Shown here one piece after another: positions 1-64,000 of a stretch of 64,000 bases of DNA. The stretch comes from an uncultured Porphyromonadaceae bacterium (GTDB lineage: Bacteria; Bacteroidota; Bacteroidia; Bacteroidales; Muribaculaceae), in NCBI GenBank assembly GCA_947567425.1, contig CANOLV010000014.1, positions 1 to 64,000 of the forward strand, given 5' to 3'. The number at the start of each line of letters is the position of its first letter. Within the stretch, counting starts at the first letter, position 1. The position numbers and the translations under genes are program-made. Under the pieces are notes generated by a model. It saw only the letters and a program-made list of their open reading frames with translations, searched no databases and was not told where the DNA came from.

Positions 1-55
1 TTTGGCGTATACACGCTTTCCAGGCGTGCCTCTTCAACCACTCGAGCATCACTCC
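1..55 (-). tRNA. tRNA-Ser(GGA), 3' part outside the window
   Basis: On the minus strand the first 55 bases read as the 5' part of a class II tRNA. The acceptor strand GGAGTGA is followed by TG, a D-arm containing GAGTGGTTGAAGAGG, an anticodon stem CACGC/GCGTG and the loop CTGGAAA (plus positions 17-23), which gives anticodon GGA. The next bases, TATACGCC, are the start of the long variable arm typical of tRNA-Ser. The T-arm and 3' end lie left of base 1. The match to bacterial serine tRNAs is close, so the identity is fairly secure although the gene is incomplete. Confidence 0.85.
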
Positions 56-107
56 ATGATTTGGTTGTTGTCGGTCCTGACATGTATCTCCGACCGTTTT
101 GCTTGTG

Positions 108-115
108 CAAAGGTA
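108..115 (-). promoter_or_regulatory. -7 promoter element upstream of tRNA-Ser
   Basis: The minus strand reads TACCTTTG, an exact match to the Bacteroidetes -7 consensus TAnnTTTG, about 50 bases upstream of the tRNA 5' end. No convincing -33 TTTG lies 19-21 bases further upstream. Confidence 0.5.
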
Positions 116-174
116 GTAATAATATTTCAATTAAATGCCATCACGAAGACATTTTTTGCCATGCATCTCCGCTT

Positions 175-1050
175 TTAATCCGTTTTAGCCAGAAAACGGC
201 ATATCTTAGGCATTAATTCCGTGGCTGTTAAACGTCCATATTCATACACCCGCATCATCTTCTGCGGATCTGACTCTATACGGCTGATGTTAAGCGGCCT
301 CTCCGGAGCTATCACCAAAGCCCTGCCGGCACGCTCCTCCTCATCAATATACCGTAGCTGTTCATTATACATCTCATGCCTTATGGCCATGGCACGAGCC
401 ACTGCGGGATACTTCCTTAATGCGATGTCAAAAAACCATTTCTTAACCGGTCGTTTAAAATAATCGCGCGGTTGAGTCAGAACTACGATGCAAGCTCCAT
501 AGCCATGCTCACGAAAGTATTTAAGAGGTATCGAGTCGGTGATACCGCCATCGAGCATGCGCCTGCCGTCGTCGACAATGACCGGCTTGGTGACCACCGG
601 CATCGAAGCGGAAGCTCTCATCCACTCCAAGGATTGATATGTGACCTCGCACATATTGTAGTACACGGGGGTACCGGTGTCCACGTCGGTCGTAACCATC
701 ACAAATTCCATGGGCGAACGCTCAAATGCCTCCTTATCAAACCGGTCGAGTTTCTCCGGCAGTTCATGGTAGGCAAATTCAGCGCCCACAAGGTCGCCGG
801 TGCGCAACAGCGTGCGCCATCCCATATAACGTGGATCGCGCCCGTATCGCAAGTTATAGCGTATCACACGCCCGGGCTGGTGCGACTTGTAGTTGCATCC
901 GAAGCAGGCACCGGCCGACACACCTATTATGCCGTCGAATGTGACATTGTTGGCCATCATCACATCCATCACTCCGGCAGAGAACAGCCCGCGCATGGCT
1001 CCTCCCTCCAATACAAGTCCGCGTTTGCCGTCACATGCAGTCATCGCCAT
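175..1050 (-). CDS. Patatin-like phospholipase family protein
   Basis: A 291-residue serine lipid acyl hydrolase of the bacterial patatin family (YjjU-like). The oxyanion-hole glycines GGAMRG are at residues 16-21, the nucleophile elbow GVSAG puts the catalytic serine at 45, and the dyad aspartate is in DGG at 167-169. The family hydrolyses acyl esters of phospholipids; the substrate here is unknown. There is no signal peptide, so a cytoplasmic or membrane-peripheral enzyme is expected. It starts 11 bp after the stop of the fructose-bisphosphatase gene on the same strand and is probably co-transcribed with it. A second in-frame ATG two codons in is an alternative start. Confidence 0.85.
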   Translation of the reverse strand: MAMTACDGKRGLVLEGGAMRGLFSAGVMDVMMANNVTFDGIIGVSAGACFGCNYKSHQPGRVIRYNLRYGRDPRYMGWRTLLRTGDLVGAEFAYHELPEKLDRFDKEAFERSPMEFVMVTTDVDTGTPVYYNMCEVTYQSLEWMRASASMPVVTKPVIVDDGRRMLDGGITDSIPLKYFREHGYGACIVVLTQPRDYFKRPVKKWFFDIALRKYPAVARAMAIRHEMYNEQLRYIDEEERAGRALVIAPERPLNISRIESDPQKMMRVYEYGRLTATELMPKICRFLAKTD

Positions 1051-1061
1051 CTCCCGCCACC

Positions 1062-3077
1062 CTATTTCACCACATGCTCCTTGATTATACCATGACGGTA
1101 GGCATACAGAAGCTCCGTCAGCTCCTCAATCTGCGACATCAACAATCGTCCCTGATCTGTGTCGCGAACCCGCATGCGCTTTGAGCTGAGTTCCACTATC
1201 TGGGTGGTGCTTTTAATGTCCGAACCGGTTCTGACAGCCTCCTCGGTCGAAGTAAACGGCTCATGCTGAACCAACTGAAATCCACGGCTATGGTACACGA
1301 GCGTATATCCCGCGATACCGGTCGTGTCATGGTAAGCTTTTGCAAAACCGCCGTCGATCACCATCAGCTTGCCGTTGGCCCGTATAGGTGTCTCCCCTTT
1401 GTTGATCTTCACCGGCACATGGCCGTTTATTATATGACGGTGTTCGCCCTCGACTCCAAAGGCATCCAATATCATGTCGCACACCGCCTCGTCATTGCGC
1501 AGTTTATAATAATAGCCCTTCTCCTCATAATGCATGCTCTTATCCTTAAGGAAATAACGCTCGAAAGTGGCCATCTTTGACTTGTCAAACAGAGGCGAAT
1601 CCGGACCGCACCAAAGATACCAGTAATAGTCCACCGCATAATCCCGCTCTGAATCCGACGTGTCTGAATTGAATGCCGAACGCATCAGCATGCCCACATG
1701 GTGCATCAGTTCTCGGCCCTTGTATTTGACTCCGTTGACGTCCACCTCCTTAAGTGTACCGTCGGCGTTGAGAGGGAGCGAAGCGTGAAACAGCAGATTG
1801 GAATTATAGATCCCATACATGCATCCATGCGTAAACATGCACTGCACATGCTTCTTAAGCTTGTCGCTCACCTGGAATGAATGGTGGATTTTATCCATAA
1901 GGTCCTTTTCCTCGGGAGTGAGCCGGTAAGGATCGTCCGGATCTATTGTGGGGAAGTGGGAGTCGGTCATCTCATATTCCTTGCCGTTATAGACAAACAC
2001 CCCCCTCTCCTTATCGATATACTCAAGCAACTTACGGTCCGACATGCCCCACTGCGGATGCTTGTCGATCAGTCCGGCTTCAAGTTTAAACTGGATGATG
2101 CTTATGGCCTTGTGCATCTGACCCAACAGGCGTCTCGACTTTTCATCATAGTCGTTATTGTCAGGATCCACTTTAGGCCCGAAGTTCTCACATGGATCCG
2201 CGCCGTAGGTCTCCATGGCAAATGTGGCCAAAGGCACCAGATTTATGCCGTAGCCATCCTCCAGAGTTGCCATATTGCCATACCTCAACGACAAGCGCAG
2301 CACATTGGCGATGCAGGCGTTATTACCTGCGGCCGCACCCATCCACAGCGCATCATGATTACCCCACTGCATGTCAAACTTATCGTATTCACACAAAGTA
2401 TCCATGATTATATGCGCTCCTGGCCCACGGTCGAACACATCGCCGAGCACGTGCAGCTGATCTATGCTCAGACGTTGGATCACATTGCACAGGGCTATGA
2501 TAAACTCGTCGGCCTGGCCGGTCGATATAATTGTTTCTATGATGCGGCTGAAATAAGCATGTTTGTCGTCGTCCGAAGGCGACTCATGCAGAAGCTCCTC
2601 TATTATATATGCAAACTCCTTCGGCAAAGCTTTCCTGACTTTCGACCTTGTATACTTCGACGACACAGACTGGCACACCCTTATCAGACGGTGCAGGGTG
2701 ATATTGTAGAAATCCTCCAGATCATTCTCCTCGGCTTTCTGATATTCGAGTTTACGCTCCGGATAGTATATAAGTGTGCACAGCGACTTTATGTCCTGGT
2801 CGCGCATCGAATTGCCGAACAGTTCCGTGACCTTACGCTTAATGTTTCCGGATGCATTTTTGAGTATATGGCGGAATGCCTCATGCTCCCCGTGCAGGTC
2901 GGCTACAAAATGCTCCGTTCCCTTCGGCAGGTTCAGAATCGCCTCGAGATTGATTATTTCCGTACTGGCGGCTGTTATATTGTTGAAAGTCTGCGACAGC
3001 AATTCGAGCACACGCCTGTCATTCTCTATTTTCTGTGGAGTTATATGTTGTTTCTGAGTAGTCATGTTTAAGTGCAT
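1062..3077 (-). CDS. fbp: Class III fructose-1,6-bisphosphatase
   Basis: A 671-residue enzyme of the Firmicutes/Bacteroidetes-type (class III) fructose-1,6-bisphosphatase family, which removes the 1-phosphate of fructose 1,6-bisphosphate in gluconeogenesis. The metallophosphoesterase signatures are visible: DLHGEHE (60-66), GDVFDRG (212-218) and GNHD (239-242). Length and the N-terminal stretch AASTEIINLEAILNLPKGTE fit the family. An in-frame ATG at 3065 (MTTQKQ) is an alternative start that would match family N-termini better. The gene is divergent from mltG and has its own -7 motif. It probably leads a two-gene unit with the patatin gene. Confidence 0.93.
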   Translation of the reverse strand: MHLNMTTQKQHITPQKIENDRRVLELLSQTFNNITAASTEIINLEAILNLPKGTEHFVADLHGEHEAFRHILKNASGNIKRKVTELFGNSMRDQDIKSLCTLIYYPERKLEYQKAEENDLEDFYNITLHRLIRVCQSVSSKYTRSKVRKALPKEFAYIIEELLHESPSDDDKHAYFSRIIETIISTGQADEFIIALCNVIQRLSIDQLHVLGDVFDRGPGAHIIMDTLCEYDKFDMQWGNHDALWMGAAAGNNACIANVLRLSLRYGNMATLEDGYGINLVPLATFAMETYGADPCENFGPKVDPDNNDYDEKSRRLLGQMHKAISIIQFKLEAGLIDKHPQWGMSDRKLLEYIDKERGVFVYNGKEYEMTDSHFPTIDPDDPYRLTPEEKDLMDKIHHSFQVSDKLKKHVQCMFTHGCMYGIYNSNLLFHASLPLNADGTLKEVDVNGVKYKGRELMHHVGMLMRSAFNSDTSDSERDYAVDYYWYLWCGPDSPLFDKSKMATFERYFLKDKSMHYEEKGYYYKLRNDEAVCDMILDAFGVEGEHRHIINGHVPVKINKGETPIRANGKLMVIDGGFAKAYHDTTGIAGYTLVYHSRGFQLVQHEPFTSTEEAVRTGSDIKSTTQIVELSSKRMRVRDTDQGRLLMSQIEELTELLYAYRHGIIKEHVVK

Positions 3078-3156
3078 GTATGAATATTATAGGGATAGCT
3101 TAATTTTATACAGGCCGCTGGCCCCTACCGGCATCACTGGGTGCCGATAGCACCCA

Positions 3157-3164
3157 CAAAGATA
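3157..3164 (-). promoter_or_regulatory. -7 promoter element for fbp
   Basis: The minus strand reads TATCTTTG (TAnnTTTG). It lies about 80 bases before the fbp start, in the 200-bp divergent spacer with mltG. The nearest TTTG is 14 bases upstream, shorter than the usual 19-21, so the -33 is uncertain. Confidence 0.45.
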
Positions 3165-3250
3165 GCAAACAATCATAACAAAAGGAATCAATGACAGACT
3201 TTTTTAACGTAAAATTCAATTCATTTATCCTCCGTCATCCCAATTATCAC

Positions 3251-3258
3251 TACCTTTG
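3251..3258 (+). promoter_or_regulatory. -7 promoter element for mltG
   Basis: TACCTTTG matches TAnnTTTG exactly and lies 20 bases before the mltG start codon, which gives a short leader. The -33 region holds only a TTTA-like match at 24 bases. Confidence 0.5.
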
Positions 3259-3278
3259 CACCATAAACCACTAACCGC

Positions 3279-4304
3279 ATGGACAAAAAAAGCATCATTC
3301 GATGGAGCCTATCCTCTCTGGCTATAGTAGTAATCGCATCGGTCACGGCGCTGGCCTATTGGAGCCATCTGGCATATACCCGCTATCAAGGCCCGGACGA
3401 CGTTTGGATATTCATTCCGGCCGACGCCGACGCCGCCTACATACGCTCGCAGCTCTCTGAAAAAGCTGGTGACGCAGGCAAAAATGCGGCACGCCTATGG
3501 TCATGGTACAAAAGCGACACACGAAAAGCTCACGGCGCTTACAAGATAACGCCCGGCACTTCTGCCGTTGACATATTCAAAGCCATATCAAGAGGCAACC
3601 AGACCCCCGTAAAACTGACTTTCAACAACGTCCGCACCATCGGACAACTGACTTCGCGAATAGCTTCGCGCATGGAGATGGACTCGACAAGCCTTTCGGC
3701 AGCTATTGATTCGATCCTGCCGGAAAGCGGATTTTCCAAAGCCACATACATAGCGGCGTTCCTGCCCGACACATACGAATTTTATTGGACAGCATCGCCG
3801 GCGAAAGTTGTCGACACCCTGCTGAAACACCGCAACCGGTTCTGGAACGACACCCGGCGAGCTAAAGCCAAAGCGCTCGGACTCAATCCGGTCCAAGTGG
3901 CCACAGTGGCATCAATAGCCGAAGAGGAGACCAACAGCTGCTCCGAGCGAGGCACAGTAGCGCGTCTTTACCTCAACCGCATACATCGGGGCATGCCGCT
4001 GCAGGCCGACCCCACAGTCAAATTTGCCATCGGCGACTTCACGTTAAAGCGCATCACCCAAAAGCACCTCGACACGCCATCACCATACAACACTTACCGC
4101 GTCAACGGTCTGCCACCCGGACCCATAAGGATGCCGGAAGCCGCCACACTCGATGCTGTGCTCGATTCACGACCCCACCCTTACATATACATGTGTGCCA
4201 AAGAGGACTTCTCCGGACGCCACAACTTCACCTCCGACTACTCGACTCACATGAAAAATGCCGCGAGATACCGTCAGGAACTAAACAAACGAAATATAAA
4301 GTAG
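3279..4304 (+). CDS. mltG: Endolytic murein transglycosylase MltG
   Basis: A 341-residue YceG-fold protein. One N-terminal membrane helix spans roughly residues 9-29; the rest is periplasmic, with a LysM-like segment (about 40-105) followed by the catalytic domain. The family motif ASIAEEET begins at residue 211, and Glu215 aligns with the catalytic Glu of E. coli MltG (ASIVEKET). LQADPTVKFAIG (241-252) is the second conserved block. MltG cleaves nascent glycan strands near the membrane and sets their length. It is followed after 2 bp by the DUF2007 gene, so the two are translationally close. Length is typical. Confidence 0.93.
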   Translation: MDKKSIIRWSLSSLAIVVIASVTALAYWSHLAYTRYQGPDDVWIFIPADADAAYIRSQLSEKAGDAGKNAARLWSWYKSDTRKAHGAYKITPGTSAVDIFKAISRGNQTPVKLTFNNVRTIGQLTSRIASRMEMDSTSLSAAIDSILPESGFSKATYIAAFLPDTYEFYWTASPAKVVDTLLKHRNRFWNDTRRAKAKALGLNPVQVATVASIAEEETNSCSERGTVARLYLNRIHRGMPLQADPTVKFAIGDFTLKRITQKHLDTPSPYNTYRVNGLPPGPIRMPEAATLDAVLDSRPHPYIYMCAKEDFSGRHNFTSDYSTHMKNAARYRQELNKRNIK

Positions 4305-4306
4305 CC

Positions 4307-4576
4307 ATGAAAAAAGCCAACGGCACAAACCCGGACGACCTCGTCGAATTCGACTCATTTCAAAACGTTGCCGACGCATATATAGCCAAAGGAATCCTTG
4401 AGACCAACGGCGTCCAATGCGTAGTCAACGGACAGCTAATGTCCACACTCTATTATGGAGTGCCCGGACTGGATGCGCGTCTTTACGTGAGGCAAAAAGA
4501 CCTCGCGCTCGCCCGGCGCATCATGGATTCAAACCTTAATGCGGCCGACGATGCTATCGATCCTGACCGGCAGTAA
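4307..4576 (+). CDS. DUF2007 domain protein (putative signal-transducing protein)
   Basis: A small soluble protein of 89 residues, starting at the ATG (MKKANGTN) 2 bp after the mltG stop. The segment EFDSFQNVADAYIAKGILE, then a short hydrophilic turn and ARLYVRQKDLALARRIM, is the DUF2007 pattern: a ferredoxin-like alpha/beta fold whose name suggests signalling but which has no proven function. An open frame extends upstream into mltG, but translation from there would overlap the neighbour by more than 100 bp; the ATG at 4307 is preferred. The gene sits between mltG and the primary sigma factor. Confidence 0.8.
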   Translation: MKKANGTNPDDLVEFDSFQNVADAYIAKGILETNGVQCVVNGQLMSTLYYGVPGLDARLYVRQKDLALARRIMDSNLNAADDAIDPDRQ

Positions 4577-4618
4577 GCACTAAAGTATGCTATTTACTGT
4601 TGTATTTTCGTAACCCGG

Positions 4619-4646
4619 AAAGCGTTATACGTCTCAAAAGCGTTAT
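4619..4646 (+). repeat. Pair of 10-bp direct repeats upstream of the sigma factor gene
   Basis: AAAGCGTTAT occurs at 4619-4628 and again at 4637-4646 (start-to-start 18 bp), about 60-90 bases before the -7 element of the sigma factor gene. It could be a tandem protein-binding site; no function is known. Confidence 0.4.
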
Positions 4647-4706
4647 TAAAACGAATATTTACTCAAATTTCAGCCATTACGCCACTGTTATTACAAGAAA
4701 TATTCG

Positions 4707-4714
4707 TAACTTTG
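4707..4714 (+). promoter_or_regulatory. -7 promoter element of the primary sigma factor gene
   Basis: TAACTTTG matches TAnnTTTG, 27 bases before the start codon. No TTTG lies at the expected -33 position, so an activator or extended recognition may be involved. Confidence 0.55.
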
Positions 4715-4741
4715 TACGCTTAAAATCATGTGTAAATACAG

Positions 4742-5602
4742 ATGAGACAATTAAAAATCACCAAGTCAATCACCAACCGAGAGAGCGCATCGCTTGACAA
4801 ATACCTGCAAGAGATTGGTCGAGAAGACCTTATCACTGTCGAGGAAGAGGTTGAATTGGCTCAACGTATCAGACAAGGAGACGAAGCGGCTTTGGACAAA
4901 CTGACCAGAGCCAATCTGCGTTTCGTGGTTTCGGTAGCCAAACAGTATCAGAATCAGGGACTATCGCTCCCCGACTTAATCAACGAAGGTAACCTTGGAC
5001 TTATCAAGGCGGCTCAGAAATTCGACGAAACACGCGGATTCAAATTCATATCCTACGCCGTTTGGTGGATACGCCAGTCAATCCTACAGGCTCTTGCCGA
5101 ACAGTCAAGAATCGTGCGCCTGCCTCTCAATCAGGTTGGCTCGCTAAACAAGATCAGCAAAGCCCTTTCCAAATTTGAACAGGAGAACGAACGACGTCCC
5201 TCTGCAGAAGAGCTTGCCGACGCACTCGACGTCCCGGTTGAGAAGATTGCCGACACGCTCAAAGTACAAGGCCGGCACATCTCCGTCGACGCTCCGTTTG
5301 TCGAAGGCGAAGACAACAGCCTCCTTGACGTGCTCCCTAACGACGATTCCCCGATGGCAGATGCCACTCTGACTCAGGAATCGCTCTCAAAAGAGGTCGA
5401 ACGTGCACTCAAGCAGCTCCACGAACGCGAAAGAGAGATTCTCAAAATGTTCTTCGGCATAGGATGCCAGGAGATGACTCTTGAAGAAATCGGTGCTAAA
5501 TTTGACTTGACACGCGAACGTGTCCGCCAGATCAAAGAAAAGGCCATCCGACGCCTGAAAGGTCAGAAGAGCAAATTGCTGAAGACCTACCTCGGACAAT
5601 AA
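4742..5602 (+). CDS. rpoD: Primary RNA polymerase sigma factor (RpoD/SigA family, sigma-ABfr type)
   Basis: A 286-residue sigma-70 protein. It begins directly with the region 1.2 motif [25 protein letters not shown] and lacks region 1.1, as the Bacteroidetes housekeeping sigma does. Region 2 contains [42 protein letters not shown] and the -10 recognition helix [10 protein letters not shown]. Region 3 follows, and region 4 carries the helix-turn-helix [28 protein letters not shown] near residues 235-265. It would direct transcription from the TTTG/TAnnTTTG promoters seen across this window. A strong Rho-independent terminator follows. Confidence 0.95.
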
Positions 5603-5626
5603 TTTTTTCTCGGATTTATAGTTTTA

Positions 5627-5669
5627 CATCAGGAGTGCCGTCACACGACGGTACTCCTGATGCTTTTTT
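5627..5669 (+). terminator. Rho-independent terminator after rpoD
   Basis: A 16-bp stem (5627-5642 with 5647-5662, one G-T pair) closed by a 4-base loop is followed by C and six T. It is positioned 25 bases after the sigma factor stop. Confidence 0.9.
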
Positions 5670-5757
5670 ACGCCTTTAAATACGGATATCCACATTTTTT
5701 AATATCAATATCCACATTTTAAATGACGGCAAGCGGCATAATTTGGTCAAAAGTGAC

Positions 5758-5765
5758 TAAATTTG
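5758..5765 (+). promoter_or_regulatory. -7 promoter element for the tamB-like operon
   Basis: TAAATTTG matches TAnnTTTG, 41 bases before the tamB-like start. A TTTG at 5742-5745 is only 12 bases upstream and is too near for a normal -33. Confidence 0.45.
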
Positions 5766-5806
5766 TATCTGCTTTCAGATTCTAAATGCGTGTATAAATA
5801 TAATCG

Positions 5807-8800
5807 ATGAACTGGGCGTATAAAATACTCCGCACCATTATTGTTTCGTTTCTGGCATTGAGCATAATCGTGCCGGCCCTTTTATATGCGCTGTTGTCCG
5901 TTCCGGCCATACAGGACATAGCCCGCGACAGAGGTCAACGTGAGCTGTCGGAGCTATTGGGAGCTGAAGTTAACATCGGATCTGTTAACATCGCGCCATT
6001 CAACAAACTCACACTGCACGACATAAGCATAGCAACTGCTCCAGGCGACACAGCTGTCAGGATAACACGTCTTGGCGCCGGTATCCGACTCGGCAAGCTA
6101 TTGCTCCAACGCCGCATAGTCATATCCTACGCTGAAATCATCGGACTCCGCGGACAGTTGTACCGCGACTCAGCCGACGCGCCTCTGAACATACAGCCTA
6201 TCATCGACCATCTTAAATCAGACGACAGCGACAAGCCCAAGCCCGACTACGACCTTAAAGTCAACAATATCGTCATCCGGAAAAGCTCTCTAAGCTACGA
6301 CGTTCTCGACATGCCTCGCCTTACAGGGACAAACGGATTTGACCGTAACCACATTGCCGTCAACGATCTGAGGGCTGACATCCAGGTGCCGAGGATAAGC
6401 AATGACGACTACGAAGTCATAATCAGGAGGCTCGCCATGAAGGAACGGTCAGGACTATCGATTGAATCGCTGAGCGGCACTGCATCGCTGACCGATTCAG
6501 GATTCAGCCTTAAAGAATTCGAGATCGATCTCCCCAACTCTGCCATCCGGCTCGGCGATATAGAATCTGACTATGAAGGATGGGAATCACTCTCCAAAAA
6601 GTGGAATAAGATTCCTGTCGACGTCAGATTCCTCAAAGGTTCCAAGATATATCCGCCTGACCTTTCGGCATTCTACCCTCCGCTTGAAAAATTCGACATG
6701 ACATTCGCGCTTGCTTTCGAAGCCCAGGGATCAGTCGACAGCCTTAGCGTTAAGCACATGGCCATACAGGAACCCGAGACCACCCTCTCGCTTGACATCA
6801 ACGGACTGTATGCCGACGGTCTGCCCTCAGTCGACAGTCTCACCATAGACATCGATGGACTCGACATCGACATCGATGCCCGGCGTCTTGCCGCGGCTCT
6901 CCGCTCAAGGACTATGGGGAACGAACACCTCTGGAACCGCCTTGACAGCATCGGACATGCTTCACTTGCACTGACAGCATCGGCATCACCGGCCCGCACC
7001 GATATTGACGCCGACATAGAGTGCCGGACAGGAGTCGCTTCCGTAACTGCCCAGTTTGACGGCTCGGTATATAATCGCAAAGGAACGCTCTTTGGATCAG
7101 TAGCCATCGAAAACGCCGACATGCGCATGTTCGACGCCGATTTAGGGCCTGTCAGCTTAAGCCTTGATCTGAAAAGTCTGGTTGATAAGAATATCCGATG
7201 GGCTAAAGTCGACGCTATGGTAGATCTTTTTACCTACAAAGGATATGAATATTCAGGAATCAGCACGTCATTCACTGCCGACAGGGAAGTATTGACTGGA
7301 GAATTTGCCATCGACGACGAAAATGTTTCTGCCGAATTCAACGGCGAACTTGGCAGATCCGAAGGCATATATTCCTGCAATGCCCGGCTCAACATACGCC
7401 GTTTTGATCCCGGAAAGCTGAATCTCTACAATAAATATCCCGGATACGCCATGTCCGCAAGAATCGAATCTGCTCTGAAAGGCAATGATTTTGAGAATCT
7501 CGACGGACATCTTTCAATATCTAATTTTGAATTTACCGATTCGCTCCACAACGGCATCGACCTTAACTACCTCTCAGTGCTCGCCTCCGGAACAACCAAT
7601 CCACGCTACATGCTCATACACTCTGACATTCTCGACGGACGCATCAACGGCAATTACAGATTGAAAGACGTAGTACCCACGGCCAGGGGCATAATTGAAG
7701 ACATATTCCCCGCTCTCGCAGGAAATAAGAAACCAGCGGCGCATGCCCATGACGGAACATCGCCGATAAGCCTTAACACACGTCTGGAACTCCGCGAGAA
7801 TGCCACCACACGCCGTTGGCTCGAATTCTTCAAGTCGCCGGTCAAAATCCTTCACCCCGTGTCGGTCAATGCCACTATCGACGGCACCGACCGAATACTC
7901 AAAGCCAGCGTCGATGCCCCGTATCTCCTTCAGAAAGACAAGTTCATCGAGCAGACCGTACTCATATTCAAAGCCGACGGCCGGTCACGCCGGTCATCTC
8001 TCGACTTCTCGACTATATACCCGACTAAGAACGGCAACGCCTCCGTAGAATTAAAAGCATCCGGTCAAACCAACAGACTCGACGCCAACCTGCATTGGGA
8101 CATCGACCGCGACCGTATATTCAAAGGCGATGTGGATCTGTCGGCATTCCTGTCAGAGCATTTGTCCGACGAAGGGGCACGTTCAAATCTGGCTACGCTG
8201 ATCAAGATTAATCCCAGCGAAATGATATTCAACGACACAGTCTGGAACGTCCGGCCCTCCACCATCGACATTCTTGATAAAAAAATCGACATACGCGACT
8301 TTGAAGTCAGTCGCGACAATCAATACGTAAAACTCAACGGCACCGCTTCCGACGATCCCGGCCACTCTATATGCCTGCAGCTCCTCGACATGGATCTCGA
8401 CTATGTATTTGAGTCTCTTGGCATCGGAAACGCCATGTTCGGAGGCACGGCATCTGGAAAATTCTACGCATCAAACCTCTTCAGCAAACAGCCGCAGCTT
8501 GAGACTCCAGGCCTCCACGTCGACGGATTCAAGTATAATTTCAGTGTGCTCGGCGACGCCGACATTGTCAGCCGTTGGGACAATGAATCTAAAGGAGTCG
8601 TCATTGATGCCAAAGTCATCGGCCGGGACAAGCAGACATCCACTATCAACGGAGCTATATATCCGCTTAACGACTCTCTCGACTTCCGGTTCAAGGCCCG
8701 TCATCTGCCCGTCGGGTTTATGAAACCGTTTATGGAGGCATTCACCTCCGACATATCCGGATACGCATCCGGCGATGCCCGTCTGTATGGCACGTTCAAG

Positions 8801-10405
8801 TACATCAACATGACCGGTGACATATTCGCAGAAGATCTGAAACTAAAGCTCGACGTCACCAACACCTATTATACCACTACCGACTCCATACATCTGACTC
8901 CTGGTTACATCAGATTCGGCAATGTAGCCCTCAAAGACCAGTATGGACACTCGGGCCGTCTCGATGGATGGGTCAGACACACTTATTTCAAGGATCCTTC
9001 ATTCCACTTTCAGGTCACAGGAGCAAGGAATCTTCTATGCTTCGACGTGACGGAAAGCATCAATCCCGACTGGTACGGACACGTGTTCTGCAACGGCGAA
9101 GTCTTCATCGACGGACATCCGGGATCCGTCAATGTCAACGCATCTGTCACAACCGCTCCTGACTCAAAGTTCACATTTGTACTTTCCGACACGGAAGTAG
9201 CCGACGAATATACCTTCCTGAGTTTTCATGACCGCGACGAAGCCAAAGAATCCCTCCTTCTTATTGTCGAAGATCCGGTCGCCGCTAACTTGAAGCGCCT
9301 GAAGGAACAATTTGCCAGAGAAAAGGAACAGCAATCCTCACCCACCCGATATCAGATAACCATCAATTGCTCCGTCACCGAGGACGGCGAACTCAACCTC
9401 ATAAGCGATCCTGTGGCAAGAGACAAAATCATCACACGAGGAAAAGGCAATCTGACTTTTGAATACAATAACTCCGACGACGACATGACACTCCGCGGCA
9501 AGTATAAGATCACGCAGGGTGAATACTCATTCAGTCTGCAAAACTTGATCTTCAAGACATTCAAGATCAAGTCCGACGACGATGAGTCAAAAAACTACAT
9601 CGCTTTCAACGGCAATCCTCTCGACGCCGAAATAAATATCGACGCATTCTACACAGCGCATGCAGTTTCGCTCAGCGACCTCGACGAATCGTTTCTTCAG
9701 GACCGCGACATAAAAAGCAACAAAGTTAACGTTAACGCACTATTGAAAGTAAGCGGATCCCTGCAGCAACCCGACATCAAGTTTGACCTCGAATTCCCAT
9801 CGCTTACGCAGGACACTTACCGAAAAGTACGAAGCATCGTAAACACTGACGACCAGATGAGCCGTCAGGTATTCTATCTGCTATCGCTCGGACGATTCTA
9901 TACCCCGGACTATATGGAGTCGACATCAAAAGGCAACGAACTCGTGTCTGTGGCGTCATCCACGATTTCTTCCCAGCTGAGCACGATGCTCGGACAGCTG
10001 AGCGACAACTGGACCATAGCTCCTAATATCCGAAGCGACAGAGGCGACTTCAGCGACATGTCGGTCGACCTCGCACTGTCGAGCTATCTGTTGAACAACA
10101 GACTGTTGTTCAACGGCAACTTCGGCTACCGCGACAACTCATTAAACAATAGCAACAACTCCTTTATCGGTGATTTCGACATAGAATACCTGCTGAACAG
10201 CTCCGGCAACATCAGGCTAAAAGCCTACAACCGCTACAACGACCAGAACTACTACGTCAAGTCGGCATTGACCACGCAAGGCGTCGGCATCGTGTTCAAA
10301 CGCGATTTCGACAACATATTCTCATTCCTCCGGAAAAAGAAAAAGAAGGAGGAAGACAAAGCCAAACACAGCGACAAATCTCCTCAGGCTGAACACAACG
10401 AATAG
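5807..10405 (+). CDS. TamB-like translocation/assembly module protein (DUF490)
   Basis: A 1532-residue protein with one N-terminal membrane helix (about 7-31), a very long repetitive beta-strand periplasmic body with AsmA/TamB-like segments, and a C-terminal TamB (DUF490) domain from about 1150. Family members bridge the inner and outer membrane as lipid-carrying grooves; E. coli TamB works with TamA and in phospholipid transport. The C-terminus after the domain is a short Lys/Glu-rich tail (residues about 1505-1532). The next gene starts 24 bp downstream on the same strand. No tamA/BamA-like gene is adjacent. Confidence 0.88.
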   Translation: MNWAYKILRTIIVSFLALSIIVPALLYALLSVPAIQDIARDRGQRELSELLGAEVNIGSVNIAPFNKLTLHDISIATAPGDTAVRITRLGAGIRLGKLLLQRRIVISYAEIIGLRGQLYRDSADAPLNIQPIIDHLKSDDSDKPKPDYDLKVNNIVIRKSSLSYDVLDMPRLTGTNGFDRNHIAVNDLRADIQVPRISNDDYEVIIRRLAMKERSGLSIESLSGTASLTDSGFSLKEFEIDLPNSAIRLGDIESDYEGWESLSKKWNKIPVDVRFLKGSKIYPPDLSAFYPPLEKFDMTFALAFEAQGSVDSLSVKHMAIQEPETTLSLDINGLYADGLPSVDSLTIDIDGLDIDIDARRLAAALRSRTMGNEHLWNRLDSIGHASLALTASASPARTDIDADIECRTGVASVTAQFDGSVYNRKGTLFGSVAIENADMRMFDADLGPVSLSLDLKSLVDKNIRWAKVDAMVDLFTYKGYEYSGISTSFTADREVLTGEFAIDDENVSAEFNGELGRSEGIYSCNARLNIRRFDPGKLNLYNKYPGYAMSARIESALKGNDFENLDGHLSISNFEFTDSLHNGIDLNYLSVLASGTTNPRYMLIHSDILDGRINGNYRLKDVVPTARGIIEDIFPALAGNKKPAAHAHDGTSPISLNTRLELRENATTRRWLEFFKSPVKILHPVSVNATIDGTDRILKASVDAPYLLQKDKFIEQTVLIFKADGRSRRSSLDFSTIYPTKNGNASVELKASGQTNRLDANLHWDIDRDRIFKGDVDLSAFLSEHLSDEGARSNLATLIKINPSEMIFNDTVWNVRPSTIDILDKKIDIRDFEVSRDNQYVKLNGTASDDPGHSICLQLLDMDLDYVFESLGIGNAMFGGTASGKFYASNLFSKQPQLETPGLHVDGFKYNFSVLGDADIVSRWDNESKGVVIDAKVIGRDKQTSTINGAIYPLNDSLDFRFKARHLPVGFMKPFMEAFTSDISGYASGDARLYGTFKYINMTGDIFAEDLKLKLDVTNTYYTTTDSIHLTPGYIRFGNVALKDQYGHSGRLDGWVRHTYFKDPSFHFQVTGARNLLCFDVTESINPDWYGHVFCNGEVFIDGHPGSVNVNASVTTAPDSKFTFVLSDTEVADEYTFLSFHDRDEAKESLLLIVEDPVAANLKRLKEQFAREKEQQSSPTRYQITINCSVTEDGELNLISDPVARDKIITRGKGNLTFEYNNSDDDMTLRGKYKITQGEYSFSLQNLIFKTFKIKSDDDESKNYIAFNGNPLDAEINIDAFYTAHAVSLSDLDESFLQDRDIKSNKVNVNALLKVSGSLQQPDIKFDLEFPSLTQDTYRKVRSIVNTDDQMSRQVFYLLSLGRFYTPDYMESTSKGNELVSVASSTISSQLSTMLGQLSDNWTIAPNIRSDRGDFSDMSVDLALSSYLLNNRLLFNGNFGYRDNSLNNSNNSFIGDFDIEYLLNSSGNIRLKAYNRYNDQNYYVKSALTTQGVGIVFKRDFDNIFSFLRKKKKKEEDKAKHSDKSPQAEHNE

Positions 10406-10429
10406 GAGTGTGCCTAAAAAATACTACAC

Positions 10430-11842
10430 ATGGAACTGCTTAATTCAATAAACGATATCCTTTGGACATACATACTCATCGCAGTATTGCTGTTTGCCGC
10501 AGTATGGTTTTCCGTCAAGACCCGGTTCGTCCAATTGCGGATGGTCGGCGAGATGATAAGGCTGTTGCGTTCGTCCGGAAAGAAAGAAGACCATGCCGGG
10601 GTGTCCGGTGCCGCATCCCACCGTCACTCCGTAAGCTCCTTCCAGGCATTTGCCGTATCAATCGCGAGCCGCGTCGGCACCGGCAATCTTGCCGGAGTCG
10701 CCACCGCCATTGCCATCGGAGGTCCGGGTGCCGTATTTTGGATGTGGATAATAGCCATACTCGGAGCGGCCACGGCGTTCATAGAATCGACCCTCGCACA
10801 GCTCTACAAGGTGAAAGGCCGCAATTCATTCAGTGGCGGACCCGCCTATTACATCCAGAAAGGCATGCAATGCCGGTGGTTCGCAGTGCTGTTTGCCGTA
10901 CTTATCACAGTCACTTTCGGACTTGCGTTCAACTCCGTACAGTCAAACACCATTGCAGCCGCCGCAAAAGTGTCATTCGGGTGGGATCCTGCAATAGTAG
11001 GCGTAGTTCTCACCGTGGCTACATTGATAATAATCTGGGGAGGCATACATCGGATTTCCCGGTTCAGTGAGATTGTGGTTCCCGTCATGGCTGTCCTTTA
11101 CATTCTCCTCGCCATATTCGTAATCATAATCCGCTTTGACCATATTCCGGAAGTCATCCGGACCATATTCGCCGACGCATTCACCGGCGATGCCGCTCTG
11201 GGCGCCGGATTCGGAAGCGCATTGATCATGGGCATAAAGCGTGGACTTTTCAGCAACGAGGCCGGCGAAGGGTCTGCTCCGAACGTAGCCGCCACAGCCG
11301 CCGTCAGCCATCCCGTAAAACAGGGCCTCATACAGGCTTTCGGTGTATTCACCGACACTCTGCTTATATGCTCCGCCACTGCATTCATAATACTGTGCGG
11401 CGACACATATCTCGACGGATCATCAGGAATCGAACTCACGCAGAACGCGCTTGAGAACGAAGTAGGCACCGTGGGCTCTACATTCGTAGCCGTAGCCATA
11501 TTCTTCTTCGCATTCACAAGCATCGTCTCCAACTATTACTACGGCGAGACAAACCTTCAGTTCATCCGCGACTCGCGCCCCATGATAATAGCCTACCGCA
11601 TCTGCGTGGGAGCCATGGTGATGATAGGCACCATCACATCGCTCGATTTTGTCTGGGGACTCGCCGACTTATTCATGGGGCTTATGACCCTCGTCAACCT
11701 CACCGCTCTCGCATTCCTTGGACGATACGCCATAATGGCTCTTAACGATTACTCCCGACAACGTCTCAAAGGCTACAATCCGGTCTATCGCCGTTCTACA
11801 ATCCCGCAGATTCAGCGTCACACCGAATGTTGGCCGGAATAA
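10430..11842 (+). CDS. Alanine/glycine:cation symporter family protein (AGCS)
   Basis: A 470-residue polytopic membrane protein with about ten hydrophobic helices. The AGCS hallmarks are clear: SRVGTGNLAGVATAIAIGGP near residue 80, then the block ATAFIESTLAQLYK (from about 115) with NSFSGGPAYYIQKGM downstream, and GIKRGLFSNEAGEGSAPNVA near 270. These transporters take up alanine or glycine with Na+ or H+. It follows the tamB-like gene by 24 bp and precedes a CPBP protease by 21 bp, so all three may be one transcript, although a functional link is not evident. Confidence 0.92.
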   Translation: MELLNSINDILWTYILIAVLLFAAVWFSVKTRFVQLRMVGEMIRLLRSSGKKEDHAGVSGAASHRHSVSSFQAFAVSIASRVGTGNLAGVATAIAIGGPGAVFWMWIIAILGAATAFIESTLAQLYKVKGRNSFSGGPAYYIQKGMQCRWFAVLFAVLITVTFGLAFNSVQSNTIAAAAKVSFGWDPAIVGVVLTVATLIIIWGGIHRISRFSEIVVPVMAVLYILLAIFVIIIRFDHIPEVIRTIFADAFTGDAALGAGFGSALIMGIKRGLFSNEAGEGSAPNVAATAAVSHPVKQGLIQAFGVFTDTLLICSATAFIILCGDTYLDGSSGIELTQNALENEVGTVGSTFVAVAIFFFAFTSIVSNYYYGETNLQFIRDSRPMIIAYRICVGAMVMIGTITSLDFVWGLADLFMGLMTLVNLTALAFLGRYAIMALNDYSRQRLKGYNPVYRRSTIPQIQRHTECWPE

Positions 11843-11863
11843 CTATATAACTATAAACCGATT

Positions 11864-12757
11864 ATGGACATGCAAACGATTGCTCCCGCACCCTTTCGAG
11901 GAGGCCTGCGTATAAATCCCGGAAGTGCTCTGTTTCTATTCATCTGCTGGTGGCTGCTGGCTTGGATATTCGGAGCCGTAGTCATCACCCGCACCGGAAG
12001 CTCAACCGTCGGACTGTTGAGGCTATCCATACTCCTCCAGGATCTCATTATATTCATAATGCCCGTGGCTATGACCCTCATACTCGCCGCAAAGAATCCC
12101 CTGGAGTTCATCCACATAAAAAAATGCCCTGGCACCATCAACTCCATTCTTGTGCCGCTAACTATAATAGTAGCCATCCCGGCTATGAACCTGCTCGTCA
12201 AGTGGAATGAAGGCATGCATCTTCCCGAATCGTTGTCGGCCGTTGAACAGATACTTCGGACAGCCGAGGAAAATGCAGGAGCCACTATCAACATGCTTTT
12301 AGGCGAAGTCGGAGTCTCTGACATGATCATATCCGTCCTACTCATCGGCATATTGACCGGAATAGCGGAAGAGCTTTTCTTCCGCGGCGCGCTGCAAGGC
12401 ATACTATTGGCCTTGTTCCGCAACCGTCATCTGGCCATATGGACTGCCGCCTTCGTATTCAGCGCCATACACATGCAGTTCTTCGGATTTTTCCCAAGGC
12501 TGATCATGGGTGCATTCTTTGGCTACCTCGTATGCTGGAGCGGTTCGCTATGGCTGTCAGTGATCGCCCACGCCCTCAACAATAGCCTCGTGGTCCTGTC
12601 GATATGGCTGATACGCACCGGAGCAATTTCATCCGACATAAACACCATCGGTACCGGCACATCAGCCGCATCAATAATGCTCGTCGTCGCCAGTGGCCTA
12701 CTTACCGCCATTGCCGTCTACACCATCCGTCGCGTCAACAACATCCACAGTTTATAG
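11864..12757 (+). CDS. CPBP family intramembrane glutamic endopeptidase
   Basis: A 297-residue polytopic membrane protein of the CPBP (Abi/CAAX-processing) family. The signature EELFFR is at residues 169-174 (Glu169, Glu170, Arg174). It is followed by a His in SAIHMQFFGFFPRL near 202 and HALNNSLVV near 237, the expected catalytic set. Family members include CAAX-prenyl proteases and self-immunity proteins of bacteriocin producers; no bacteriocin gene is nearby, so the substrate is unknown. It is the last gene before the strand switch and is convergent with the next gene. Confidence 0.88.
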   Translation: MDMQTIAPAPFRGGLRINPGSALFLFICWWLLAWIFGAVVITRTGSSTVGLLRLSILLQDLIIFIMPVAMTLILAAKNPLEFIHIKKCPGTINSILVPLTIIVAIPAMNLLVKWNEGMHLPESLSAVEQILRTAEENAGATINMLLGEVGVSDMIISVLLIGILTGIAEELFFRGALQGILLALFRNRHLAIWTAAFVFSAIHMQFFGFFPRLIMGAFFGYLVCWSGSLWLSVIAHALNNSLVVLSIWLIRTGAISSDINTIGTGTSAASIMLVVASGLLTAIAVYTIRRVNNIHSL

Positions 12758-12864
12758 CTCTCTTCATGCAATTAACAAACTGCAAGGCATTAATGCATAA
12801 CAGATAGAACCACCATCCGCATGCAGATTTTATATCGGAGAGAGACTTTCATCTTATCGTAGTG

Positions 12865-13806
12865 CTATTTCTTTTCGTGTTTGAACTTGATGGTTTTCTT
12901 TGTGTTGCGCTTGGGATATTTGACTTTAATTGTCTGTGGATTATCGTAACCTTCAACCACTATACGCAATACGGCCTCTTTCAATGGCTTGCCATCGTCA
13001 TCTTGTAATGCGGGCTCATTATTCCATTGAATGATAAATTTGCCATCAAATGGTATCAAACTAATGTAGTCCGACATTTCGTCACCGTCTTCATCAATCC
13101 AAACCCGTTCGATTTTCCTGACAGAAGTGTTAATTGGAAGGTTATTCTCATTTACAACAATAAGATATAACACATTTTCAAGTTTATCAGTTACCTCAAT
13201 GGGCACGACACCCATAACTGATATTTCACCAAGATAAACTTGCGTAGGAGTTAAAATAATTTCTTCATTTAATGCTTTTGATGTCACGGGGTAGATAAGA
13301 GTTTCATATCCCACATATTTAACTTGCAGGCTATCTCCAACTACGGCCTCTATTCGAAATTTGCCGTCAATATCCGTTGATGTTCCCTGTGCTGTCCGTG
13401 GGTTTATAATTGTAGCCCCTACCATAGGTTCTCTTGATATAGTACCGTCTTGTAAAGTATCTCCAGTGAGGACAACGCCTTTGACTATTATAGTATCGGC
13501 CATTGCCTGAGTTGCTACATATCCTTTTGTCAAAGATGTGTCGGGAGTCTGGGATTGCACGGCAATAGGAGCAAGCATGGCTATTGCTCCTGCCGATAAT
13601 CCGGCAAGCACAACGGCTTTACCCATAAGTTGACGCGCGCGGAGCTGTTGCTCCAAATATCTCACCTCGGCTTCGCATTTGGGGCACGTTCCGAGACAGT
13701 CACCCTTGTAGCGACACTCCGACGTTACAAACTCTATGTCATTCGCCTCGGCTATTTGCCGGCGAATCTCTTTTAATATCTTACAAGTCTGCTTTCCTCG
13801 TGCCAT
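12865..13806 (-). CDS. Membrane protein: Cys-rich N-terminal module plus carboxypeptidase-regulatory-like domain
   Basis: A 313-residue protein of unknown function. Residues 1-60 form a hydrophilic module with Cys8, Cys31, Cys37, Cys41 and Cys44, the last three spaced CxxxCxxC. A hydrophobic segment follows (about 61-81), then a periplasmic part containing a CarboxypepD_reg-like beta-sandwich (about 105-190: VGATIINP, DGKFRIEA, YVGYETLIYPV). The last 110 residues resemble no family I can name. The first 73 residues differ at only two positions from the upstream paralogue at 13810-14685, which carries a TonB C-terminal domain instead. It starts 3 bp after that gene's stop and is surely co-transcribed with it. 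Cytoplasmic Cys module and periplasmic sensor or effector is an inference from topology. Confidence 0.75.
   Translation of the reverse strand: MARGKQTCKILKEIRRQIAEANDIEFVTSECRYKGDCLGTCPKCEAEVRYLEQQLRARQLMGKAVVLAGLSAGAIAMLAPIAVQSQTPDTSLTKGYVATQAMADTIIVKGVVLTGDTLQDGTISREPMVGATIINPRTAQGTSTDIDGKFRIEAVVGDSLQVKYVGYETLIYPVTSKALNEEIILTPTQVYLGEISVMGVVPIEVTDKLENVLYLIVVNENNLPINTSVRKIERVWIDEDGDEMSDYISLIPFDGKFIIQWNNEPALQDDDGKPLKEAVLRIVVEGYDNPQTIKVKYPKRNTKKTIKFKHEKK
13592..13806 (-). repeat. Copy A of a 215-bp coding repeat (Cys-module)
   Basis: It encodes residues 1-72 of the gene ending at 12865. It aligns without gaps to 14471-14685 with about 23 differences counted by eye (near 89% identity). Almost all are synonymous; only two adjacent residues differ. 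Confidence 0.9.
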
Positions 13807-13809
13807 AAC

Positions 13810-14685
13810 TTATTCCGCTTCTTGATCGTCCATAAGGCGAAAACTGATAGGGACAGCCTGCCATACATCAGCGGGTATGCCATCTCTTTCTCCGGGCTTA
13901 AATTTAGGCAGAAGTTGCACAACTCGGATAGCTTCTTTATTAAACTCCTCAGGCAGATTACTTCTTGCAATTTCCGTATTACGAACTTTCCCGGTTTTAT
14001 CAACTAAAAAACGTACTATCACTTTGCCCTGAACGTAATCGCAAGTAGGTGGATATTTCAGGTTTTCGACAAAAAACTGAAACATTGCACTTATTCCGCC
14101 CGGAAATTCTGGTTGAGTTTCTGCGACCTCACCGACCACAGCGTATATCGGCTCTTCCATCTTTTCCGTTGAAGCAGACGCTTCTGCATTTGTGAAAGAT
14201 GCAGGGCATTTTACCGTTTTAGTGGCCGTTGATTCTCGCTCTTGATTAGCCGGTGAAATTGAGATGTCATCTGCAATCCCGATTTCACCTTCTTTTAGCC
14301 CACTACTATCAAACACTGAATTGACCGCTTCAATTTCGCCTTCCTCCTCTTCTTCGCAATCAAGAATCATCGCTCCCTGAAGCAACTCCGTAGGCTCACC
14401 TTGCAGCTTATCACTATCGTCTGTCGTTTGATTTGATAAACTGCCGCAGCCTGAAAATGTAATCATACCGGCCGATAATCCGGCAAGCACAACGGCTTTA
14501 CCCATCAGTTGTCGCTTACAAAGTTGTTGCTCCAGATATCGCACCTCGGCCTCGCATTTCGGACACGTACCGAGGCAGTCACCCTTGTAACGACACTCCG
14601 ACGTTACAAACTCTATGTCATTCGCTTCGGCTATCTGCCGACGAATCTCTTTCAATATCTTGCAGGTCTGCTTCCCTCGTGCCAT
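13810..14685 (-). CDS. Membrane protein: Cys-rich N-terminal module plus TonB C-terminal domain
   Basis: A 291-residue protein. Its N-terminal module (Cys8, Cys31, CxxxCxxC at 37/41/44) and membrane segment (about 61-80, ending in a cysteine, GCGSL) match the downstream gene almost exactly. Residues about 85-185 are a low-complexity acidic linker. Residues about 190-285 are a TonB C-terminal domain: PEFPGGISAMFQFFVENLKYP, then GKVIVRFLVDKTGKV and PKFKPGERDG. In this phylum such proteins are usually annotated as energy transducer TonB, but classical TonB has no Cys module and its N-terminus pairs with ExbBD. Whether this one energises a receptor is open. The upstream neighbours are the unknown protein at 14720-15505 and a radical SAM protein. 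Confidence 0.78.
   Translation of the reverse strand: MARGKQTCKILKEIRRQIAEANDIEFVTSECRYKGDCLGTCPKCEAEVRYLEQQLCKRQLMGKAVVLAGLSAGMITFSGCGSLSNQTTDDSDKLQGEPTELLQGAMILDCEEEEEGEIEAVNSVFDSSGLKEGEIGIADDISISPANQERESTATKTVKCPASFTNAEASASTEKMEEPIYAVVGEVAETQPEFPGGISAMFQFFVENLKYPPTCDYVQGKVIVRFLVDKTGKVRNTEIARSNLPEEFNKEAIRVVQLLPKFKPGERDGIPADVWQAVPISFRLMDDQEAE
14471..14685 (-). repeat. Copy B of a 215-bp coding repeat (Cys-module)
   Basis: This is the partner of 13592-13806 (see there) and encodes the first 72 residues of the TonB-domain protein. The similarity ends abruptly after the membrane segment begins, where the two proteins diverge completely. Confidence 0.9.
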
Positions 14686-14719
14686 AATCAGTGAAATTTA
14701 ATCAAACTAAAAATTGTCC

Positions 14720-15505
14720 TTAATAATCCAATAATAGAGGCACATCCTGCTCAATAGCAAAATTTACGGCCTGATATAGAATGGAGAAAGCACATTGTGC
14801 CAATTCTTCTGTTCTGTATTTATCACCTTGTTTTTTACGAAACAGAAAACCCAGTAGAGGCTTGGATTCTTTTCGATTTACAGGGATATAATATTTATCA
14901 TCCCTCCATGATAGAATCGTCGATTCATCAGCTTTCCATGTCTGACTGTTAAGTTCTTCCAATTCTTGTTTTAGCAATAGAAGTGTAGATACATGAGCTT
15001 CATCTCCGTTCGCCATATTTGTAACAAAGATTGATTCGTTCGGAATCGGTAACCACAGAGTCACATCGGAAAGTAGCGAAACATCACTTGCTTTCGACTT
15101 ACCTTTTTTGACAATAGGATCATCAAAAGCGCACCAACGGTTTTCAACATATTCAGGCAGAGGATAATTTTGCATATGACAAGCAAGAAACATTAACAAC
15201 GCACCGAAAGCCATCCAATCCGGCTTGTCAGTGAAGTAGTCGCGTTCATTTATCTCGTCCCATAACGGATGAGGCATAGGTTCGCCTATTTGTTCTAAAC
15301 CAGCGGCTAATTTTTCTGCCCAATAACATATAATGGCACGAATCTCCATAATCTCCGCGTTATCCTCTACGGGTTTTATTTCATTACCAAGCCCATCTGT
15401 CATTACACATTTTTGGCCATTAGCCTCAGCTATTTGCTGCACCTTGTTTTTCCAATTGTGGCTATAGTATCGGGTCAATGTCCCGGCATAGATATCTAAT
15501 CCCAT
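14720..15505 (-). CDS. Hypothetical protein next to radical SAM gene (begins MGLDIY)
   Basis: A soluble-looking 261-residue protein that I do not recognise as a named family. It begins MGLDIYAGTLTRYYSHNWKN, is rich in Trp and acidic residues, and has no signal peptide or membrane helix. Features that may help comparison: WAEKLAAGLEQIGEP (about 64-78), WMAFGALLMFLACHMQNYP (about 97-115) and ILSWRDDKYYIPVNR (about 200-214). It starts 12 bp after the radical SAM gene and ends 34 bp before the TonB-domain gene, all on the same strand, so it likely belongs to one four-gene operon. It could be a substrate or partner of the radical SAM enzyme; this rests on adjacency only. Confidence 0.7.
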   Translation of the reverse strand: MGLDIYAGTLTRYYSHNWKNKVQQIAEANGQKCVMTDGLGNEIKPVEDNAEIMEIRAIICYWAEKLAAGLEQIGEPMPHPLWDEINERDYFTDKPDWMAFGALLMFLACHMQNYPLPEYVENRWCAFDDPIVKKGKSKASDVSLLSDVTLWLPIPNESIFVTNMANGDEAHVSTLLLLKQELEELNSQTWKADESTILSWRDDKYYIPVNRKESKPLLGFLFRKKQGDKYRTEELAQCAFSILYQAVNFAIEQDVPLLLDY

Positions 15506-15517
15506 GTGAATGTTGTA

Positions 15518-16132
15518 TTAACGTTTATATGTGAATAAATCGAATTTGGAGTATCCAAGTGCGGATAGTGCGTTGCGGCTTTCCTCGCGGGCGGTGTCTG
15601 TATTATAGTCAGGAATAAGCGGTAGCCGTATTATGCAGTCTTTCTGACGGTCAGCTTCGGCAATCAAGCGTAGATTGAACAGCACACGCGAATTATCCCG
15701 ACCTGTGTATTGTCGGTAAATATCCGCGTCCATATCCTTTATGTCGATAATCCAAGAATCTACCAACGGGAGCAGAGCCTCGATATTCTCTTTCGGCACA
15801 TTAAGGGACGTTTCTAATGTCAGCCTCCATGACGGGCCACACAGTTCACGGAAACGGCATATAAAATCAGGACGTAATGCAGGTTCTCCGCCCCCGAAAG
15901 TCACGCCGCCGTTGGTGGCGATGAAATAAAGTTCATCAATCCTGACTTCATCGTATAGTGACTGGGGAGTGTATTCCTTGAAACGGTCACTATCGCCGAG
16001 CGATTGTGGATTCAGGCAGTAATGGCAGCGGAGCGGACAGCTGTGGAAAGCGACAAGCGTGGTTACTCCATCGCCGTCGGTGGAGAGGCGATGACGGGAG
16101 ATGCCAATTATTTTCACTTTTTCACTTACCAT
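15518..16132 (-). CDS. Radical SAM protein, glycyl-radical-activase-like
   Basis: A 204-residue radical SAM enzyme. The cluster motif CPLRCHYC gives Cys32, Cys36 and Cys39 (CxxxCxxC) for the 4Fe-4S cluster. NGGVTFGGGEP (74-84) is the SAM-binding GGE motif, and the stretch SWIIDIKDMDADIYRQYTGR resembles pyruvate formate-lyase activating enzyme. It lacks the extra ferredoxin-type cluster domain of long activases and is shorter than PflA (about 245). No glycyl radical enzyme is adjacent. Instead it heads a group with an unknown protein and two Cys-module membrane proteins. The start ATG follows a good promoter. Confidence 0.88.
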   Translation of the reverse strand: MVSEKVKIIGISRHRLSTDGDGVTTLVAFHSCPLRCHYCLNPQSLGDSDRFKEYTPQSLYDEVRIDELYFIATNGGVTFGGGEPALRPDFICRFRELCGPSWRLTLETSLNVPKENIEALLPLVDSWIIDIKDMDADIYRQYTGRDNSRVLFNLRLIAEADRQKDCIIRLPLIPDYNTDTAREESRNALSALGYSKFDLFTYKR

Positions 16133-16152
16133 TGCATTTGTGCTTCATACAG

Positions 16153-16184
16153 CAAAGCTACTACAAAATACTGACATTCGCAAG
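16153..16184 (-). promoter_or_regulatory. Promoter of the radical SAM / Cys-module cluster
   Basis: The minus strand has CTTG (16181-16184), a 20-base spacer and TAGCTTTG (16153-16160), which is a near-perfect -33/-7 pair. The predicted start point is about 15 bases before the radical SAM ATG. Confidence 0.6.
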
Positions 16185-16202
16185 ACTAAGATTCAAAAAA
16201 TA

Positions 16203-16925
16203 TCATTGTCTCACAGTCGCATTCGTTGTCAGTGACTGATGCAGACGCTTTGCCTGAGTCCTGAAGGTGGCGTAAGTTACACCCCCGCAAATCAGACCGC
16301 TGACAATAGGTATTGCCTTCGTGATGGTCCTGCCCGCAGTCTTCGCTGTTATTTGTGTTCCAAGCTTTTTCGCGACGGCTTCGACACCCTGGGCCACTAT
16401 CTGCTTCGACAGGATGTTGCCGGCGATTCGCGTTATAGTTTCATCTGTGATTCTACGACCTATCTCAACTGCAAGTTTCTTCACCAGCTCATTGGCCATT
16501 GTTACCCTGTTCATCACTCCGATGAAAGCCGTGAGCATTATCTCACCATCCTTTGTGAGATTGCCCCTATTGTCCACCATGTCCGGAAATCCATACAGAT
16601 AGCCCAGCTTCTGTCCTACCGAGACTACATGGTAATAGTAGTTCGCCAGATCAGCCGGTATGGAAGCAAGCACGGCAAATCCGCCCGGAATACCGGCAGC
16701 CGTCGATATTGCAGTCGCCTTGACAGTATGGGCATCGATCACGGAGTTTGCCTTCTTCTCGATCACAGCGTACGGGACAGCCTTTATCGGCGATTCGCTG
16801 ATACACATATCCAGTTTATCTTCCGGCAGATCCTTAAACACCTTGCTTAAAAAGGCCGTACGGTTAATTTTTGCACCGGGCATTTTTAGGATTCCCCTCA
16901 GAAAAGATATCCAACTTTCATTCAT
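16203..16925 (-). CDS. EcsC-like hypothetical protein
   Basis: A 240-residue protein with hydrophobic glycine-rich stretches: TAAGIPGGFAVLASIPADLANYYYHVVSVGQKLGYLYG (about 75-112) and a C-terminal GRTITKAIPIVSGLICGGVTYATF. The pattern of a hydrophobic hairpin followed by YLYGFP is reminiscent of the EcsC family, whose function is unclear (named from the Bacillus ecs operon), but the assignment is tentative. It lies upstream of the radical SAM gene on the same strand, separated by 70 bp that hold that gene's own promoter, so it is probably a separate transcript. Confidence 0.5.
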   Translation of the reverse strand: MNESWISFLRGILKMPGAKINRTAFLSKVFKDLPEDKLDMCISESPIKAVPYAVIEKKANSVIDAHTVKATAISTAAGIPGGFAVLASIPADLANYYYHVVSVGQKLGYLYGFPDMVDNRGNLTKDGEIMLTAFIGVMNRVTMANELVKKLAVEIGRRITDETITRIAGNILSKQIVAQGVEAVAKKLGTQITAKTAGRTITKAIPIVSGLICGGVTYATFRTQAKRLHQSLTTNATVRQ

Positions 16926-17317
16926 TACACCCTACATTAATTCTTTACGTTCTACATTAAGATAATGTCTCTCTTATATATTAGACAATATCCGCCTGCT
17001 ATCGTTTATCCGCACATCCCCTATATGACATTTTTAACAATCCGACACCCCACTCTCCCTATAAAAAAGCAATGATGGTATGCCAAATATATTAGGTATT
17101 ATTATATGAAGGGCACTAAAAGTGTACTTTGGGAAGTTTAAGGAAAGTGACGGAAATCGATTTTGCTATTTTTAGTATTCGTTAGCGATTTTCACTTGTC
17201 TGAATTTACCTCAACTGCTCCAAATCTTTGAATCTATTGAAATCTATAATTGAAAAATTTTTATGTCGATTGTTTCGTTCTTGGTTCTCCCTTTCCAATG
17301 AATGCAGAGCATCGAAT
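16926..17317. other. AT-rich intergenic stretch without a gene
   Basis: I see no coding region here. A 9-bp direct repeat CTACATTAA occurs at 16932-16940 and 16952-16960 (20-bp period), immediately upstream of the EcsC-like start, and may be a binding site. The remainder (17000-17317) is the 3' flank of the broken RhuM gene. Confidence 0.5.
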
Positions 17318-18342
17318 TTACTTATCTTCGATAAGACCAAAGTCCAAATCGAAATCGGAGATGATCTTTTGAATTTTTTTGAACTTCTCATATTCTTCGG
17401 CGGCTTTTGCCTCGGCTTCCGCATGAGAAATGGTTCCTTTGGAATTATCGGGTAGAATTTGATAGCGACGGAAAGCTAGAAACTCATTGACACTGGCAGC
17501 GAACTCCTGCATTGTAAACGTATTTTCGCGCTCTATCAAATCCTCAATGTAGTCGAAATAACCGGTAATGGCTCTTTCCAATCGCCGAATCTCATTCTGT
17601 TGCAAATAGTTCTTGGCGATAACCACATCTGACTTCAATATGCGCCCATTAGGAGCATATTGAAGTCAGATGTGGTTAATCCCATGTGTTCTTTTTCAGC
17701 ATCAGCCTTTGTATAGACAATCTCCGCCGCAGTCTGCCCCATAATTGCGTAATGAAACTTATTCTGAATCATCGCATAAAAATCGCGGGTCGTGGGGGCA
17801 TACCTGTCATAGTCTATACTGCACTCCGCATATATGTCGGTAATCTTCTGCCAGATGCGGCGCTCGCTTGCCCGAATAGACCGTACCCTTTCAAGCAATT
17901 CATCAAAATAATCTTTGCCGAAAAGCGTTCTTCCTTGCTTCAAACGTTCATCATCAAGCACAAACCCTTTTTGCATAAACTCTTTCAGCACCTTGGTAGC
18001 CCAAATCCTGAACTTTGTGGCCTTAGTAGAATTGACTCGGTAGCCAACGGAAATAATCGCATCGAGGTTGTAGAAATTGGTTTCCCTTGATTGTGTCAAA
18101 CCATCAACGGCACCATGCTGAGTGGTTGTTTCCATTTTGGAAATAACCAGTTCCTGCTGCAACTCTCCCTCTGCAAAAATATTCTTCAGGTGCTTGCTGA
18201 CAGCAGGCACCCCGACATCAAACAACTCGGCAATCCCTTTCTGAGTAAGCCATAAAGTCTCACCCTTGACAATAGCGTTCACTCTCACATCCCCTTCAGG
18301 CGTCGAGTAAATAATAATGTATTTTGAGTTATCTTGCTTCAT
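17318..18342 (-). pseudogene. RhuM family protein, split by a frameshift at an inverted repeat
   Basis: The upstream part (17635-18342, 235 residues from MKQDNSKY) has the RhuM family pattern: WLTQKGIAELFDVGVPAVSKHLKN, NFYNLDAIISVGYRVNS, FRIWATKVLKEFMQKGFVLDDERLK, FYAMIQNKFHYAI. It ends at TGA just after HMGLTT. The remainder (17318-17638: LKSDVVIAKNYL, RAITGYFDYIEDLIERENTFTMQEF, HAEAEAKAAEEYEKF) continues in another frame. Family members normally read HMGLT(T/S)WKNAPxGxILKSDV across this point. The sequence between is replaced by one arm of a perfect 24-bp inverted repeat with a net shift of two bases modulo three. RhuM proteins are found in pathogenicity and defence islands; their role is unclear. 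Natural recoding or an assembly error cannot be excluded. Confidence 0.85.
17620..17678. repeat. Perfect 24-bp inverted repeat inside rhuM
   Basis: Bases 17620-17643 are the exact reverse complement of 17655-17678; the 11-base loop is 17644-17654. The repeat coincides with the frame break of the RhuM gene. No T-tract follows on either strand, so it is not a terminator. Confidence 0.95.
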
Positions 18343-18379
18343 GAATAATTGTCTTTATGCGGTTAATGATATAACGAGA

Positions 18380-18508
18380 TTAAAAGTCGTCGAAAATACC
18401 CGAATCCAAGTCATCATCAAAGTCCTGTTGCGCATAATCCATAATCATTGTAGCTGTAGCTGTCATATCCGCCATTGCAGTCATCGTTATGCGAATGGTC
18501 GGTTCCAC
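18380..18508 (-). other. Short acidic open frame upstream of rhuM (doubtful)
   Basis: Between the small antitoxin-like gene and rhuM, one minus-strand frame reads from ATG at 18484 (or GTG at 18508) to TAA at 18380, with an acidic end DFDDDLDSGIFDDF. A second frame over the same bases reads HNDDCNGGYDSYSYNDYG before stopping. Both look protein-like in composition, which suggests a decayed small gene with a frameshift, but I cannot decide the true frame. Confidence 0.25.
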
Positions 18509-18520
18509 AAGAAATCCATA

Positions 18521-18675
18521 TCACCATTGGAAATTGCTTATAGATTTCATTGCCTCATAGGCCTCGCCTTCTCTATCTCCTCTTTCGACACAGGCTTTGG
18601 TTGCGAAATAAGCTTTTCAAAACGTTCCGCATCCTTACCATAAAGCTCAGGAGGTTCCTTAATAGGTCTTGCCAT
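18521..18675 (-). pseudogene. Small antitoxin-like protein (MARPIK family), C-terminus frameshifted
   Basis: The annotated-frame product is 42 residues (18547-18675): MARPIKEPPELYGKDAERFE, then KPVSKEEIEKARPMRQ and stop. Small proteins that begin MARPIKETP are frequent in Bacteroidales and are often paired with putative toxins; they are antitoxin-like, with no proven role known to me. If one base is restored near 18558-18566, the reading continues as ...EKAR-AYEAMKSISNFQW and stops at 18521, giving about 51 residues with a natural end. A one-base deletion in a G/C run is therefore likely. The gene is upstream of the broken rhuM, so this patch of the island appears to be decaying. Confidence 0.5.
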
Positions 18676-18794
18676 AGTTGACGGTTTTAGTTCTTGACTG
18701 TAAAGATACAACAAATTTCCTACATAATTTGATTTTCTGATATAAAATTGGAAAAACGCCAAATCAATCAAAAAATCCACAGAATCCCCCGAAC

Positions 18795-18841
18795 AAAAAA
18801 GCAAGAGATGTCACAAAACTCGTATCTGAGATTTTGCGACA
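18795..18841 (-). terminator. Terminator of the TonB receptor-ABC operon
   Basis: On the minus strand an imperfect 13-14 bp stem (18828-18841 with 18809-18821, six-base loop) is followed by TCTCTTGC and six T. It is about 50 bases after the stop of the last operon gene at 18893. Confidence 0.75.
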
Positions 18842-18892
18842 CCCCTTCTTAACTTAAAGCGTGTTCAAAAGACTCTGTTGAAGTCCGCAGGA

Positions 18893-19510
18893 TCATTCAG
18901 GAAGAGTCTCGTAGGAGAGTGCATCGAGATAGTAGTACGATATGTACGACTTGCCGTCCTTGGCCTCGCGGGCGGCGATTTTCGCGCGATAGTCGGCCAT
19001 ACGTTCGTTGAACGTAGTCAGGTCGCCCTGTCCCTGAGCCGCACGCTCCGTATCGCATCCGCTCTCGGCTGTAGCCGCGCGTGCGGCCGACTCCTCGCCG
19101 CTTTCCAGTGCTATATTCTGCAGGCGGATGGCGTTCTGCTTCTCCATATCCTGTATAGCGTCCTCGTCGATACGCTGCTCACGGAGTATTCCCCTCACAC
19201 GTATAGGACGATGTACCGACTCCTTGGCAAATGGTTCGCCCATCAGAGGATATGCCTCGCAACGAAGCATCGCATTGTCGCCGTTGCCGGCCACGAAAGC
19301 CTTGCGGCCTCCCTGACGGCACAGATGCGACACCACGCCCTCCATGACTATCGTATCACCCACGAGCGAATCCGGATTGGCCATAACCTCATCGACACTT
19401 ATAGCCGTGACTTCCTCCGTCATCGAACCGGAGCCATTGCCGGCACCTCCGCATGAAGCGAGACAAACTGCCACCACCGTGGCGAACAACACTAAAAATG
19501 ACTTTTTCAT
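18893..19510 (-). CDS. Lipoprotein with possible OB-fold, last gene of receptor-ABC operon
   Basis: A 205-residue protein with a clear lipoprotein signal: MKKSFLVLFATVVAVCLASC, acylated Cys20. Residues about 37-115 (ISVDEVMANPDSLVGDTIVM, GVVSHLCRQGGRKAFVAGNG) look like an OB-fold of the type found in periplasmic beta-barrel domains; this is by eye and not certain. The C-terminal half is Ala/Glu-rich and helical, ending KSYISYYYLDALSYETLPE. It starts 32 bp after the DUF4857 gene. CRQGGRK could bind a ligand or a metal, which is speculative. I do not recognise a specific family. Confidence 0.7.
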   Translation of the reverse strand: MKKSFLVLFATVVAVCLASCGGAGNGSGSMTEEVTAISVDEVMANPDSLVGDTIVMEGVVSHLCRQGGRKAFVAGNGDNAMLRCEAYPLMGEPFAKESVHRPIRVRGILREQRIDEDAIQDMEKQNAIRLQNIALESGEESAARAATAESGCDTERAAQGQGDLTTFNERMADYRAKIAAREAKDGKSYISYYYLDALSYETLPE

Positions 19511-19542
19511 AATTAATTGAGTTTTAAATTATTGCAAAATTA

Positions 19543-20778
19543 CTAATCTTTTATTAATGCAAAAGGAATAAATGAAAAAATTCCAAATACCAGCGTGACA
19601 ACCGATGCCGTAATCATATATCGCCGGCTTCTCCTCCTGAGTATGATGAAAATGCCTATGGCCAGCAATAGATTGAGATATAATGCCCTCCACGACACAA
19701 ACTCTATACGCGGATATGCATAACTGTCGTAGGCAGAGGTAAACGACAGCTCAAACGGGAATATATACTCCGACACTTCCTGTACTCTCGACTTGCCGTA
19801 AACCACCGAATATTCGCCGAGCCGACGGAGATTGTCGCTGTCCAATGCCACCCACCGCGATGACTCCCGGCCACTGACCTTCACCACCCAGTTAAACAGG
19901 TTTTTCATCACCATGAGGCGTTCCGAAGCGGGGTCAAACTTACCCACCGGAAGTCTTACCAATTTATATCCATCACGTTCGACTACATACAGATTGCGCT
20001 CCTCATCCGATACAAAACCAAGATACTGACGGTCTACGTTTTCCGTGATAAACACTTTGGTTGCCTTAACGCTGTCGGCCGACGACACTTTTGTCAGATA
20101 CGGCCTGCCGGCCTGCATCTTCATGTGAAACACACTTCCCTCGGCATCAGCGATCAGGTAGCCCTCGTCGTATGACTTTCTTGTGGTCACGTTGGCACTG
20201 AGATCCCGTGCAGGATAAACAAATCCCTTATCTGCAAACACACTGCTGAACCGACGGCCGCGCCGCTCGTTGACCGAATTGGTGGCCATCTTCACGAATT
20301 CCACACTGTCATCAAGCCTGAACACCTCTTTCGCATCCTCAAGCTCAAAGCGCACCGGCATAGACTCCATAATCATATAGACTGAAGCCCCGCGCCTGTT
20401 AACATCGCGTGGCGACGAATTGAACACCCACTGGTTACGCCTGAATGCCTGCATGGTCAGTTCCTTTCCAAGCATGGAGTCCGGAAGTTGCTGACGATTT
20501 ATCAATTGGCTGAAATAGACATGCGGCAACAACGAATCGCGCTCCTCTTTCGTGTAGATCCGGCCGGTCGACACTCCGCATGAATCCATGTCATAGATTC
20601 TGACCTCGTCGTCATCGCCACGTTCACTTATTACGAAAGCATCCGCTACAGGTGAATAGGAGACAAACGGATCCGACGAACCGTCCGGGAAAACCAGCGA
20701 ATAAAGCCAGGGCAAAAACCACGACAGCACCACGACGCTCACCGCCACAAGAGCCGTCCTATACGCACACTTAATCAT
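19543..20778 (-). CDS. DUF4857 domain-containing membrane protein
   Basis: A 411-residue protein with an N-terminal membrane helix (about 8-29), a large extracytoplasmic part (about 30-350) and two C-terminal helices (ALYLNLLLAIGIFIIL and YMITASVVTLVFGIFSFIPFAL). This arrangement and its position next to an ABC ATPase and permease fit DUF4857, a Bacteroidales family of unknown function. The topology is that of an ABC-associated periplasmic domain protein, perhaps an extra permease subunit. It starts 4 bp after the permease gene. Confidence 0.7.
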   Translation of the reverse strand: MIKCAYRTALVAVSVVVLSWFLPWLYSLVFPDGSSDPFVSYSPVADAFVISERGDDDEVRIYDMDSCGVSTGRIYTKEERDSLLPHVYFSQLINRQQLPDSMLGKELTMQAFRRNQWVFNSSPRDVNRRGASVYMIMESMPVRFELEDAKEVFRLDDSVEFVKMATNSVNERRGRRFSSVFADKGFVYPARDLSANVTTRKSYDEGYLIADAEGSVFHMKMQAGRPYLTKVSSADSVKATKVFITENVDRQYLGFVSDEERNLYVVERDGYKLVRLPVGKFDPASERLMVMKNLFNWVVKVSGRESSRWVALDSDNLRRLGEYSVVYGKSRVQEVSEYIFPFELSFTSAYDSYAYPRIEFVSWRALYLNLLLAIGIFIILRRRSRRYMITASVVTLVFGIFSFIPFALIKD

Positions 20779-20782
20779 AATG

Positions 20783-21454
20783 TCAATCCTGACGGCCCTC
20801 CTTGAACCGGACTACTGAACCAAACGAAAATAAACCGAGTACAGCCGTAAACAACAGCATATACGCCACCGCGCCGTTGTAGGCTTCGGGCGATTCCTGC
20901 AAAAAATACATCATCACCGCGGCTATACCTATCAATGAAAGCAGAAACCGCATATACCACGTACCCTCAAGGCACACCGACGCCACCACCAGATAGGCCG
21001 TGAAACCGGCGAAGTACCATGGCATAGCCGTCAGAGCCACCCGCCATACCATCTCCGGCGTAATGATGGTGTAGTCATAGATGATTAGCATAAGTATCTG
21101 CACTGCAAATATGACCAGTACCTCTGCAAGCCCCGTGGCAAGCATTATCCCGATGAGCTTCATCTGTGGATAAGGCAGATGAAGGGTCAGTTTCAACCGC
21201 TTATGCGACATCTCAGGAGCCATCTGGGCCACCGCCACTGCTATGCCGACTGCCAAAGGCACGTACTTTATGATGTCGATGAATGAATTGTCCTTGGCCA
21301 GCATCACTATCCACAGGTGGTCGACGCCCTTAAGCGCTATCAGCCTGTTCATGGCCAGAATCGCATATCCGGCCATAGCCACAGCCAGAAGCAGCGAGAT
21401 GAAGAAGACACCGCGTGTCTTGATCCACTCTTTATAAACAATAGCTTTCTCCAT
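20783..21454 (-). CDS. ABC transporter permease-like membrane protein
   Basis: A 223-residue protein with six hydrophobic helices and no soluble domain. It begins MEKAIVYKEWIKTRGVFF, a typical ABC-2 exporter permease N-terminus (KEW...RG), followed by LLLAVAMAGYAILAMNRL. It starts 3 bp after the ATPase gene, so the two are one transporter. The substrate is unknown. Together with the outer-membrane receptor and barrel encoded upstream, it suggests movement of a compound across both membranes; direction is not shown by the sequence. Confidence 0.75.
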   Translation of the reverse strand: MEKAIVYKEWIKTRGVFFISLLLAVAMAGYAILAMNRLIALKGVDHLWIVMLAKDNSFIDIIKYVPLAVGIAVAVAQMAPEMSHKRLKLTLHLPYPQMKLIGIMLATGLAEVLVIFAVQILMLIIYDYTIITPEMVWRVALTAMPWYFAGFTAYLVVASVCLEGTWYMRFLLSLIGIAAVMMYFLQESPEAYNGAVAYMLLFTAVLGLFSFGSVVRFKEGRQD

Positions 21455-21457
21455 TGG

Positions 21458-22357
21458 TCAATATTTTCCGGTTAGACCTATAAATGCATCCTCAAGGGTC
21501 ATGGCGCGGCGTGTCAGATTCCGTGCATCCACGCCTTGGTGCGCCAGCGACGACCGCACATAGTCCTCATTCTCAAAAGTGTACAGCTCATATTCATTCT
21601 TGATTCGGCCCGGATTTATCAGTTTTTCGTCTGTTATCGCCACATCCTCGTCGCCGGCAGTGAATGTATAGCGGGAAAATGTGTCGAGAAGCTTGTCCAC
21701 TGGCATCTGCGTCAGAATCCTGCCGTAGTCGAGTATTATGCAGTCATCGATCAGACGCTCAAGATCCTGGATGATATGCGATGTCATAAACACCGTCTTT
21801 TCCTCAGCTTTGGCATATTCATGCAGATATTCTATGAACAGACGCCTGTAGCCCGGATCAAGTCCCAGCGAAAAGTCATCAAGCACAAGCAGATCCGCAT
21901 TCTGTGCCAGAATAAGCCCCAACGCCACCTGCGAACGCTGTCCGCACGACATCGACGAAATCTTCTGCCGGGGCGATACATGGAGCTTCTTCATCAGCTC
22001 ATAGTAGGAATCGCGGTTCCATTTAGGATAGAACCGCGAATAAAAACGCTCTATCTGCTCAATCGTCATAAAGGCATACTGTACGTGTCCCTCTATCAGC
22101 AGAGCTATCCGGGCGCGCGTCGAAGGCGACAGCTCCGTTATAGGTTCGCCGAATATACGGCACTCGCCGCACTGAGGGCGCAGATATCCCATCAATATAT
22201 TGATAGTCGTGGTCTTTCCGGTTCCGTTCTTGCCGAGGAGGCCAAGTATCCTCCCCTTCGGCACCTCAAAACTCAGGTCGCTGTATATGACCCTTCCGGT
22301 TCCGTAGCGCTGGGTAAGTCCCTTGACCGAAATGACCGATTCTGATTTATTATCCAT
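21458..22357 (-). CDS. ABC transporter ATP-binding protein
   Basis: A 299-residue ATPase of the ABC-2 exporter type (CcmA-like). The Walker A GKNGTGKT is at 42-49, the signature is MSCGQ (136-140; canonical LSGGQ, so Gly is replaced by Cys at the third position), Walker B LLVLDD is at 156-161 and the H-loop is in MTSHIIQD near 195. The last 90 residues form a regulatory tail common in this class. It overlaps no neighbour but sits 24 bp after the DUF6850 gene and 3 bp before the permease. Confidence 0.92.
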   Translation of the reverse strand: MDNKSESVISVKGLTQRYGTGRVIYSDLSFEVPKGRILGLLGKNGTGKTTTINILMGYLRPQCGECRIFGEPITELSPSTRARIALLIEGHVQYAFMTIEQIERFYSRFYPKWNRDSYYELMKKLHVSPRQKISSMSCGQRSQVALGLILAQNADLLVLDDFSLGLDPGYRRLFIEYLHEYAKAEEKTVFMTSHIIQDLERLIDDCIILDYGRILTQMPVDKLLDTFSRYTFTAGDEDVAITDEKLINPGRIKNEYELYTFENEDYVRSSLAHQGVDARNLTRRAMTLEDAFIGLTGKY

Positions 22358-22381
22358 ATAATCGTAATCTCTTTCAGTAAT

Positions 22382-23914
22382 TTAAAATTTCACACTCACC
22401 GTCGCCGACGCTCCATGACACGACCCGTGATGCTCAAACGACGTAGTGTAATAAGTTATATCAATGCCGACAAGGAGTCCGTCGACATATCGTGAAGCGC
22501 CTGCCGACAAAGTTCCCGACATTCTGTCAGATGCCAGCATCCGGTAGTTGTGCATCACACACTTTCCTAAATCCGACGACATGTCCATCTCGCGGAAAAC
22601 GGCCGACTTAGTTCCGGCAAAACTCATAGATCCCCCGATGCCCGCATGCCATAGCCAGTCGCCCGCAAGCTTGCTGTAGACTAAGTCTATTACCGGACCG
22701 ATGTGATCCACGTCCACATCGCGCTCAGGCGATTCATACCGTTCATGGTCGCGCACGTATGCCACTGACGGAACCGCCGACAGCACCGAACCTTCCGACA
22801 AGCCTATCTGCATCGCTACCGCGACCGAGCCTTCCAGATTGTCATGCCGGTAAAGCGACCTGTCGCCTATCTTCGGATAACTGCCGCCGGCGGCGTTGCC
22901 GAACAGATTTTCCGTACTGCGGCGGTTAGACATCGCCAACCGGATCTCAGGCATAATGGAGAATGACGGCGACATCTTAATCCGATAGCTCGTCAAAGCC
23001 GACAGTTCATGCACGTCGCTGTAGCCCAAAGTCAGATTGTTGAAATTCCGCAACAACTGCTCCATGCGGTAGCCCTCATAAGCCACTGCGGCACCCCACC
23101 CTGAATGATCGGCCGACACAAGCTGCATACCGAGGTTGAAACCGAACGAGTCATATCCGCTGTTCTTATTCGTATTGCCCATGAACCGGGCATAATATGT
23201 ACCCAATCCGGTAAGTGTGTACGTGTCGATATCGTTCATCGGATTGTAGAAGTCGACATCGCAGTTCTGGTTATACACCTCGATTCCCGCACTAAGACCC
23301 AAAGAATAATTGCCCGACAGACTATATGCCGCGCCCATATCGGCCTTAAGGTCAGACACCACAGTCTTTACACGCGGATCGCGGTTGCGGTAGTCGACAC
23401 TTGCACGATACGAAGCATGGATACCGAACATCCATCTGCCCGCACCGGTGGCCCAGCCTCCGCCGAACTCATACCGGCGAGTGCTCATGTCGCCCCCAAC
23501 GGCGTCGCCGAGCACGTATGGCGCCAACTTCAGATAGTCCACGCAGTCGGTCCATCTTATGTCGCGGTTATTTCCCGTAGTGAAGCCTGCATCGCCCCAG
23601 ACCACTGAATTGCGCGACAGCCTCATATAGGATTCGGCTTTGATCGACAGCAACGTATGCCCTCTACCGAGCTGCATCATATAGGCCTCGTCATAGCGGC
23701 TCATATCTCCGTTGACACTAAGCTCCGACAATGACAGCGAATCGCACATAATCATAGTAGCCGGATTATAGGAGTATAACGATGTCCGCATACTCTCCAC
23801 AGGCAGACTACGCTCCATGACATGTAGCGCCAACGTCCGCGGACGAGCCATGGCCGGAACTGTTCCGGCCATGACCACGGCAAAGCATATCGACAAGTCG
23901 GCAAGCGTTCTCAT
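22382..23914 (-). CDS. DUF6850 family outer-membrane beta-barrel protein
   Basis: A 510-residue protein with a signal peptide (MRTLADLSICFAVVMAGTVPAMA) and many alternating beta-strands ending in Phe (ATVSVKF), the usual last strand of an outer-membrane barrel. Repeated aromatic/glycine strand pairs (SYRASVDYRNRD, YSLSGNYSLGLSAGIEVYNQN, AAVAYEGYRMEQL) support this. Position between a DUF4876 lipoprotein and an ABC transporter matches loci annotated with DUF6850 in Bacteroidales. Function unknown; it may form a channel or surface receptor partner. Confidence 0.72.
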   Translation of the reverse strand: MRTLADLSICFAVVMAGTVPAMARPRTLALHVMERSLPVESMRTSLYSYNPATMIMCDSLSLSELSVNGDMSRYDEAYMMQLGRGHTLLSIKAESYMRLSRNSVVWGDAGFTTGNNRDIRWTDCVDYLKLAPYVLGDAVGGDMSTRRYEFGGGWATGAGRWMFGIHASYRASVDYRNRDPRVKTVVSDLKADMGAAYSLSGNYSLGLSAGIEVYNQNCDVDFYNPMNDIDTYTLTGLGTYYARFMGNTNKNSGYDSFGFNLGMQLVSADHSGWGAAVAYEGYRMEQLLRNFNNLTLGYSDVHELSALTSYRIKMSPSFSIMPEIRLAMSNRRSTENLFGNAAGGSYPKIGDRSLYRHDNLEGSVAVAMQIGLSEGSVLSAVPSVAYVRDHERYESPERDVDVDHIGPVIDLVYSKLAGDWLWHAGIGGSMSFAGTKSAVFREMDMSSDLGKCVMHNYRMLASDRMSGTLSAGASRYVDGLLVGIDITYYTTSFEHHGSCHGASATVSVKF

Positions 23915-23927
23915 CCCGATATTCGGT

Positions 23928-25154
23928 TTATTGCTTGGCCGAGACTACCTCAAAGTCATTTGCAGAATCGTCGGTATCCTGCAGAATCACATTTCCGGCA
24001 GGCGATGTTCCCGACACCTTGCGAGCGAACTTCTTGCCGAACTTGTTCGGATCCTGGTTCTTGTCGGATATGGCCTTATAGCTCATGTCGACTGTGGCGG
24101 AGAGTGCATTGCGCTTCCAGACTTCCGTAGGACAAAGATTGACACCGTCGATGATCCACTCATACTTTATCAGTTTTTGGGTGTCGTTGGACATCTCCTT
24201 GCCGGCGGCGGTGAGCCAAGTGTATGTGCATGACTGTTCGTCGACAAAACGTTCGGCGGTCATCCCTTCCGGAAAACGAACCAGGGCGTATGAACGGTTG
24301 CATTGCTGCGAAGGCAACCATATAGTCTTGGAGTATGAATACCACTTGTCAAGATTCTTCACATCGGGATTGTCAGTGTCGCGCACAGAGCCGGTGGTCA
24401 CCTCATCGTACCATTCGAAATCGGCGTCGGTATGATTGAGCGCACCCTCCACCTGCTGATTCCAGTCTATGGCCTGGTCCACAATCTTTATCGACTGTCC
24501 GGGTTGCACCGGAACATCCCTGCCCGTGCCGGGAATGACGTATACGGTCTGGGCCGTGAAATTATTCGCGATAAAATTGTCTACAGAGGTTATCTCAAGA
24601 TCCTGGCTGTTGAGCAATTTGCTCTCGCAGATGGCGAGACCGTCGGCGTAAAGTACCTCGTCAGTATTATTGTAGATAGTGAAATATGAATCATACAGTC
24701 CGGACTTACCCGTAGCATTGAGAGTACCTGCCAGATAGATTTCGCCGAACACGAGCGTGTTGTCGGGATTGTAGAAAAACCAGTCGAGACTAAGCGTGCT
24801 GTTGGCCGACACCACTACCTGCGAGGCCACTGTACGGAGAGTTTTTTCGACATCGACGCCATTGTCGACATATTTGACGGTCATATTGCCTTCGATGTTG
24901 TATGTGCCCGCGGGTATGTTCAACTGACCTGTGGCAGGAAGGTCGATAGTCACTATATTTCCCGTGTTAAGCTCAGTGAATGTCAATGTGCCTGACTGCA
25001 ACGTCGCCGCCGAAGGAAGCGAAGGCAGAGCATCATTGACCGTCACGTCGTAGTAAGTAACCGAATCGTCGTCGTCACAGGATACGGCCGAGACTGCAAA
25101 CATGGTGCACGCGGCGCTTAAAAGCACCCAATTTTTCAAATTTACCTTTTTCAT
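23928..25154 (-). CDS. DUF4876 domain-containing lipoprotein
   Basis: A 408-residue lipoprotein: the signal MKKVNLKNWVLLSAACTMFA ends in AVSC with Cys26, followed by five Asp/Ser, a common surface-export signal in Bacteroidetes. Residues about 38-120 look like a carboxypeptidase-regulatory/prealbumin-like beta-sandwich (NIEGNMTVKYVDNGVDVEKTL). The rest (SGLYDSYFTIYNNTDEVLYADGLAICESK, WLPSQQCNRSYALVRFPEGM) resembles an LTD-like beta domain with jelly-roll strands. It lies between the TonB-dependent receptor (26 bp) and the DUF6850 barrel (13 bp), so it is likely the receptor's surface lipoprotein partner. Confidence 0.72.
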   Translation of the reverse strand: MKKVNLKNWVLLSAACTMFAVSAVSCDDDDSVTYYDVTVNDALPSLPSAATLQSGTLTFTELNTGNIVTIDLPATGQLNIPAGTYNIEGNMTVKYVDNGVDVEKTLRTVASQVVVSANSTLSLDWFFYNPDNTLVFGEIYLAGTLNATGKSGLYDSYFTIYNNTDEVLYADGLAICESKLLNSQDLEITSVDNFIANNFTAQTVYVIPGTGRDVPVQPGQSIKIVDQAIDWNQQVEGALNHTDADFEWYDEVTTGSVRDTDNPDVKNLDKWYSYSKTIWLPSQQCNRSYALVRFPEGMTAERFVDEQSCTYTWLTAAGKEMSNDTQKLIKYEWIIDGVNLCPTEVWKRNALSATVDMSYKAISDKNQDPNKFGKKFARKVSGTSPAGNVILQDTDDSANDFEVVSAKQ

Positions 25155-25180
25155 CAGTTTTTTTAATATTAATTGATTGA

Positions 25181-27934
25181 TTATATTCTGAAATTAAGTT
25201 CCATGCCAAAATATGGCGAGGTATAGCGTCTGACAAGCACACCCCCGCTTCTGTAGGGAGGTTCGATGGAGGCTATGCGATTGACATAAAGGGCCAGTCC
25301 TATCCGGTCGTTCCAGAACTGTTTGGTGGCTTTTATGTTGAAAGTGGTCGATATCGGCACGGTGTATGTGTCGAACGCGGAGCTTGAATAGGATCTGACC
25401 AGCTGACCGAGAAGCGGGTCGGCAAGAGACGCCTGAGTAAAAGGATGAACAGCTCCGTCGGCATCCATAAAGTGGGTCGGCACTCCGTCGCGATAAAGTG
25501 TGCGCCTCGACGTAAACCATAAATTCTGCACGGTAAGCGAAAAGTTAAGCTTCAATGAAGGTATGTCGGTATCGAACATCACGTTAGTGTTGAAGCTCCT
25601 GTACTCGCTTCCGTCGTTGTCGTCATACAGACCTATATATTGAAGTTCGCGGTTGTTGACTATTATGGATGGTTTGTACCACAGTGACTGGCTGTTGACA
25701 TTAACGGTTCTGAAGTATGCGCCCGACACGGTGACACGGGTCTTTACCGAAGGAATTCGGCGTGATTGGAACGTATATTCCACCCCCTCCTTGACGGTGC
25801 GGCTTCCATTAGTGGAGTACGACCTGACGGCCTGATAGTCGACTGTGGTATAAGGCAATTCCTCTATGCGCGGGGCACGCCCGGCGGCGTAAGGATCGAA
25901 TCCCGACGCATCATAACGGCGGTACTGATAACGGTGCACCATGCCGGAATTGCGGAATCCGTCGCGCATGTCCTCGCGAAAATAGGTCACCGACAGACGG
26001 TTCCCCTTAAATCCCACATCACCCCTGACCTCCCACTTCAGGTTGCGGGCCGGCTTAAGGTCATAGTTGGTAAGATCCTCCACGTAAGTCATCACGTTCA
26101 TCACCCTATATTCCTCTACATTATGATAGTAGTTCAACTGTTCGAAGTCCACATAATACGGGTCGGGGTACAGATACGCCGCCACCGGCATCTTCGTGTG
26201 CAGTCCCACACCCCCGGCAAGTTCCCACGAGAGAGCCTCCGCCCCGATGTATGTGGGAGCAGGAATCCATACAAGATTCACCCGAGGATCGATATAAGGC
26301 TTCCCTGAGAGCAGATAACGCTTATCCAAATGAAGCAGCTGTGTCCACCGTACCCCCGATACAAGCTCTACGGAGTGGCTGCCAAGCCTCCACAAAGCAC
26401 TGTGTTCGAGATAGCCCGACATCTGATGCATGGCAGGAATGTCGGTAAAACTCCGGGGCCTTGTAGACATGCTCGGCGATATCGGACGATCAATGTCATA
26501 CACACGCCCTGCTCCGTAATTCTTATTCATCGACCATTCGACTCCGGCCTTCATCCGTCCTGAATATGCAGAACTTCCGTATGCAAATCTGAAGTTGAGT
26601 TTGGCGTATGCGGTAAACGGTTTACTGTAGACATCCAGCTCCGCAAGATACAGCATAGGCAGATAGCCGACATAGTTGCTTCCCGGTTCGAGCGACATCG
26701 GCAACGGCATGACACGCGACGGCGCCACATGCTTATCCTGACGTGTATGGTCAGCGGTATAGCTTACTCCCGTGGTCAGCGTGGCATCTCGGAAAAAGAT
26801 TCCCGCAGTCGGCCGGACAGCCAGGGAGCTGTTCCACGACAGCGCATGGCGATTATTGGCATAGGCATCTACAGTATTGTTAACTGTCAGATCAGGATCA
26901 TTCTTGTCGTTTTCAAATGTACCCGTGTAATTGAGCGATGTATTCCATTCGGCCGTGACAGTCTGTCCGCCCCATCTCTTATTGCTTCTTACCGATCCTG
27001 TAACACGCTTGAAGTTCTCACGGTTGTTTCTGGGGTCTATTTTAGAGTCGAGATAATCCAGACCCACATTCAATGTCCAGTCATCGCCCGGCATGCGCAG
27101 ACCTTTACCTACATAAAAAAGCTGGCTCTGAGTGTCGGCCTTGAACCGGGCTTCCAGACCTGACACTCCCGACTTACGCTTTATATTGACCAATCCGGAA
27201 GTGACCTCTCCATACTCCACGGAGGCTATTCCTCTGACCACCTCAACCTTCTCAATGTCGTCAGTGGAGATCGAACGCATGTCGACTCCCTTGCCGGCAG
27301 AATTACGTTCGGAATAGTTCGCGTCGGTGGTGTTTGGCATCCCGGACCCATTGTTGACAGGCACTCCGTCGATTAAAAAAGAAGTGCCGAGCGCGGATGT
27401 GGCATAGTCGTCAGACATCGTCACGCCAGATGCCTGGCGTATAGTGACGGAGTTTACACTCCCCATAGCAGGATCCTTGACAATGCCGCCTGGCAGAAGC
27501 GACATAAGGTCCGTGAAACTTGAAGGCTGCAGATGGCGCATAGCCTTGGTGTCTATGACGGATGTGCTTGACTTGCTCCGTGCTTCCGTAGCGGTCACTA
27601 CCACCTCGCCAAGAGGATCATTAGGCAGCAGCATCACTTCAATCAGCGAATCGCCCCGAAGCGACAATTCACTCTTATGAGGCTTATAGCCCAAAGAACT
27701 CACAGTCATGGTCCATTCGCCCGGCCTAACCGCCACAGCCAGACGACCGACGGCATCAGTATATCCCCCGGACACATCGCCGGGACCGGACGACATGTAC
27801 ACCGCGGCAAACTCCACCGGCGATCCGGTGTCGGCATCGACCACACGCACCAATACAGAGGCAACGGCATTACCGACGGCTAGACACACCGCCAACGATG
27901 CAGTCAACAAAATTTTAAACCGACTCATTCCCAT
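25181..27934 (-). CDS. TonB-dependent receptor with carboxypeptidase-regulatory-like domain
   Basis: A 917-residue outer-membrane receptor. It has a signal peptide (about 1-25), then a CarboxypepD_reg-like domain (about 26-110: VRVVDADTGSPVEFAAVYMSS, GRLAVAVRPGEWTMTVSSLGY). The plug follows from about 115 (MRHLQPSSFTDLMSLLPGG, IDGVPVNNGSGMP, IEKVEVVRGIASVEYGEVTSGLVNIK), then a 22-strand type barrel ending YFGMELNFRI. It is not accompanied by a SusD-like gene, so it is not a standard glycan utilisation pair. It is the first gene of the seven-gene operon. An ATG two codons in (MSRFK) is an alternative start. Confidence 0.93.
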   Translation of the reverse strand: MGMSRFKILLTASLAVCLAVGNAVASVLVRVVDADTGSPVEFAAVYMSSGPGDVSGGYTDAVGRLAVAVRPGEWTMTVSSLGYKPHKSELSLRGDSLIEVMLLPNDPLGEVVVTATEARSKSSTSVIDTKAMRHLQPSSFTDLMSLLPGGIVKDPAMGSVNSVTIRQASGVTMSDDYATSALGTSFLIDGVPVNNGSGMPNTTDANYSERNSAGKGVDMRSISTDDIEKVEVVRGIASVEYGEVTSGLVNIKRKSGVSGLEARFKADTQSQLFYVGKGLRMPGDDWTLNVGLDYLDSKIDPRNNRENFKRVTGSVRSNKRWGGQTVTAEWNTSLNYTGTFENDKNDPDLTVNNTVDAYANNRHALSWNSSLAVRPTAGIFFRDATLTTGVSYTADHTRQDKHVAPSRVMPLPMSLEPGSNYVGYLPMLYLAELDVYSKPFTAYAKLNFRFAYGSSAYSGRMKAGVEWSMNKNYGAGRVYDIDRPISPSMSTRPRSFTDIPAMHQMSGYLEHSALWRLGSHSVELVSGVRWTQLLHLDKRYLLSGKPYIDPRVNLVWIPAPTYIGAEALSWELAGGVGLHTKMPVAAYLYPDPYYVDFEQLNYYHNVEEYRVMNVMTYVEDLTNYDLKPARNLKWEVRGDVGFKGNRLSVTYFREDMRDGFRNSGMVHRYQYRRYDASGFDPYAAGRAPRIEELPYTTVDYQAVRSYSTNGSRTVKEGVEYTFQSRRIPSVKTRVTVSGAYFRTVNVNSQSLWYKPSIIVNNRELQYIGLYDDNDGSEYRSFNTNVMFDTDIPSLKLNFSLTVQNLWFTSRRTLYRDGVPTHFMDADGAVHPFTQASLADPLLGQLVRSYSSSAFDTYTVPISTTFNIKATKQFWNDRIGLALYVNRIASIEPPYRSGGVLVRRYTSPYFGMELNFRI

Positions 27935-27939
27935 AGACT

Positions 27940-27993
27940 AAAAAATTTGCACTGTGAAGATGCGCTGCCTACGCATAAATTTCACAGTGCAAA
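27940..27993 (-). terminator. Terminator-like hairpin directly before the TonB receptor gene
   Basis: A perfect 13-bp inverted repeat (27946-27958 with 27981-27993) encloses an inner stem ATGCG/CGCAT (60-64 with 72-76) and a 7-base loop. On the minus strand it is followed by six T (27945-27940). It lies about 95 bases after the FKBP gene stop and ends only 5 bases before the receptor ATG. It can terminate the esterase-FKBP transcript and control entry into the receptor operon. Confidence 0.8.
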
Positions 27994-28020
27994 ATTAGTC
28001 TACAGCCAAAAGGCCGGAAA
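27990..28020 (-). promoter_or_regulatory. Promoter overlapping the hairpin before the TonB receptor operon
   Basis: The minus strand reads TTTC (28020-28017), a 19-base spacer and TAATTTTG (27997-27990), which is a -33/-7 pair with one mismatch in the -33. The expected start point is near 27984, inside the 5' arm of the terminator-like hairpin. Confidence 0.5.
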
Positions 28021-28044
28021 TACTCAATTTATATGATTTTTGCC

Positions 28045-28062
28045 GACCGGACATGTCCGGTC
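28045..28062. promoter_or_regulatory. 18-bp perfect palindrome, probable operator
   Basis: GACCGGACATGTCCGGTC is its own reverse complement. It lies about 70 bases upstream of the predicted start of the receptor operon and 27 bases after the FKBP stop. The position fits an activator or a distal repressor site. I saw no second copy in the window. Confidence 0.65.
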
Positions 28063-28088
28063 TAATCAAATGGGATTAATACCACAAA

Positions 28089-28487
28089 TCAGTTGACCCC
28101 TAGGAGTTCTATGTCGAACACCAAAACCGAGCCACCTGGAATGCCAGGCTGGGAATAGCGTCCGTAGCCCATTTCGGAGGGAAGGTATATCTCCCATCTG
28201 TCGCCTACATGCATCTGCTGCAACGCGATGATCCACCCCTGGATCAGATCGCGCAGACGCATGGCCACAGGCGTACCGCCACGCGAGCTGTCGAACGTCT
28301 TTCCATTGACAGTGCGTCCGGTATAGTGCACTGTCACTACGCTCGACCTATTGGGAACGGGAGAGTCCTGGCGACCTTTCTTCAATATTTTATAGTATAT
28401 GCCTTTGTCGAGTGCGTTCACCCCCGGCTCGGAGGCTTTTTCTTCAAGCCAGCGACGGTTCTTCAATATATATTCCTGATTAGCCAT
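28089..28487 (-). CDS. FKBP-type peptidyl-prolyl cis-trans isomerase
   Basis: A 132-residue single-domain FKBP. Residues about 45-130 hold the FK506-binding fold: VTVHYTGRTVNGKTFDSSR, DLIQGWIIALQQMHVGDRWEIYLPSEMGYG and VLVFDIELL. It catalyses proline isomerisation in protein folding. There is no signal peptide, so a cytosolic location is likely; the helical N-terminal 30 residues (MANQEYILKNRRWLEEKA) occur in other Bacteroidales members. It starts 17 bp after the esterase gene. Confidence 0.92.
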   Translation of the reverse strand: MANQEYILKNRRWLEEKASEPGVNALDKGIYYKILKKGRQDSPVPNRSSVVTVHYTGRTVNGKTFDSSRGGTPVAMRLRDLIQGWIIALQQMHVGDRWEIYLPSEMGYGRYSQPGIPGGSVLVFDIELLGVN

Positions 28488-28504
28488 GTCTGATATGCGT
28501 TAAT

Positions 28505-29374
28505 TCATTCCTCCTTCTTTACATACGGAGCAAAGAAATCCCATATTATCTTCGCAGTGTCCACATCCTTATTGCCCCATGAATGTTTGCCTCCCTCTAT
28601 CTCATAGACCACGACATCCATTCCTGACGGAGCTCCGGAATAAACATAACGTGTGACGGGCCTTTCAGGATCAGCCTTGGATGGGATAGTGTCGACTGTG
28701 AGCTTCGTGCATCTGTTATTGTAAGCGATCGAAGCCACTGCGAGCGGAACAGGGATATATGCACCCCAACCTCCCGTATTCTCATGGTCGCCCTGCCACA
28801 TTGAGGTTTTGTCGGCATTGCCGTGAATCTCCAGGAAGGGAACCGGTACTGTAAGGATGTTATTAAGATATGTGCATTCAAATGTCAATCCGGCCACCGA
28901 AGCGTATGCCTTGAAAAGCTCAGGGTCGGTATAAGCAAACTGATAGCAAAGGTCACCGCCGTTGGACATTCCCGCACTGAATACATTCTCACGGCTCAAA
29001 TTAAACCGGGAACATACTTCGTCGAGAAGTTTACGGAAAAAGTCGGCTTCGTCGATCTGCATGGATTCCTGAGGAGGATATCCAACCTTCCACCCATCCT
29101 TACCGCTCGAATCGGGCATGCCGTCAGGATAGCATACTGCAAATCCGCAACTGTCGGCCACGGCATTCATGTCTGGACGCCACCGGGTCTTAGATCCGTA
29201 GCCATGGGTATATACCACCAAAGGCGCACCAGGTTTAATACCCTCAGGAACGTACATGGTGTAGGTTCGCACGGTGTCGCCATAATTAAATTCATATCTG
29301 GGGCGCTCGGCCTTTTGAGCCATAACTGAAATCGACATCCCCATAGCCAAAAAAAGTGTAACCAGTCTGGTCAT
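28505..29374 (-). CDS. Secreted alpha/beta-hydrolase esterase (PHB-depolymerase/LpqC-like)
   Basis: A 289-residue protein with a signal peptide (MTRLVTLFLAMGMSISVMA). The alpha/beta-hydrolase fold shows YTHGYGSKTRW (oxyanion region), the nucleophile elbow GMSNGGDL near residue 138 (GxSxG), and a His in GGKHSWG near 262. This pattern is typical of the poly(3-hydroxybutyrate) depolymerase/feruloyl esterase family, which acts on ester-linked plant or polymer substrates; the actual substrate is unknown. It has its own good promoter and is co-directional with the FKBP gene. Confidence 0.87.
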   Translation of the reverse strand: MTRLVTLFLAMGMSISVMAQKAERPRYEFNYGDTVRTYTMYVPEGIKPGAPLVVYTHGYGSKTRWRPDMNAVADSCGFAVCYPDGMPDSSGKDGWKVGYPPQESMQIDEADFFRKLLDEVCSRFNLSRENVFSAGMSNGGDLCYQFAYTDPELFKAYASVAGLTFECTYLNNILTVPVPFLEIHGNADKTSMWQGDHENTGGWGAYIPVPLAVASIAYNNRCTKLTVDTIPSKADPERPVTRYVYSGAPSGMDVVVYEIEGGKHSWGNKDVDTAKIIWDFFAPYVKKEE

Positions 29375-29402
29375 AACTGAGTATTTAAAGTTAATGAACA
29401 GC

Positions 29403-29434
29403 CAAAGTTATTAAAATAGATTCAAACATGCAAA
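29403..29434 (-). promoter_or_regulatory. Promoter of the esterase-FKBP pair
   Basis: The minus strand reads TTTG (29434-29431), 20 bases, TAACTTTG (29410-29403). It is a full match to the Bacteroidetes consensus, placing the start point about 20 bases before the esterase ATG. Confidence 0.8.
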
Positions 29435-29559
29435 TGACAATCCATGCCGGGCCACATGCCTGACAACGGCAATGCAAGTCGAGCATAGACACAAATTATC
29501 GGCAGAACACCGATAGAATAATATTATTATTGCAGGGAATCGGCAGACCGGGTGCGAAA

Positions 29560-29902
29560 CATGACTCATAGGATTCTTCATCACCCGGATGCCCAGGACA
29601 GACACTTTCGAGGATTCTGATTCGCCGAAAGCACAGCCTGAAACGTTTAAGACAGCATGGCATGCACATGCTAATACGTCTCCGAGGTCACGCGAAGAAG
29701 CGAGAGCCAGTTCCGACCACCCGGCCTGAAGGTCCCACCCGACAGAGGCCGCGGACCTCCATCAGGCACGGCACACGCGGACGTCAGACAGTATCATGGT
29801 GTCAGCCGGACCGGATCCGAAAGACCGGCGACAACCCTATTCCGTCATTCGCCCGAACGCGCCGCCGTGGCACATCCGGATTAATCGAACAATGCAAAGT
29901 TA
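29560..29902 (-). ncRNA. Candidate structured non-coding RNA (unidentified)
   Basis: This GC-rich block of about 340 bases lies in an otherwise AT-rich 811-bp gap and has no credible reading frame. At its right edge the minus strand carries TAACTTTG (29902-29895), a perfect -7 element. Stable stems are visible: GGTCC (29731-29735) with GGACC (29753-29757), extended by CCTGA (29725-29729) with TCAGG (29762-29766); and GCCGG (29805-29809) with CCGGC (29825-29829). It contains none of the signature sequences I know for RNase P RNA, tmRNA or SRP RNA. The strand and the left end are guesses. Confidence 0.4.
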
Positions 29903-30138
29903 CGACGCATACGACCGATTGATACTGCAAAATTGGGAAAAAATTTTTCACAGGCCACGTCCATAGAAAAATTCACAGAAGAATTCATTCAAAATATATG
30001 TAAAACTATCACCATCAAAACACCACGCCAACCGCCCATCACGGTAGCCGGTGACAGATTGACGCAAGAGGCAAACTTTTTTTGCATCGACGGGCAAAAT
30101 TTAGGGGTAAAAAGAGATGTAAATCCAAATATATTCTT

Positions 30139-30146
30139 TACATTTG
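30139..30146 (+). promoter_or_regulatory. -7 promoter element for gdhA
   Basis: TACATTTG matches TAnnTTTG, 40 bases before the gdhA ATG. No good -33 is visible. Confidence 0.5.
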
Positions 30147-30185
30147 CCATAACTAAAATTCATTTATCATATAACACATTTGATT

Positions 30186-31523
30186 ATGGATATAAACAAT
30201 ATCATGAATGCCCTTGAGGCAAAACACCCGGGTGAGAAAGAGTATCTCCAGGCAGTGAAAGAAGTATTGCTTTCTGTAGGTGATGTCTACAATCAACATC
30301 CTGAATTTGAGAAAGCACGCATCATTGAACGCATGGTAGAACCGAACCGAATCGTGACATTCCGCGTCACTTGGATAGACGACAAAGGGGATGTCCAGAC
30401 CAACCTCGGCTACCGCGTGCAGTTCAACAATGCCATAGGCCCGTACAAGGGTGGAATCCGCTTCCACGCTTCAGTTAACCTTTCAATCCTTAAGTTCCTG
30501 GGCTTCGAACAGACATTCAAGAATGCCCTTACCACCCTTCCGATGGGAGGTGCCAAAGGCGGCAGCGACTTCTCGCCACGTGGCAAGAGCGACAGAGAGA
30601 TCATGCGTTTCTGCCAGGCGTTCATGCTTGAACTTTGGCGCAACGTAGGTCCTGACCGCGACGTACCGGCCGGCGACATCGGCGTAGGCGGACGCGAAGT
30701 AGGCTACATGTACGGAATGTACAAGAAACTCACCGAAGAGCACAACGGCACATTTACAGGCAAGGGACTTGACTTCGGCGGTTCGCTCATACGTCCTGAA
30801 GCTACCGGCTTCGGCGCCATCTACTTCGTCAAGGATATGCTCGCCGACAAGAAAGATACGATAAAAGGCAAGACTTTCGCCATCTCCGGCTTCGGCAACG
30901 TGGCATGGGGCGCAGCCCTCAAGGCTACGGAACTCGGCGGCAAGGTAGTGACCATCTCCGGCCCCGACGGATACATCTATGATCCTGACGGAATCTCCGG
31001 CGATAAAATCGACTATATGCTTGAACTCCGCGCTTCGGGCAACGACATCGTGGCACCGTATGCAGAGAAGTATCCCAACGCCACATTCTTCCCCGGCCGC
31101 AAGCCTTGGGAACAGAAAGTGGACATAGCATGTCCGTGCGCGACTCAGAACGAGCTTAACGGCGACGATGCCAAGATGCTCGTAGACAACGGCGTACAGA
31201 TGGTGGCAGAGGTGTCGAACATGGGCTGCACACCCGAAGCTATCGACCACTTCATAGAGACCCGTACCACCTACGCTCCCGGAAAGGCGGTCAACGCCGG
31301 CGGTGTGGCCACTTCAGGACTTGAAATGAGCCAAAACGCCATGCACCTGCAGTGGAGCGCCGAAGAGGTCGACCAGAAACTACACTCAATCATGGACAAC
31401 ATCCATGAACAGTGCGTCAAGTACGGAACAGAACCTGACGGCTACATCAACTATATGAAGGGCGCCAACATCGCCGGCTTCATGAAGGTGGCCAACGCCA
31501 TGATGGGCCAAGGCATCATCTGA
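30186..31523 (+). CDS. gdhA: NADP-specific glutamate dehydrogenase
   Basis: A 445-residue hexameric glutamate dehydrogenase that converts 2-oxoglutarate and ammonia to glutamate, the main ammonia-assimilating route in many Bacteroidales. Motifs: GPYKGGIRFHASVNLS (near 88), PMGGAKGGSDFSPRGKSDRE with the catalytic Lys (near 120), PAGDIGVGGREVGYMYG, the Rossmann motif SGFGNVAWGA (near 237) and KAVNAGGVATSGLEMSQNA near the C-terminus. The ATG at 30186 (MDINNIMN) is preferred over a TTG two codons upstream. Length is typical. A strong terminator follows. Confidence 0.95.
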   Translation: MDINNIMNALEAKHPGEKEYLQAVKEVLLSVGDVYNQHPEFEKARIIERMVEPNRIVTFRVTWIDDKGDVQTNLGYRVQFNNAIGPYKGGIRFHASVNLSILKFLGFEQTFKNALTTLPMGGAKGGSDFSPRGKSDREIMRFCQAFMLELWRNVGPDRDVPAGDIGVGGREVGYMYGMYKKLTEEHNGTFTGKGLDFGGSLIRPEATGFGAIYFVKDMLADKKDTIKGKTFAISGFGNVAWGAALKATELGGKVVTISGPDGYIYDPDGISGDKIDYMLELRASGNDIVAPYAEKYPNATFFPGRKPWEQKVDIACPCATQNELNGDDAKMLVDNGVQMVAEVSNMGCTPEAIDHFIETRTTYAPGKAVNAGGVATSGLEMSQNAMHLQWSAEEVDQKLHSIMDNIHEQCVKYGTEPDGYINYMKGANIAGFMKVANAMMGQGII

Positions 31524-31557
31524 CGTAGAGACAACATTTAAGCAAAAAGAATTGACC

Positions 31558-31597
31558 GGAGAGGGGATGAGCGGAAGCACATCCCCTCTCCTTTTTT
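31558..31597 (+). terminator. Rho-independent terminator after gdhA
   Basis: A perfect 12-bp stem (31558-31569 with 31580-31591), a 10-base loop and six T (31592-31597), 35 bases after the gdhA stop. Confidence 0.92.
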
Positions 31598-31712
31598 ATT
31601 TCACACGGGAAAACACTAATTAACATCGCATAACACAAAGTTGACCTAAAATCAAATTTGTCCACAAAATAACAGTTTATTCTATATACGTTAGGCAGTT
31701 ACATCCATTTCA

Positions 31713-31744
31713 CTTGCAGACGATGCCGCGCACCGCTAATTTTG
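31713..31744 (+). promoter_or_regulatory. Promoter of the TolC-MacAB-LytSR operon
   Basis: CTTG (31713-31716), a 20-base spacer and TAATTTTG (31737-31744) form a near-consensus -33/-7 pair. The ATG of the tolC-like gene is 28 bases downstream. Confidence 0.6.
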
Positions 31745-31772
31745 CATCATCAAAATTCAGACACAAGAGCCA

Positions 31773-33068
31773 ATGAAACAGAAAATCGCATTATTAACAG
31801 TGCTGACTGTCGGGGCGCTTCAAGGCTTCGGACAGGAGTGGTCGTTTGACGACTGCCTGAACTATGCCAAAGAACATAACATCTCGCTCCGTCAGTCCAT
31901 GCTCAATGAACAGACCTCACAGTATTCGCTGGAGGAATCCAAGGCCGAGTGGCAACCGTCGCTCGACTTCTCGACCACCCACGGCCTGACCAACACACCG
32001 TGGTCAGAGGGTAAAAAGAATGCGTACAACAGCAACTACGGCCTATCGGCAGGCTGGACAGTGTGGAACGGAGGCAAACGCGAAAACAATATCAAACGCG
32101 CCCAAATACAGACCTCCATCGACGCACTGTCCACTCTGGACCGCTTCCGCAACATAGAGACCGAACTGCTGTCGATCTATATCAATGTACTGTACAATAA
32201 GGAGTCAATAGCCATCTACGAAGAAGCCGTAAAACTCAGCGAGGCCCAGGCCGAACGAGCACGCCAACTGATGGAGGCCGGACGTCTGTCGAAGGTGGAC
32301 TATGCCCAACTCCAATCGCAGTATGAACAGGACAAATACAATCTGGTCAATGCCCAGGGCACATACAACACCCGGCGCATGGAACTCAAACGCCTGCTCG
32401 AACTCGGCATAGACAGCGACATCACCCTGAAAGATATGGAATGGACTCCAGATGAAGTGATGGCAACCATTCCTCCCATAGAACAGAGCTATGAAATGGC
32501 GCTCGCCACCGACGCACAGCTCGAAGCGTCGAAGCTGCAGAAAGAGATGGCCGAAGTGGACGTGGCCATAGCAAAGTCAAGCCGCTATCCGACAATAGCC
32601 CTCAATGCCGGCGTATCGACAGGATATTTCTCGGACGGACCCGGATTCGGAACCCAGATGAAACAAGGATTCAACGAGAACATAGGCCTCACCCTGTCAG
32701 TGCCCATATTCGACAAGAAAAAGACCAAGACAGCCACCGCCAAAGCCAATATCCAGCGCATCAACGCCGAGCTCGACGAACAGGCACGCCGTAACGACAT
32801 AGCCCAGAATGTAGAGTCGTGGTACATCGACCTTCAGGCCGCCCAGGCCCGCTATGCCGCCGGAACGGAAAAAGTGGCATCGACATCGTTGAGCAACGAT
32901 CTTGTCAACGAACAGTTCAATCTCGGACTCGTGAACACCGTGGAGCTTATGACGGCCCACAACAATCTGCTGGAAGCACGCCACTCGCTTCTGCAATCCA
33001 AATACATGGCCATGCTCGGCCACAAAATGATCGAATACTACAGAACAGCCACGATCACCATGCCATAA
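31773..33068 (+). CDS. TolC family outer-membrane efflux protein
   Basis: A 431-residue protein with a signal peptide (MKQKIALLTVLTVGALQGFG) and the two-repeat TolC/OEP structure: long coiled-coil helices with heptads (EEAVKLSEAQAERARQLMEAGRLSKVDYAQLQSQYEQ; NIQRINAELDEQARRNDIAQ) and the repeat motif GLVNTVELMTAHNNLLEAR. It forms the trimeric outer-membrane duct of a tripartite pump. It starts the operon and is followed by the adaptor gene after 16 bp. Confidence 0.92.
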   Translation: MKQKIALLTVLTVGALQGFGQEWSFDDCLNYAKEHNISLRQSMLNEQTSQYSLEESKAEWQPSLDFSTTHGLTNTPWSEGKKNAYNSNYGLSAGWTVWNGGKRENNIKRAQIQTSIDALSTLDRFRNIETELLSIYINVLYNKESIAIYEEAVKLSEAQAERARQLMEAGRLSKVDYAQLQSQYEQDKYNLVNAQGTYNTRRMELKRLLELGIDSDITLKDMEWTPDEVMATIPPIEQSYEMALATDAQLEASKLQKEMAEVDVAIAKSSRYPTIALNAGVSTGYFSDGPGFGTQMKQGFNENIGLTLSVPIFDKKKTKTATAKANIQRINAELDEQARRNDIAQNVESWYIDLQAAQARYAAGTEKVASTSLSNDLVNEQFNLGLVNTVELMTAHNNLLEARHSLLQSKYMAMLGHKMIEYYRTATITMP

Positions 33069-33084
33069 TAAAAAATAATCAGAT

Positions 33085-34269
33085 ATGAACACTTTTAAAT
33101 TCACCACATTAGGACTCTCGCTGCTGGCACTGGCGGGATGCTCCAGCAAAGAGAAGATCACTCTCGAGACTACAAAAGTCGAAACCGGAGAGATCAGCGA
33201 ATCGGTGACAGCCACCGGTACAGTAGAATCAGTGACCCAAGTAGACGTCGGCACACAGGTCACCGGCATAGTCGACAAACTGTATGCCGACTATAATTCA
33301 GTGGTACATAAGGGTGAACTCATCGCCGAAATAGAAAAGACACTGCTCGAAAGCGAGCTAAAAAGCGCCGACGCCAATATGGAATCGGCCCGGTTGACTT
33401 ACGAATACAACCGCACAAACTATGAGCGCGACAAGCAGCTCCACGACAAACAGCTCATCAGCGACTATGAATACCAGACATCGCTGAAGGACTACGAAGT
33501 AGCTAAGACCGCATACGAGAAGGCACAGGCCGACCGTGTCCGCGCCGCAAAAAACCTCAATTATGCAGAGATCTATTCACCGATCGACGGTGTGGTCATC
33601 TCGCGTGAGGTGGAAGTGGGACAGACCGTGGTGTCGAGCATGAACGTGGCCAATCTGTATGTGATAGCCGACCTCGACAACATGCAGGTGATCGGCGATG
33701 TCGACGAAGCCGACATAGGCCAGGTCAAACTGGGCCAAAACGTGACGTTCACCGTAGAAGCTTATCCTGACGACAAGTTCCAGGGCCACGTGACGCAAGT
33801 GCGCCTGAATCCGACAACCGAAAGCAACGTGGTGACCTACGAAGTGGTAGTGGCAGCACCGAATCCAGACCATAAGCTCATACCAGGACTTACGGCCAAT
33901 CTGACAATCTACGTGACTCAGGAATCAGACATATTGACACTGCCCAACAGAGCATTCCAGTTCATGCCCCGCGAATATCCCGAAGCCAAGGATCTGCCTA
34001 CGGCCGATATGTCGGCCATGCCTGACGCATCGGCCCTCGCACCCGACGAGAAAGTGGTATGGAAAGAGACAGGCGGCCATCTGACTCCGGTAGTGGTCAA
34101 AACAGGTGTGAACAACCGCTCAACCACCCAGATATTGAGCGGACTCACGGCCGGCGACGTGGTGGCACTGGACTACGAATCAACAATGAACAATGCCATG
34201 CCTGAAGGTCAGGATGCCGAACGGAGCCCCTTCGCCCCGCAACCACCGAACAGGAATAAAAAGAAATAA
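33085..34269 (+). CDS. MacA-like periplasmic adaptor lipoprotein (HlyD/RND-MFP family)
   Basis: A 394-residue membrane-fusion protein. The lipoprotein signal LLALAGC gives acylated Cys19. The barrel-sandwich halves (SVTATGTVESVTQVDVGTQV and YSPIDGVVISREVEVGQTV) flank a helical hairpin (about 85-155). The beta-barrel follows (ADLDNMQVIGDVDEADIGQV), and the membrane-proximal domain ends around 375. The C-terminus is short and basic (NRNKKK). It links the TolC duct to the MacB transporter encoded next. 12 bp separate it from the ATPase gene. Confidence 0.9.
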   Translation: MNTFKFTTLGLSLLALAGCSSKEKITLETTKVETGEISESVTATGTVESVTQVDVGTQVTGIVDKLYADYNSVVHKGELIAEIEKTLLESELKSADANMESARLTYEYNRTNYERDKQLHDKQLISDYEYQTSLKDYEVAKTAYEKAQADRVRAAKNLNYAEIYSPIDGVVISREVEVGQTVVSSMNVANLYVIADLDNMQVIGDVDEADIGQVKLGQNVTFTVEAYPDDKFQGHVTQVRLNPTTESNVVTYEVVVAAPNPDHKLIPGLTANLTIYVTQESDILTLPNRAFQFMPREYPEAKDLPTADMSAMPDASALAPDEKVVWKETGGHLTPVVVKTGVNNRSTTQILSGLTAGDVVALDYESTMNNAMPEGQDAERSPFAPQPPNRNKKK

Positions 34270-34281
34270 AATTCACGGAAT

Positions 34282-35037
34282 ATGGACACCCGGAATAAAC
34301 GTGAAATAATCAAAGTGGACCAACTGAGGCGAAACTTCGTGGTGGGAGGCGAGACGGTCAAGGCACTCAGAAGCGTGTCGTTCACCATCCACGAAGGGGA
34401 GTTCGTGACCATAATGGGCACCTCCGGCTCAGGCAAATCCACACTGCTCAACATACTCGGATGCCTCGACACACCGAGTTCGGGCGACTACATCCTCGAC
34501 GGAGTGTCGGTCAAGGATATGAGTAAGAACGAACGCGCCGTGACCCGCAACAGGAAAATCGGATTCGTGTTCCAGAACTACAACCTGCTGCCGAAGACCA
34601 CATCCATCGAAAATGTGGAATTGCCACTGCTTTATAACCCCAATATAAAGGCAAAACAACGCGAGGCAATGGCCATCAAAGCACTTGAAGCGGTCGGGCT
34701 GCAGGACCGGCTATACCACAAGAGCAACCAGATGTCCGGCGGCCAGCAGCAACGCGTGGCCATAGCCCGCGCACTGGTCAACGATCCGGTCATAGTCCTG
34801 GCCGACGAAGCCACCGGAAACCTTGACACGCGCACCTCGTTCAGCATCCTGGTGCTGTTCCAGGAGTTGCACGCACGAGGAAGAACTATTATATTTGTAA
34901 CACATAATCCGGATCTGGCGGCCTACTCGTCGCGCAACATAGTGCTTCGCGACGGCAAAGTGGTGTCGGATGTGGTTAACCCCAATCCGGCATCGGCCAA
35001 AGATGTATTCGATGCACTGCCGGTAGAAAATGAATAG
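34282..35037 (+). CDS. MacB-type ABC transporter ATP-binding protein
   Basis: A 251-residue ATPase of the LolD/MacB group. Walker A GTSGSGKST is at 46-54, the Q-loop is in FVFQNYNLLP, the signature MSGGQQQRVAIARALV lies near 152, Walker B VIVLADEAT follows and the H-loop is in FVTHNPDLA. In E. coli MacB the ATPase and permease are one chain; here they are two genes 3 bp apart. It powers export through the adaptor and TolC-like duct. Confidence 0.93.
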   Translation: MDTRNKREIIKVDQLRRNFVVGGETVKALRSVSFTIHEGEFVTIMGTSGSGKSTLLNILGCLDTPSSGDYILDGVSVKDMSKNERAVTRNRKIGFVFQNYNLLPKTTSIENVELPLLYNPNIKAKQREAMAIKALEAVGLQDRLYHKSNQMSGGQQQRVAIARALVNDPVIVLADEATGNLDTRTSFSILVLFQELHARGRTIIFVTHNPDLAAYSSRNIVLRDGKVVSDVVNPNPASAKDVFDALPVENE

Positions 35038-35040
35038 GTC

Positions 35041-36261
35041 ATGAATCTTGGAAATCTGCTAAAAATAGCCTTAAAGGCTTTGAACAACAATAAGATGCGA
35101 TGCTTCCTGACGATGCTCGGCATCATCATCGGCGTGGCGTCGGTGATCACGATGCTGGCCATAGGACAAGGCTCAAAAAACAGCATCAAGGCCCAGATAT
35201 CCGAAATGGGCTCCAACATGATAATGATCCATCCGGGCAATATGCAGCGCGGAGGCGTCCGCCAAAGCTCCGACGACATGCAGACCCTCGAAGTGGCCGA
35301 TTATGAGGCCATCAAAGAGAATGCAAAGTACATCTCGGCCATATCGCCGTCGGTCAACAGCGGAGGACAGTTCATCAACGGCAACAACAACTATCCGTCG
35401 ACCATCTACGGCATCACTCCCGACTATCTCGACATCAGGAAAGTCAAGGTAAAGGAGGGGGACATCTTCGACGAACAGGACATAAAGACCGCGGCCAAGG
35501 TGTGCCTGCTCGGAAAGACCGTCGTGGACAATCTCTTCCCGGAAGGTGAGAATCCGATAGGACGCGTGGTCAGATTCAACAAGATTCCGCTCACAGTGAT
35601 CGGCGTACTCGAGGAGAAAGGCACAAACTCGATGGGCATGGACCAGGACGACGTGGTGCTGGCCCCCTACACCACAATAATGAAGCGAGTGCTGGCCATC
35701 GACTATATCCAGGGTCTTTTCGCGAGCGCACTCGACGAGGCTCATACCGACGAGGCCATCGACGAAATCACCGGAATACTCCGCGAGCGCCACAAGCTCA
35801 ATGAGGAAGCTGACGACGACTTCGAGATACGGTCGCAACAGGAACTGAGCCAAATGATGAACTCGACGTCGGACATGATGACCGTGCTCCTGGCGTGCAT
35901 AGCCGGCATATCGCTGCTCGTAGGCGGTATAGGCATTATGAACATCATGTACGTGTCGGTGACGGAACGCACACGCGAGATAGGTCTGCGCATGTCGATA
36001 GGGGCACGCGGCATCGACATCCTGTCGCAATTCCTCATCGAGGCAGTCATCATAAGCGTCACGGGCGGTATCATAGGCGTGGTCATAGGAGCATTGGCTT
36101 CATGGCTTGTCAACATGGTGGCCCACTGGCCGGTGTATATACAGGTATATTCGGTAGTCCTATCGTTTGCGGTATGTACGGTCACGGGAGTATTTTTCGG
36201 CTGGTATCCTGCCAAGAAAGCGGCCAATCTTGACCCTATAGAAGCAATCCGCTATGAGTAA
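35041..36261 (+). CDS. MacB/FtsX-type ABC transporter permease
   Basis: A 406-residue permease. The first membrane helix (about 20-40, RCFLTMLGIIIGVASVITML) is followed by a MacB periplasmic core domain (about 45-270). Three C-terminal helices are at about 285-305, 335-360 and 370-390, with the coupling motif ERTREIGLRMSIGARG between the second and third helix and the terminal block YPAKKAANLDPIEAIRYE. This is the mechanotransmission architecture of MacB exporters of peptides, toxins or lipoproteins. The last 8 bases overlap the histidine kinase gene. Confidence 0.93.
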   Translation: MNLGNLLKIALKALNNNKMRCFLTMLGIIIGVASVITMLAIGQGSKNSIKAQISEMGSNMIMIHPGNMQRGGVRQSSDDMQTLEVADYEAIKENAKYISAISPSVNSGGQFINGNNNYPSTIYGITPDYLDIRKVKVKEGDIFDEQDIKTAAKVCLLGKTVVDNLFPEGENPIGRVVRFNKIPLTVIGVLEEKGTNSMGMDQDDVVLAPYTTIMKRVLAIDYIQGLFASALDEAHTDEAIDEITGILRERHKLNEEADDDFEIRSQQELSQMMNSTSDMMTVLLACIAGISLLVGGIGIMNIMYVSVTERTREIGLRMSIGARGIDILSQFLIEAVIISVTGGIIGVVIGALASWLVNMVAHWPVYIQVYSVVLSFAVCTVTGVFFGWYPAKKAANLDPIEAIRYE

Positions 36262-37351
36262 CGGAAATCCTCGTGGGCATATAATCGCGGGACCATCGCG
36301 CAATGTACAGAAATGGGTGACGATGCTCACCCACTTTCTGTGCCTGAGCATACTGTTCATACTTCCCGAGGCACTAATGACAAAGAGTTTCGGAGATGGT
36401 CCGGAGGCATGGCGCATCTATCTGAGAGCAAGCGTCTACGTGGCCGTGTTCTATCTGAACTACTATGTCATCATCGACAAATGCATCGGGCGCCGATACT
36501 GGATAGTCAAGCTTTTGGGATGGAATCTGGCAGTAGCCCTGTGCGCCATGTGCATTATGTATATTCTGATATCGCATCCGGAAATGCACAGAGACCACAG
36601 GCACAGGCCGTATGACATTCCCGGCATGTCGCTGTATCTGCGCAAGGCATCGTTTCTGATGAAAGACCTTGTGATGGTGCTCCTGACCGTGGCCCTGAGT
36701 CTGGCCGTAAAACTCAGCGACTACTGGATGAAACTGCGCCACAAGAACCACAAGATGGAGATGGCGCAAAGACAGGAGGAACTTGACAATCTCAAACATC
36801 AGCTCAACCCCCACTTTCTGTTCAATACACTTAACTCCATCTATGCGCTCATAGCCATCAGCCCGGACAAAGCCCAGCAGGCGGTGCATGAACTCAGCCG
36901 ACTGCTCCGCTTCGTTCTATATGAGAACGCCCCTACAGTTCCGATAGCCGACGAGCTCGCATTCGTGGACAACTACGTAAAACTGATGAAACTGCGGATA
37001 GGCAACAAATTCCCTATAAACGTGGAACTGGACTGCAGCGAGTGTCCGACGCTCAGAATAGCTCCCCTGCTATTCATATCACCGGTGGAAAATGCTTTCA
37101 AACACGGCAATACGGGAAGACCGGATGCATTCATCAATATAAGCATCAAGTGTGCCGACAATACGGTCGAGTGCATGATATCAAACAGATTTGACCAGTC
37201 GCAGGAATCGGACAACAAAGCATCGGGCATCGGTCAGACCAACCTGCGCAGACGCATAGACCTCATCTACGGACAGAATGCCAGCATCGAATGTAAGACA
37301 GAAGGCGACATATATACATTTTACCTAAAAATAAAACTCATCACAACATGA
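36254..37351 (+). CDS. LytS/YehU-type sensor histidine kinase
   Basis: A 365-residue membrane kinase with four N-terminal helices (about 22-155), a short coiled coil and a His_kinase domain whose phosphoacceptor is His187 in LNPHFLFNTLNSIYALI. An HATPase domain follows (SPVENAFKHG, GIGQTNLRRRIDLIYG). It has no periplasmic sensor domain, so the signal is probably sensed in the membrane or passed from the neighbouring transporter. It overlaps the permease gene by 8 bp and the regulator gene by 4 bp (ATGA). Confidence 0.92.
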   Translation: MSNGNPRGHIIAGPSRNVQKWVTMLTHFLCLSILFILPEALMTKSFGDGPEAWRIYLRASVYVAVFYLNYYVIIDKCIGRRYWIVKLLGWNLAVALCAMCIMYILISHPEMHRDHRHRPYDIPGMSLYLRKASFLMKDLVMVLLTVALSLAVKLSDYWMKLRHKNHKMEMAQRQEELDNLKHQLNPHFLFNTLNSIYALIAISPDKAQQAVHELSRLLRFVLYENAPTVPIADELAFVDNYVKLMKLRIGNKFPINVELDCSECPTLRIAPLLFISPVENAFKHGNTGRPDAFINISIKCADNTVECMISNRFDQSQESDNKASGIGQTNLRRRIDLIYGQNASIECKTEGDIYTFYLKIKLITT

Positions 37352-38091
37352 CCAACCTACGCTGCTGCGTCATCGACGACGAACCTCTCGCACAGGACCT
37401 CATAGCCTCATATATCGAGAAGACCCCCTTTATGCAACTTGCAGGCAAATTCAACTCAGCCCAGGACGCCATAAAGACCATACTTGAAGATAATGTCGAC
37501 ATCGTGTTTCTCGACATACACATGCCTCAGCTCAGCGGCATGGAATTCGCACGCATAGTGCCTCCGACTTGCCGCATCATCTTCACCACCGCTTACGACC
37601 GCTATGCGATCGAGGGCTTCAAACTTAATGCCCTCGACTATCTGATGAAACCGGTAAGCTACGAGGAATTCATCAATTCGGCCAACCGCGCCCTTGAATG
37701 GGTGGAACTGCGCCGTAAAGCCGCTGAAGCATCTAATGACAAGGACTACATGATAGTGAAAAGCGAATACAAGTATGTCCAGATAGCGGTAAAGGACATA
37801 CTGTTTGTCGAAGGACTTAAAGATTACGTAAAAATCTACATAGCGGACGAGAAGAGTCCGGTGACGACGCTTATGAGCATGAAGGCTCTCGAACGATTTC
37901 TGCCTGAATCAGAATTCATGCGCGTACACAGGTCGTTCATCATAAACACGACTAAGATAAAGACCATCGAGAGGAACCGTATCGTGTTCGGCAACCACTA
38001 CATACCCGTGAGCGAAAGTTACAAACAAGCATTCACAAACTATATCGCAGGACACACGCTTCCGACTGTCAAGGACGGTAACGATGACTGA
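37348..38091 (+). CDS. LytTR response regulator
   Basis: A 247-residue regulator. The receiver domain (1-120) has Asp9, Asp10 and Asp11 in the acidic pocket, phosphoacceptor Asp56 in DIVFLDIHMP, and Thr and Lys in FTTAYD and LMKPVS. The LytTR DNA-binding domain spans about 140-240 (VKSEYKYVQIAVKDILFVEG, FMRVHRSFIINTTKI). It is the cognate regulator of the kinase encoded just upstream and most likely controls the pump genes in the same operon. Confidence 0.93.
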   Translation: MTNLRCCVIDDEPLAQDLIASYIEKTPFMQLAGKFNSAQDAIKTILEDNVDIVFLDIHMPQLSGMEFARIVPPTCRIIFTTAYDRYAIEGFKLNALDYLMKPVSYEEFINSANRALEWVELRRKAAEASNDKDYMIVKSEYKYVQIAVKDILFVEGLKDYVKIYIADEKSPVTTLMSMKALERFLPESEFMRVHRSFIINTTKIKTIERNRIVFGNHYIPVSESYKQAFTNYIAGHTLPTVKDGNDD

Positions 38092-38096
38092 CATGC

Positions 38097-38136
38097 AATA
38101 ATGGCCGGCTCCTTCTGAACAGGGCCGGCCATTATT
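38097..38136. terminator. Bidirectional terminator between the lytTR gene and a TonB-domain gene
   Basis: A perfect 13-bp stem (38097-38109 with 38124-38136) with AT-rich ends lies between two convergent genes. Neither strand has a long T-run, so it may be a bidirectional hairpin terminator of moderate strength. Confidence 0.7.
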
Positions 38137-38157
38137 GTATAATATGATATAATAAAA

Positions 38158-38652
38158 TCAAAGACGGAAGTTGACCGGGAATATGCAGATGACCGGCACG
38201 TTGTTGCCGTCAAGGACACCGGCTTCCCACCTGGGCATCTTGTCGAGTATGCGGACGGCCTCCCGGTCAAGTGAAGGCTCGACGCTCTTCAACACGTTGA
38301 CATGCGTGATCGATCCATCTGGCTGAACCACGAAAGAACACAATACCCTCCCGTGCACACCGTCGGCATATGCCTTTTGGGGATACTCCCTCGTGGAGTT
38401 GATGTACTGCATCAAAGCCCCGTACCCTCCAGGGAAAGTCGGGGGAACATCGACCATGTCGCAGTCGTATGCCTCGATTATCTCACCGGCATATACCTGC
38501 GGCACTGTATGAACGTCAGTCATGGCAAGGGTCTGGGATGTGGTATGTAGATTCATCCGGCGCATCTGTGCGGAGACATGCACCGTCATGGCCGAAATCA
38601 ATAAGACAAGGATAAAAATCCGATTTTTCTCAGTCAATAGCATAGTATCCAT
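38158..38652 (-). CDS. TonB C-terminal domain protein
   Basis: A 164-residue protein. It has a hydrophobic signal-like segment (IFILVLLISAMTVHVSA, about 12-28), a short linker and a TonB C-terminal domain (about 70-163): PTFPGGYGALMQYINSTREYP, GVHGRVLCSFVVQPDGSI, SLDREAVRILDKMPRWEAG. The domain is the periplasmic part of TonB that contacts outer-membrane receptors. There is no proline-rich spanning region, and the signal ends in VSAQ as if cleaved, so a soluble or anchored accessory protein rather than a full energy transducer seems possible. Confidence 0.8.
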   Translation of the reverse strand: MDTMLLTEKNRIFILVLLISAMTVHVSAQMRRMNLHTTSQTLAMTDVHTVPQVYAGEIIEAYDCDMVDVPPTFPGGYGALMQYINSTREYPQKAYADGVHGRVLCSFVVQPDGSITHVNVLKSVEPSLDREAVRILDKMPRWEAGVLDGNNVPVICIFPVNFRL

Positions 38653-38674
38653 TAAAGATTATCTAAATCAAATG

Positions 38675-38706
38675 CAAATATAAATCGCCGGATTGTTAAA
38701 TCCAAA
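38675..38706 (-). promoter_or_regulatory. Promoter of the TonB-domain gene at 38158
   Basis: The minus strand reads TTTG (38706-38703), 20 bases, TATATTTG (38682-38675): a full consensus match. The start codon lies 23 bases further on. Confidence 0.8.
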
Positions 38707-38851
38707 GTAGGTGATGAATATTTGGGTTAGTTTAGCGATGTTAAAGATTTATTGACATTTACAGCCTCCTAATACCGGTCAGCCCCCCAGGAAACAAAAA
38801 AATAGCAGCCACCGCATGCAATATGGGAGAGAGGAGGACGTTAGTTAAGTA

Positions 38852-39871
38852 ATGGATATCAGATGCGCCATCATAGCTTGTGCCGCGGCAATGTCGTCGG
38901 CCGTGTCGACAGCGAACGCAGCCGACGGAAGCACCGCATACAACTTCCTCAACCATACATCGTCAAGCCACATCTACGGCTTAGGAGGTGTCAACGTGTC
39001 GCTGGTCGATGACGACATTTCGACCGTAGACCAGAATCCGGCGCTGCTCGGTCCGGAATTCAACGGACAGCTTGCGGTCAACTATATGAAATATGTGGGT
39101 GAGGCCAATTTCGCCGGCGCACGCTACGGAATATCTGCCGGAGAACGTTCGGCATGGGCCATAGGCTTGCAGTATTTCGGCTACGGCGAGATGAAAGGCG
39201 CCGACATAGCCGGAAACCTCACCGGGACATTTTCGGCAAAGGATATGTTCGTGTCAGTGAGCTACAGCCACGACATCACTGATAGAATACGCGGAGGCAT
39301 AACGCTCAAAGGCATTTATTCATCGTATGGCGAATATTCAGCATTTGCACTCGGAACCGACCTTGGCGTGAACTATTACGACGACGAGCGCGACATGTCG
39401 CTGTCGGTGGTAGTGGCCAATCTCGGAGGTCAGGTGAAACGCTTCAATGAATCGTATGACCGCATGCCAGTAGACGTCAGGATCGGCTGGAGCCAGACCC
39501 TGTCGGAAATGCCTCTCCGGCTGTCGGTCACCGCCTGGAATCTTACCAAATGGCACCTGCCCTATTACGACAGTGGCGACGGGACAGATGCGTCGGAGGG
39601 CAAAATAAAGGATTCATTCGGGTCAAACCTGTTCCGTCATCTCGTCTTCGGGGCAGAGTACATGCCGTCGGAAAGATTCTATATCGGACTGGGATATAAT
39701 TACAAGACCCGAACCGACATGGCCACCTATCAGCGCAGCTTCCTGTCAGGATTCTCAATATGCGCCGGTATAAACGTAAAGCGCTTCGGAATCGGAGTGG
39801 CAATGTCGCAGCCGCACACCGGAGCCACGACGTTTATGCTCAACCTTACCACGAGGCTTTTTGAATTCTGA
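38852..39871 (+). CDS. porQ: Type IX secretion system protein PorQ
   Basis: A 339-residue outer-membrane beta-barrel with signal peptide (ending near STANA, residue 28). The N-terminal block YNFLNHTSSSHIYGLGGVNVSLVDDD and DQNPALLGPEFN is characteristic of PorQ, a FadL-like barrel. In Porphyromonas PorQ forms the attachment complex with PorU, PorV and PorZ, which cleaves and anchors type IX cargo. It indicates that the organism has this secretion system. It is encoded alone. Confidence 0.88.
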   Translation: MDIRCAIIACAAAMSSAVSTANAADGSTAYNFLNHTSSSHIYGLGGVNVSLVDDDISTVDQNPALLGPEFNGQLAVNYMKYVGEANFAGARYGISAGERSAWAIGLQYFGYGEMKGADIAGNLTGTFSAKDMFVSVSYSHDITDRIRGGITLKGIYSSYGEYSAFALGTDLGVNYYDDERDMSLSVVVANLGGQVKRFNESYDRMPVDVRIGWSQTLSEMPLRLSVTAWNLTKWHLPYYDSGDGTDASEGKIKDSFGSNLFRHLVFGAEYMPSERFYIGLGYNYKTRTDMATYQRSFLSGFSICAGINVKRFGIGVAMSQPHTGATTFMLNLTTRLFEF

Positions 39872-40013
39872 CCCAAATCCGGCGCTCCATCATAAAAACT
39901 GTCACATCTCGTGCGGCCTGAAATGGCCGTTTTGTCAATGAACTGTTGACAGCCCGATTCGTTGTAAATATAGAAGCCTATGTTTCAACATTCACTATTT
40001 AATCGAGGACGAG

Positions 40014-40928
40014 ATGAAACTACTAAACACACTCTTACTGGCTCTGACATTGATGACGGCCATTGATGTTTCAGCCTCAGTTCCGGCAGAAAAGACCGAT
40101 TCGACAGCTCTACTGCAATTGAACGCCATGTCCGATTCGCTCACATCCAGAGGCGACGACATAATCGCCGAGGAAGCGATAAGACTACATGACAGCGCCG
40201 TTCCGTCAATCTATACCCGGCCATATTCACTGACCCTCAACATGCCCCAATGGAAACGGATGTGGATCAACACCGCCGTGCTGGCCGGCACATTTGTGTC
40301 GACCCTGTTCGTGCTTGAATGCCTGCCAGAGGACGCAACATCGTGGAACCGTGCATCGCTTCAAAAAGTGCCGCCGTTAAAACGCTGGTACCGCAACGTG
40401 TTTGTGCGCGGGCCGGAATGGGACCACGATAAGTTCATATTCAACTATGTACTGCACCCATACGCCGGTGCTGTATACTTTATGTCGGCGCGCACATGCG
40501 GATTCAACTACTGGCGTTCGCTCCTATACTGCGCATGCATCTCCACAATCGGCTGGGAATACGGCATCGAAGCCTTCATGGAGCGTCCGTCGATACAGGA
40601 CCTCTTCATCACTCCGATAGTGGGCAGCCTGATCGGAGAGGGGTTCTATCATGCAAAACGCCATATCGTCAGCCACGACTATACACTTCTGGGATCAAGG
40701 ATACTCGGAAATGCGGCGGTGTTTCTGATCGACCCCGTCAATGAGGTCATCGACCTTTTCAGAGGGAATCCCGAACGGAAACTGCATCTGGGACGAAACG
40801 ACGGACTTGACAAATCCGCAATAGCGGATCTGCCCAAGCGTCCGGACCGCGGGGCAAGAATAGAATCATCGTTCATACCCGGCATACCCGGATGCAGCCA
40901 CGGATTCTCCGTAAAAGTAGCGTTTTAG
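40014..40928 (+). CDS. DUF3943 domain-containing protein
   Basis: A 304-residue protein with a signal peptide (MKLLNTLLLALTLMTAIDVSA). The block KFIFNYVLHPYAGAVYFMSARTCGFNYWRSLLY, STIGWEYGIEAFMERPSIQDLFITPIVGSLIGE and RILGNAAVFLIDPVNEVIDLFRG is the DUF3943 signature, a family of unknown function found mainly in Bacteroidetes with several hydrophobic helices. The domain resembles PAP2-like membrane folds in helix distribution only; no phosphatase motif is seen. It stands 142 bp after porQ without an obvious terminator between. Confidence 0.8.
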   Translation: MKLLNTLLLALTLMTAIDVSASVPAEKTDSTALLQLNAMSDSLTSRGDDIIAEEAIRLHDSAVPSIYTRPYSLTLNMPQWKRMWINTAVLAGTFVSTLFVLECLPEDATSWNRASLQKVPPLKRWYRNVFVRGPEWDHDKFIFNYVLHPYAGAVYFMSARTCGFNYWRSLLYCACISTIGWEYGIEAFMERPSIQDLFITPIVGSLIGEGFYHAKRHIVSHDYTLLGSRILGNAAVFLIDPVNEVIDLFRGNPERKLHLGRNDGLDKSAIADLPKRPDRGARIESSFIPGIPGCSHGFSVKVAF

Positions 40929-40935
40929 GACGGTC

Positions 40936-42036
40936 TTACTGTTCGACGCCGTGCCGCTTCTGAAGGGTCGATATATACTCGTCGTAGTAGGCAAGCAGAA
41001 GTGTGGTCAGCGGAAGAGCTATGATCAATCCGAGGAAGCCCAAAAGACTGCCCCAGATGGAGAGCGACAACAGTATTATGGCGGGATTAAGCCCCATCGC
41101 CTTACCCATTATCTTCGGTGTCAGAAACAGATCCTGGATGGCTTGTACTATGCAGTAGACTGCCATACATTCCCAAAATATAAGCCAGAAATCAGTTCCG
41201 GAATCAACCGAACACACAAGGCAGAGAAGCGTGGTAGGAATAATAGATATAAGCTGCAGGTAAGGCACCATATTAAGCAGACCGATGAACATGCCCAGCA
41301 CGAGTGCCAAAGGCATGCCTATGATCATAAAACCAATGCTGAACAGGACGCCCACACAAAATGCCACAAGGGCCTGACCGCGGAAATAGTGGTTCATCGA
41401 CTGCTGTACATCGTTGCATATACGGAACACCATCTGACGCGATGCCGGCGGCACCATGTGACGCAGCGTCTTGCCCAGACGCTCGTAGTCAAGCATGATG
41501 AATATGACATACAGAAAGACTATAAACCAGCTCAACAATCCGATAATCATGCTTATGCCGCTTGTAAGCACCGACCAAGTGGAGCTTATGACATTCTCGA
41601 GCAGTTTGATCTGATCCTCGTGGTGCAGTATCAGCTGCGAAATGGACTCGAAATCGACATACTTCTTAATCAATGAGTGCACACTTTCGGGAAGGAAAGG
41701 GGTATCGAGCTCTGATGACGAGTACACTTTAAGAAGATGCGCCATGTGGGTCATCTCGGAGGTGATCAGCGGCACCACAAAGTAGCAGAGCAACCCGATC
41801 AGGAACGTCACCTCAAACAAAGTGACGAATATGGCCACCACCCTTCCCTTCAGCTTCAGCAACCTGCGGTTGAACTGCACGAAGGGTTCCAACAGGTAAG
41901 CTATCAGCACTGCCACGCAGAAAGGAAGCAGCACGCCCCTCAATCGGTAGACAAGCCACACCGCGGCGCAAACCACGATGGCAGATATAAGCAATCTGAC
42001 CACACGGTCAAATGTGTACGGGCGATAATGATCCAT
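40936..42036 (-). CDS. AI-2E family transporter
   Basis: A 366-residue membrane protein with the AI-2E (PerM/TqsA) topology: helices at about 12-60, a soluble mid-region (about 85-150) and further helices from 150 on. The marker FMIIGMPLALVLGMFIGLLNMVPYLG-like block (here MVPYLQLISIIPTT near 255) and LNPAIILLSLSIWGSLLGFLGLIIALPL match. The family includes exporters of the AI-2 signal and sodium/proton antiporters; function here is unassigned. It is convergent with the DUF3943 gene. Confidence 0.9.
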   Translation of the reverse strand: MDHYRPYTFDRVVRLLISAIVVCAAVWLVYRLRGVLLPFCVAVLIAYLLEPFVQFNRRLLKLKGRVVAIFVTLFEVTFLIGLLCYFVVPLITSEMTHMAHLLKVYSSSELDTPFLPESVHSLIKKYVDFESISQLILHHEDQIKLLENVISSTWSVLTSGISMIIGLLSWFIVFLYVIFIMLDYERLGKTLRHMVPPASRQMVFRICNDVQQSMNHYFRGQALVAFCVGVLFSIGFMIIGMPLALVLGMFIGLLNMVPYLQLISIIPTTLLCLVCSVDSGTDFWLIFWECMAVYCIVQAIQDLFLTPKIMGKAMGLNPAIILLSLSIWGSLLGFLGLIIALPLTTLLLAYYDEYISTLQKRHGVEQ

Positions 42037-42101
42037 AAGACGTTTTTCTGAAATAATGGCACGAAATTACTCAAAATATCTGTCATTAGCGATGTTTTAT
42101 G

Positions 42102-42109
42102 TAACTTTG
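42102..42109 (+). promoter_or_regulatory. -7 promoter element for the MFS transporter gene
   Basis: TAACTTTG matches TAnnTTTG, 54 bases before the start. No good -33 was found. Confidence 0.45.
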
Positions 42110-42163
42110 TACCTATAAAAATTGCCGTGAATATATAGTATCAATCAATTATAATATTTAGCA

Positions 42164-43603
42164 ATGACAGAAAAAGTAACAAAAGCACTAAACGACAAAG
42201 CGTGGGCCCGCTGGACCGCGCTGGTACTCGTGGCACTGATGATGCTGTTCGCCTACATGTTTGTCGATGTCATGTCGCCGCTCCAGTCGCTCATTGAGAC
42301 TCAACGCGGATGGACACCTGATGCATTCGGCTACTACGCAGGCGCCGAGTACATCCTGAACGTGTTCGGATTTCTGATTCTCGCCGGAATCATCCTCGAC
42401 AAGATGGGCGTCAGATTCACAGGTACGCTTTCCGCCTCAGTAATGGTGGTGGGAGCATGTATTAAATTCTATGCCATAAGCGATTGGTTTCAGGGCACGG
42501 CTCTTGAACAGTGGCTCGACTCATGGTGGACAGATTTCCCGGGCAGCGCCAAGCTTGCGGCATTCGGCTTCATGATCTTCGGATGCGGATGCGAGATGGC
42601 GGGCATCACTGTGTCAAAAGTCCTTGCCAAATGGTTTGCCGGAAAAGAAATGGCACTGGCTATGGGACTTGAGATGGCACTTGCCCGATTCGGTGTGTTT
42701 GCCATATTCTCTATATCACCCCGTCTGGCCGACTGGATGGGCAAGGACGATCCGACCGTAGTGATTCCTGTTGGGTTCTGTACAGCACTGCTTTTTATCG
42801 GACTGCTGAGCTATGTAGTATTCACATTTATGGACCGCACTCTCGACAAGGAGCTCGGAACCAACAAAAGCGCCGACACTGCTGAAGAGGAATTCAAGCT
42901 GAGCGACGTGGCCAACATCTTCCGTAGCCGTCTGTTCTGGATCATAGCCCTACTCTGCGTGCTTTACTATTCAGCCATATTCCCGTTCCAAAGATATGCC
43001 GCCAACATGCTCCAGTGCAATCTGGGCATCGACGCTACCACGGCATCAGACATATTCCGCTGGTTCCCGGTAGGAGCGGCGGTGATCACCCCGCTGCTTG
43101 GAATGTTCCTTGACCACAAAGGCAAAGGCGCCACAATGCTTATTCTCGGCGCAGTGCTGATGATCGTCTGCCACCTGACTTTCGCACTCGTGGTTCCGGC
43201 ATATCCGAGCGCGGCCATCGCATTCTCCGCCATCATAGTGCTCGGCATATCATTCTCGCTCGTTCCCGCGGCACTGTGGCCATCGATACCCAAGATTATG
43301 GACGCACGTTTCCTCGGAAGCGCATATTCGCTGATTTTCTGGGTGCAGAACATCGGACTCGCCCTATTCCCCATACTTATAGGCAAAGTGCTTACCGCTT
43401 CCAATCCCGGAGTCACCGATCCGATGAAGTATGACTACACCAACCCTATGCTGCTCTTTGCATCACTGGGCGTGCTTGCGCTCATATTCGGCCTGATCCT
43501 TAAGGCTCTTGATGCTAAAAAGCACTATGGACTTGAACTTCCCAACATAGTCAAGAATAAGGAGGAAGAGGTGTTTGAATCTGAAGGACTCGATAACGAG
43601 TAA
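42164..43603 (+). CDS. MFS transporter (major facilitator superfamily)
   Basis: A 479-residue membrane protein with twelve predicted helices in two halves separated by a hydrophilic loop (about 225-250, GTNKSADTAEEEF). GIILDKMGVRFTG is a divergent loop 2-3 motif (consensus GxLaDrxGrr). It fits MFS transporters such as nitrate or organic-acid carriers, but the substrate cannot be told. The C-terminal 40 residues are cytoplasmic and acidic. It stands alone, with its own promoter and a strong hairpin terminator. Confidence 0.85.
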   Translation: MTEKVTKALNDKAWARWTALVLVALMMLFAYMFVDVMSPLQSLIETQRGWTPDAFGYYAGAEYILNVFGFLILAGIILDKMGVRFTGTLSASVMVVGACIKFYAISDWFQGTALEQWLDSWWTDFPGSAKLAAFGFMIFGCGCEMAGITVSKVLAKWFAGKEMALAMGLEMALARFGVFAIFSISPRLADWMGKDDPTVVIPVGFCTALLFIGLLSYVVFTFMDRTLDKELGTNKSADTAEEEFKLSDVANIFRSRLFWIIALLCVLYYSAIFPFQRYAANMLQCNLGIDATTASDIFRWFPVGAAVITPLLGMFLDHKGKGATMLILGAVLMIVCHLTFALVVPAYPSAAIAFSAIIVLGISFSLVPAALWPSIPKIMDARFLGSAYSLIFWVQNIGLALFPILIGKVLTASNPGVTDPMKYDYTNPMLLFASLGVLALIFGLILKALDAKKHYGLELPNIVKNKEEEVFESEGLDNE

Positions 43604-43628
43604 TCACCGCACACAACTCCCCGAATCA

Positions 43629-43664
43629 AAAGGGCATCCCGGTCGGCTGACCGGGATGCCCTTT
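43629..43664. terminator. Bidirectional terminator between MFS transporter and fabH
   Basis: A perfect 16-bp stem (43629-43644 with 43649-43664) with a 4-base loop GGCT and A/T tracts at both ends lies between convergent genes. Confidence 0.9.
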
Positions 43665-43699
43665 GTACTTTATATCAAAAAACGATGTGTCCTGCGGAA

Positions 43700-44683
43700 T
43701 CAGATGTCCCAGATCACATAGAGAGCGCCCCAGGTAAATCCTGCGCCAAACGCGGTCAGAATCATCTTGTCGCCCTTCTTAAGACGGTCCTTATATTCAT
43801 CAATGCACAGAGGAATCGAAGCGGCTGAAGTGTTGCCGTAGTGCTCGATGTTAACAAGCACTTTCGCAGGATCGACCTTAGCACGGTCGGCTACAGCCTC
43901 GATGATTCTCAAATTGGCCTGATGGGGTATGAACCAGTCAACATCCGACATATCAAGACCATTGCGCTTAGCCACGCTCATGGATGAAGTGAGCATATCG
44001 GTGACAGCGTGCTTATACACGGCCCTACCTTCCTGATAAATATAATGCTCGCAAGCATCGACAGTCTCATGGGTGGCAGGATGAACCGATCCGCCAGCTT
44101 TCATCAACAAATGAGGAAGCCCCTCTCCGTTGATATGGAATTCACCGTCGATAATGCCCACCTTCTCTTCTGAAGGCTCTATGAGCATACAACCGGCGGC
44201 ATCGCCAAACAGCGGACAAGTGGTGCGGTCAGCATAATTGGTCATAGACGACATCTTTTCAGCGGCCACAACCACTATCTTCTTGTACATGCCCGAACGT
44301 ATATAGGCGGCGGCGTCCTGAAGCGAGACGAGGAATCCTGCGCAGGCTGCCTGAATATCGTAGGCGTATGCATTTGAAAGATGACATCTATGGGCTATTA
44401 TGGAGCCCGTAGAGGGGAATCTATAATCGGGGTTTGATGTCGCACAAATGAGCAAGTCGACGTCTTCCGGCTTTGTACCGGTCGACTCCAAAAGCTTGTT
44501 TACGGCACGTTCGCCAAGATACGACGAACCTTCGCCTTCAAGATGCAGGATACGGCGCTGCTTAATGCCGACACGGGTAGTGATCCATTCATCGTTCGTA
44601 TCCACCATTTTTGACAGCATCTCGTTGTCGAGAATATCGTCGGGGACATAGGAAGCGATACCGGAAATTTTAGGATAAAGCAT
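43700..44683 (-). CDS. fabH: Beta-ketoacyl-ACP synthase III (FabH)
   Basis: A 327-residue enzyme that condenses acetyl-CoA (or branched acyl-CoA) with malonyl-ACP to start fatty acid synthesis. The catalytic triad is Cys114 (QAACAGFL), His254 (PHQANLRI) and Asn284 (EHYGNTSAAS). The C-terminal GAGFTWGALYVIW is conserved. The ATG at 44683 is chosen; a GTG one codon upstream gives the same frame. It follows rpmF by 155 bp on the same strand, with a stem-loop between. Length is typical. Confidence 0.95.
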   Translation of the reverse strand: MLYPKISGIASYVPDDILDNEMLSKMVDTNDEWITTRVGIKQRRILHLEGEGSSYLGERAVNKLLESTGTKPEDVDLLICATSNPDYRFPSTGSIIAHRCHLSNAYAYDIQAACAGFLVSLQDAAAYIRSGMYKKIVVVAAEKMSSMTNYADRTTCPLFGDAAGCMLIEPSEEKVGIIDGEFHINGEGLPHLLMKAGGSVHPATHETVDACEHYIYQEGRAVYKHAVTDMLTSSMSVAKRNGLDMSDVDWFIPHQANLRIIEAVADRAKVDPAKVLVNIEHYGNTSAASIPLCIDEYKDRLKKGDKMILTAFGAGFTWGALYVIWDI

Positions 44684-44738
44684 CACATTATAGCTTTTTA
44701 AGTGTGAATGACAATGTTATTGTATAATACAGACTTTT

Positions 44739-44760
44739 CCCGGGCAAATCCATGCCCGGG
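44739..44760. other. Stem-loop in the spacer between rpmF and fabH
   Basis: CCCGGGCA (44739-44746) pairs with TGCCCGGG (44753-44760) around a 6-base loop. No T-tract follows on the minus strand, so it is an mRNA processing or attenuation hairpin rather than a full terminator. Confidence 0.5.
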
Positions 44761-44838
44761 TAAAGCCGATGTAATTATTTCTGACTGCGACCGATCATCG
44801 ACCGATCCAGCCACGACCTAAATGCTAAAGGCGACACT

Positions 44839-45024
44839 TTATTCTGCGGCTACCTTTTCGATAGCGATTTTACCACGGTAATATCCGCATTCGGGGCATA
44901 CAGTGTGGTAAACATGCCAAGAGCCACAGTGAGGGCATATTGCCAAAGTAGGTTCTACAGCCTTATCGTGAGTTCTACGCTTAGCTGTACGAGTCTTTGA
45001 TTGTTTTCGTTTAGGATGTGCCAT
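44839..45024 (-). CDS. rpmF: 50S ribosomal protein L32
   Basis: A 61-residue zinc-ribbon ribosomal protein. MAHPKRKQSKTRTAKRRTHD is the conserved basic N-terminus, and Cys30, Cys33, Cys43 and Cys46 (CPHC...CPEC) bind zinc. It sits 18 bp after the DUF177 gene, an order kept in many bacteria. Confidence 0.97.
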   Translation of the reverse strand: MAHPKRKQSKTRTAKRRTHDKAVEPTLAICPHCGSWHVYHTVCPECGYYRGKIAIEKVAAE

Positions 45025-45042
45025 TTTTGTACTATGTTTTTA

Positions 45043-45639
45043 TTAATTGATATCGTTTAGTTTCTTAAGTTCATTCCATCTGGGATCGACAGGGGCATCG
45101 TCAGAAACCGCGGTGTCATCACTGTCGACATCGTCAAGCATCTCATCCATAAGATCCTGATCGTCGGCATCAGCCTGCAAGCTTCCGGGCGCACGGTGCT
45201 TCTTCAGCAGTGCGCTCATGGCCCTATTGCACTTGCCCAGTGGGTGTACGTGCTTTATAGGGATGGTCAATGCCACGGTGTCATACATCATATAAGCCAC
45301 ATTGAGCGACTGATCGCTTTCGGGAATCTCAAGTAGTTCATCCGAATCGTCATTATAGTCAGCTCCATACTTGACAAATATATGATAGGAAGTATCGACC
45401 GGCCAAGGCAGATCGTCGAGACACCTGTCGCATATTAACGTTATCTCGCCCGTGATAGTAAAAGTAAGCTCGTAAAGGTCGCTCTTATACACGACCTTCA
45501 CGTGAACGTCAAGATCGGCATCGCGCACGTCGGCACTCTCCATATCCTCGAAAAACTGCTTTCCGAGTTTATAGTCGAAGTCGTGCGTTCCTTCCGGCAA
45601 TGACTTTAACGGGAGCTTGAATGCTGAAAACTTTCCCAC
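45043..45639 (-). CDS. DUF177 domain-containing protein (YceD-like)
   Basis: A 198-residue protein. The DUF177 pattern is ITLICDRCLDDLPWPVD (about 87-103) followed by an acidic stretch and MMYDTVALTIPIKHVHPLGKC with CNRAMSALLKKHRAPGS. YceD-family proteins are linked to 23S rRNA accumulation and usually precede rpmF and fatty-acid genes, as here. It has a clean promoter only 25 bases upstream. The C-terminal third is very acidic. Confidence 0.9.
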   Translation of the reverse strand: MGKFSAFKLPLKSLPEGTHDFDYKLGKQFFEDMESADVRDADLDVHVKVVYKSDLYELTFTITGEITLICDRCLDDLPWPVDTSYHIFVKYGADYNDDSDELLEIPESDQSLNVAYMMYDTVALTIPIKHVHPLGKCNRAMSALLKKHRAPGSLQADADDQDLMDEMLDDVDSDDTAVSDDAPVDPRWNELKKLNDIN

Positions 45640-45664
45640 AAATATTATTTATTGAAAAACCGTG

Positions 45665-45694
45665 CAAAGTTACTAAAAATTTCCATAAAACAAA
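45665..45694 (-). promoter_or_regulatory. Promoter of the DUF177-rpmF-fabH operon
   Basis: The minus strand reads TTTG (45694-45691), an 18-base spacer and TAACTTTG (45672-45665). The start codon lies 26 bases downstream, so the leader is short. Confidence 0.8.
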
Positions 45695-45746
45695 TTGCCC
45701 GCGGAGAATTTTCGATTATAAAGCACATTACGAGTCAAAATGGCCC

Positions 45747-46805
45747 CTAAATGTGCATCAAATCGCGGTATAAATCGAGAGCCACCTTAATGTCGTCATC
45801 GCCGCAGATACAATTGATCTCGACCTTCCCGACCTCCCGGAGCAGCGTGAAATTTATGTCGGCCGACTCGTTCTTTTTATCGTGTCTCATAAATTCCAGC
45901 AAAGCCGGGTAGTCTGAACAATCAATATAGAATGCACCGTAATGTTCGGCCACGTATGCCGCAAACTTATGCAGATCGGCCGATGGAAATCCTTTGGCCA
46001 TGTGACTGAGTACAAGCTCCACCACACATCCCCAAGCTACAGCATAGCCATGGGCCAGCGGTTTTCCACGTCGGAACGCCAGGCTCTCAAAGGCATGACC
46101 TGCCGTATGCCCGAGATTAAGCGCTTTCCTCAATCCGTTTTCGCACGGATCCTGAGCCACTATGCGCCTCTTGACCTCGACCGACTCACGCAAAAGCGAC
46201 AGCAGCTCTTCCCGATCGCCGCTGACAGGATCGAATGCAAGAAGCCTGTCGTACTGGTCTTTTCCCGCCAAAAGTCCATGTTTAAGCATTTCAGCATATC
46301 CTGAAAGCACCTCCTCAGGGGGAAGAGTGTCGAAAAAGCATGACGACACCACGACAGCCGAAGCTTCACTAAACGCGCCTACCTCATTCTTAAATCCGTT
46401 GAAATTTATGCCCGTCTTACCTCCTACAGCAGCGTCAACCGCCCCAAGAAGCGTGGTGGGGACATTAATAAACCGTATGCCCCTCTTGAATGTCGAGGCG
46501 GCAAAACCGCCCATGTCCGTCACCACTCCACCACCAAGATTCACCATCATGGAACGTCGCGTGGCTCCGTCGAGCTGAAGCCTCTCCCAAATGCCGGCGA
46601 GCGTGGTCAAATTCTTATTGACATCGCCCGGAGGCACGACGATGTAACGCACATCGCCCAGCGAGTCGCCAAGAGTCCCGCACACACATCTATGGACATT
46701 CTCGTCGGTAAGAATCCATGTGGGAGGAGATCCCGCGGATTTCCTCAATTCGGATATGGCCCCGGCCACATCATTAGTATATATCAGTTCCTGTCGTGAC
46801 ATCAT
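45747..46805 (-). CDS. aroB: 3-dehydroquinate synthase
   Basis: A 352-residue enzyme converting DAHP to 3-dehydroquinate, the second step of the shikimate pathway. Motifs: NLGGGVVTDMGGFAASTFKRGI (NAD binding, about 89-110), VPTTLLGAVDAAVGGKTGIN (115-134) and the zinc site LGHTAGHAFE (near 231) plus HGYAVAWG (near 248). The start overlaps the stop of the HAD gene by 4 bp (ATGA), so translation is coupled. It is the last gene of a four-gene operon with envelope functions upstream. Confidence 0.94.
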   Translation of the reverse strand: MMSRQELIYTNDVAGAISELRKSAGSPPTWILTDENVHRCVCGTLGDSLGDVRYIVVPPGDVNKNLTTLAGIWERLQLDGATRRSMMVNLGGGVVTDMGGFAASTFKRGIRFINVPTTLLGAVDAAVGGKTGINFNGFKNEVGAFSEASAVVVSSCFFDTLPPEEVLSGYAEMLKHGLLAGKDQYDRLLAFDPVSGDREELLSLLRESVEVKRRIVAQDPCENGLRKALNLGHTAGHAFESLAFRRGKPLAHGYAVAWGCVVELVLSHMAKGFPSADLHKFAAYVAEHYGAFYIDCSDYPALLEFMRHDKKNESADINFTLLREVGKVEINCICGDDDIKVALDLYRDLMHI

Positions 46806-47545
46806 ATAGATAGTGATTTATCAAGCAACAATGGCAGACGTGACGCCATCTCGGGCATAGAGTCATACACGATGTCGGCTCCGGCTTCGTACAAAGCCCG
46901 GGACGGAACCGGGCCCGTGGTCACACCTACGGTAAATGCACCGGAAGCCGCCGCGGCCACCACTCCCATAGGGGCGTTATCGACAGCTATCGAATTCTCG
47001 GGCAAGGCATCGGCGAGCTCCATGCCCCGGAAGAACGGTTCCGGATGCGGTTTGCCGTGCGACACATCCCTTGACGTGACCCGTCGTCCCTCGGGAAAAG
47101 CCCCCGGAAAGTCAGAAGCAAGACGATCGATCAACGAATGCTGTCCGGAACCGGTGACAAGCACCGTGGTTATTCCGCGGTCAATAAACTGCGCCACCAT
47201 ACTCTGCGCTCCCGGCATCACTTCCGGCGCCGTCAACTCATTGAAATAAACCGTCTTCATACGATATAGCTCCAACGCCTCTTCTTCCGACAGCTCACGT
47301 CCGAAAGCCCGTTGGAAAAGCAGATTAATTGTGGACACACCCGTGCGCCCCTCATACATGTAGAATTCTTCAAGGGTACAGTCTATACCCTGCTCCGTCA
47401 TCAATCTATGCCAAGCACGAGCATGCAAGGGCATTGAATCATAAAGGGTTCCATCCATGTCGATCAATGCCGCCACTGGGGCAAAGCTGATTAAATCGCG
47501 GCGACGCATATAGCCAGCAATAGCTTGTTGTTCTGTAATTTTCAT
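46802..47545 (-). CDS. HAD family hydrolase, beta-phosphoglucomutase-like
   Basis: A 247-residue HAD phosphatase. Motif I is DMDGTLYDS (Asp29, Asp31); motif II TGSG near 135; motif III GKPHPEPF near 165; motif IV AVDNAPMGVVAAAASG near 190. The helical cap between motif I and II is of the beta-phosphoglucomutase type, so a small sugar phosphate or phosphoglycolate is the likely substrate, not yet defined. It overlaps both the AsmA-like gene and aroB by 4 bp. Confidence 0.88.
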   Translation of the reverse strand: MKITEQQAIAGYMRRRDLISFAPVAALIDMDGTLYDSMPLHARAWHRLMTEQGIDCTLEEFYMYEGRTGVSTINLLFQRAFGRELSEEEALELYRMKTVYFNELTAPEVMPGAQSMVAQFIDRGITTVLVTGSGQHSLIDRLASDFPGAFPEGRRVTSRDVSHGKPHPEPFFRGMELADALPENSIAVDNAPMGVVAAAASGAFTVGVTTGPVPSRALYEAGADIVYDSMPEMASRLPLLLDKSLSI

Positions 47546-50500
47546 TCTATATCAACTATCCGGGCCGAATCAAGCGGAGCTTCAATCAGACCCTCCTTAA
47601 TAAATAATAACGAATCCTGAGCCGAAATAGTGTCGGACGGCGCATCCAGATCGACAGCATCCGGAGCCGGAACAACCTCCAAGGCACCTAACCGTGCAGC
47701 CTTGGCTCCCCGCTGGAACACGCGGTCGATCTCCTTCATAAGATTGACCCTCGTGGTGTCGACAATGGCCATGCGCTCACCCACTTTGCCCGGTTTATAC
47801 TTCGCGCCTCCAAGACGTATCTTCATGTCATCGGCATTGCCCGAAATATTGATGCCGAATTTGAACGGCAACGGCGACTTAAGCACCGACACATGATACT
47901 TATAGTTAAGATTCAGGTCGTTAGATCCCATGACGGCCAATCTGTATCTGTCGAAATCAAACACAAACGGGAACAGTTCGACAGTGGAATTGCGTATGAC
48001 CAACTCCACGGCCATGTCGTCAATCTTATTGCCTGAAATCTTTTTATCCTTAAACATAAGCCATTTGGCCATGGTCCGGAATGTCTCGGCGTCGAGCAGC
48101 ACAAGGTCCGACCCGCTAAGTTTCACAGCAGCGTCAAGCGACGGCATGATGATGTTCATCGTGGAATCAATGTCGGACGTAGCTACCACATCCGCATTGA
48201 TAATCCCCTCGAAACTGCCGAGAAGAGGCATGAGCGAGTCCACGGCAGGAATCATGCCGATAAATTCCTTGACTTTAATGCCGTCAAGCTTCAGTCCCAT
48301 GCCAAAATGTATATCGTTCTTGGTCGGTGCCATATATAGAGCTGTCATGCTGGCACTCCCTATATCGGACCGTGCAGACAGATCACGCAACGTAACTACA
48401 CCGCGGTTGACCATCAAAAGTCCGTTAAAATCGCGCATGAGCATGTCGGAATATATTATAGGGTCGGCACCAATCCTGACATTGGCCATCAGATTCATCG
48501 GCACGAGCAATGCACCTATCGTGTCGGAGGCATTGGCGGCATCGGCAAGCCGATCCAGTTCGGAGCTGTCCATAGGCGCGTCTACAGGATCATCCATGCC
48601 GGAAGCTCCGGAATAGGCGGCTCCGACGTAGGCGGCCTGTACGAGTTCATTCACATTTAATGTATCGGCCTTTACATCTATGTCGACCTGGAGAGGCGCA
48701 CCCCTCATAATAGCACGGTTCAATCCACGCACAGCACCGTTGATGACCAAGCCCGAACGGCCGGCATCATAGCGTATGTCGTTAAGAACCACGCTGTCGG
48801 TAGAGAAAGCGACATCAAAATGCGATATACGGTTACGTATGGGGAAATAAGGAGTGAAAGCCCCTCCTCTACCGGCAGAAATATGGCCGGACACATTCCA
48901 TCGTCTGAGCAGACGCTTGGCATCATTGCCCAAATCAAGATTAAGCCGATCGTAGTCGGCAGAATCCCGACGCGAATATACGCCGTGACGAGCACGCATC
49001 AGCGCCATGACAGAATCAGGCGAAATTCCGGGATTATGCGCGACAATGGAGTCGTAACGCGCCTTAATCCTTGCAGGAACTGCCGAACGCCGGCGCAGAT
49101 GGGCCGACACATCGACATGGCCGTCGTGGAGCATAAGATAATTGGACCTGTCTGTGAAGAACGAGCGTCCGATATCGCCATACAACTGCAGATGCGGCAC
49201 GTCGCGCAGTCCTTCATACCGCCTCAGCATAGCATTCCAGGCCACGTCACGCAAGCGCAGGGTCAGAGAATCGGAATCAACGTACGACAGCATGCCTACG
49301 CGCAAGCGCCCGCCAAACGGCATCACGACAGTACTGTCGGCGCCTCGCGGTTTATTCAGACATCCGGCACCTACAGAAATGTCCTTCGCCCTGATATCGG
49401 TCCCGCCATAAGCCATGGCCAAAGTGTCGACCTTTACAGAAGCTGTCAGCAGCGAGTCGACCTTCTGCGAATCGGTGACAAACGAGGTGTTTGTGCCGAG
49501 CCGGAACTCTGCACCGCCGGCATATAACGTCAACGAAGAATCGGCCATGACAAATTTGACATCATCAACCGCCAACCGTCCGTCAAGAAATATCCGATGA
49601 AACTTCTCCATGTCCAAATCAGACATGCGCATCCTGACCTTTGAATCAAAGTCAAGACTTCCGGATATCCGTCCGGGAAGAAGCGACATAATCTCACGCG
49701 GCATCCTGCCGAAATCAGCCGAAGCCTTAACAGTGGCATCTACTGAAGGATCTGCCATGAGGTCTTTAAATAGTCCGTCGACATTTATATCTATCCATCC
49801 GGCCGACGCGTCAAAACGGGACACATCGACCACAGCTCCGGCAATGTCGCAACGAGGCAGATGCAACGAACAGTCGAGAGCAAACCTCTCCAGACGGAAT
49901 TTACGGTCGTAAGCCACATGGCACGAGGGTACCGAGACTTTGACATCAAACGAAGGGAGCAGACTGTCGGCCACGACGTACGGCTCTGTCATGTCGACGC
50001 GCAGACCTATGGAAGCGTTTCCTTCGACAACTCCTATGGACTCCCTATACGAATCAGGGAGAACCGACAGAATATCGGCAGGAGAAACATTCTCCAAAGA
50101 TAATCCGAACGAATCCAATGTCAATGGTTCCGAGAAGTCGACAGAAGCATCAATAACAGGGTGCAAAGCCCCAATACCGACTTTAAAACCGCGGATGGCC
50201 AACTGTTCCGGGCAGGCACGGCTCCATTCTATATCGCCGTCCAACGCCACATCAAGCAAATCATAGCGAAGTTCCGGCGGAACCGACATGCCGACTCCGG
50301 CATTCATAGACACCCGGTAGCCACCATCGACCGACGACAGCAAAGGCGATTTCGACAGTACAACCCTGAAATCCACGCTGTCAGGCAATGAACGATAGCT
50401 TACAGGCAGAGAATCGACAATCTCAAACCGATTAATCCTTATGTCGGGCACAAACACGCCATCCGATCCGGCATCCTTGTCGGCGACAGTATCAGACTCC

Positions 50501-50979
50501 ACAATATTAAAATTCGCGGTTACGGAATCGAGCACCACAATGTTGACACGCGAGCGGGCAATGCTTAAATCGGACAAGCTCACAGTGCCGGTCAACAACG
50601 CGGGCACATCAAGAGCACCTCTGAAATGCCCCATAAACAGCAACGTATCCGCACCAACCGGAAGTCCCGACCTGATGTCGGCCGGAAGCCCGTCGAACTC
50701 CCGACTTCTAAGCGACAACGAATCCACCTCCACCATCAGACGCGGGAAGCTGCTCCATACGGTCAGCTCGATCCGGCCTAATCCGACATCGGCGTCGAGA
50801 AACTTCCCGGCCTGACTACGCACCAATGGAGTAAGGGTGGCCGGAGTGAGAATCCACGCCACCGCACACATGGCCACCAACGCCAGAACCATGATAATGC
50901 CGACAATCCAGATCAGCACCTTCAACATGCGAGACGCCAACCGGCGAAAGCCCCCGCGAGGTTTAGACACGTCAGCCAT
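47542..50979 (-). CDS. AsmA-like family protein (large envelope protein)
   Basis: A 1145-residue protein from the ATG at 50979 (MADVSKPRG). This start is favoured by the strong Shine-Dalgarno AAAGGAGG just upstream and the preceding gene's stop 2 bp away. It has an N-terminal membrane helix (about 18-42) followed by AsmA-type sequence (LTPLVRSQAGKFLDADVGLGRIELTVWSSFPRL). A long beta-strand body resembles the TamB-like protein at 5807. The C-terminal domain (KLSGSDLVLLDAETFRTMAKWLMF, FDFDRYRLAVMGSNDLNLNYKYHVSVLKSPLPFKFGINISG) is the AsmA C-terminal module. The family is implicated in lipid transport to the outer membrane. Confidence 0.87.
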   Translation of the reverse strand: MADVSKPRGGFRRLASRMLKVLIWIVGIIMVLALVAMCAVAWILTPATLTPLVRSQAGKFLDADVGLGRIELTVWSSFPRLMVEVDSLSLRSREFDGLPADIRSGLPVGADTLLFMGHFRGALDVPALLTGTVSLSDLSIARSRVNIVVLDSVTANFNIVESDTVADKDAGSDGVFVPDIRINRFEIVDSLPVSYRSLPDSVDFRVVLSKSPLLSSVDGGYRVSMNAGVGMSVPPELRYDLLDVALDGDIEWSRACPEQLAIRGFKVGIGALHPVIDASVDFSEPLTLDSFGLSLENVSPADILSVLPDSYRESIGVVEGNASIGLRVDMTEPYVVADSLLPSFDVKVSVPSCHVAYDRKFRLERFALDCSLHLPRCDIAGAVVDVSRFDASAGWIDINVDGLFKDLMADPSVDATVKASADFGRMPREIMSLLPGRISGSLDFDSKVRMRMSDLDMEKFHRIFLDGRLAVDDVKFVMADSSLTLYAGGAEFRLGTNTSFVTDSQKVDSLLTASVKVDTLAMAYGGTDIRAKDISVGAGCLNKPRGADSTVVMPFGGRLRVGMLSYVDSDSLTLRLRDVAWNAMLRRYEGLRDVPHLQLYGDIGRSFFTDRSNYLMLHDGHVDVSAHLRRRSAVPARIKARYDSIVAHNPGISPDSVMALMRARHGVYSRRDSADYDRLNLDLGNDAKRLLRRWNVSGHISAGRGGAFTPYFPIRNRISHFDVAFSTDSVVLNDIRYDAGRSGLVINGAVRGLNRAIMRGAPLQVDIDVKADTLNVNELVQAAYVGAAYSGASGMDDPVDAPMDSSELDRLADAANASDTIGALLVPMNLMANVRIGADPIIYSDMLMRDFNGLLMVNRGVVTLRDLSARSDIGSASMTALYMAPTKNDIHFGMGLKLDGIKVKEFIGMIPAVDSLMPLLGSFEGIINADVVATSDIDSTMNIIMPSLDAAVKLSGSDLVLLDAETFRTMAKWLMFKDKKISGNKIDDMAVELVIRNSTVELFPFVFDFDRYRLAVMGSNDLNLNYKYHVSVLKSPLPFKFGINISGNADDMKIRLGGAKYKPGKVGERMAIVDTTRVNLMKEIDRVFQRGAKAARLGALEVVPAPDAVDLDAPSDTISAQDSLLFIKEGLIEAPLDSARIVDIE

Positions 50980-50981
50980 CG

Positions 50982-51848
50982 TCAATCCTCCTTTACCGCT
51001 TCCGAGACCGGACGCGCTGTGATGTGGAAACAACTCTGCTTGCGCTCATACTTTACATAGCATCGTCCTTCAGAGACGAGACCCTTCAGGATTTCAGCCA
51101 AAAGATTCTTCAAATCCTCCTGAGTGCGGTTGACCGTCATGGAGTCGCATATAAACTTAGCATAGCTTATGTCGAAGGTAGTTCCGAACTGATGTGTCGA
51201 GTTCTTTACAGCGTTAATGTTTCGCCGGCGCAACTTCCTGACACCCGTCCCAGTGCGCAATACGCTCGTCACTTTAATCCGATAGCTCCCACCTCCCCGG
51301 GCCGCAAGCGTGTCGTTGAACCGGGCACCGATCTCCTTAAGCAGGTCATAAGCTTCGGGAACGAGATAAGGCAACGAGTGGGTCAGATTATCGACATAAT
51401 ATTCCCGGCATGAATAAATCTTCTTCACAGGTCGGCGCAGATGCCATGCATCCGACAGACTTTCAATAGGCTTGATTCCTATCTCCTCGGCAACTGCCAA
51501 CTGCACATGGTTGCTGTCGTTGAACACCCGTCCGAGCGATCCACCGATAGGATTCACATGGAGCTTCACACAATTCAAATCGGGCATCGAGTCGAGACGG
51601 CGCATAAACACACTGTCGGCCGGAGCGACAGGCATCCCGGAAAGAGCATCGGCAACATCGCTCATCACCGAATCCTCCGACGCCCCGTCATCGGCCACAT
51701 CCACGGTGGAATTCTCTTCCTGCGGAATGTCAAAGTCAATGACATAACTATCCTTACCGACGTTGCCTCCGCCTTCAGAACAAGCGATTCCGGTCAGCGC
51801 CAACATCGCCGCCGGTAATATATAAGAGTAAGTATGCATACATTTCAT
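50982..51848 (-). CDS. DUF5715 family lipoprotein, peptidase M15-like
   Basis: A 288-residue protein from the ATG at 51848 (MKCMHTYSY). The open frame runs further upstream but through low-complexity sequence and a terminator-like hairpin. It has a signal with Cys23 (LTGIACSE; the -3 to -1 residues are unusual). Residues 90-280 have the DUF5715 pattern (LNCVKLHVNPIGGSLGRVFND, LLKEIGARF, YRIKVTSVLRTG, NSTHQFGTTFDISYA, CFHITAR). His219, Asp226 and His275 fit the zinc-ligand arrangement of M15 D-Ala-D-Ala peptidases (SxHxxGxAxD ... HxH-like), with a Glu expected between. That is an inference from spacing. It is the first gene of the operon with the AsmA-like gene. Confidence 0.75.
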   Translation of the reverse strand: MKCMHTYSYILPAAMLALTGIACSEGGGNVGKDSYVIDFDIPQEENSTVDVADDGASEDSVMSDVADALSGMPVAPADSVFMRRLDSMPDLNCVKLHVNPIGGSLGRVFNDSNHVQLAVAEEIGIKPIESLSDAWHLRRPVKKIYSCREYYVDNLTHSLPYLVPEAYDLLKEIGARFNDTLAARGGGSYRIKVTSVLRTGTGVRKLRRRNINAVKNSTHQFGTTFDISYAKFICDSMTVNRTQEDLKNLLAEILKGLVSEGRCYVKYERKQSCFHITARPVSEAVKED

Positions 51849-51888
51849 AAAACAGGATGTAAAATTAGTAATATAAGACAACAATAAC

Positions 51889-51928
51889 AAAAAAACGGGC
51901 GGCAATACTTTCACAAGCATCACCGCCC
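51889..51928 (-). terminator. Terminator-like hairpin in the leader of the DUF5715 gene
   Basis: On the minus strand GGGCGG (51928-51923) pairs with CCGCCC (51902-51897) around 20 bases and is followed by G and seven T (51895-51889). It sits 41 bases upstream of the DUF5715 start codon on the same strand, so it could be an attenuator or the end of a small upstream RNA. Confidence 0.55.
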
Positions 51929-52108
51929 TTCCATTCATGAGAAATCTATCTACTATTATTAGATTCTTAGAATGTTTTTCTTTCAGTTGTCTGGTAGTAT
52001 TTACATTTAAATTTAGGCCTCGCGAAACTGTCACAGTCGCGATAAGCAACCATGCAATTCAAATAAGTCGAAATTACAATTAATGACGCAATAAAATATT
52101 CTTCAAAA

Positions 52109-52139
52109 TGCAATATTATTGTTTGACGGTGCAATATTA
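52109..52139 (+). repeat. Phased direct repeats upstream of sdhC
   Basis: TGCAATATTA occurs at 52109-52118 and 52130-52139, 21 bases apart (two helical turns). Weaker copies are GCAATAAAA near 52088 and GCAATA at 52159. They lie about 170 bases before the sdh promoter. Confidence 0.5.
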
Positions 52140-52305
52140 ATACTTTTTTGATAACGTTGCAATAGCCGAAGGCCATTTTTTTCAATTTCCTGCCCAAAAA
52201 CATATTTTGAAAGCGTACAAAGAGTCGTTTCAAGCTTCAAAAACGGCCAGAACGCCCTTTTATGGCTATATTAACCCTATTGGGCAAGCTTTTTTTTGAT
52301 TAATA

Positions 52306-52337
52306 TTTGTGATGAAACGTAAATTGTCTTAAATTTG
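52306..52337 (+). promoter_or_regulatory. Promoter of the sdhCAB operon
   Basis: TTTG (52306-52309), 20 bases, TAAATTTG (52330-52337): a full consensus match. The sdhC ATG is 72 bases downstream. Confidence 0.85.
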
Positions 52338-52409
52338 CATAGCAAACTGTATTGATGATAATTTTTAAATCAATCATTTATAAATCTAATTTTTAATTAT
52401 TTCACTACT

Positions 52410-53429
52410 ATGTGGTTAACAAGCTCATCTATAGGACGCAAGCTGGTGATGGCCATCACAGGTCTCTGCCTCGTCCTATTTGTAACTTTTCACTGCTTGA
52501 TGAACGCCGTAGCAATTGTCTATCCGGCAGCCTACAATGTCATCTGTGAGTTCCTCGGAGCTAACTGGTATGCATTGGTGGCCTCGATAGGTCTCGCCGC
52601 CCTGTTCATCATTCACATCTGCTATGCAGTGTGGTTGACTCTTCAGAACCGCAAAGCCCGCGGTACTGACCGTTATGCCATCAACAGCCGTCCGGCAACC
52701 GTTGAATGGTCGTCACAGAACATGCTCGTTCTCGGAATCGTGATACTTGCGTTCCTCGCAGTTCACATGATTCAGTTCTGGGCAAAAATGCAGCTTGAGG
52801 AGATTCGCGGCTGCGAAGGTGTCATTCCCCCGTCGATGGGAACCCTCTTCATCCAGGAAGCATTCTCCTGCGTGGCTACACCTATTATATATATAATCGG
52901 GTTCATAGCTCTCTGGTTCCACCTCAACCATGGCGTATGGTCGATGTTCCAGTCAATCGGATGGGACAACAACAACTGGCTTCCCCGTCTTAAGACAATC
53001 GCTACATGGTGGACATCCATAGTAGTATTGCTGTTCGTGGCCCAGGCTATCGTGTTCACCTGCCTCGCATCATCCAACTACTACAAGAACGATCCTACCC
53101 TGCGCGAACAGTACAAGGAAGTGATCGGCGAAAAGGTAGGCATTCCCGCCGACCGTTTCAGCTTCGAGAACCTTCCTTCTGAAGGCGACCTCCTGCAGGC
53201 CGAGCAACAGCTCTCGATGCTTGAAGGAAACGAGTCAATGCAGGCACAGTACGGCGCAACTCCTGAAATGCTCAAGCAGCAGCGCCAGATGATCGAAGGC
53301 TACCGCCATGCCATCAACTTCGTAAACTATCTTAACGGCAACGACGCAAAGGCTGAAGAACCCGCAGTGGAACCCGCTCCCGCAGCCGCAGTTGAACAAC
53401 CGTCAACAGAAACCCAACCCGAAAATTAA
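52410..53429 (+). CDS. sdhC: Succinate dehydrogenase/fumarate reductase cytochrome b subunit, with long C-terminal tail
   Basis: A 339-residue membrane anchor of the Wolinella FrdC type (five helices, two b hemes). Candidate heme ligands are His28 ([10 protein letters not shown]), His70 ([10 protein letters not shown]), His114 (LAVHMIQFW) and His169/His172 (WFHLNHGVW). The core ends near residue 222 (IVFTCLASS). A tail of about 115 residues follows that is hydrophilic, coiled-coil-like ([40 protein letters not shown]) and ends in Pro/Ala/Glu-rich sequence. Family members are usually 220-250 residues, so the tail is unusual. It is 8 bp before the flavoprotein gene. Confidence 0.9.
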
Positions 53430-53437
53430 TTAGCGAT

Positions 53438-55447
53438 ATGGAAAATACTAAAGACAACGTGAAAGTGATGAATCCGGCAGATTCAAAGATACCGGAAGGT
53501 CCTATCGCTGAGAAATGGACCAACTACAAGGCTCATCAGAAACTCGTGAATCCGGCCAACAAGCGCCGACTGAGCGTGATCGTGGTCGGCACAGGCCTCG
53601 CAGGCGCCTCCGCCGCTTCCACTCTGGCCGAGATGGGATTTAACGTACTTAACTTCTGCATTCAGGACTCACCGCGCCGTGCCCACTCAATCGCGGCACA
53701 GGGAGGTATCAACGCAGCCAAGAACTATCAGAACGACGGCGACTCAGTGTACCGTCTGTTCTACGACACAGTGAAGGGCGGCGACTACCGCGCACGTGAG
53801 GCCAACGTATACCGTTTGGCAGAAGTGTCAAACAATATTATCGACCAATGTGTGGCACAGGGTGTGCCTTTCGCACGTGAATACGGAGGTCTGCTTGCCA
53901 ACCGCTCATTCGGCGGCGCACAGGTGTCACGTACTTTCTATGCAAAAGGACAGACCGGACAGCAGCTCCTTCTCGGCGCATATTCATCGCTCAACCGCCA
54001 GATCGAGCTCGGAAAGGTAAAGAGCTTCAACCGCTACGAAATGCACGACGTGGTGATGATCGACGGCCGCGCCCGCGGTATCATCGCCAAGAACCTCGTG
54101 ACAGGTAAGTTTGAACGCTTCTCGGCCCACGCAGTGGTAATAGCCACCGGCGGCTACGGCAACGCATACTTCCTTTCAACAAACGCCATGGGCTGTAACT
54201 GCTCGGCCGCAATGGCTTGCTACCGCAAGGGAGCTTATTTCGCCAATCCTGCATACGTGCAGATCCACCCGACCTGTATACCTGTACACGGCGACCAGCA
54301 GTCGAAACTGACACTTATGTCGGAATCGCTCCGCAACGACGGACGTATCTGGGTGCCCAAGAAGCTTGAGGACGCCAAGAAACTCCAGTCGGGCGAAATC
54401 CAGGGCTGGCAGATACCTGAAGAGGACCGCGACTACTATCTCGAACGCCGCTACCCCGCCTTCGGTAACCTCGTACCACGCGACGTGGCATCACGCGCGG
54501 CTAAAGAACGTTGCGATGCCGGATTCGGTGTTAACAACACCGGCCTCGCCGTGTTCCTCGACTTCTCCGACGCCATCAACCGCCTCGGCATCGACGTAGT
54601 ACGCCAGCGTTACGGCAATCTCTTCGACATGTATGAGGAGATCACCGACGTCAATCCCGGCGAACTCGGAACTCAGATCAACGGCTACAATTACTACAAC
54701 CCGATGATGATATTCCCCGCCATCCACTATACAATGGGCGGTATCTGGGTAGACTACGAACTTCAGACCTCGCTGAAGGGCCTGTTCGCAATCGGCGAGT
54801 GCAACTTCTCTGACCACGGTGCAAACCGTCTGGGTGCATCCGCACTTATGCAGGGTCTGGCCGACGGCTACTTCGTGCTCCCCTACACTATCCAGAATTA
54901 TCTGTCAGACCAGATTTCCGTACCGTGCCCAGGCACCGACGGCAAAGAGTTTGACGAAGCTGAGGCCAAGTGTATCGCGGCGCAGGAAAGTCTGCTTAAG
55001 ATCCAGGGCAAGCGTTCGGTAGACTCAATCCACAAGGAACTCGGCCACATCATGTGGGAATATGTAGGTATGGCACGCACTAAAGAGAGCCTTACCACAG
55101 CCCTTGAGAAACTCAAGGCACTCCGCAAGGAATTTGAAAGCAACCTCTACGTACCGGGTTCAGCCGAAGGTATGAACGTGGAACTCGACAAGGCATTCCG
55201 CCTGAACGACTTCATCACCATGGGCGAACTCGTGGCATACGACGCACTTAACCGCAACGAAAGCTGCGGCGGCCACTTCCGCGAGGAATACCAGACTGAA
55301 GAAGGCGAGGCCAAGCGCGACGACGCCAACTACTTCTACGTAGCATGCTGGGATTATCAAGGATCAGACGAAAAGGCACCCGAGCTTATCAAGGAACCGC
55401 TCCACTATGAAGCTATCAAGGTACAGACTCGTAACTATAAGTCATAA
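53438..55447 (+). CDS. sdhA: Succinate dehydrogenase/fumarate reductase flavoprotein subunit
   Basis: A 669-residue FAD subunit. The Rossmann motif GTGLAG is at 51-56, the covalent FAD histidine is His83 ([13 protein letters not shown]), and [20 protein letters not shown] near 460 holds the catalytic/FAD-binding arginine. In Bacteroidales this complex works as fumarate reductase in the succinate-forming branch of fermentation as well as in electron transport. It is 8 bp after sdhC and 31 bp before sdhB. Confidence 0.96.
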
Positions 55448-55478
55448 TTCTTTCACATCACAAGTAAAGTAAACTCAA

Positions 55479-56228
55479 ATGTCAAAAATAACTGTAAATC
55501 TTAAAGTCTGGCGTCAAGCCGGACCAAAGGAAAAAGGCGAGTTCAAGACTTATACCGTCGACACTGATACCGATACCTCTTTCCTTGAAACACTCGACAT
55601 ACTCAACGAACAGCTCGTCAACAACCACGAGGAGCCGATAGTATTCGACCATGACTGCCGTGAAGGTATCTGCGGTATGTGCTCGCTTTACATCAACGGA
55701 CATCCCCACGGTCCGGCAACAGGAGCCACCACCTGCCAGCTCTACATGCGCCGCTTCAAAGACGGCGAGACTATCACCGTAGAGCCTTGGCGTTCGGCCG
55801 CATTCCCCGTGATCAAGGACCTTATGGTAGACCGCAATGCATTCGACAAGATCCAGCAGGCCGGAGGCTACGTGTCGTTCAACTGCGGAGGAGCACAGGA
55901 TGCCAACAACCTCCCCATTTCCAAAATCAACGCGGATCTGGCCATGGATGCCGCCACATGTATCGGCTGCGGCGCATGTGTGGCAGCCTGCAAGAACGGT
56001 TCGGCCATGCTGTTCGTATCAGCGAAAGTAAGCCAGTTTGCCCTGCTTCCCCAAGGTCAGGTAGAGCGTGCCCGCCGCGCCCGCGCCATGGTGAAGAAGA
56101 TGGACGAACTCGGATTCGGCAACTGTACGAACACCGGTGCATGCGCGGCAGAATGCCCCAAATGCATCTCGCTGTCTAACATTGCCAGACTCAACCGCGA
56201 GTTTATCAAAGCAAAACTCAAGGACTAA
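55479..56228 (+). CDS. sdhB: Succinate dehydrogenase/fumarate reductase iron-sulfur subunit
   Basis: A 249-residue iron-sulfur subunit. The 2Fe-2S site is Cys60, Cys65, Cys68 and Cys86 (CREGICGMC...C). The 4Fe-4S and 3Fe-4S clusters are bound by [11 protein letters not shown] and [14 protein letters not shown]. Electrons pass from FAD in SdhA to the hemes in SdhC. A strong terminator follows 37 bases after the stop. Confidence 0.96.
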
Positions 56229-56265
56229 TCCCCTAATAACCCATTCCGGACCATAAACCCGGAGC

Positions 56266-56305
56266 ATGCGGTGGACGTCGCTTTTAGACGTTCACCGCAT
56301 TTTTT
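56266..56305 (+). terminator. Rho-independent terminator of the sdh operon
   Basis: A 14-bp stem (56266-56279 with 56287-56300, one G-T pair), a 7-base loop and five T. Confidence 0.9.
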
Positions 56306-56373
56306 CATAACTTTTAAGACGATGACACTGCATTTCAGCAGCCAAAATTAAAGCAATCTCTTAAATAATTTCG

Positions 56374-56381
56374 TAACTTTG
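56374..56381 (+). promoter_or_regulatory. -7 promoter element for DUF4494-yggS
   Basis: TAACTTTG matches TAnnTTTG; the chosen ATG of the DUF4494 gene is about 92 bases downstream. Confidence 0.45.
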
Positions 56382-56472
56382 TATAGACCATTCCAAAGAC
56401 CTTCGAATGTCTGGGGCAAAGGTCGGATATATAAACTTAATATCACTAATAAACAATAGATTATACACATTT

Positions 56473-56928
56473 ATGAGCAACTGGTTTGAATGCAAGGTAC
56501 GCTATGATAAATTGATGGAAGACGGTAAGCAGAAGAAAGTCAACGAACCTTACCTGGTGGACGCTCTTAGTTTCACGGAGGCCGAAGCCCGCATCATAGA
56601 GGAGATAACACCGTTCATATCCGGAGACTTTTCCATATCAGCCGTAAAACGCACCAACTTTACAGAAATATTCTGGGACGACGCGGCCGACAAGTGGTAT
56701 CATGTAAAGGTCAATTTCATCACTATCGACGAAAAAACCGCCGTAGAGAAGAAGACCACATCCCACATACTTGTTGCGGCGAGCAATTTCCGCGAGGCGC
56801 TCGACAGCTTCATGGAGGGCATGAAGGGCACTATGGCCGACTTTGAAGTAAACACGATAGCCGAGACCACCATAATGGACGTGTTCAAGGCTAAACTTGA
56901 ATCCACCTCTCCGGCAAAAGTAGATTGA
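56473..56928 (+). CDS. DUF4494 domain-containing protein
   Basis: A 151-residue soluble protein beginning MSNWFECKVRYDK, the typical start of DUF4494, a small Bacteroidetes family of unknown function. Conserved blocks: EPYLVDALSFTEAEARIIEE, FSISAVKRTNFTEIFWDDAADKWYHVKVNFITIDE and TSHILVAASNFREALDSFMEGMKGTMADFE. An open frame extends 66 bp upstream to an ATG, but the family start fits the inner ATG. Its stop codon overlaps the yggS start (TGATG), so the two are coupled. Confidence 0.85.
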   Translation: MSNWFECKVRYDKLMEDGKQKKVNEPYLVDALSFTEAEARIIEEITPFISGDFSISAVKRTNFTEIFWDDAADKWYHVKVNFITIDEKTAVEKKTTSHILVAASNFREALDSFMEGMKGTMADFEVNTIAETTIMDVFKAKLESTSPAKVD

Positions 56929-57599
56929 TGGAAGATATAGCCGGACGTATAGACAGCATTAAATCCACGCTTCCGGAAGGCGTCAAACTTGTGGCAGTAA
57001 GCAAATTCCATCCGACAGAAGTCGTGATGGACGCTTACCGCGCAGGGCAACGCATATTCGGAGAGAGCCGTGCCAACGAGCTGCAGGAAAAAGCCAGCAC
57101 ATTGCCCGACGATGTGGAATGGCACTTCATCGGCCACCTTCAGACCAATAAAGTCCGCCAGATAATCCCCTATGTCAGCATGATCCACAGCATCGACTCA
57201 GGACGTCTGCTAAAGATAGTCAACGACGAAGCTCTCCGCTACGGACGTAAAGTAGACGTGCTGCTTCAGATCCACGTGGCTCTCGAAGAGACTAAATTCG
57301 GATTCACTCCCGAGGAGCTTATGGAGTTTGCCGAATCATGGGACAGCGATGATATGCCGGGCATAAGGGTGAGAGGCGTCATGGGCATGGCCTCCAACGT
57401 CGACGACGAGGAGCGCATACGCGCCGACTTCCGCACCATTGCCTCGACGTTCGACAGTCTGGCCGCCGGGCCGATGTCGGACAATGACAACTTCGACACC
57501 ATCAGCATGGGCATGAGCCATGACTACATGACGGCAGTGGAGTGCGGCAGCAATATGGTGAGAATCGGTACGACCATATTTGGAGAACGAGAGTACTAA
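56928..57599 (+). CDS. yggS: YggS family pyridoxal phosphate homeostasis protein
   Basis: A 223-residue protein with the alanine racemase-like N-terminal fold. Lys26 in LVAVSKFHP binds PLP. GESRANELQEKA, EWHFIGHLQTNKVRQI, VLLQIHVALEETKFGF, GVMGMASN and SMGMSHDYMTAVECGSNMVRIGT are family motifs. YggS buffers PLP and affects amino-acid homeostasis. The ATG at 56928 is used; the TTG one base-frame earlier is not needed. Confidence 0.93.
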   Translation: MEDIAGRIDSIKSTLPEGVKLVAVSKFHPTEVVMDAYRAGQRIFGESRANELQEKASTLPDDVEWHFIGHLQTNKVRQIIPYVSMIHSIDSGRLLKIVNDEALRYGRKVDVLLQIHVALEETKFGFTPEELMEFAESWDSDDMPGIRVRGVMGMASNVDDEERIRADFRTIASTFDSLAAGPMSDNDNFDTISMGMSHDYMTAVECGSNMVRIGTTIFGEREY

Positions 57600-57801
57600 C
57601 AGCGTAAATACCATGAGCACCATGGCCATGAATGAGATCAAACATCCCAATTGTCAACAGCTGGATATGAAGCATGCGTTATTTCGTGCAAAATGTATGT
57701 TTTTGAGCATAATTGCACTGCCGGATGAAAAAAAATCTCTAATTTTACGAAATTAACCAAATATCATTAAAATCACAATTATAAAAAACAAACTAACCAC
57801 A

Positions 57802-59157
57802 ATGGAAACAACTAAAAGTAATTCTAACGGTCGGTTGATTGCAATCATTGCGATGTTCTTTCTGTTCGCGATGATTTCATTCGTGACTAACCTCGCGGCT
57901 CCGATAGGCACTATCTGGGGCTTTAAATTTGCCGGCAACAGCGTACTCGGCATGATGGGCAACATGATGAACTTCCTGGCATACCTGTTCATGGGTATAC
58001 CTGCCGGTAATCTTCTTGTTAAAATCGGTTATAAAAAGACTGCCCTCTGGGCTATGGGAGTCGGCGTAGTCGGACTCTTTGTACAATACCTGTCAAGCGT
58101 GGTAGGAGCCGACACAATCGTATGCGATATCGCAGGAAGCGCAGTGACTCTCAACTTCTTCGTATATCTTCTTGGAGCATTCATCTGCGGTTTCTGCGTA
58201 TGTATGCTCAACACTGTAGTGAACCCGATGCTCAACCTTCTCGGCGGCGGCGGCAACAAGGGCAACCAGCTCATCCAGTCGGGCGGCGCCCTCAACTCGC
58301 TTTCCGGCACATTGACTCCGTTCTTCGTAGGAGCACTCATCGGAACCCTGACTCCTCAGACAGCCATGGGCGACGTAGCTCCCCTGCTCTTCATAGCCAT
58401 GGGCGTGTTTGTAGCGGCATTCTTCATCATCTCGTTTGTGAGCATTCCCGAGCCTAACAAGTCTGCCATCGGCAAGAAAGTCAAATACAGCCATTCACCG
58501 TGGAACTTCCGCCATACAGTGTTCGGAGTCATCGGTATATTCTTCTATGTGGGAATCGAAATCGGCATACCCGGCACGCTCAACTTCTATCTGGCCGACC
58601 AAAGTGCAAACGGCGCAGGAGTAGTCGGTGAAGCATCGACAATCGCAGGTGCCATTGTGGCCATCTATTGGCTGTTCATGCTCGTCGGCCGTACATTGTC
58701 AGGATTTATCAGCGGAGCCGTATCGACCCGCGCACAGATGATAGCAGTTTCGTCTGTAGCCATCCTGCTTGTGGTATGCGCCATCCTCATCCCCAAGACC
58801 TCCACTCTTCCGGTTCCGGAATTCATCTATTCCGGCGGAGCCAGCGTGCCTGTCAGCGCTTTCCTTCTGATCCTCTGCGGTCTGTGCACATCGGTAATGT
58901 GGGGAGGTATATTCAATCTTGCCGTAGAAGGTCTTGGCAAGTACACCGCCCAGGCTTCCGGCATCTTCATGATGATGGTGGTAGGCGGTGGCATCATGCC
59001 TCTCATCCAGAACGCCATAGCCGGATCGGCAGGCTACATGCCGAGCTACTGGCTGATCGTGGCCATGCTCGCTTACCTTCTTTTCTTCGGAGTGGTGGGT
59101 TGCAAGAATGTCAATACCGACATCCCCGTCAGCGACGAAGTAGAAAATGCGCTTTAA
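57802..59157 (+). CDS. Sugar MFS transporter (FGHGP/GluP-like)
   Basis: A 451-residue transporter with twelve helices. The N-terminus IAMFFLFAMISFVTNLAAPIGTIWGFKF and the QSGGALNSLSGTLTPFFVGALIG block match the fucose/glucose/galactose permease group (FucP/GluP). It likely imports a hexose by proton or sodium symport. The transketolase start lies 37 bp after its stop, so sugar uptake and pentose-phosphate metabolism are joined in one transcript. A TAATTTTA at 57740-57747 is a weak -7 candidate. Confidence 0.85.
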   Translation: METTKSNSNGRLIAIIAMFFLFAMISFVTNLAAPIGTIWGFKFAGNSVLGMMGNMMNFLAYLFMGIPAGNLLVKIGYKKTALWAMGVGVVGLFVQYLSSVVGADTIVCDIAGSAVTLNFFVYLLGAFICGFCVCMLNTVVNPMLNLLGGGGNKGNQLIQSGGALNSLSGTLTPFFVGALIGTLTPQTAMGDVAPLLFIAMGVFVAAFFIISFVSIPEPNKSAIGKKVKYSHSPWNFRHTVFGVIGIFFYVGIEIGIPGTLNFYLADQSANGAGVVGEASTIAGAIVAIYWLFMLVGRTLSGFISGAVSTRAQMIAVSSVAILLVVCAILIPKTSTLPVPEFIYSGGASVPVSAFLLILCGLCTSVMWGGIFNLAVEGLGKYTAQASGIFMMMVVGGGIMPLIQNAIAGSAGYMPSYWLIVAMLAYLLFFGVVGCKNVNTDIPVSDEVENAL

Positions 59158-59194
59158 CCATAATCACCTAATAATAACCAAAACAACCTTATTT

Positions 59195-61225
59195 ATGGAC
59201 AAGAATCTTTTAACCCGTGCCGCCGACAATATCCGCGTACTCGCGGCTTCAATGGTGGAGAAAGCAAAATCCGGCCATCCCGGAGGTGCCATGGGCGGTG
59301 CAGACTTTGTCAATGTTCTGTATTCATCATTTTTAGTTACCGATCCTGACAATCCTACATGGATAGCACGTGACCGTTTCTTCCTTGATCCCGGCCACAT
59401 GTCGTCAATGCTATATGCCGTACTTGCCCTGACAGGCAAATATACGATGGAGGAACTTAAAGAATTCCGCCAGTGGGGCAGCGTGACTCCGGGCCATCCC
59501 GAAGTACATCCCGAACGTGGCGTAGAAAACACCTCCGGTCCTCTCGGACAGGGTCATGTCATGGCCGTAGGATGCGCCATCGCAGAACGATTCCTCCAGG
59601 CACGCTTCGGCGACTGGATCGCCCACAAGACATACGCCTTCATTTCCGACGGCGGTATTCAGGAAGAGATCTCGCAGGGCGCTGGACGTCTTGCCGGTTA
59701 CCTCGGACTGAACAACCTCATTATGTTCTACGACAGCAATGATATACAGCTTTCTACTGAAGTCAATGCCGTCACTACCGAAGACACCGCGGCCAAATAT
59801 CGTGCATGGCATTGGAATGTGATCGAGGTTGACGGAACCGATCCTATCGCTATGGCAGGAGCCCTTGAGACCGCCATCGAGGAGAAGAACCGCCCGACAC
59901 TCATTATCGGAAAAACCGTTATGGGACGTGGCGCTGTCACTGCCGACGGCGAGAACTTCGAAGGCAAGTGCTCGACCCACGGCAACCCGCTCAGCAAGTC
60001 AGGTGCTTCCTATGATAAGACTATCGAACATCTCGGAGCAGATCCAAAGGATCCGTTCCACATCTGGGAGGATGTTAAGAAGCTTTATGAAGAGCGTGCC
60101 GAGGCACTCCGCAAGGAAGTTGCCGCACGTCACGAGGCCGAAAAGGCTTGGCGCGAAGCAAATCCCGACCAGGCCGCGATACTCGACGGCTATCTCGCAG
60201 GCAAACTTCCTGAAATCGATTGGAAGAACATAGCCCATAAGCCGAACATCGCTACACGCCAAGCTTCAGCCGACGTACTTGCAGAACTTGCCAAGAAGGT
60301 AGGCAATATGATCGTATCTTCAGCCGACCTTGCAAATTCCGACAAGACTGACGCATTCCTCAAAAACACTACTCCCCTCACCCACGGCGACTTCTCAGGA
60401 GCATTCCTCCACGCCGGTGTGGCAGAGCTCACCATGGCGGCATTGATGAACGGTATAGCCCTCCACGGCGGACTCATCGCCGCATGCGGTACGTTCTTCG
60501 TGTTCTCCGACTATATGAAACCGGCAGTACGCATGGCCGCCTTGATGGAACTCCCAGTGAAGTATATCTGGACGCACGATGCATTCCGCGTAGGTGAGGA
60601 CGGTCCGACCCACGAACCCGTTGAGCAGGAAGCACAAATACGCCTTATGGAGGAACTCCGCAACTTCAAGGGTGAACCCTCGATGTTGGTTCTCCGTCCG
60701 GGCGACGCAGCCGAGACATCCGTATGCTGGAAGATGGCGATGGAGAACACCAAGACTCCTACCGCTCTCATCCTCAGCCGTCAGGACATTCCCGACCTGC
60801 CTGCCGCTTCAGGTGACCGCTATGAAGAGGCTCTCGGTGCAGAAAAGGGAGGCTACATCGTGAAGAATGCGGCGAATCCGGCTGTCACACTCGTGGCCAA
60901 CGGATCCGAGGTATCTCTTCTTGTAGAGGTGGCCGACATGCTTGCCAACGAAGGTATCGAAACCCGCGTGGTGTCAGTGCCTTCCATCGGTCTGTTCGAA
61001 TGGCAACCGAAGGAATACCGCGACAGCGTTATTCCCGCCGACGGCAAAGTATTCGGACTTACGGCAGGTCTGCCCTCGACTCTCCGCGGCGTAGTAGGTC
61101 CTAAGGGTGAAGTATTCGGACTCGACCACTTCGGAGCATCAGCCCCCTATAAGGTGCTCGATGAGAAGTTCGGCTTCACAGCTCCCGCAGTTCTGGCTCT
61201 TGTAAAGGCTTACATCAACAAGTAA
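59195..61225 (+). CDS. tkt: Transketolase
   Basis: A 676-residue thiamine diphosphate enzyme of the pentose phosphate pathway, transferring two-carbon ketol units between sugar phosphates. MVEKAKSGHPGGAMGGADF and GPLGQGHVMAVGCAIAERF are the N-terminal signature. FISDGGIQEEISQGAGRLAG is the ThDP/Mg site, with Ser where most transketolases have Gly of GDG. THDAFRVGEDGPTHEPVEQEAQIRLMEEL is the pyrimidine-domain signature. The ATG at 59195 (MDKNLLTRA) is chosen; an upstream ATG would overlap the transporter gene. A long perfect terminator follows. Confidence 0.95.
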   Translation: MDKNLLTRAADNIRVLAASMVEKAKSGHPGGAMGGADFVNVLYSSFLVTDPDNPTWIARDRFFLDPGHMSSMLYAVLALTGKYTMEELKEFRQWGSVTPGHPEVHPERGVENTSGPLGQGHVMAVGCAIAERFLQARFGDWIAHKTYAFISDGGIQEEISQGAGRLAGYLGLNNLIMFYDSNDIQLSTEVNAVTTEDTAAKYRAWHWNVIEVDGTDPIAMAGALETAIEEKNRPTLIIGKTVMGRGAVTADGENFEGKCSTHGNPLSKSGASYDKTIEHLGADPKDPFHIWEDVKKLYEERAEALRKEVAARHEAEKAWREANPDQAAILDGYLAGKLPEIDWKNIAHKPNIATRQASADVLAELAKKVGNMIVSSADLANSDKTDAFLKNTTPLTHGDFSGAFLHAGVAELTMAALMNGIALHGGLIAACGTFFVFSDYMKPAVRMAALMELPVKYIWTHDAFRVGEDGPTHEPVEQEAQIRLMEELRNFKGEPSMLVLRPGDAAETSVCWKMAMENTKTPTALILSRQDIPDLPAASGDRYEEALGAEKGGYIVKNAANPAVTLVANGSEVSLLVEVADMLANEGIETRVVSVPSIGLFEWQPKEYRDSVIPADGKVFGLTAGLPSTLRGVVGPKGEVFGLDHFGASAPYKVLDEKFGFTAPAVLALVKAYINK

Positions 61226-61237
61226 TCCCTACAGATA

Positions 61238-61290
61238 CATGCAAAAAAGATGGGCCGCGTCATTAAGTCGCGGCCCATCTTTTTTGCATG
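61238..61290. terminator. Very strong bidirectional terminator after transketolase
   Basis: A perfect 22-bp stem (61238-61259 with 61269-61290) with a 9-base loop; six A and six T inside the stem give a T-tract on both strands. It lies between convergent tkt and the LuxR remnant. Confidence 0.92.
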
Positions 61291-61341
61291 CTATTGACCA
61301 TTAAACGGAACACAAAAGTTCTTATTCTCCGTTCACTATTT

Positions 61342-61824
61342 TCATTCCACACACATGATATATAGAGTACGCGCGATTTTGCAAGCCTCCGCCGAATTAC
61401 GCACTTTAAGTTTGGCGATTATGTTCTGACGGTGGCGGCTCACAGTATGCAGACTTATCCCTAAAATATCTGCGATACCTTTACTGCGGTTACCTTCGTC
61501 AATCAGTTTCAACATGGTGATTTCTTGTGGAGAAAGTATCTTTATTCCAGTAGATTGATTCAGCTCCGTTGTTTGTCCTGTCAATGTATCAACCACAATG
61601 CTGTCAGTTTTCAGATTTGTAGTCATAGCTCCATAAAGACACAAAGTAAACCGTATAGTTTTACCGTCATGTGCCGGAATATAGTAAAGTCGGTGAAGAG
61701 TCTCTACCCATTCTCCATTTCGGCTTCGCATCCGCAACTTCTGCTTAAGGCAGTGGTTAAACCTCCGGGGTTTTGAACGTCGGCTTATATAATGGAAAAA
61801 CAGCAACTCTTGAGACATCTTCAT
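61342..61824 (-). pseudogene. 5'-truncated LuxR-type regulator
   Basis: The 160-residue frame keeps a complete C-terminal LuxR helix-turn-helix (LSPQEITMLKLIDEGNRSKGIADILGISLHTVSRHRQNI) and part of the PAS-like sensor domain (FFHYISRRSKPRRFNHCLKQKLRM, GEWVETLHRLYYIPAHDGKTIRFTLCLYG). Full members in Bacteroidales are about 250-260 residues. Upstream in frame the sequence continues as IPDDLEMKM, matching the family's HPDDLE block, and then hits TAG at about 61858. The first 90-100 residues are therefore missing. It may still be expressed as a DNA-binding fragment. It is 140 bp downstream of clpC on the same strand. Confidence 0.6.
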
Positions 61825-61867
61825 TTCGAGGTCATCCGGAATTTTCCGGATTTTAAGCTAAAATCAA

Positions 61868-61897
61868 GAGGGTGCATCAGAGTTCTGATGCACCCTC
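61868..61897 (-). terminator. Terminator of the clpC-like gene
   Basis: A 14-bp perfect stem (61868-61881 with 61884-61897) followed on the minus strand by TTGATTTT. It is 70 bases after the clpC stop, just before the truncated LuxR gene. Confidence 0.8.
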
Positions 61898-61966
61898 CCG
61901 TCTTATTAGTGCTAAAAAGCTTCACCTTAAAGTGACAAATTTTATGTCAACTGCCGATCAGAGTTT

Positions 61967-64000
61967 TCAGTCCTGACGTATCTCCGTCACGATTTTGTCG
62001 GCTTCTTTGTCATAGTCGACATAGATATGATTGCCCGGCTCTACAGATGCATTGATTATCATTTCGGCCAACTCATCCTCAAGATACTTCTGTATGGCCC
62101 TCTTCAGAGGACGTGCACCGAACTGGCTGTCATAACCTTTGGATGCGACAAAGTTCTTAGCATCCTCAGATATGGTAAGCTTATAGCCGAGCGCATCCAC
62201 TCTCTTATAGAATCCTGCAAGTTCGATATCGATAATCTTGAAAATCGCGTCGCGGTCGAGCGAATCAAACATCACTATGTCGTCAACTCGATTAAGGAAT
62301 TCCGGTGAAAACGCTTTATTAAGAGCTTTCTGAATGACACCGTGGGAATATTCCTTGTCGACCGTCTTAGTGGTGAAACCGACACCGGAACCAAAGTCCT
62401 TAAGCTGACGTGAACCGATGTTAGAGGTCATTATGATTATCGTGTTTTTAAAGTCGACCCTACGTCCGAGACTATCCGTCAGACGACCTTCGTCAAGCAC
62501 CTGCAGAAGGATATTGAACACGTCAGGATGCGCTTTCTCTATCTCGTCAAGCAGTACGATGGAGTATGGATGGGTACGCACCTTCTCGGTCAACTGTCCG
62601 CCCTCTTCATATCCTACATATCCGGGAGGGGCACCGACGAGCCTTGACACAGTGAACTTCTCCATATATTCGCTCATATCTATTCTGATAAGAGTGTCAG
62701 CGGAGTCAAACATGTATTCAGCAAGCATCTTAGCCAAATGCGTCTTGCCCACGCCAGTCGGACCGAGGAACATAAATGTGCCAATAGGCTTGTTGGGATC
62801 CTTCAGACCGAGCCTGTTGCGCTGTATAGCCTTCACAATCTTGTCTATGGCCTGATCCTGACCGATTATTGCATTCTTCAGCTTCGGAGCCATCTCTCTC
62901 AAACGCATGCCTTCAGCCTGCGCAATACGCTGTACGGGGACGCCTGTCATCATAGCCACAACTTCGGCCACCTTATCTTCATCGACAGTCTCCCTTTGAT
63001 TGTTCAGTGACTCTTCCCATTTGGCTTTAGCATCTTCAAGACGCACTTTCAACTGATGCTCCTTGTCGCGGAACGACGCGGCGCTTTCAAAATTCTGCGA
63101 TTGCGCCGCCTTAAGTTTACAAGCATTCGCCTCGGCTATCTGTGCCTCTATCTCCTCAATCTCCTTAGGAACCACGATGTTGGTGACATGCACCCTCGAT
63201 CCGGCCTCATCCATGGCATCGATGGCCTTGTCGGGGAAATTGCGGTCGGACACGTATCTCTCGGTCAACTTTACGCAAGCCTCAAGCGCCTGGGGAGTAT
63301 AATTGACATTGTGGTGTTCTTCGTACTTATCCTTTATATTATTGAGAATGGCAAGAGTCTCGTCGGGCGAAGTCGGCTCGACCATCACTTTCTGGAAACG
63401 ACGTTCAAGAGCGCCGTCCTTCTCGATGTTCTTGCGGTATTCGTCGATCGTAGTGGCTCCTATACACTGAATCTCTCCACGTGCGAGAGCCGGTTTGAGC
63501 AGGTTTGCGGCATCCATCGAACCCGCGGCATTTCCCGCGCCCACTATAGTATGTAGCTCATCGATGAACAGAATGACATCCTTGTTTTTGGACAACTCGT
63601 TAAGAATGCTCTTGATGCGCTCCTCAAACTGTCCGCGGTACTTGGTTCCTGCCACAATCGAAGCCATGTCGAGAGATATCACACGCTTATCGAAAAGTAT
63701 ACGCGACACCTTACGCTGCACTATCCTGAGAGCCAAACCCTCCACGATGGCCGACTTGCCGACACCCGGTTCACCGATCAGCACTGGATTGTTCTTTTTC
63801 CTACGGCTAAGTATCTGCGCCAGACGTTCGATCTCCACCTCACGCCCGATTACAGGATCGAGCCGGCCTTCTTCTGCCGCACGTGTCATGTCATTGCCAA
63901 ATTTGTCAAGCACGGGTGTGTCATTACCCCTGCGCGACGATGTCGACTGACGCGCCGAAGATGATGACGACGCCGAAGAAGATGGTCCCGACTGTCCGAA
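61967..64000 (-). CDS. clpC: ClpC/ClpA-type AAA+ protease ATPase subunit, N-terminus outside the window
   Basis: 677 residues are visible; the frame stays open to the right edge. A Ser-rich linker (SGPSSSASSSSSARQSTSS) precedes the first AAA domain (DPVIGREVEIERLAQILSRR, Walker A GEPGVGKS, Walker B VILFIDELHT). A middle coiled-coil domain (FRDKEHQLKVRLEDAKAKWEE) follows, then the second AAA domain (Walker A GPTGVGKTHLAK, Walker B IVLLDEIEKAH) and the C-terminal D2 domain (DSQFGARPLKRAIQKYLEDELAEMI). It unfolds substrates for ClpP. The N-terminal Clp_N repeat region is not visible. A GTG at 63913 is not a real start. Confidence 0.95.
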   Translation of the reverse strand, partial: FGQSGPSSSASSSSSARQSTSSRRGNDTPVLDKFGNDMTRAAEEGRLDPVIGREVEIERLAQILSRRKKNNPVLIGEPGVGKSAIVEGLALRIVQRKVSRILFDKRVISLDMASIVAGTKYRGQFEERIKSILNELSKNKDVILFIDELHTIVGAGNAAGSMDAANLLKPALARGEIQCIGATTIDEYRKNIEKDGALERRFQKVMVEPTSPDETLAILNNIKDKYEEHHNVNYTPQALEACVKLTERYVSDRNFPDKAIDAMDEAGSRVHVTNIVVPKEIEEIEAQIAEANACKLKAAQSQNFESAASFRDKEHQLKVRLEDAKAKWEESLNNQRETVDEDKVAEVVAMMTGVPVQRIAQAEGMRLREMAPKLKNAIIGQDQAIDKIVKAIQRNRLGLKDPNKPIGTFMFLGPTGVGKTHLAKMLAEYMFDSADTLIRIDMSEYMEKFTVSRLVGAPPGYVGYEEGGQLTEKVRTHPYSIVLLDEIEKAHPDVFNILLQVLDEGRLTDSLGRRVDFKNTIIIMTSNIGSRQLKDFGSGVGFTTKTVDKEYSHGVIQKALNKAFSPEFLNRVDDIVMFDSLDRDAIFKIIDIELAGFYKRVDALGYKLTISEDAKNFVASKGYDSQFGARPLKRAIQKYLEDELAEMIINASVEPGNHIYVDYDKEADKIVTEIRQD

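Follow-up and report, generated by a model that had tools for sequence, protein, structure and literature searches.

What does a radical SAM enzyme of the PflA type act on when the genes beside it encode proteins that share a cysteine-rich module and look destined for export? The question is raised by one locus in the window, the whole stretch of 64,000 nucleotides that was analysed. Four co-directional open reading frames (ORFs) lie on the minus strand with successive gaps of 12, 34 and 3 bp, and their coordinates bear out the layout given in an earlier note on this DNA. Where that note placed a promoter, at 16153–16184, a promoter-like site is present; its −33 box is CTTG, differing from the TTTG of the Bacteroides consensus. 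The window holds three sites of this pattern, and shuffled sequence would give 0.43. The parts of the locus are:

16153–16184, minus strand: promoter-like site CTTG-N20-TAGCTTTG upstream of the radical SAM gene (consensus match only).
15518–16132, minus strand: PflA-like radical SAM enzyme (rSAM), 204 aa (ORF, Pfam and NCBIfam profiles, AF2 model, subfamily alignment).
16016–16039, minus strand: CxxxCxxC of the rSAM (sequence).
14720–15505, minus strand: MGLDIY protein, 261 aa, without credible family match; rare accessory, not core (profile searches, genome counts).
13810–14685, minus strand: module protein 1, with Cys module, lipoprotein-type signal-peptide-like stretch, acidic linker with GE motifs, and TonB_C (ORF, Pfam).
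14521–14685, minus strand: Cys module of protein 1, residues 1–55, Cys 8, 31, 37, 41 and 44 (alignment, AF2 model).
14446–14505, minus strand: signal-peptide-like stretch of protein 1, residues 61–80, lipobox-like FSGC at 77–80 with Cys80 (sequence rules).
14392–14406, minus strand: candidate target motif LQGEP, protein 1 (motif pattern).
14332–14346, minus strand: candidate target motif, weaker form EEGEI, protein 1 (motif pattern).
14281–14295, minus strand: candidate target motif, weaker form KEGEI, protein 1 (motif pattern).
14125–14139, minus strand: candidate target motif VVGEV, protein 1 (motif pattern).
12865–13806, minus strand: module protein 2, with Cys module, signal-peptide-like stretch and CarbopepD_reg-like domain (ORF, Pfam).
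13642–13806, minus strand: Cys module of protein 2 (alignment).
13549–13626, minus strand: signal-peptide-like stretch of protein 2, residues 61–86, ending IAVQSQ (sequence rules).
13222–13236, minus strand: candidate motif YLGEI, protein 2, at the end of the CarbopepD_reg-like domain (motif pattern, Pfam).

The PflA-like assignment of the enzyme holds. It scores 61.4 bits against Pfam Radical_SAM, and its best NCBIfam model is TIGR02494, though at 129.3 bits it stays under the cut-off of 174.35; TIGR02493 gives 94.7 bits (cut-off 231.75). Among solved structures, PFL activases come closest in sequence (PFL-activating enzyme 3c8f, E 1.1e-22), and the AF2 model has a mean pLDDT of 91.5. Judged by length and profile positions, the rSAM is predicted to be without the ferredoxin-like insert of larger glycyl-radical activases. 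The earlier note had seen no glycyl radical enzyme nearby. This extends to the source assembly (92% complete), where a PF01228 search returns none over the cut-off of 22.2 bits, and a partner encoded elsewhere in the genome was rejected on that result. A 741-aa frame with a sub-threshold match (20.9 bits) is taken to be NrdD because a short rSAM frame adjoins it.

The module of about 60 aa is shared by the two window proteins as claimed, with Cys at positions 8, 31, 37, 41 and 44 and 97% identity over the first 73 aa. At the DNA level the two N-termini are 88.6% identical, with 21 single-base synonymous changes and no single-base non-synonymous ones; residues are altered by multi-base changes in two adjacent codons. 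In an alignment of 26 modules the five Cys are invariant, and the loop residues G39, C41 and C44 are fixed throughout. The AF2 model (mean pLDDT 77.8) consists of helices 2–21 and 42–71 with the Cys loop between them and no strand. This is not the fold of the RiPP recognition element, a winged helix of three helices and three strands according to PMC10352776. Across the 26 modules, matches at E up to 10 go to 13 Pfam families, and neither SPASM nor zf-HC2/ZAS is one of them. The Cys spacing resembles that of RsrA and zinc-type anti-sigma (ZAS) proteins; an anti-sigma reading was nevertheless rejected, as it lacks Pfam support in these 26 modules and the frequent partner gene encodes an rSAM. 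The best NCBIfam resemblance is to the SPASM protein ScmF, near its C-terminal end (E 0.04–0.07, weak and non-significant), and a search of solved structures with the module profile gave nothing convincing. Binding of Fe-S or zinc by this putative metal module is plausible.

Modules occur in three architectures: heading a candidate target protein, standing alone, or fused to the rSAM. Stand-alone forms of 79–88 aa have no membrane segment and adjoin an rSAM in two loci; modules without a membrane segment are also fused to rSAMs or head soluble-looking proteins. Plasmid carriage is seen in one record. Viral carriage was rejected, as none of six pattern matches in viral contigs is a relative.

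The pairing of enzyme and module is well supported across genomes. In the order-level sample the module occurs in 10 of 324 genomes. The same 10, with no others, carry the rSAM subfamily (E ≤ 8.3e-78), and the best-scoring rSAM after these reaches 3.9e-36. Among 59 genomes of the family sample, 19 carry the module; 18 of these encode an rSAM of at least 290 bits and the nineteenth (G053) a truncated piece. Twenty-six module loci were fetched from this sample. An rSAM lies near in 18 (the G053 piece included) and elsewhere in the genome for the other eight. When 79 loci were fetched from genome contigs by the module alone, 55 had the rSAM subfamily in their flanks, always on the same strand (49 upstream, 6 downstream; two broken copies, L082 and L126). 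The latter set overlaps the loci fetched from the sampled genomes, and the two are not independent because some contigs are common to both (e.g. L084 and L050). The other 24 show no rSAM in the sequence fetched around them, and just 10 of the 24 are bounded on one side by less than 3 kb. Cultured carriers include B. xylanisolvens XB1A (locus L092) and B. faecis (L098). A locus of the 79-locus set holds one to seven module genes, with up to seven behind one rSAM. The refuting condition named in the earlier note, a module found mostly without an rSAM neighbour, is thus not borne out. One genome (G052) has a 219-bit rSAM and no module within the 15-kb stretch examined.

The earlier note had also made its four-gene unit depend on co-occurrence of all four genes in other genomes, and here the unit does not survive. 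The MGLDIY protein, which has no credible family match in Pfam or NCBIfam profile searches, is present in one of 324 order-level and three of 59 family-level genomes, beside the rSAM in two of those three, and was rejected as a core part. A conserved third partner was likewise rejected: ORF clustering of the fetched loci places module proteins in 96 loci and rSAMs in 65, whereas other families reach at most 18 and look like lineage context. No protease or transporter family is frequent among these neighbours. What is left as the core is the pair of rSAM and Cys module.

The segment behind the module had been described as a membrane helix. It looks like a signal peptide rather than a lasting anchor: a lipobox-like FSGC follows in protein 1 and IAVQSQ in protein 2, and 140 of 161 distinct module proteins (166 in all) have a lipobox-like or AxA-like site after the hydrophobic stretch, as classified by plain rules on hydropathy and sequence pattern rather than by a trained predictor. 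On this evidence the module usually extends exported proteins or lipoproteins. What it extends varies. Pfam searches of seven whole module proteins matched CarbopepD_reg_2 in three, TonB_C in one, TonB_C below cut-off in one, serpin plus HIRAN in one and nothing in one; the TonB C-terminal and CarboxypepD_reg-like domains named earlier for the window proteins are both found by Pfam (TonB_C, CarbopepD_reg_2).

Between the signal-peptide-like segment and these domains lies a linker in which a short glycine motif recurs. In 67 non-redundant linkers, selected on length and pattern with the aim of keeping domains out and not including the window's own two, [LVIMF].G[DE][VIMLP] has 61 matches spread over 41 linkers, where shuffles average 4.9 matches; four permuted control patterns are at or below chance. 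Unbiased pattern counting in 94 linkers, again without the window's two, ranks L.G.[VI] and L.G[DE] at the top. (The earliest count, on 124 proteins, retained relatives; the figures here are from the later non-redundant sets.) The motif rate is 9.2 per 1000 residues in linkers. For the remaining ORFs of these loci, which were called mechanically and include some that are not genes, it is 0.73. The motif Gly is kept in 90 of 135 aligned cases versus 166 of 400 for other linker Gly; the acidic residue fares little better than other acids (69 of 135 versus 914 of 2148). The motif also occurs in a serpin-domain protein and in a module peptide of 140 aa that has no hydrophobic stretch. This enrichment suggests that the motif may be the substrate of the rSAM. 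Fifteen of the 67 linkers hold not even a relaxed form; one control, G[KR][VIPLM], likewise exceeded chance in the first non-redundant count (27 versus 16.5); and the linkers may share a distant ancestry, which shuffles leave in place. The stand-alone-module loci L157 and L158 yielded no conserved target with the motif: one DUF1848 protein has LFGDI, but its counterpart does not conserve it. The two module proteins of a Segatella copri plasmid show nothing closer than loose or different forms (VTGDT, LEGAI and LGEVV among them). In the window, YLGEI, the sole motif of protein 2, may belong to the CarbopepD_reg fold, since it stands at the end of that domain.

One family, covered by nine genomes, separates the parts differently. 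All six rSAMs found there run on into a module with five Cys, and each is followed in the next gene by a peptide of 61–92 aa. In the alignment of these peptides L58-x-G60 is invariant, in the context LxG[DE][IL]; the peptide of locus L163, 74 aa long, carries ALVGDI.

These observations point to a two-part maturation system of rSAM and five-Cys module, a reading we hold to be about evenly balanced, in which the enzyme would modify the linker motif before export. The rSAM probably uses the module to find and chemically alter the short glycine motif. The steps would be as follows. (i) The rSAM binds the module in the cytosol; in most members, including the two window proteins, the module heads the target, ahead of the signal peptide. 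(ii) Through the module the enzyme reaches its target or gains a complete active site. (iii) The rSAM modifies at least one acidic-glycine motif, consensus [LVI]-x-G-[DE]-[VI], in the linker after the module. (iv) Export by Sec follows, and the module is shed along with the signal peptide. In the fusion family the module would have moved onto the enzyme, leaving the motif on a separate small peptide from the next gene. PFL-type activases act on glycine, which in PFL lies in a Val/Leu-x-Gly frame. By kinship with these enzymes, hydrogen abstraction at the glycine alpha-carbon is a first guess at the candidate chemistry. More tentatively, and with somewhat less confidence, the five-Cys module may be a detachable docking domain that lets one PflA-type enzyme stamp exported lipoproteins (TonB_C, carboxypeptidase-regulatory or other) at LxG[DE][VI] glycines, a radical envelope mark in gut Bacteroidales, with a split form of enzyme–module fusion and motif-bearing small peptide.

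Other explanations account for part of the evidence. The module might itself be the substrate, modified in its G39-x-C41-x-x-C44 loop (e.g. to a thioether or a radical site), the tails being unrelated cargo. The invariance of that loop, kept in fused and stand-alone forms alike, the stand-alone modules beside an rSAM in two loci and the action of PFL-type activases on glycine all fit; yet the linker motif is left unexplained, as is the retention of a motif-bearing neighbour by the fusion family, and we consider this unlikely. Somewhat less probable still is the view of the earlier note, in which the module senses redox state or metal in the cytosol on membrane-anchored proteins, the rSAM regulates or matures it, and periplasmic domains relay signal or energy. 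Five invariant Cys would suit a sensor, and an uncut signal peptide would leave the TonB_C protein able to span the membrane. In most proteins, however, the module is probably no sensor on a lasting anchor, because a cleavable-looking signal peptide follows it; modules are also found alone, fused to the enzyme or heading soluble-looking proteins, the domains behind them vary, and no positive evidence that the periplasmic domains sense or carry energy was found in this analysis. Of that interpretation, the link between rSAM and module holds.

Least probable, in our judgement, is that the module merely serves the rSAM as an auxiliary Fe-S or electron-transfer domain, the true substrate lying elsewhere and the motif serving export or an outer-membrane partner. 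Some rSAMs carry C-terminal auxiliary-cluster domains, which the fused form resembles, and the faint similarity to ScmF points the same way. A mere cofactor domain would hardly be expected in as many as seven copies, on different exported proteins, behind a single enzyme, and the motif is also found on peptides without a signal peptide.

If the maturation reading is true, rSAM marking of exported proteins adds a layer to surface tailoring by gut Bacteroidales, a class of 'orphan' PFL-type activases gains a substrate, and the fusion with its small peptide offers a minimal system. No known family was found that describes the system, and the literature searched (titles and abstract starts, among the matches listed) holds no description of the pair. 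In the main text of PMC10352776, on RiPP mining in Bacteroidales, the terms TonB, lipoprotein and glycyl have no occurrences.

Several known systems invite comparison. As in rSAM–RiPP systems, a maturase adjoins its putative target genes and co-occurs with them (10 of 10 genomes in the order sample), a constant N-terminal part precedes a variable rest, there are often several putative targets per enzyme, and the fusion family has small peptides. The module may act as a leader recognised by the enzyme; in all six rSAMs of that family it is fused to the enzyme. For a modified core residue, the enrichment of the motif offers a candidate. Unlike in those systems, the 'leader' would be a helical module with five Cys, placed in front of a signal peptide of Sec or lipoprotein type, and the targets are mostly proteins of 130–450 aa, among the matches listed, with no frequent protease or transporter family nearby. 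TIGR04134 (lipo_with_rSAM), whose partner is TIGR04133, is a lipoprotein family named for an rSAM partner. The window proteins do not match it in NCBIfam; a search of the window genome gave no match either, which is no sign of absence because control genomes also gave none. Bacteroidota 'energy transducer TonB' proteins share their label with the two Segatella copri plasmid proteins and TonB_C with window protein 1. That label, which the present results bear on, takes no account of module, signal-peptide-like segment or rSAM, and some module proteins have no TonB_C match. The glycyl-radical-enzyme activases (TIGR02494, TIGR02493, 3c8f) are the nearest sequence family, with the rSAM family match and CxxxCxxC in common. 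Unlike them, the window rSAM reaches neither curated cut-off, would lack the ferredoxin-like insert (by length) and has a Cys module as its partner, in a 92%-complete assembly without a PFL-type cognate enzyme over the PF01228 cut-off. Like the PFL activases, it may nonetheless act on a glycine in a Val/Leu-x-Gly frame.

The window cluster comprises four minus-strand open reading frames (ORFs) behind a promoter-like site, with intergenic gaps of 12, 34 and 3 bp, in agreement with the co-directional arrangement described in the earlier note.

15518-16132, minus strand: first gene, PflA-like radical SAM enzyme (rSAM), 204 aa (ORF call)
14720-15505, minus strand: second gene, MGLDIY protein, named after its N-terminus (ORF call)
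13810-14685, minus strand: third gene, module + TonB_C protein (ORF call)
12865-13806, minus strand: fourth gene, module + CarbopepD_reg-like protein (ORF call)
16153-16184: promoter-like site ahead of the cluster (pattern match)
29403-29434: full TTTG-N18-21-TAnnTTTG promoter-like site (pattern match)
38675-38706: full site of the same pattern (pattern match)
45665-45694: full site of the same pattern (pattern match)
52306-52337: full site of the same pattern (pattern match)

The four full promoter-like sites compare with 0.52 expected in the window. The best NCBIfam relative of the rSAM is TIGR02494, a glycyl-radical-enzyme activating subfamily, with a score below cut-off; the AF2 model is confident (mean pLDDT 91.5). 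The third and fourth proteins have a common N-terminus of 73 aa (97% identical), followed by a TonB_C domain in one and a CarbopepD_reg-like domain in the other. This N-terminus holds the module, a unit of about 60 aa with five cysteines (positions 8, 31, 37, 41 and 44). At the DNA level the two copies differ by 21 synonymous and 0 non-synonymous single-base changes, and also at two adjacent codons, each with multi-base changes. These counts indicate strong constraint on the protein sequence, which argues that the module is translated.

The module fits no family in Pfam or NCBIfam. Twelve columns are invariant among 26 aligned members (G4, C8, L11, R15, N22, C31, C37, G39, T40, C41, C44 and E47); an alignment of 12 sequences that includes fused and stand-alone modules keeps G4, C8, L11, R15, I18, N22, C31, G39, C41, C44, E47 and L51. 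An AF2 model of moderate confidence pairs helices 2-21 and 42-71, with a cysteine-bearing loop between them, and the cysteine pattern suggests that the module may bind metal. A shortened copy with just the first 24 module residues, in frame with a hydrophobic stretch, lies upstream of two full module genes (L046:4036-4533).

The link between rSAM and module, correctly drawn in the earlier note, holds across genomes. In the order sample, module and rSAM profiles match the same 10 of 324 genomes (rSAM E <= 8.3e-78), and in all 10 the rSAM lies near a module gene or in one open frame with it; 18 other genomes match the rSAM profile only at 3.9e-36 or worse (limit 1e-30). Both occur in the same two genomes of the phylum sample (n = 247). 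In the family sample the module is present in 19 of 59 genomes, 18 of which have a full-scoring rSAM (at least 290 bits); the nineteenth (G053) has a truncated rSAM piece close to a contig end. In one genome (G052) an rSAM scores 219 bits, and the 15 kb read there contain no module. Named genomes were also scanned by module alone. Among the best 79 distinct loci of at least 568, the rSAM lies within the fetched flanks in 55, always on the module's strand (upstream in 49, downstream in 6); the number of module genes per locus ranges from one to seven. In two of the 55 (L082, L126) the rSAM is broken or fragmentary. Of the 24 loci lacking it in the fetched flanks, 10 have a flank shorter than 3 kb, whereas the remaining 14 reach 3 kb or more on both sides. 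A Segatella copri plasmid has the order module-module-rSAM; its annotation calls both module proteins 'energy transducer TonB' and the enzyme 'radical SAM protein'. In L128:2880-8647 one rSAM precedes seven consecutive module proteins with differing tails. Loci from assemblies labelled Oscillospiraceae and Bacillota (L136, L140) carry both genes, through either inter-phylum transfer or mis-binning of contigs.

The four genes that the earlier note grouped together are not conserved as one set. Three of the 59 family genomes encode the MGLDIY protein; in the order sample it occurs only in the window's own genome (1 of 324). It is part of the rSAM operon in two genomes (G000, G034). Clustering of neighbouring ORFs of the fetched loci for a third conserved partner found every other family in 18 loci at most. 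The conserved core of the cluster is rSAM plus module. In two genomes (L044:2487-3848, L047:6126-7556) the position between rSAM and module gene, which MGLDIY has in the window, is occupied by a secreted-looking protein of 453-476 aa with no Pfam match.

The stretch after the module was classed by simple rules in 166 module proteins, including the two of the window: 82 are lipobox-like, 61 AxA-like, 20 otherwise hydrophobic and 3 lack a hydrophobic stretch, one of these being a fragment that begins inside its gene (80, 60, 18 and 3 over 161 distinct sequences). By these counts, the module in most members extends a signal-peptide-like segment at its N-terminus. The two whole proteins without the segment nevertheless carry the linker motif described below: a 140-aa peptide (L057) and a serpin-domain protein with a C-terminal HIRAN domain (L065:6036-7865), in which LMGDI lies between module and serpin.

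Linkers behind the segment are enriched in [LVI]-x-G-[DE]-[VI]. In a count of three-position patterns over 94 non-redundant linkers, L.G.[VI] (41 linkers versus 5.0 in shuffles) and L.G[DE] (46 versus 6.7) came out top. After a filter on length and pattern, intended to remove domains, 67 linkers remain; in these [LVIMF].G[DE][VIMLP] has 61 hits, spread over 41 linkers, versus 4.9 hits in shuffles. Control motifs with A, S or N replacing G, or with reversed order, do not exceed chance. Another control, G[KR][VIPLM], was also above chance in an earlier count over all 94 (27 versus 16.5). The motif rate per 1000 residues is 9.2 in linkers versus 0.73 in other ORFs of the same loci. In aligned linker pairs the motif glycine is conserved in 90 of 135 cases versus 166 of 400 for other glycines, and the motif acid is identical in 69 of 135 versus 914 of 2148 for other acids. 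The window's linkers lie outside these sets; its TonB_C protein carries LQGEP, VVGEV and two weaker forms.

Two order-sample genomes, both of one family, have rSAM and module in one frame. Nine genomes of that family yielded six rSAMs, including these two, and all six carry a C-terminal module that retains five cysteines, one displaced by a residue. In all six an ORF for a 61-92-aa peptide follows within 33 bp; the next ORF, in the one case tested, matches TonB-dependent receptors in Pfam. The peptides are divergent and, by inspection, lack both module and signal peptide, but keep an MLI start and, near the end, L-x-G in an LxG[DE][IL] context. Transfer of the module to the enzyme has thus left the motif behind on a separate neighbour. 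Mainly because this family separates the two, the motif is taken to be the target, and docking or assistance the role of the module.

Pairing, fusion, signal-peptide-like segment and motif enrichment were all computed here; in the mechanism proposed from them, the module would recruit or complete the rSAM, which would act on the motif in the cytosol. The protein would then be exported, and cleavage of the segment, should it occur, would take the module off with it, leaving that module in the cytosol to be discarded. The redox or metal sensing role suggested in the earlier note is not favoured. Against the motif as target stand the loci with stand-alone modules of 88 aa (L157) and 79 aa (L158) adjoining the rSAM, which have no clear motif-bearing target, and the Segatella copri plasmid copies, whose motifs are loose or partial. 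Kinship among linkers could also inflate the enrichment, and the only motif of the second window module protein sits at the end of its CarbopepD_reg-like region.

In the stand-alone loci (L157:8443-15233, L158:2440-9245) the pair is flanked on one side by a DUF1848 protein together with a Sel1/LRR protein of 1250 aa and on the other by a DUF3800 protein. In a scan of the L157 proteins, the DUF3800 protein matches PADLOC candidate PDC-S51 and the rSAM gives a weak match to pVip models (24.6 bits); a relaxase gene is also nearby in this locus. Here the pair may have been taken up into a mobile, defence-like cassette.

PFL activase abstracts the glycine alpha-hydrogen within a V-S-G-Y frame. Because the Leu-x-Gly frame resembles it, glycine chemistry is a first guess for the reaction at the candidate target; the rSAM may instead epimerise the Val/Ile after the motif glycine or change the acidic residue. 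The rSAM-module system matched nothing in Pfam, NCBIfam or the literature searched. The two-part system is real and conserved, apparently undescribed, and is filed as a variant within the maturation of proteins and peptides by radical SAM enzymes.
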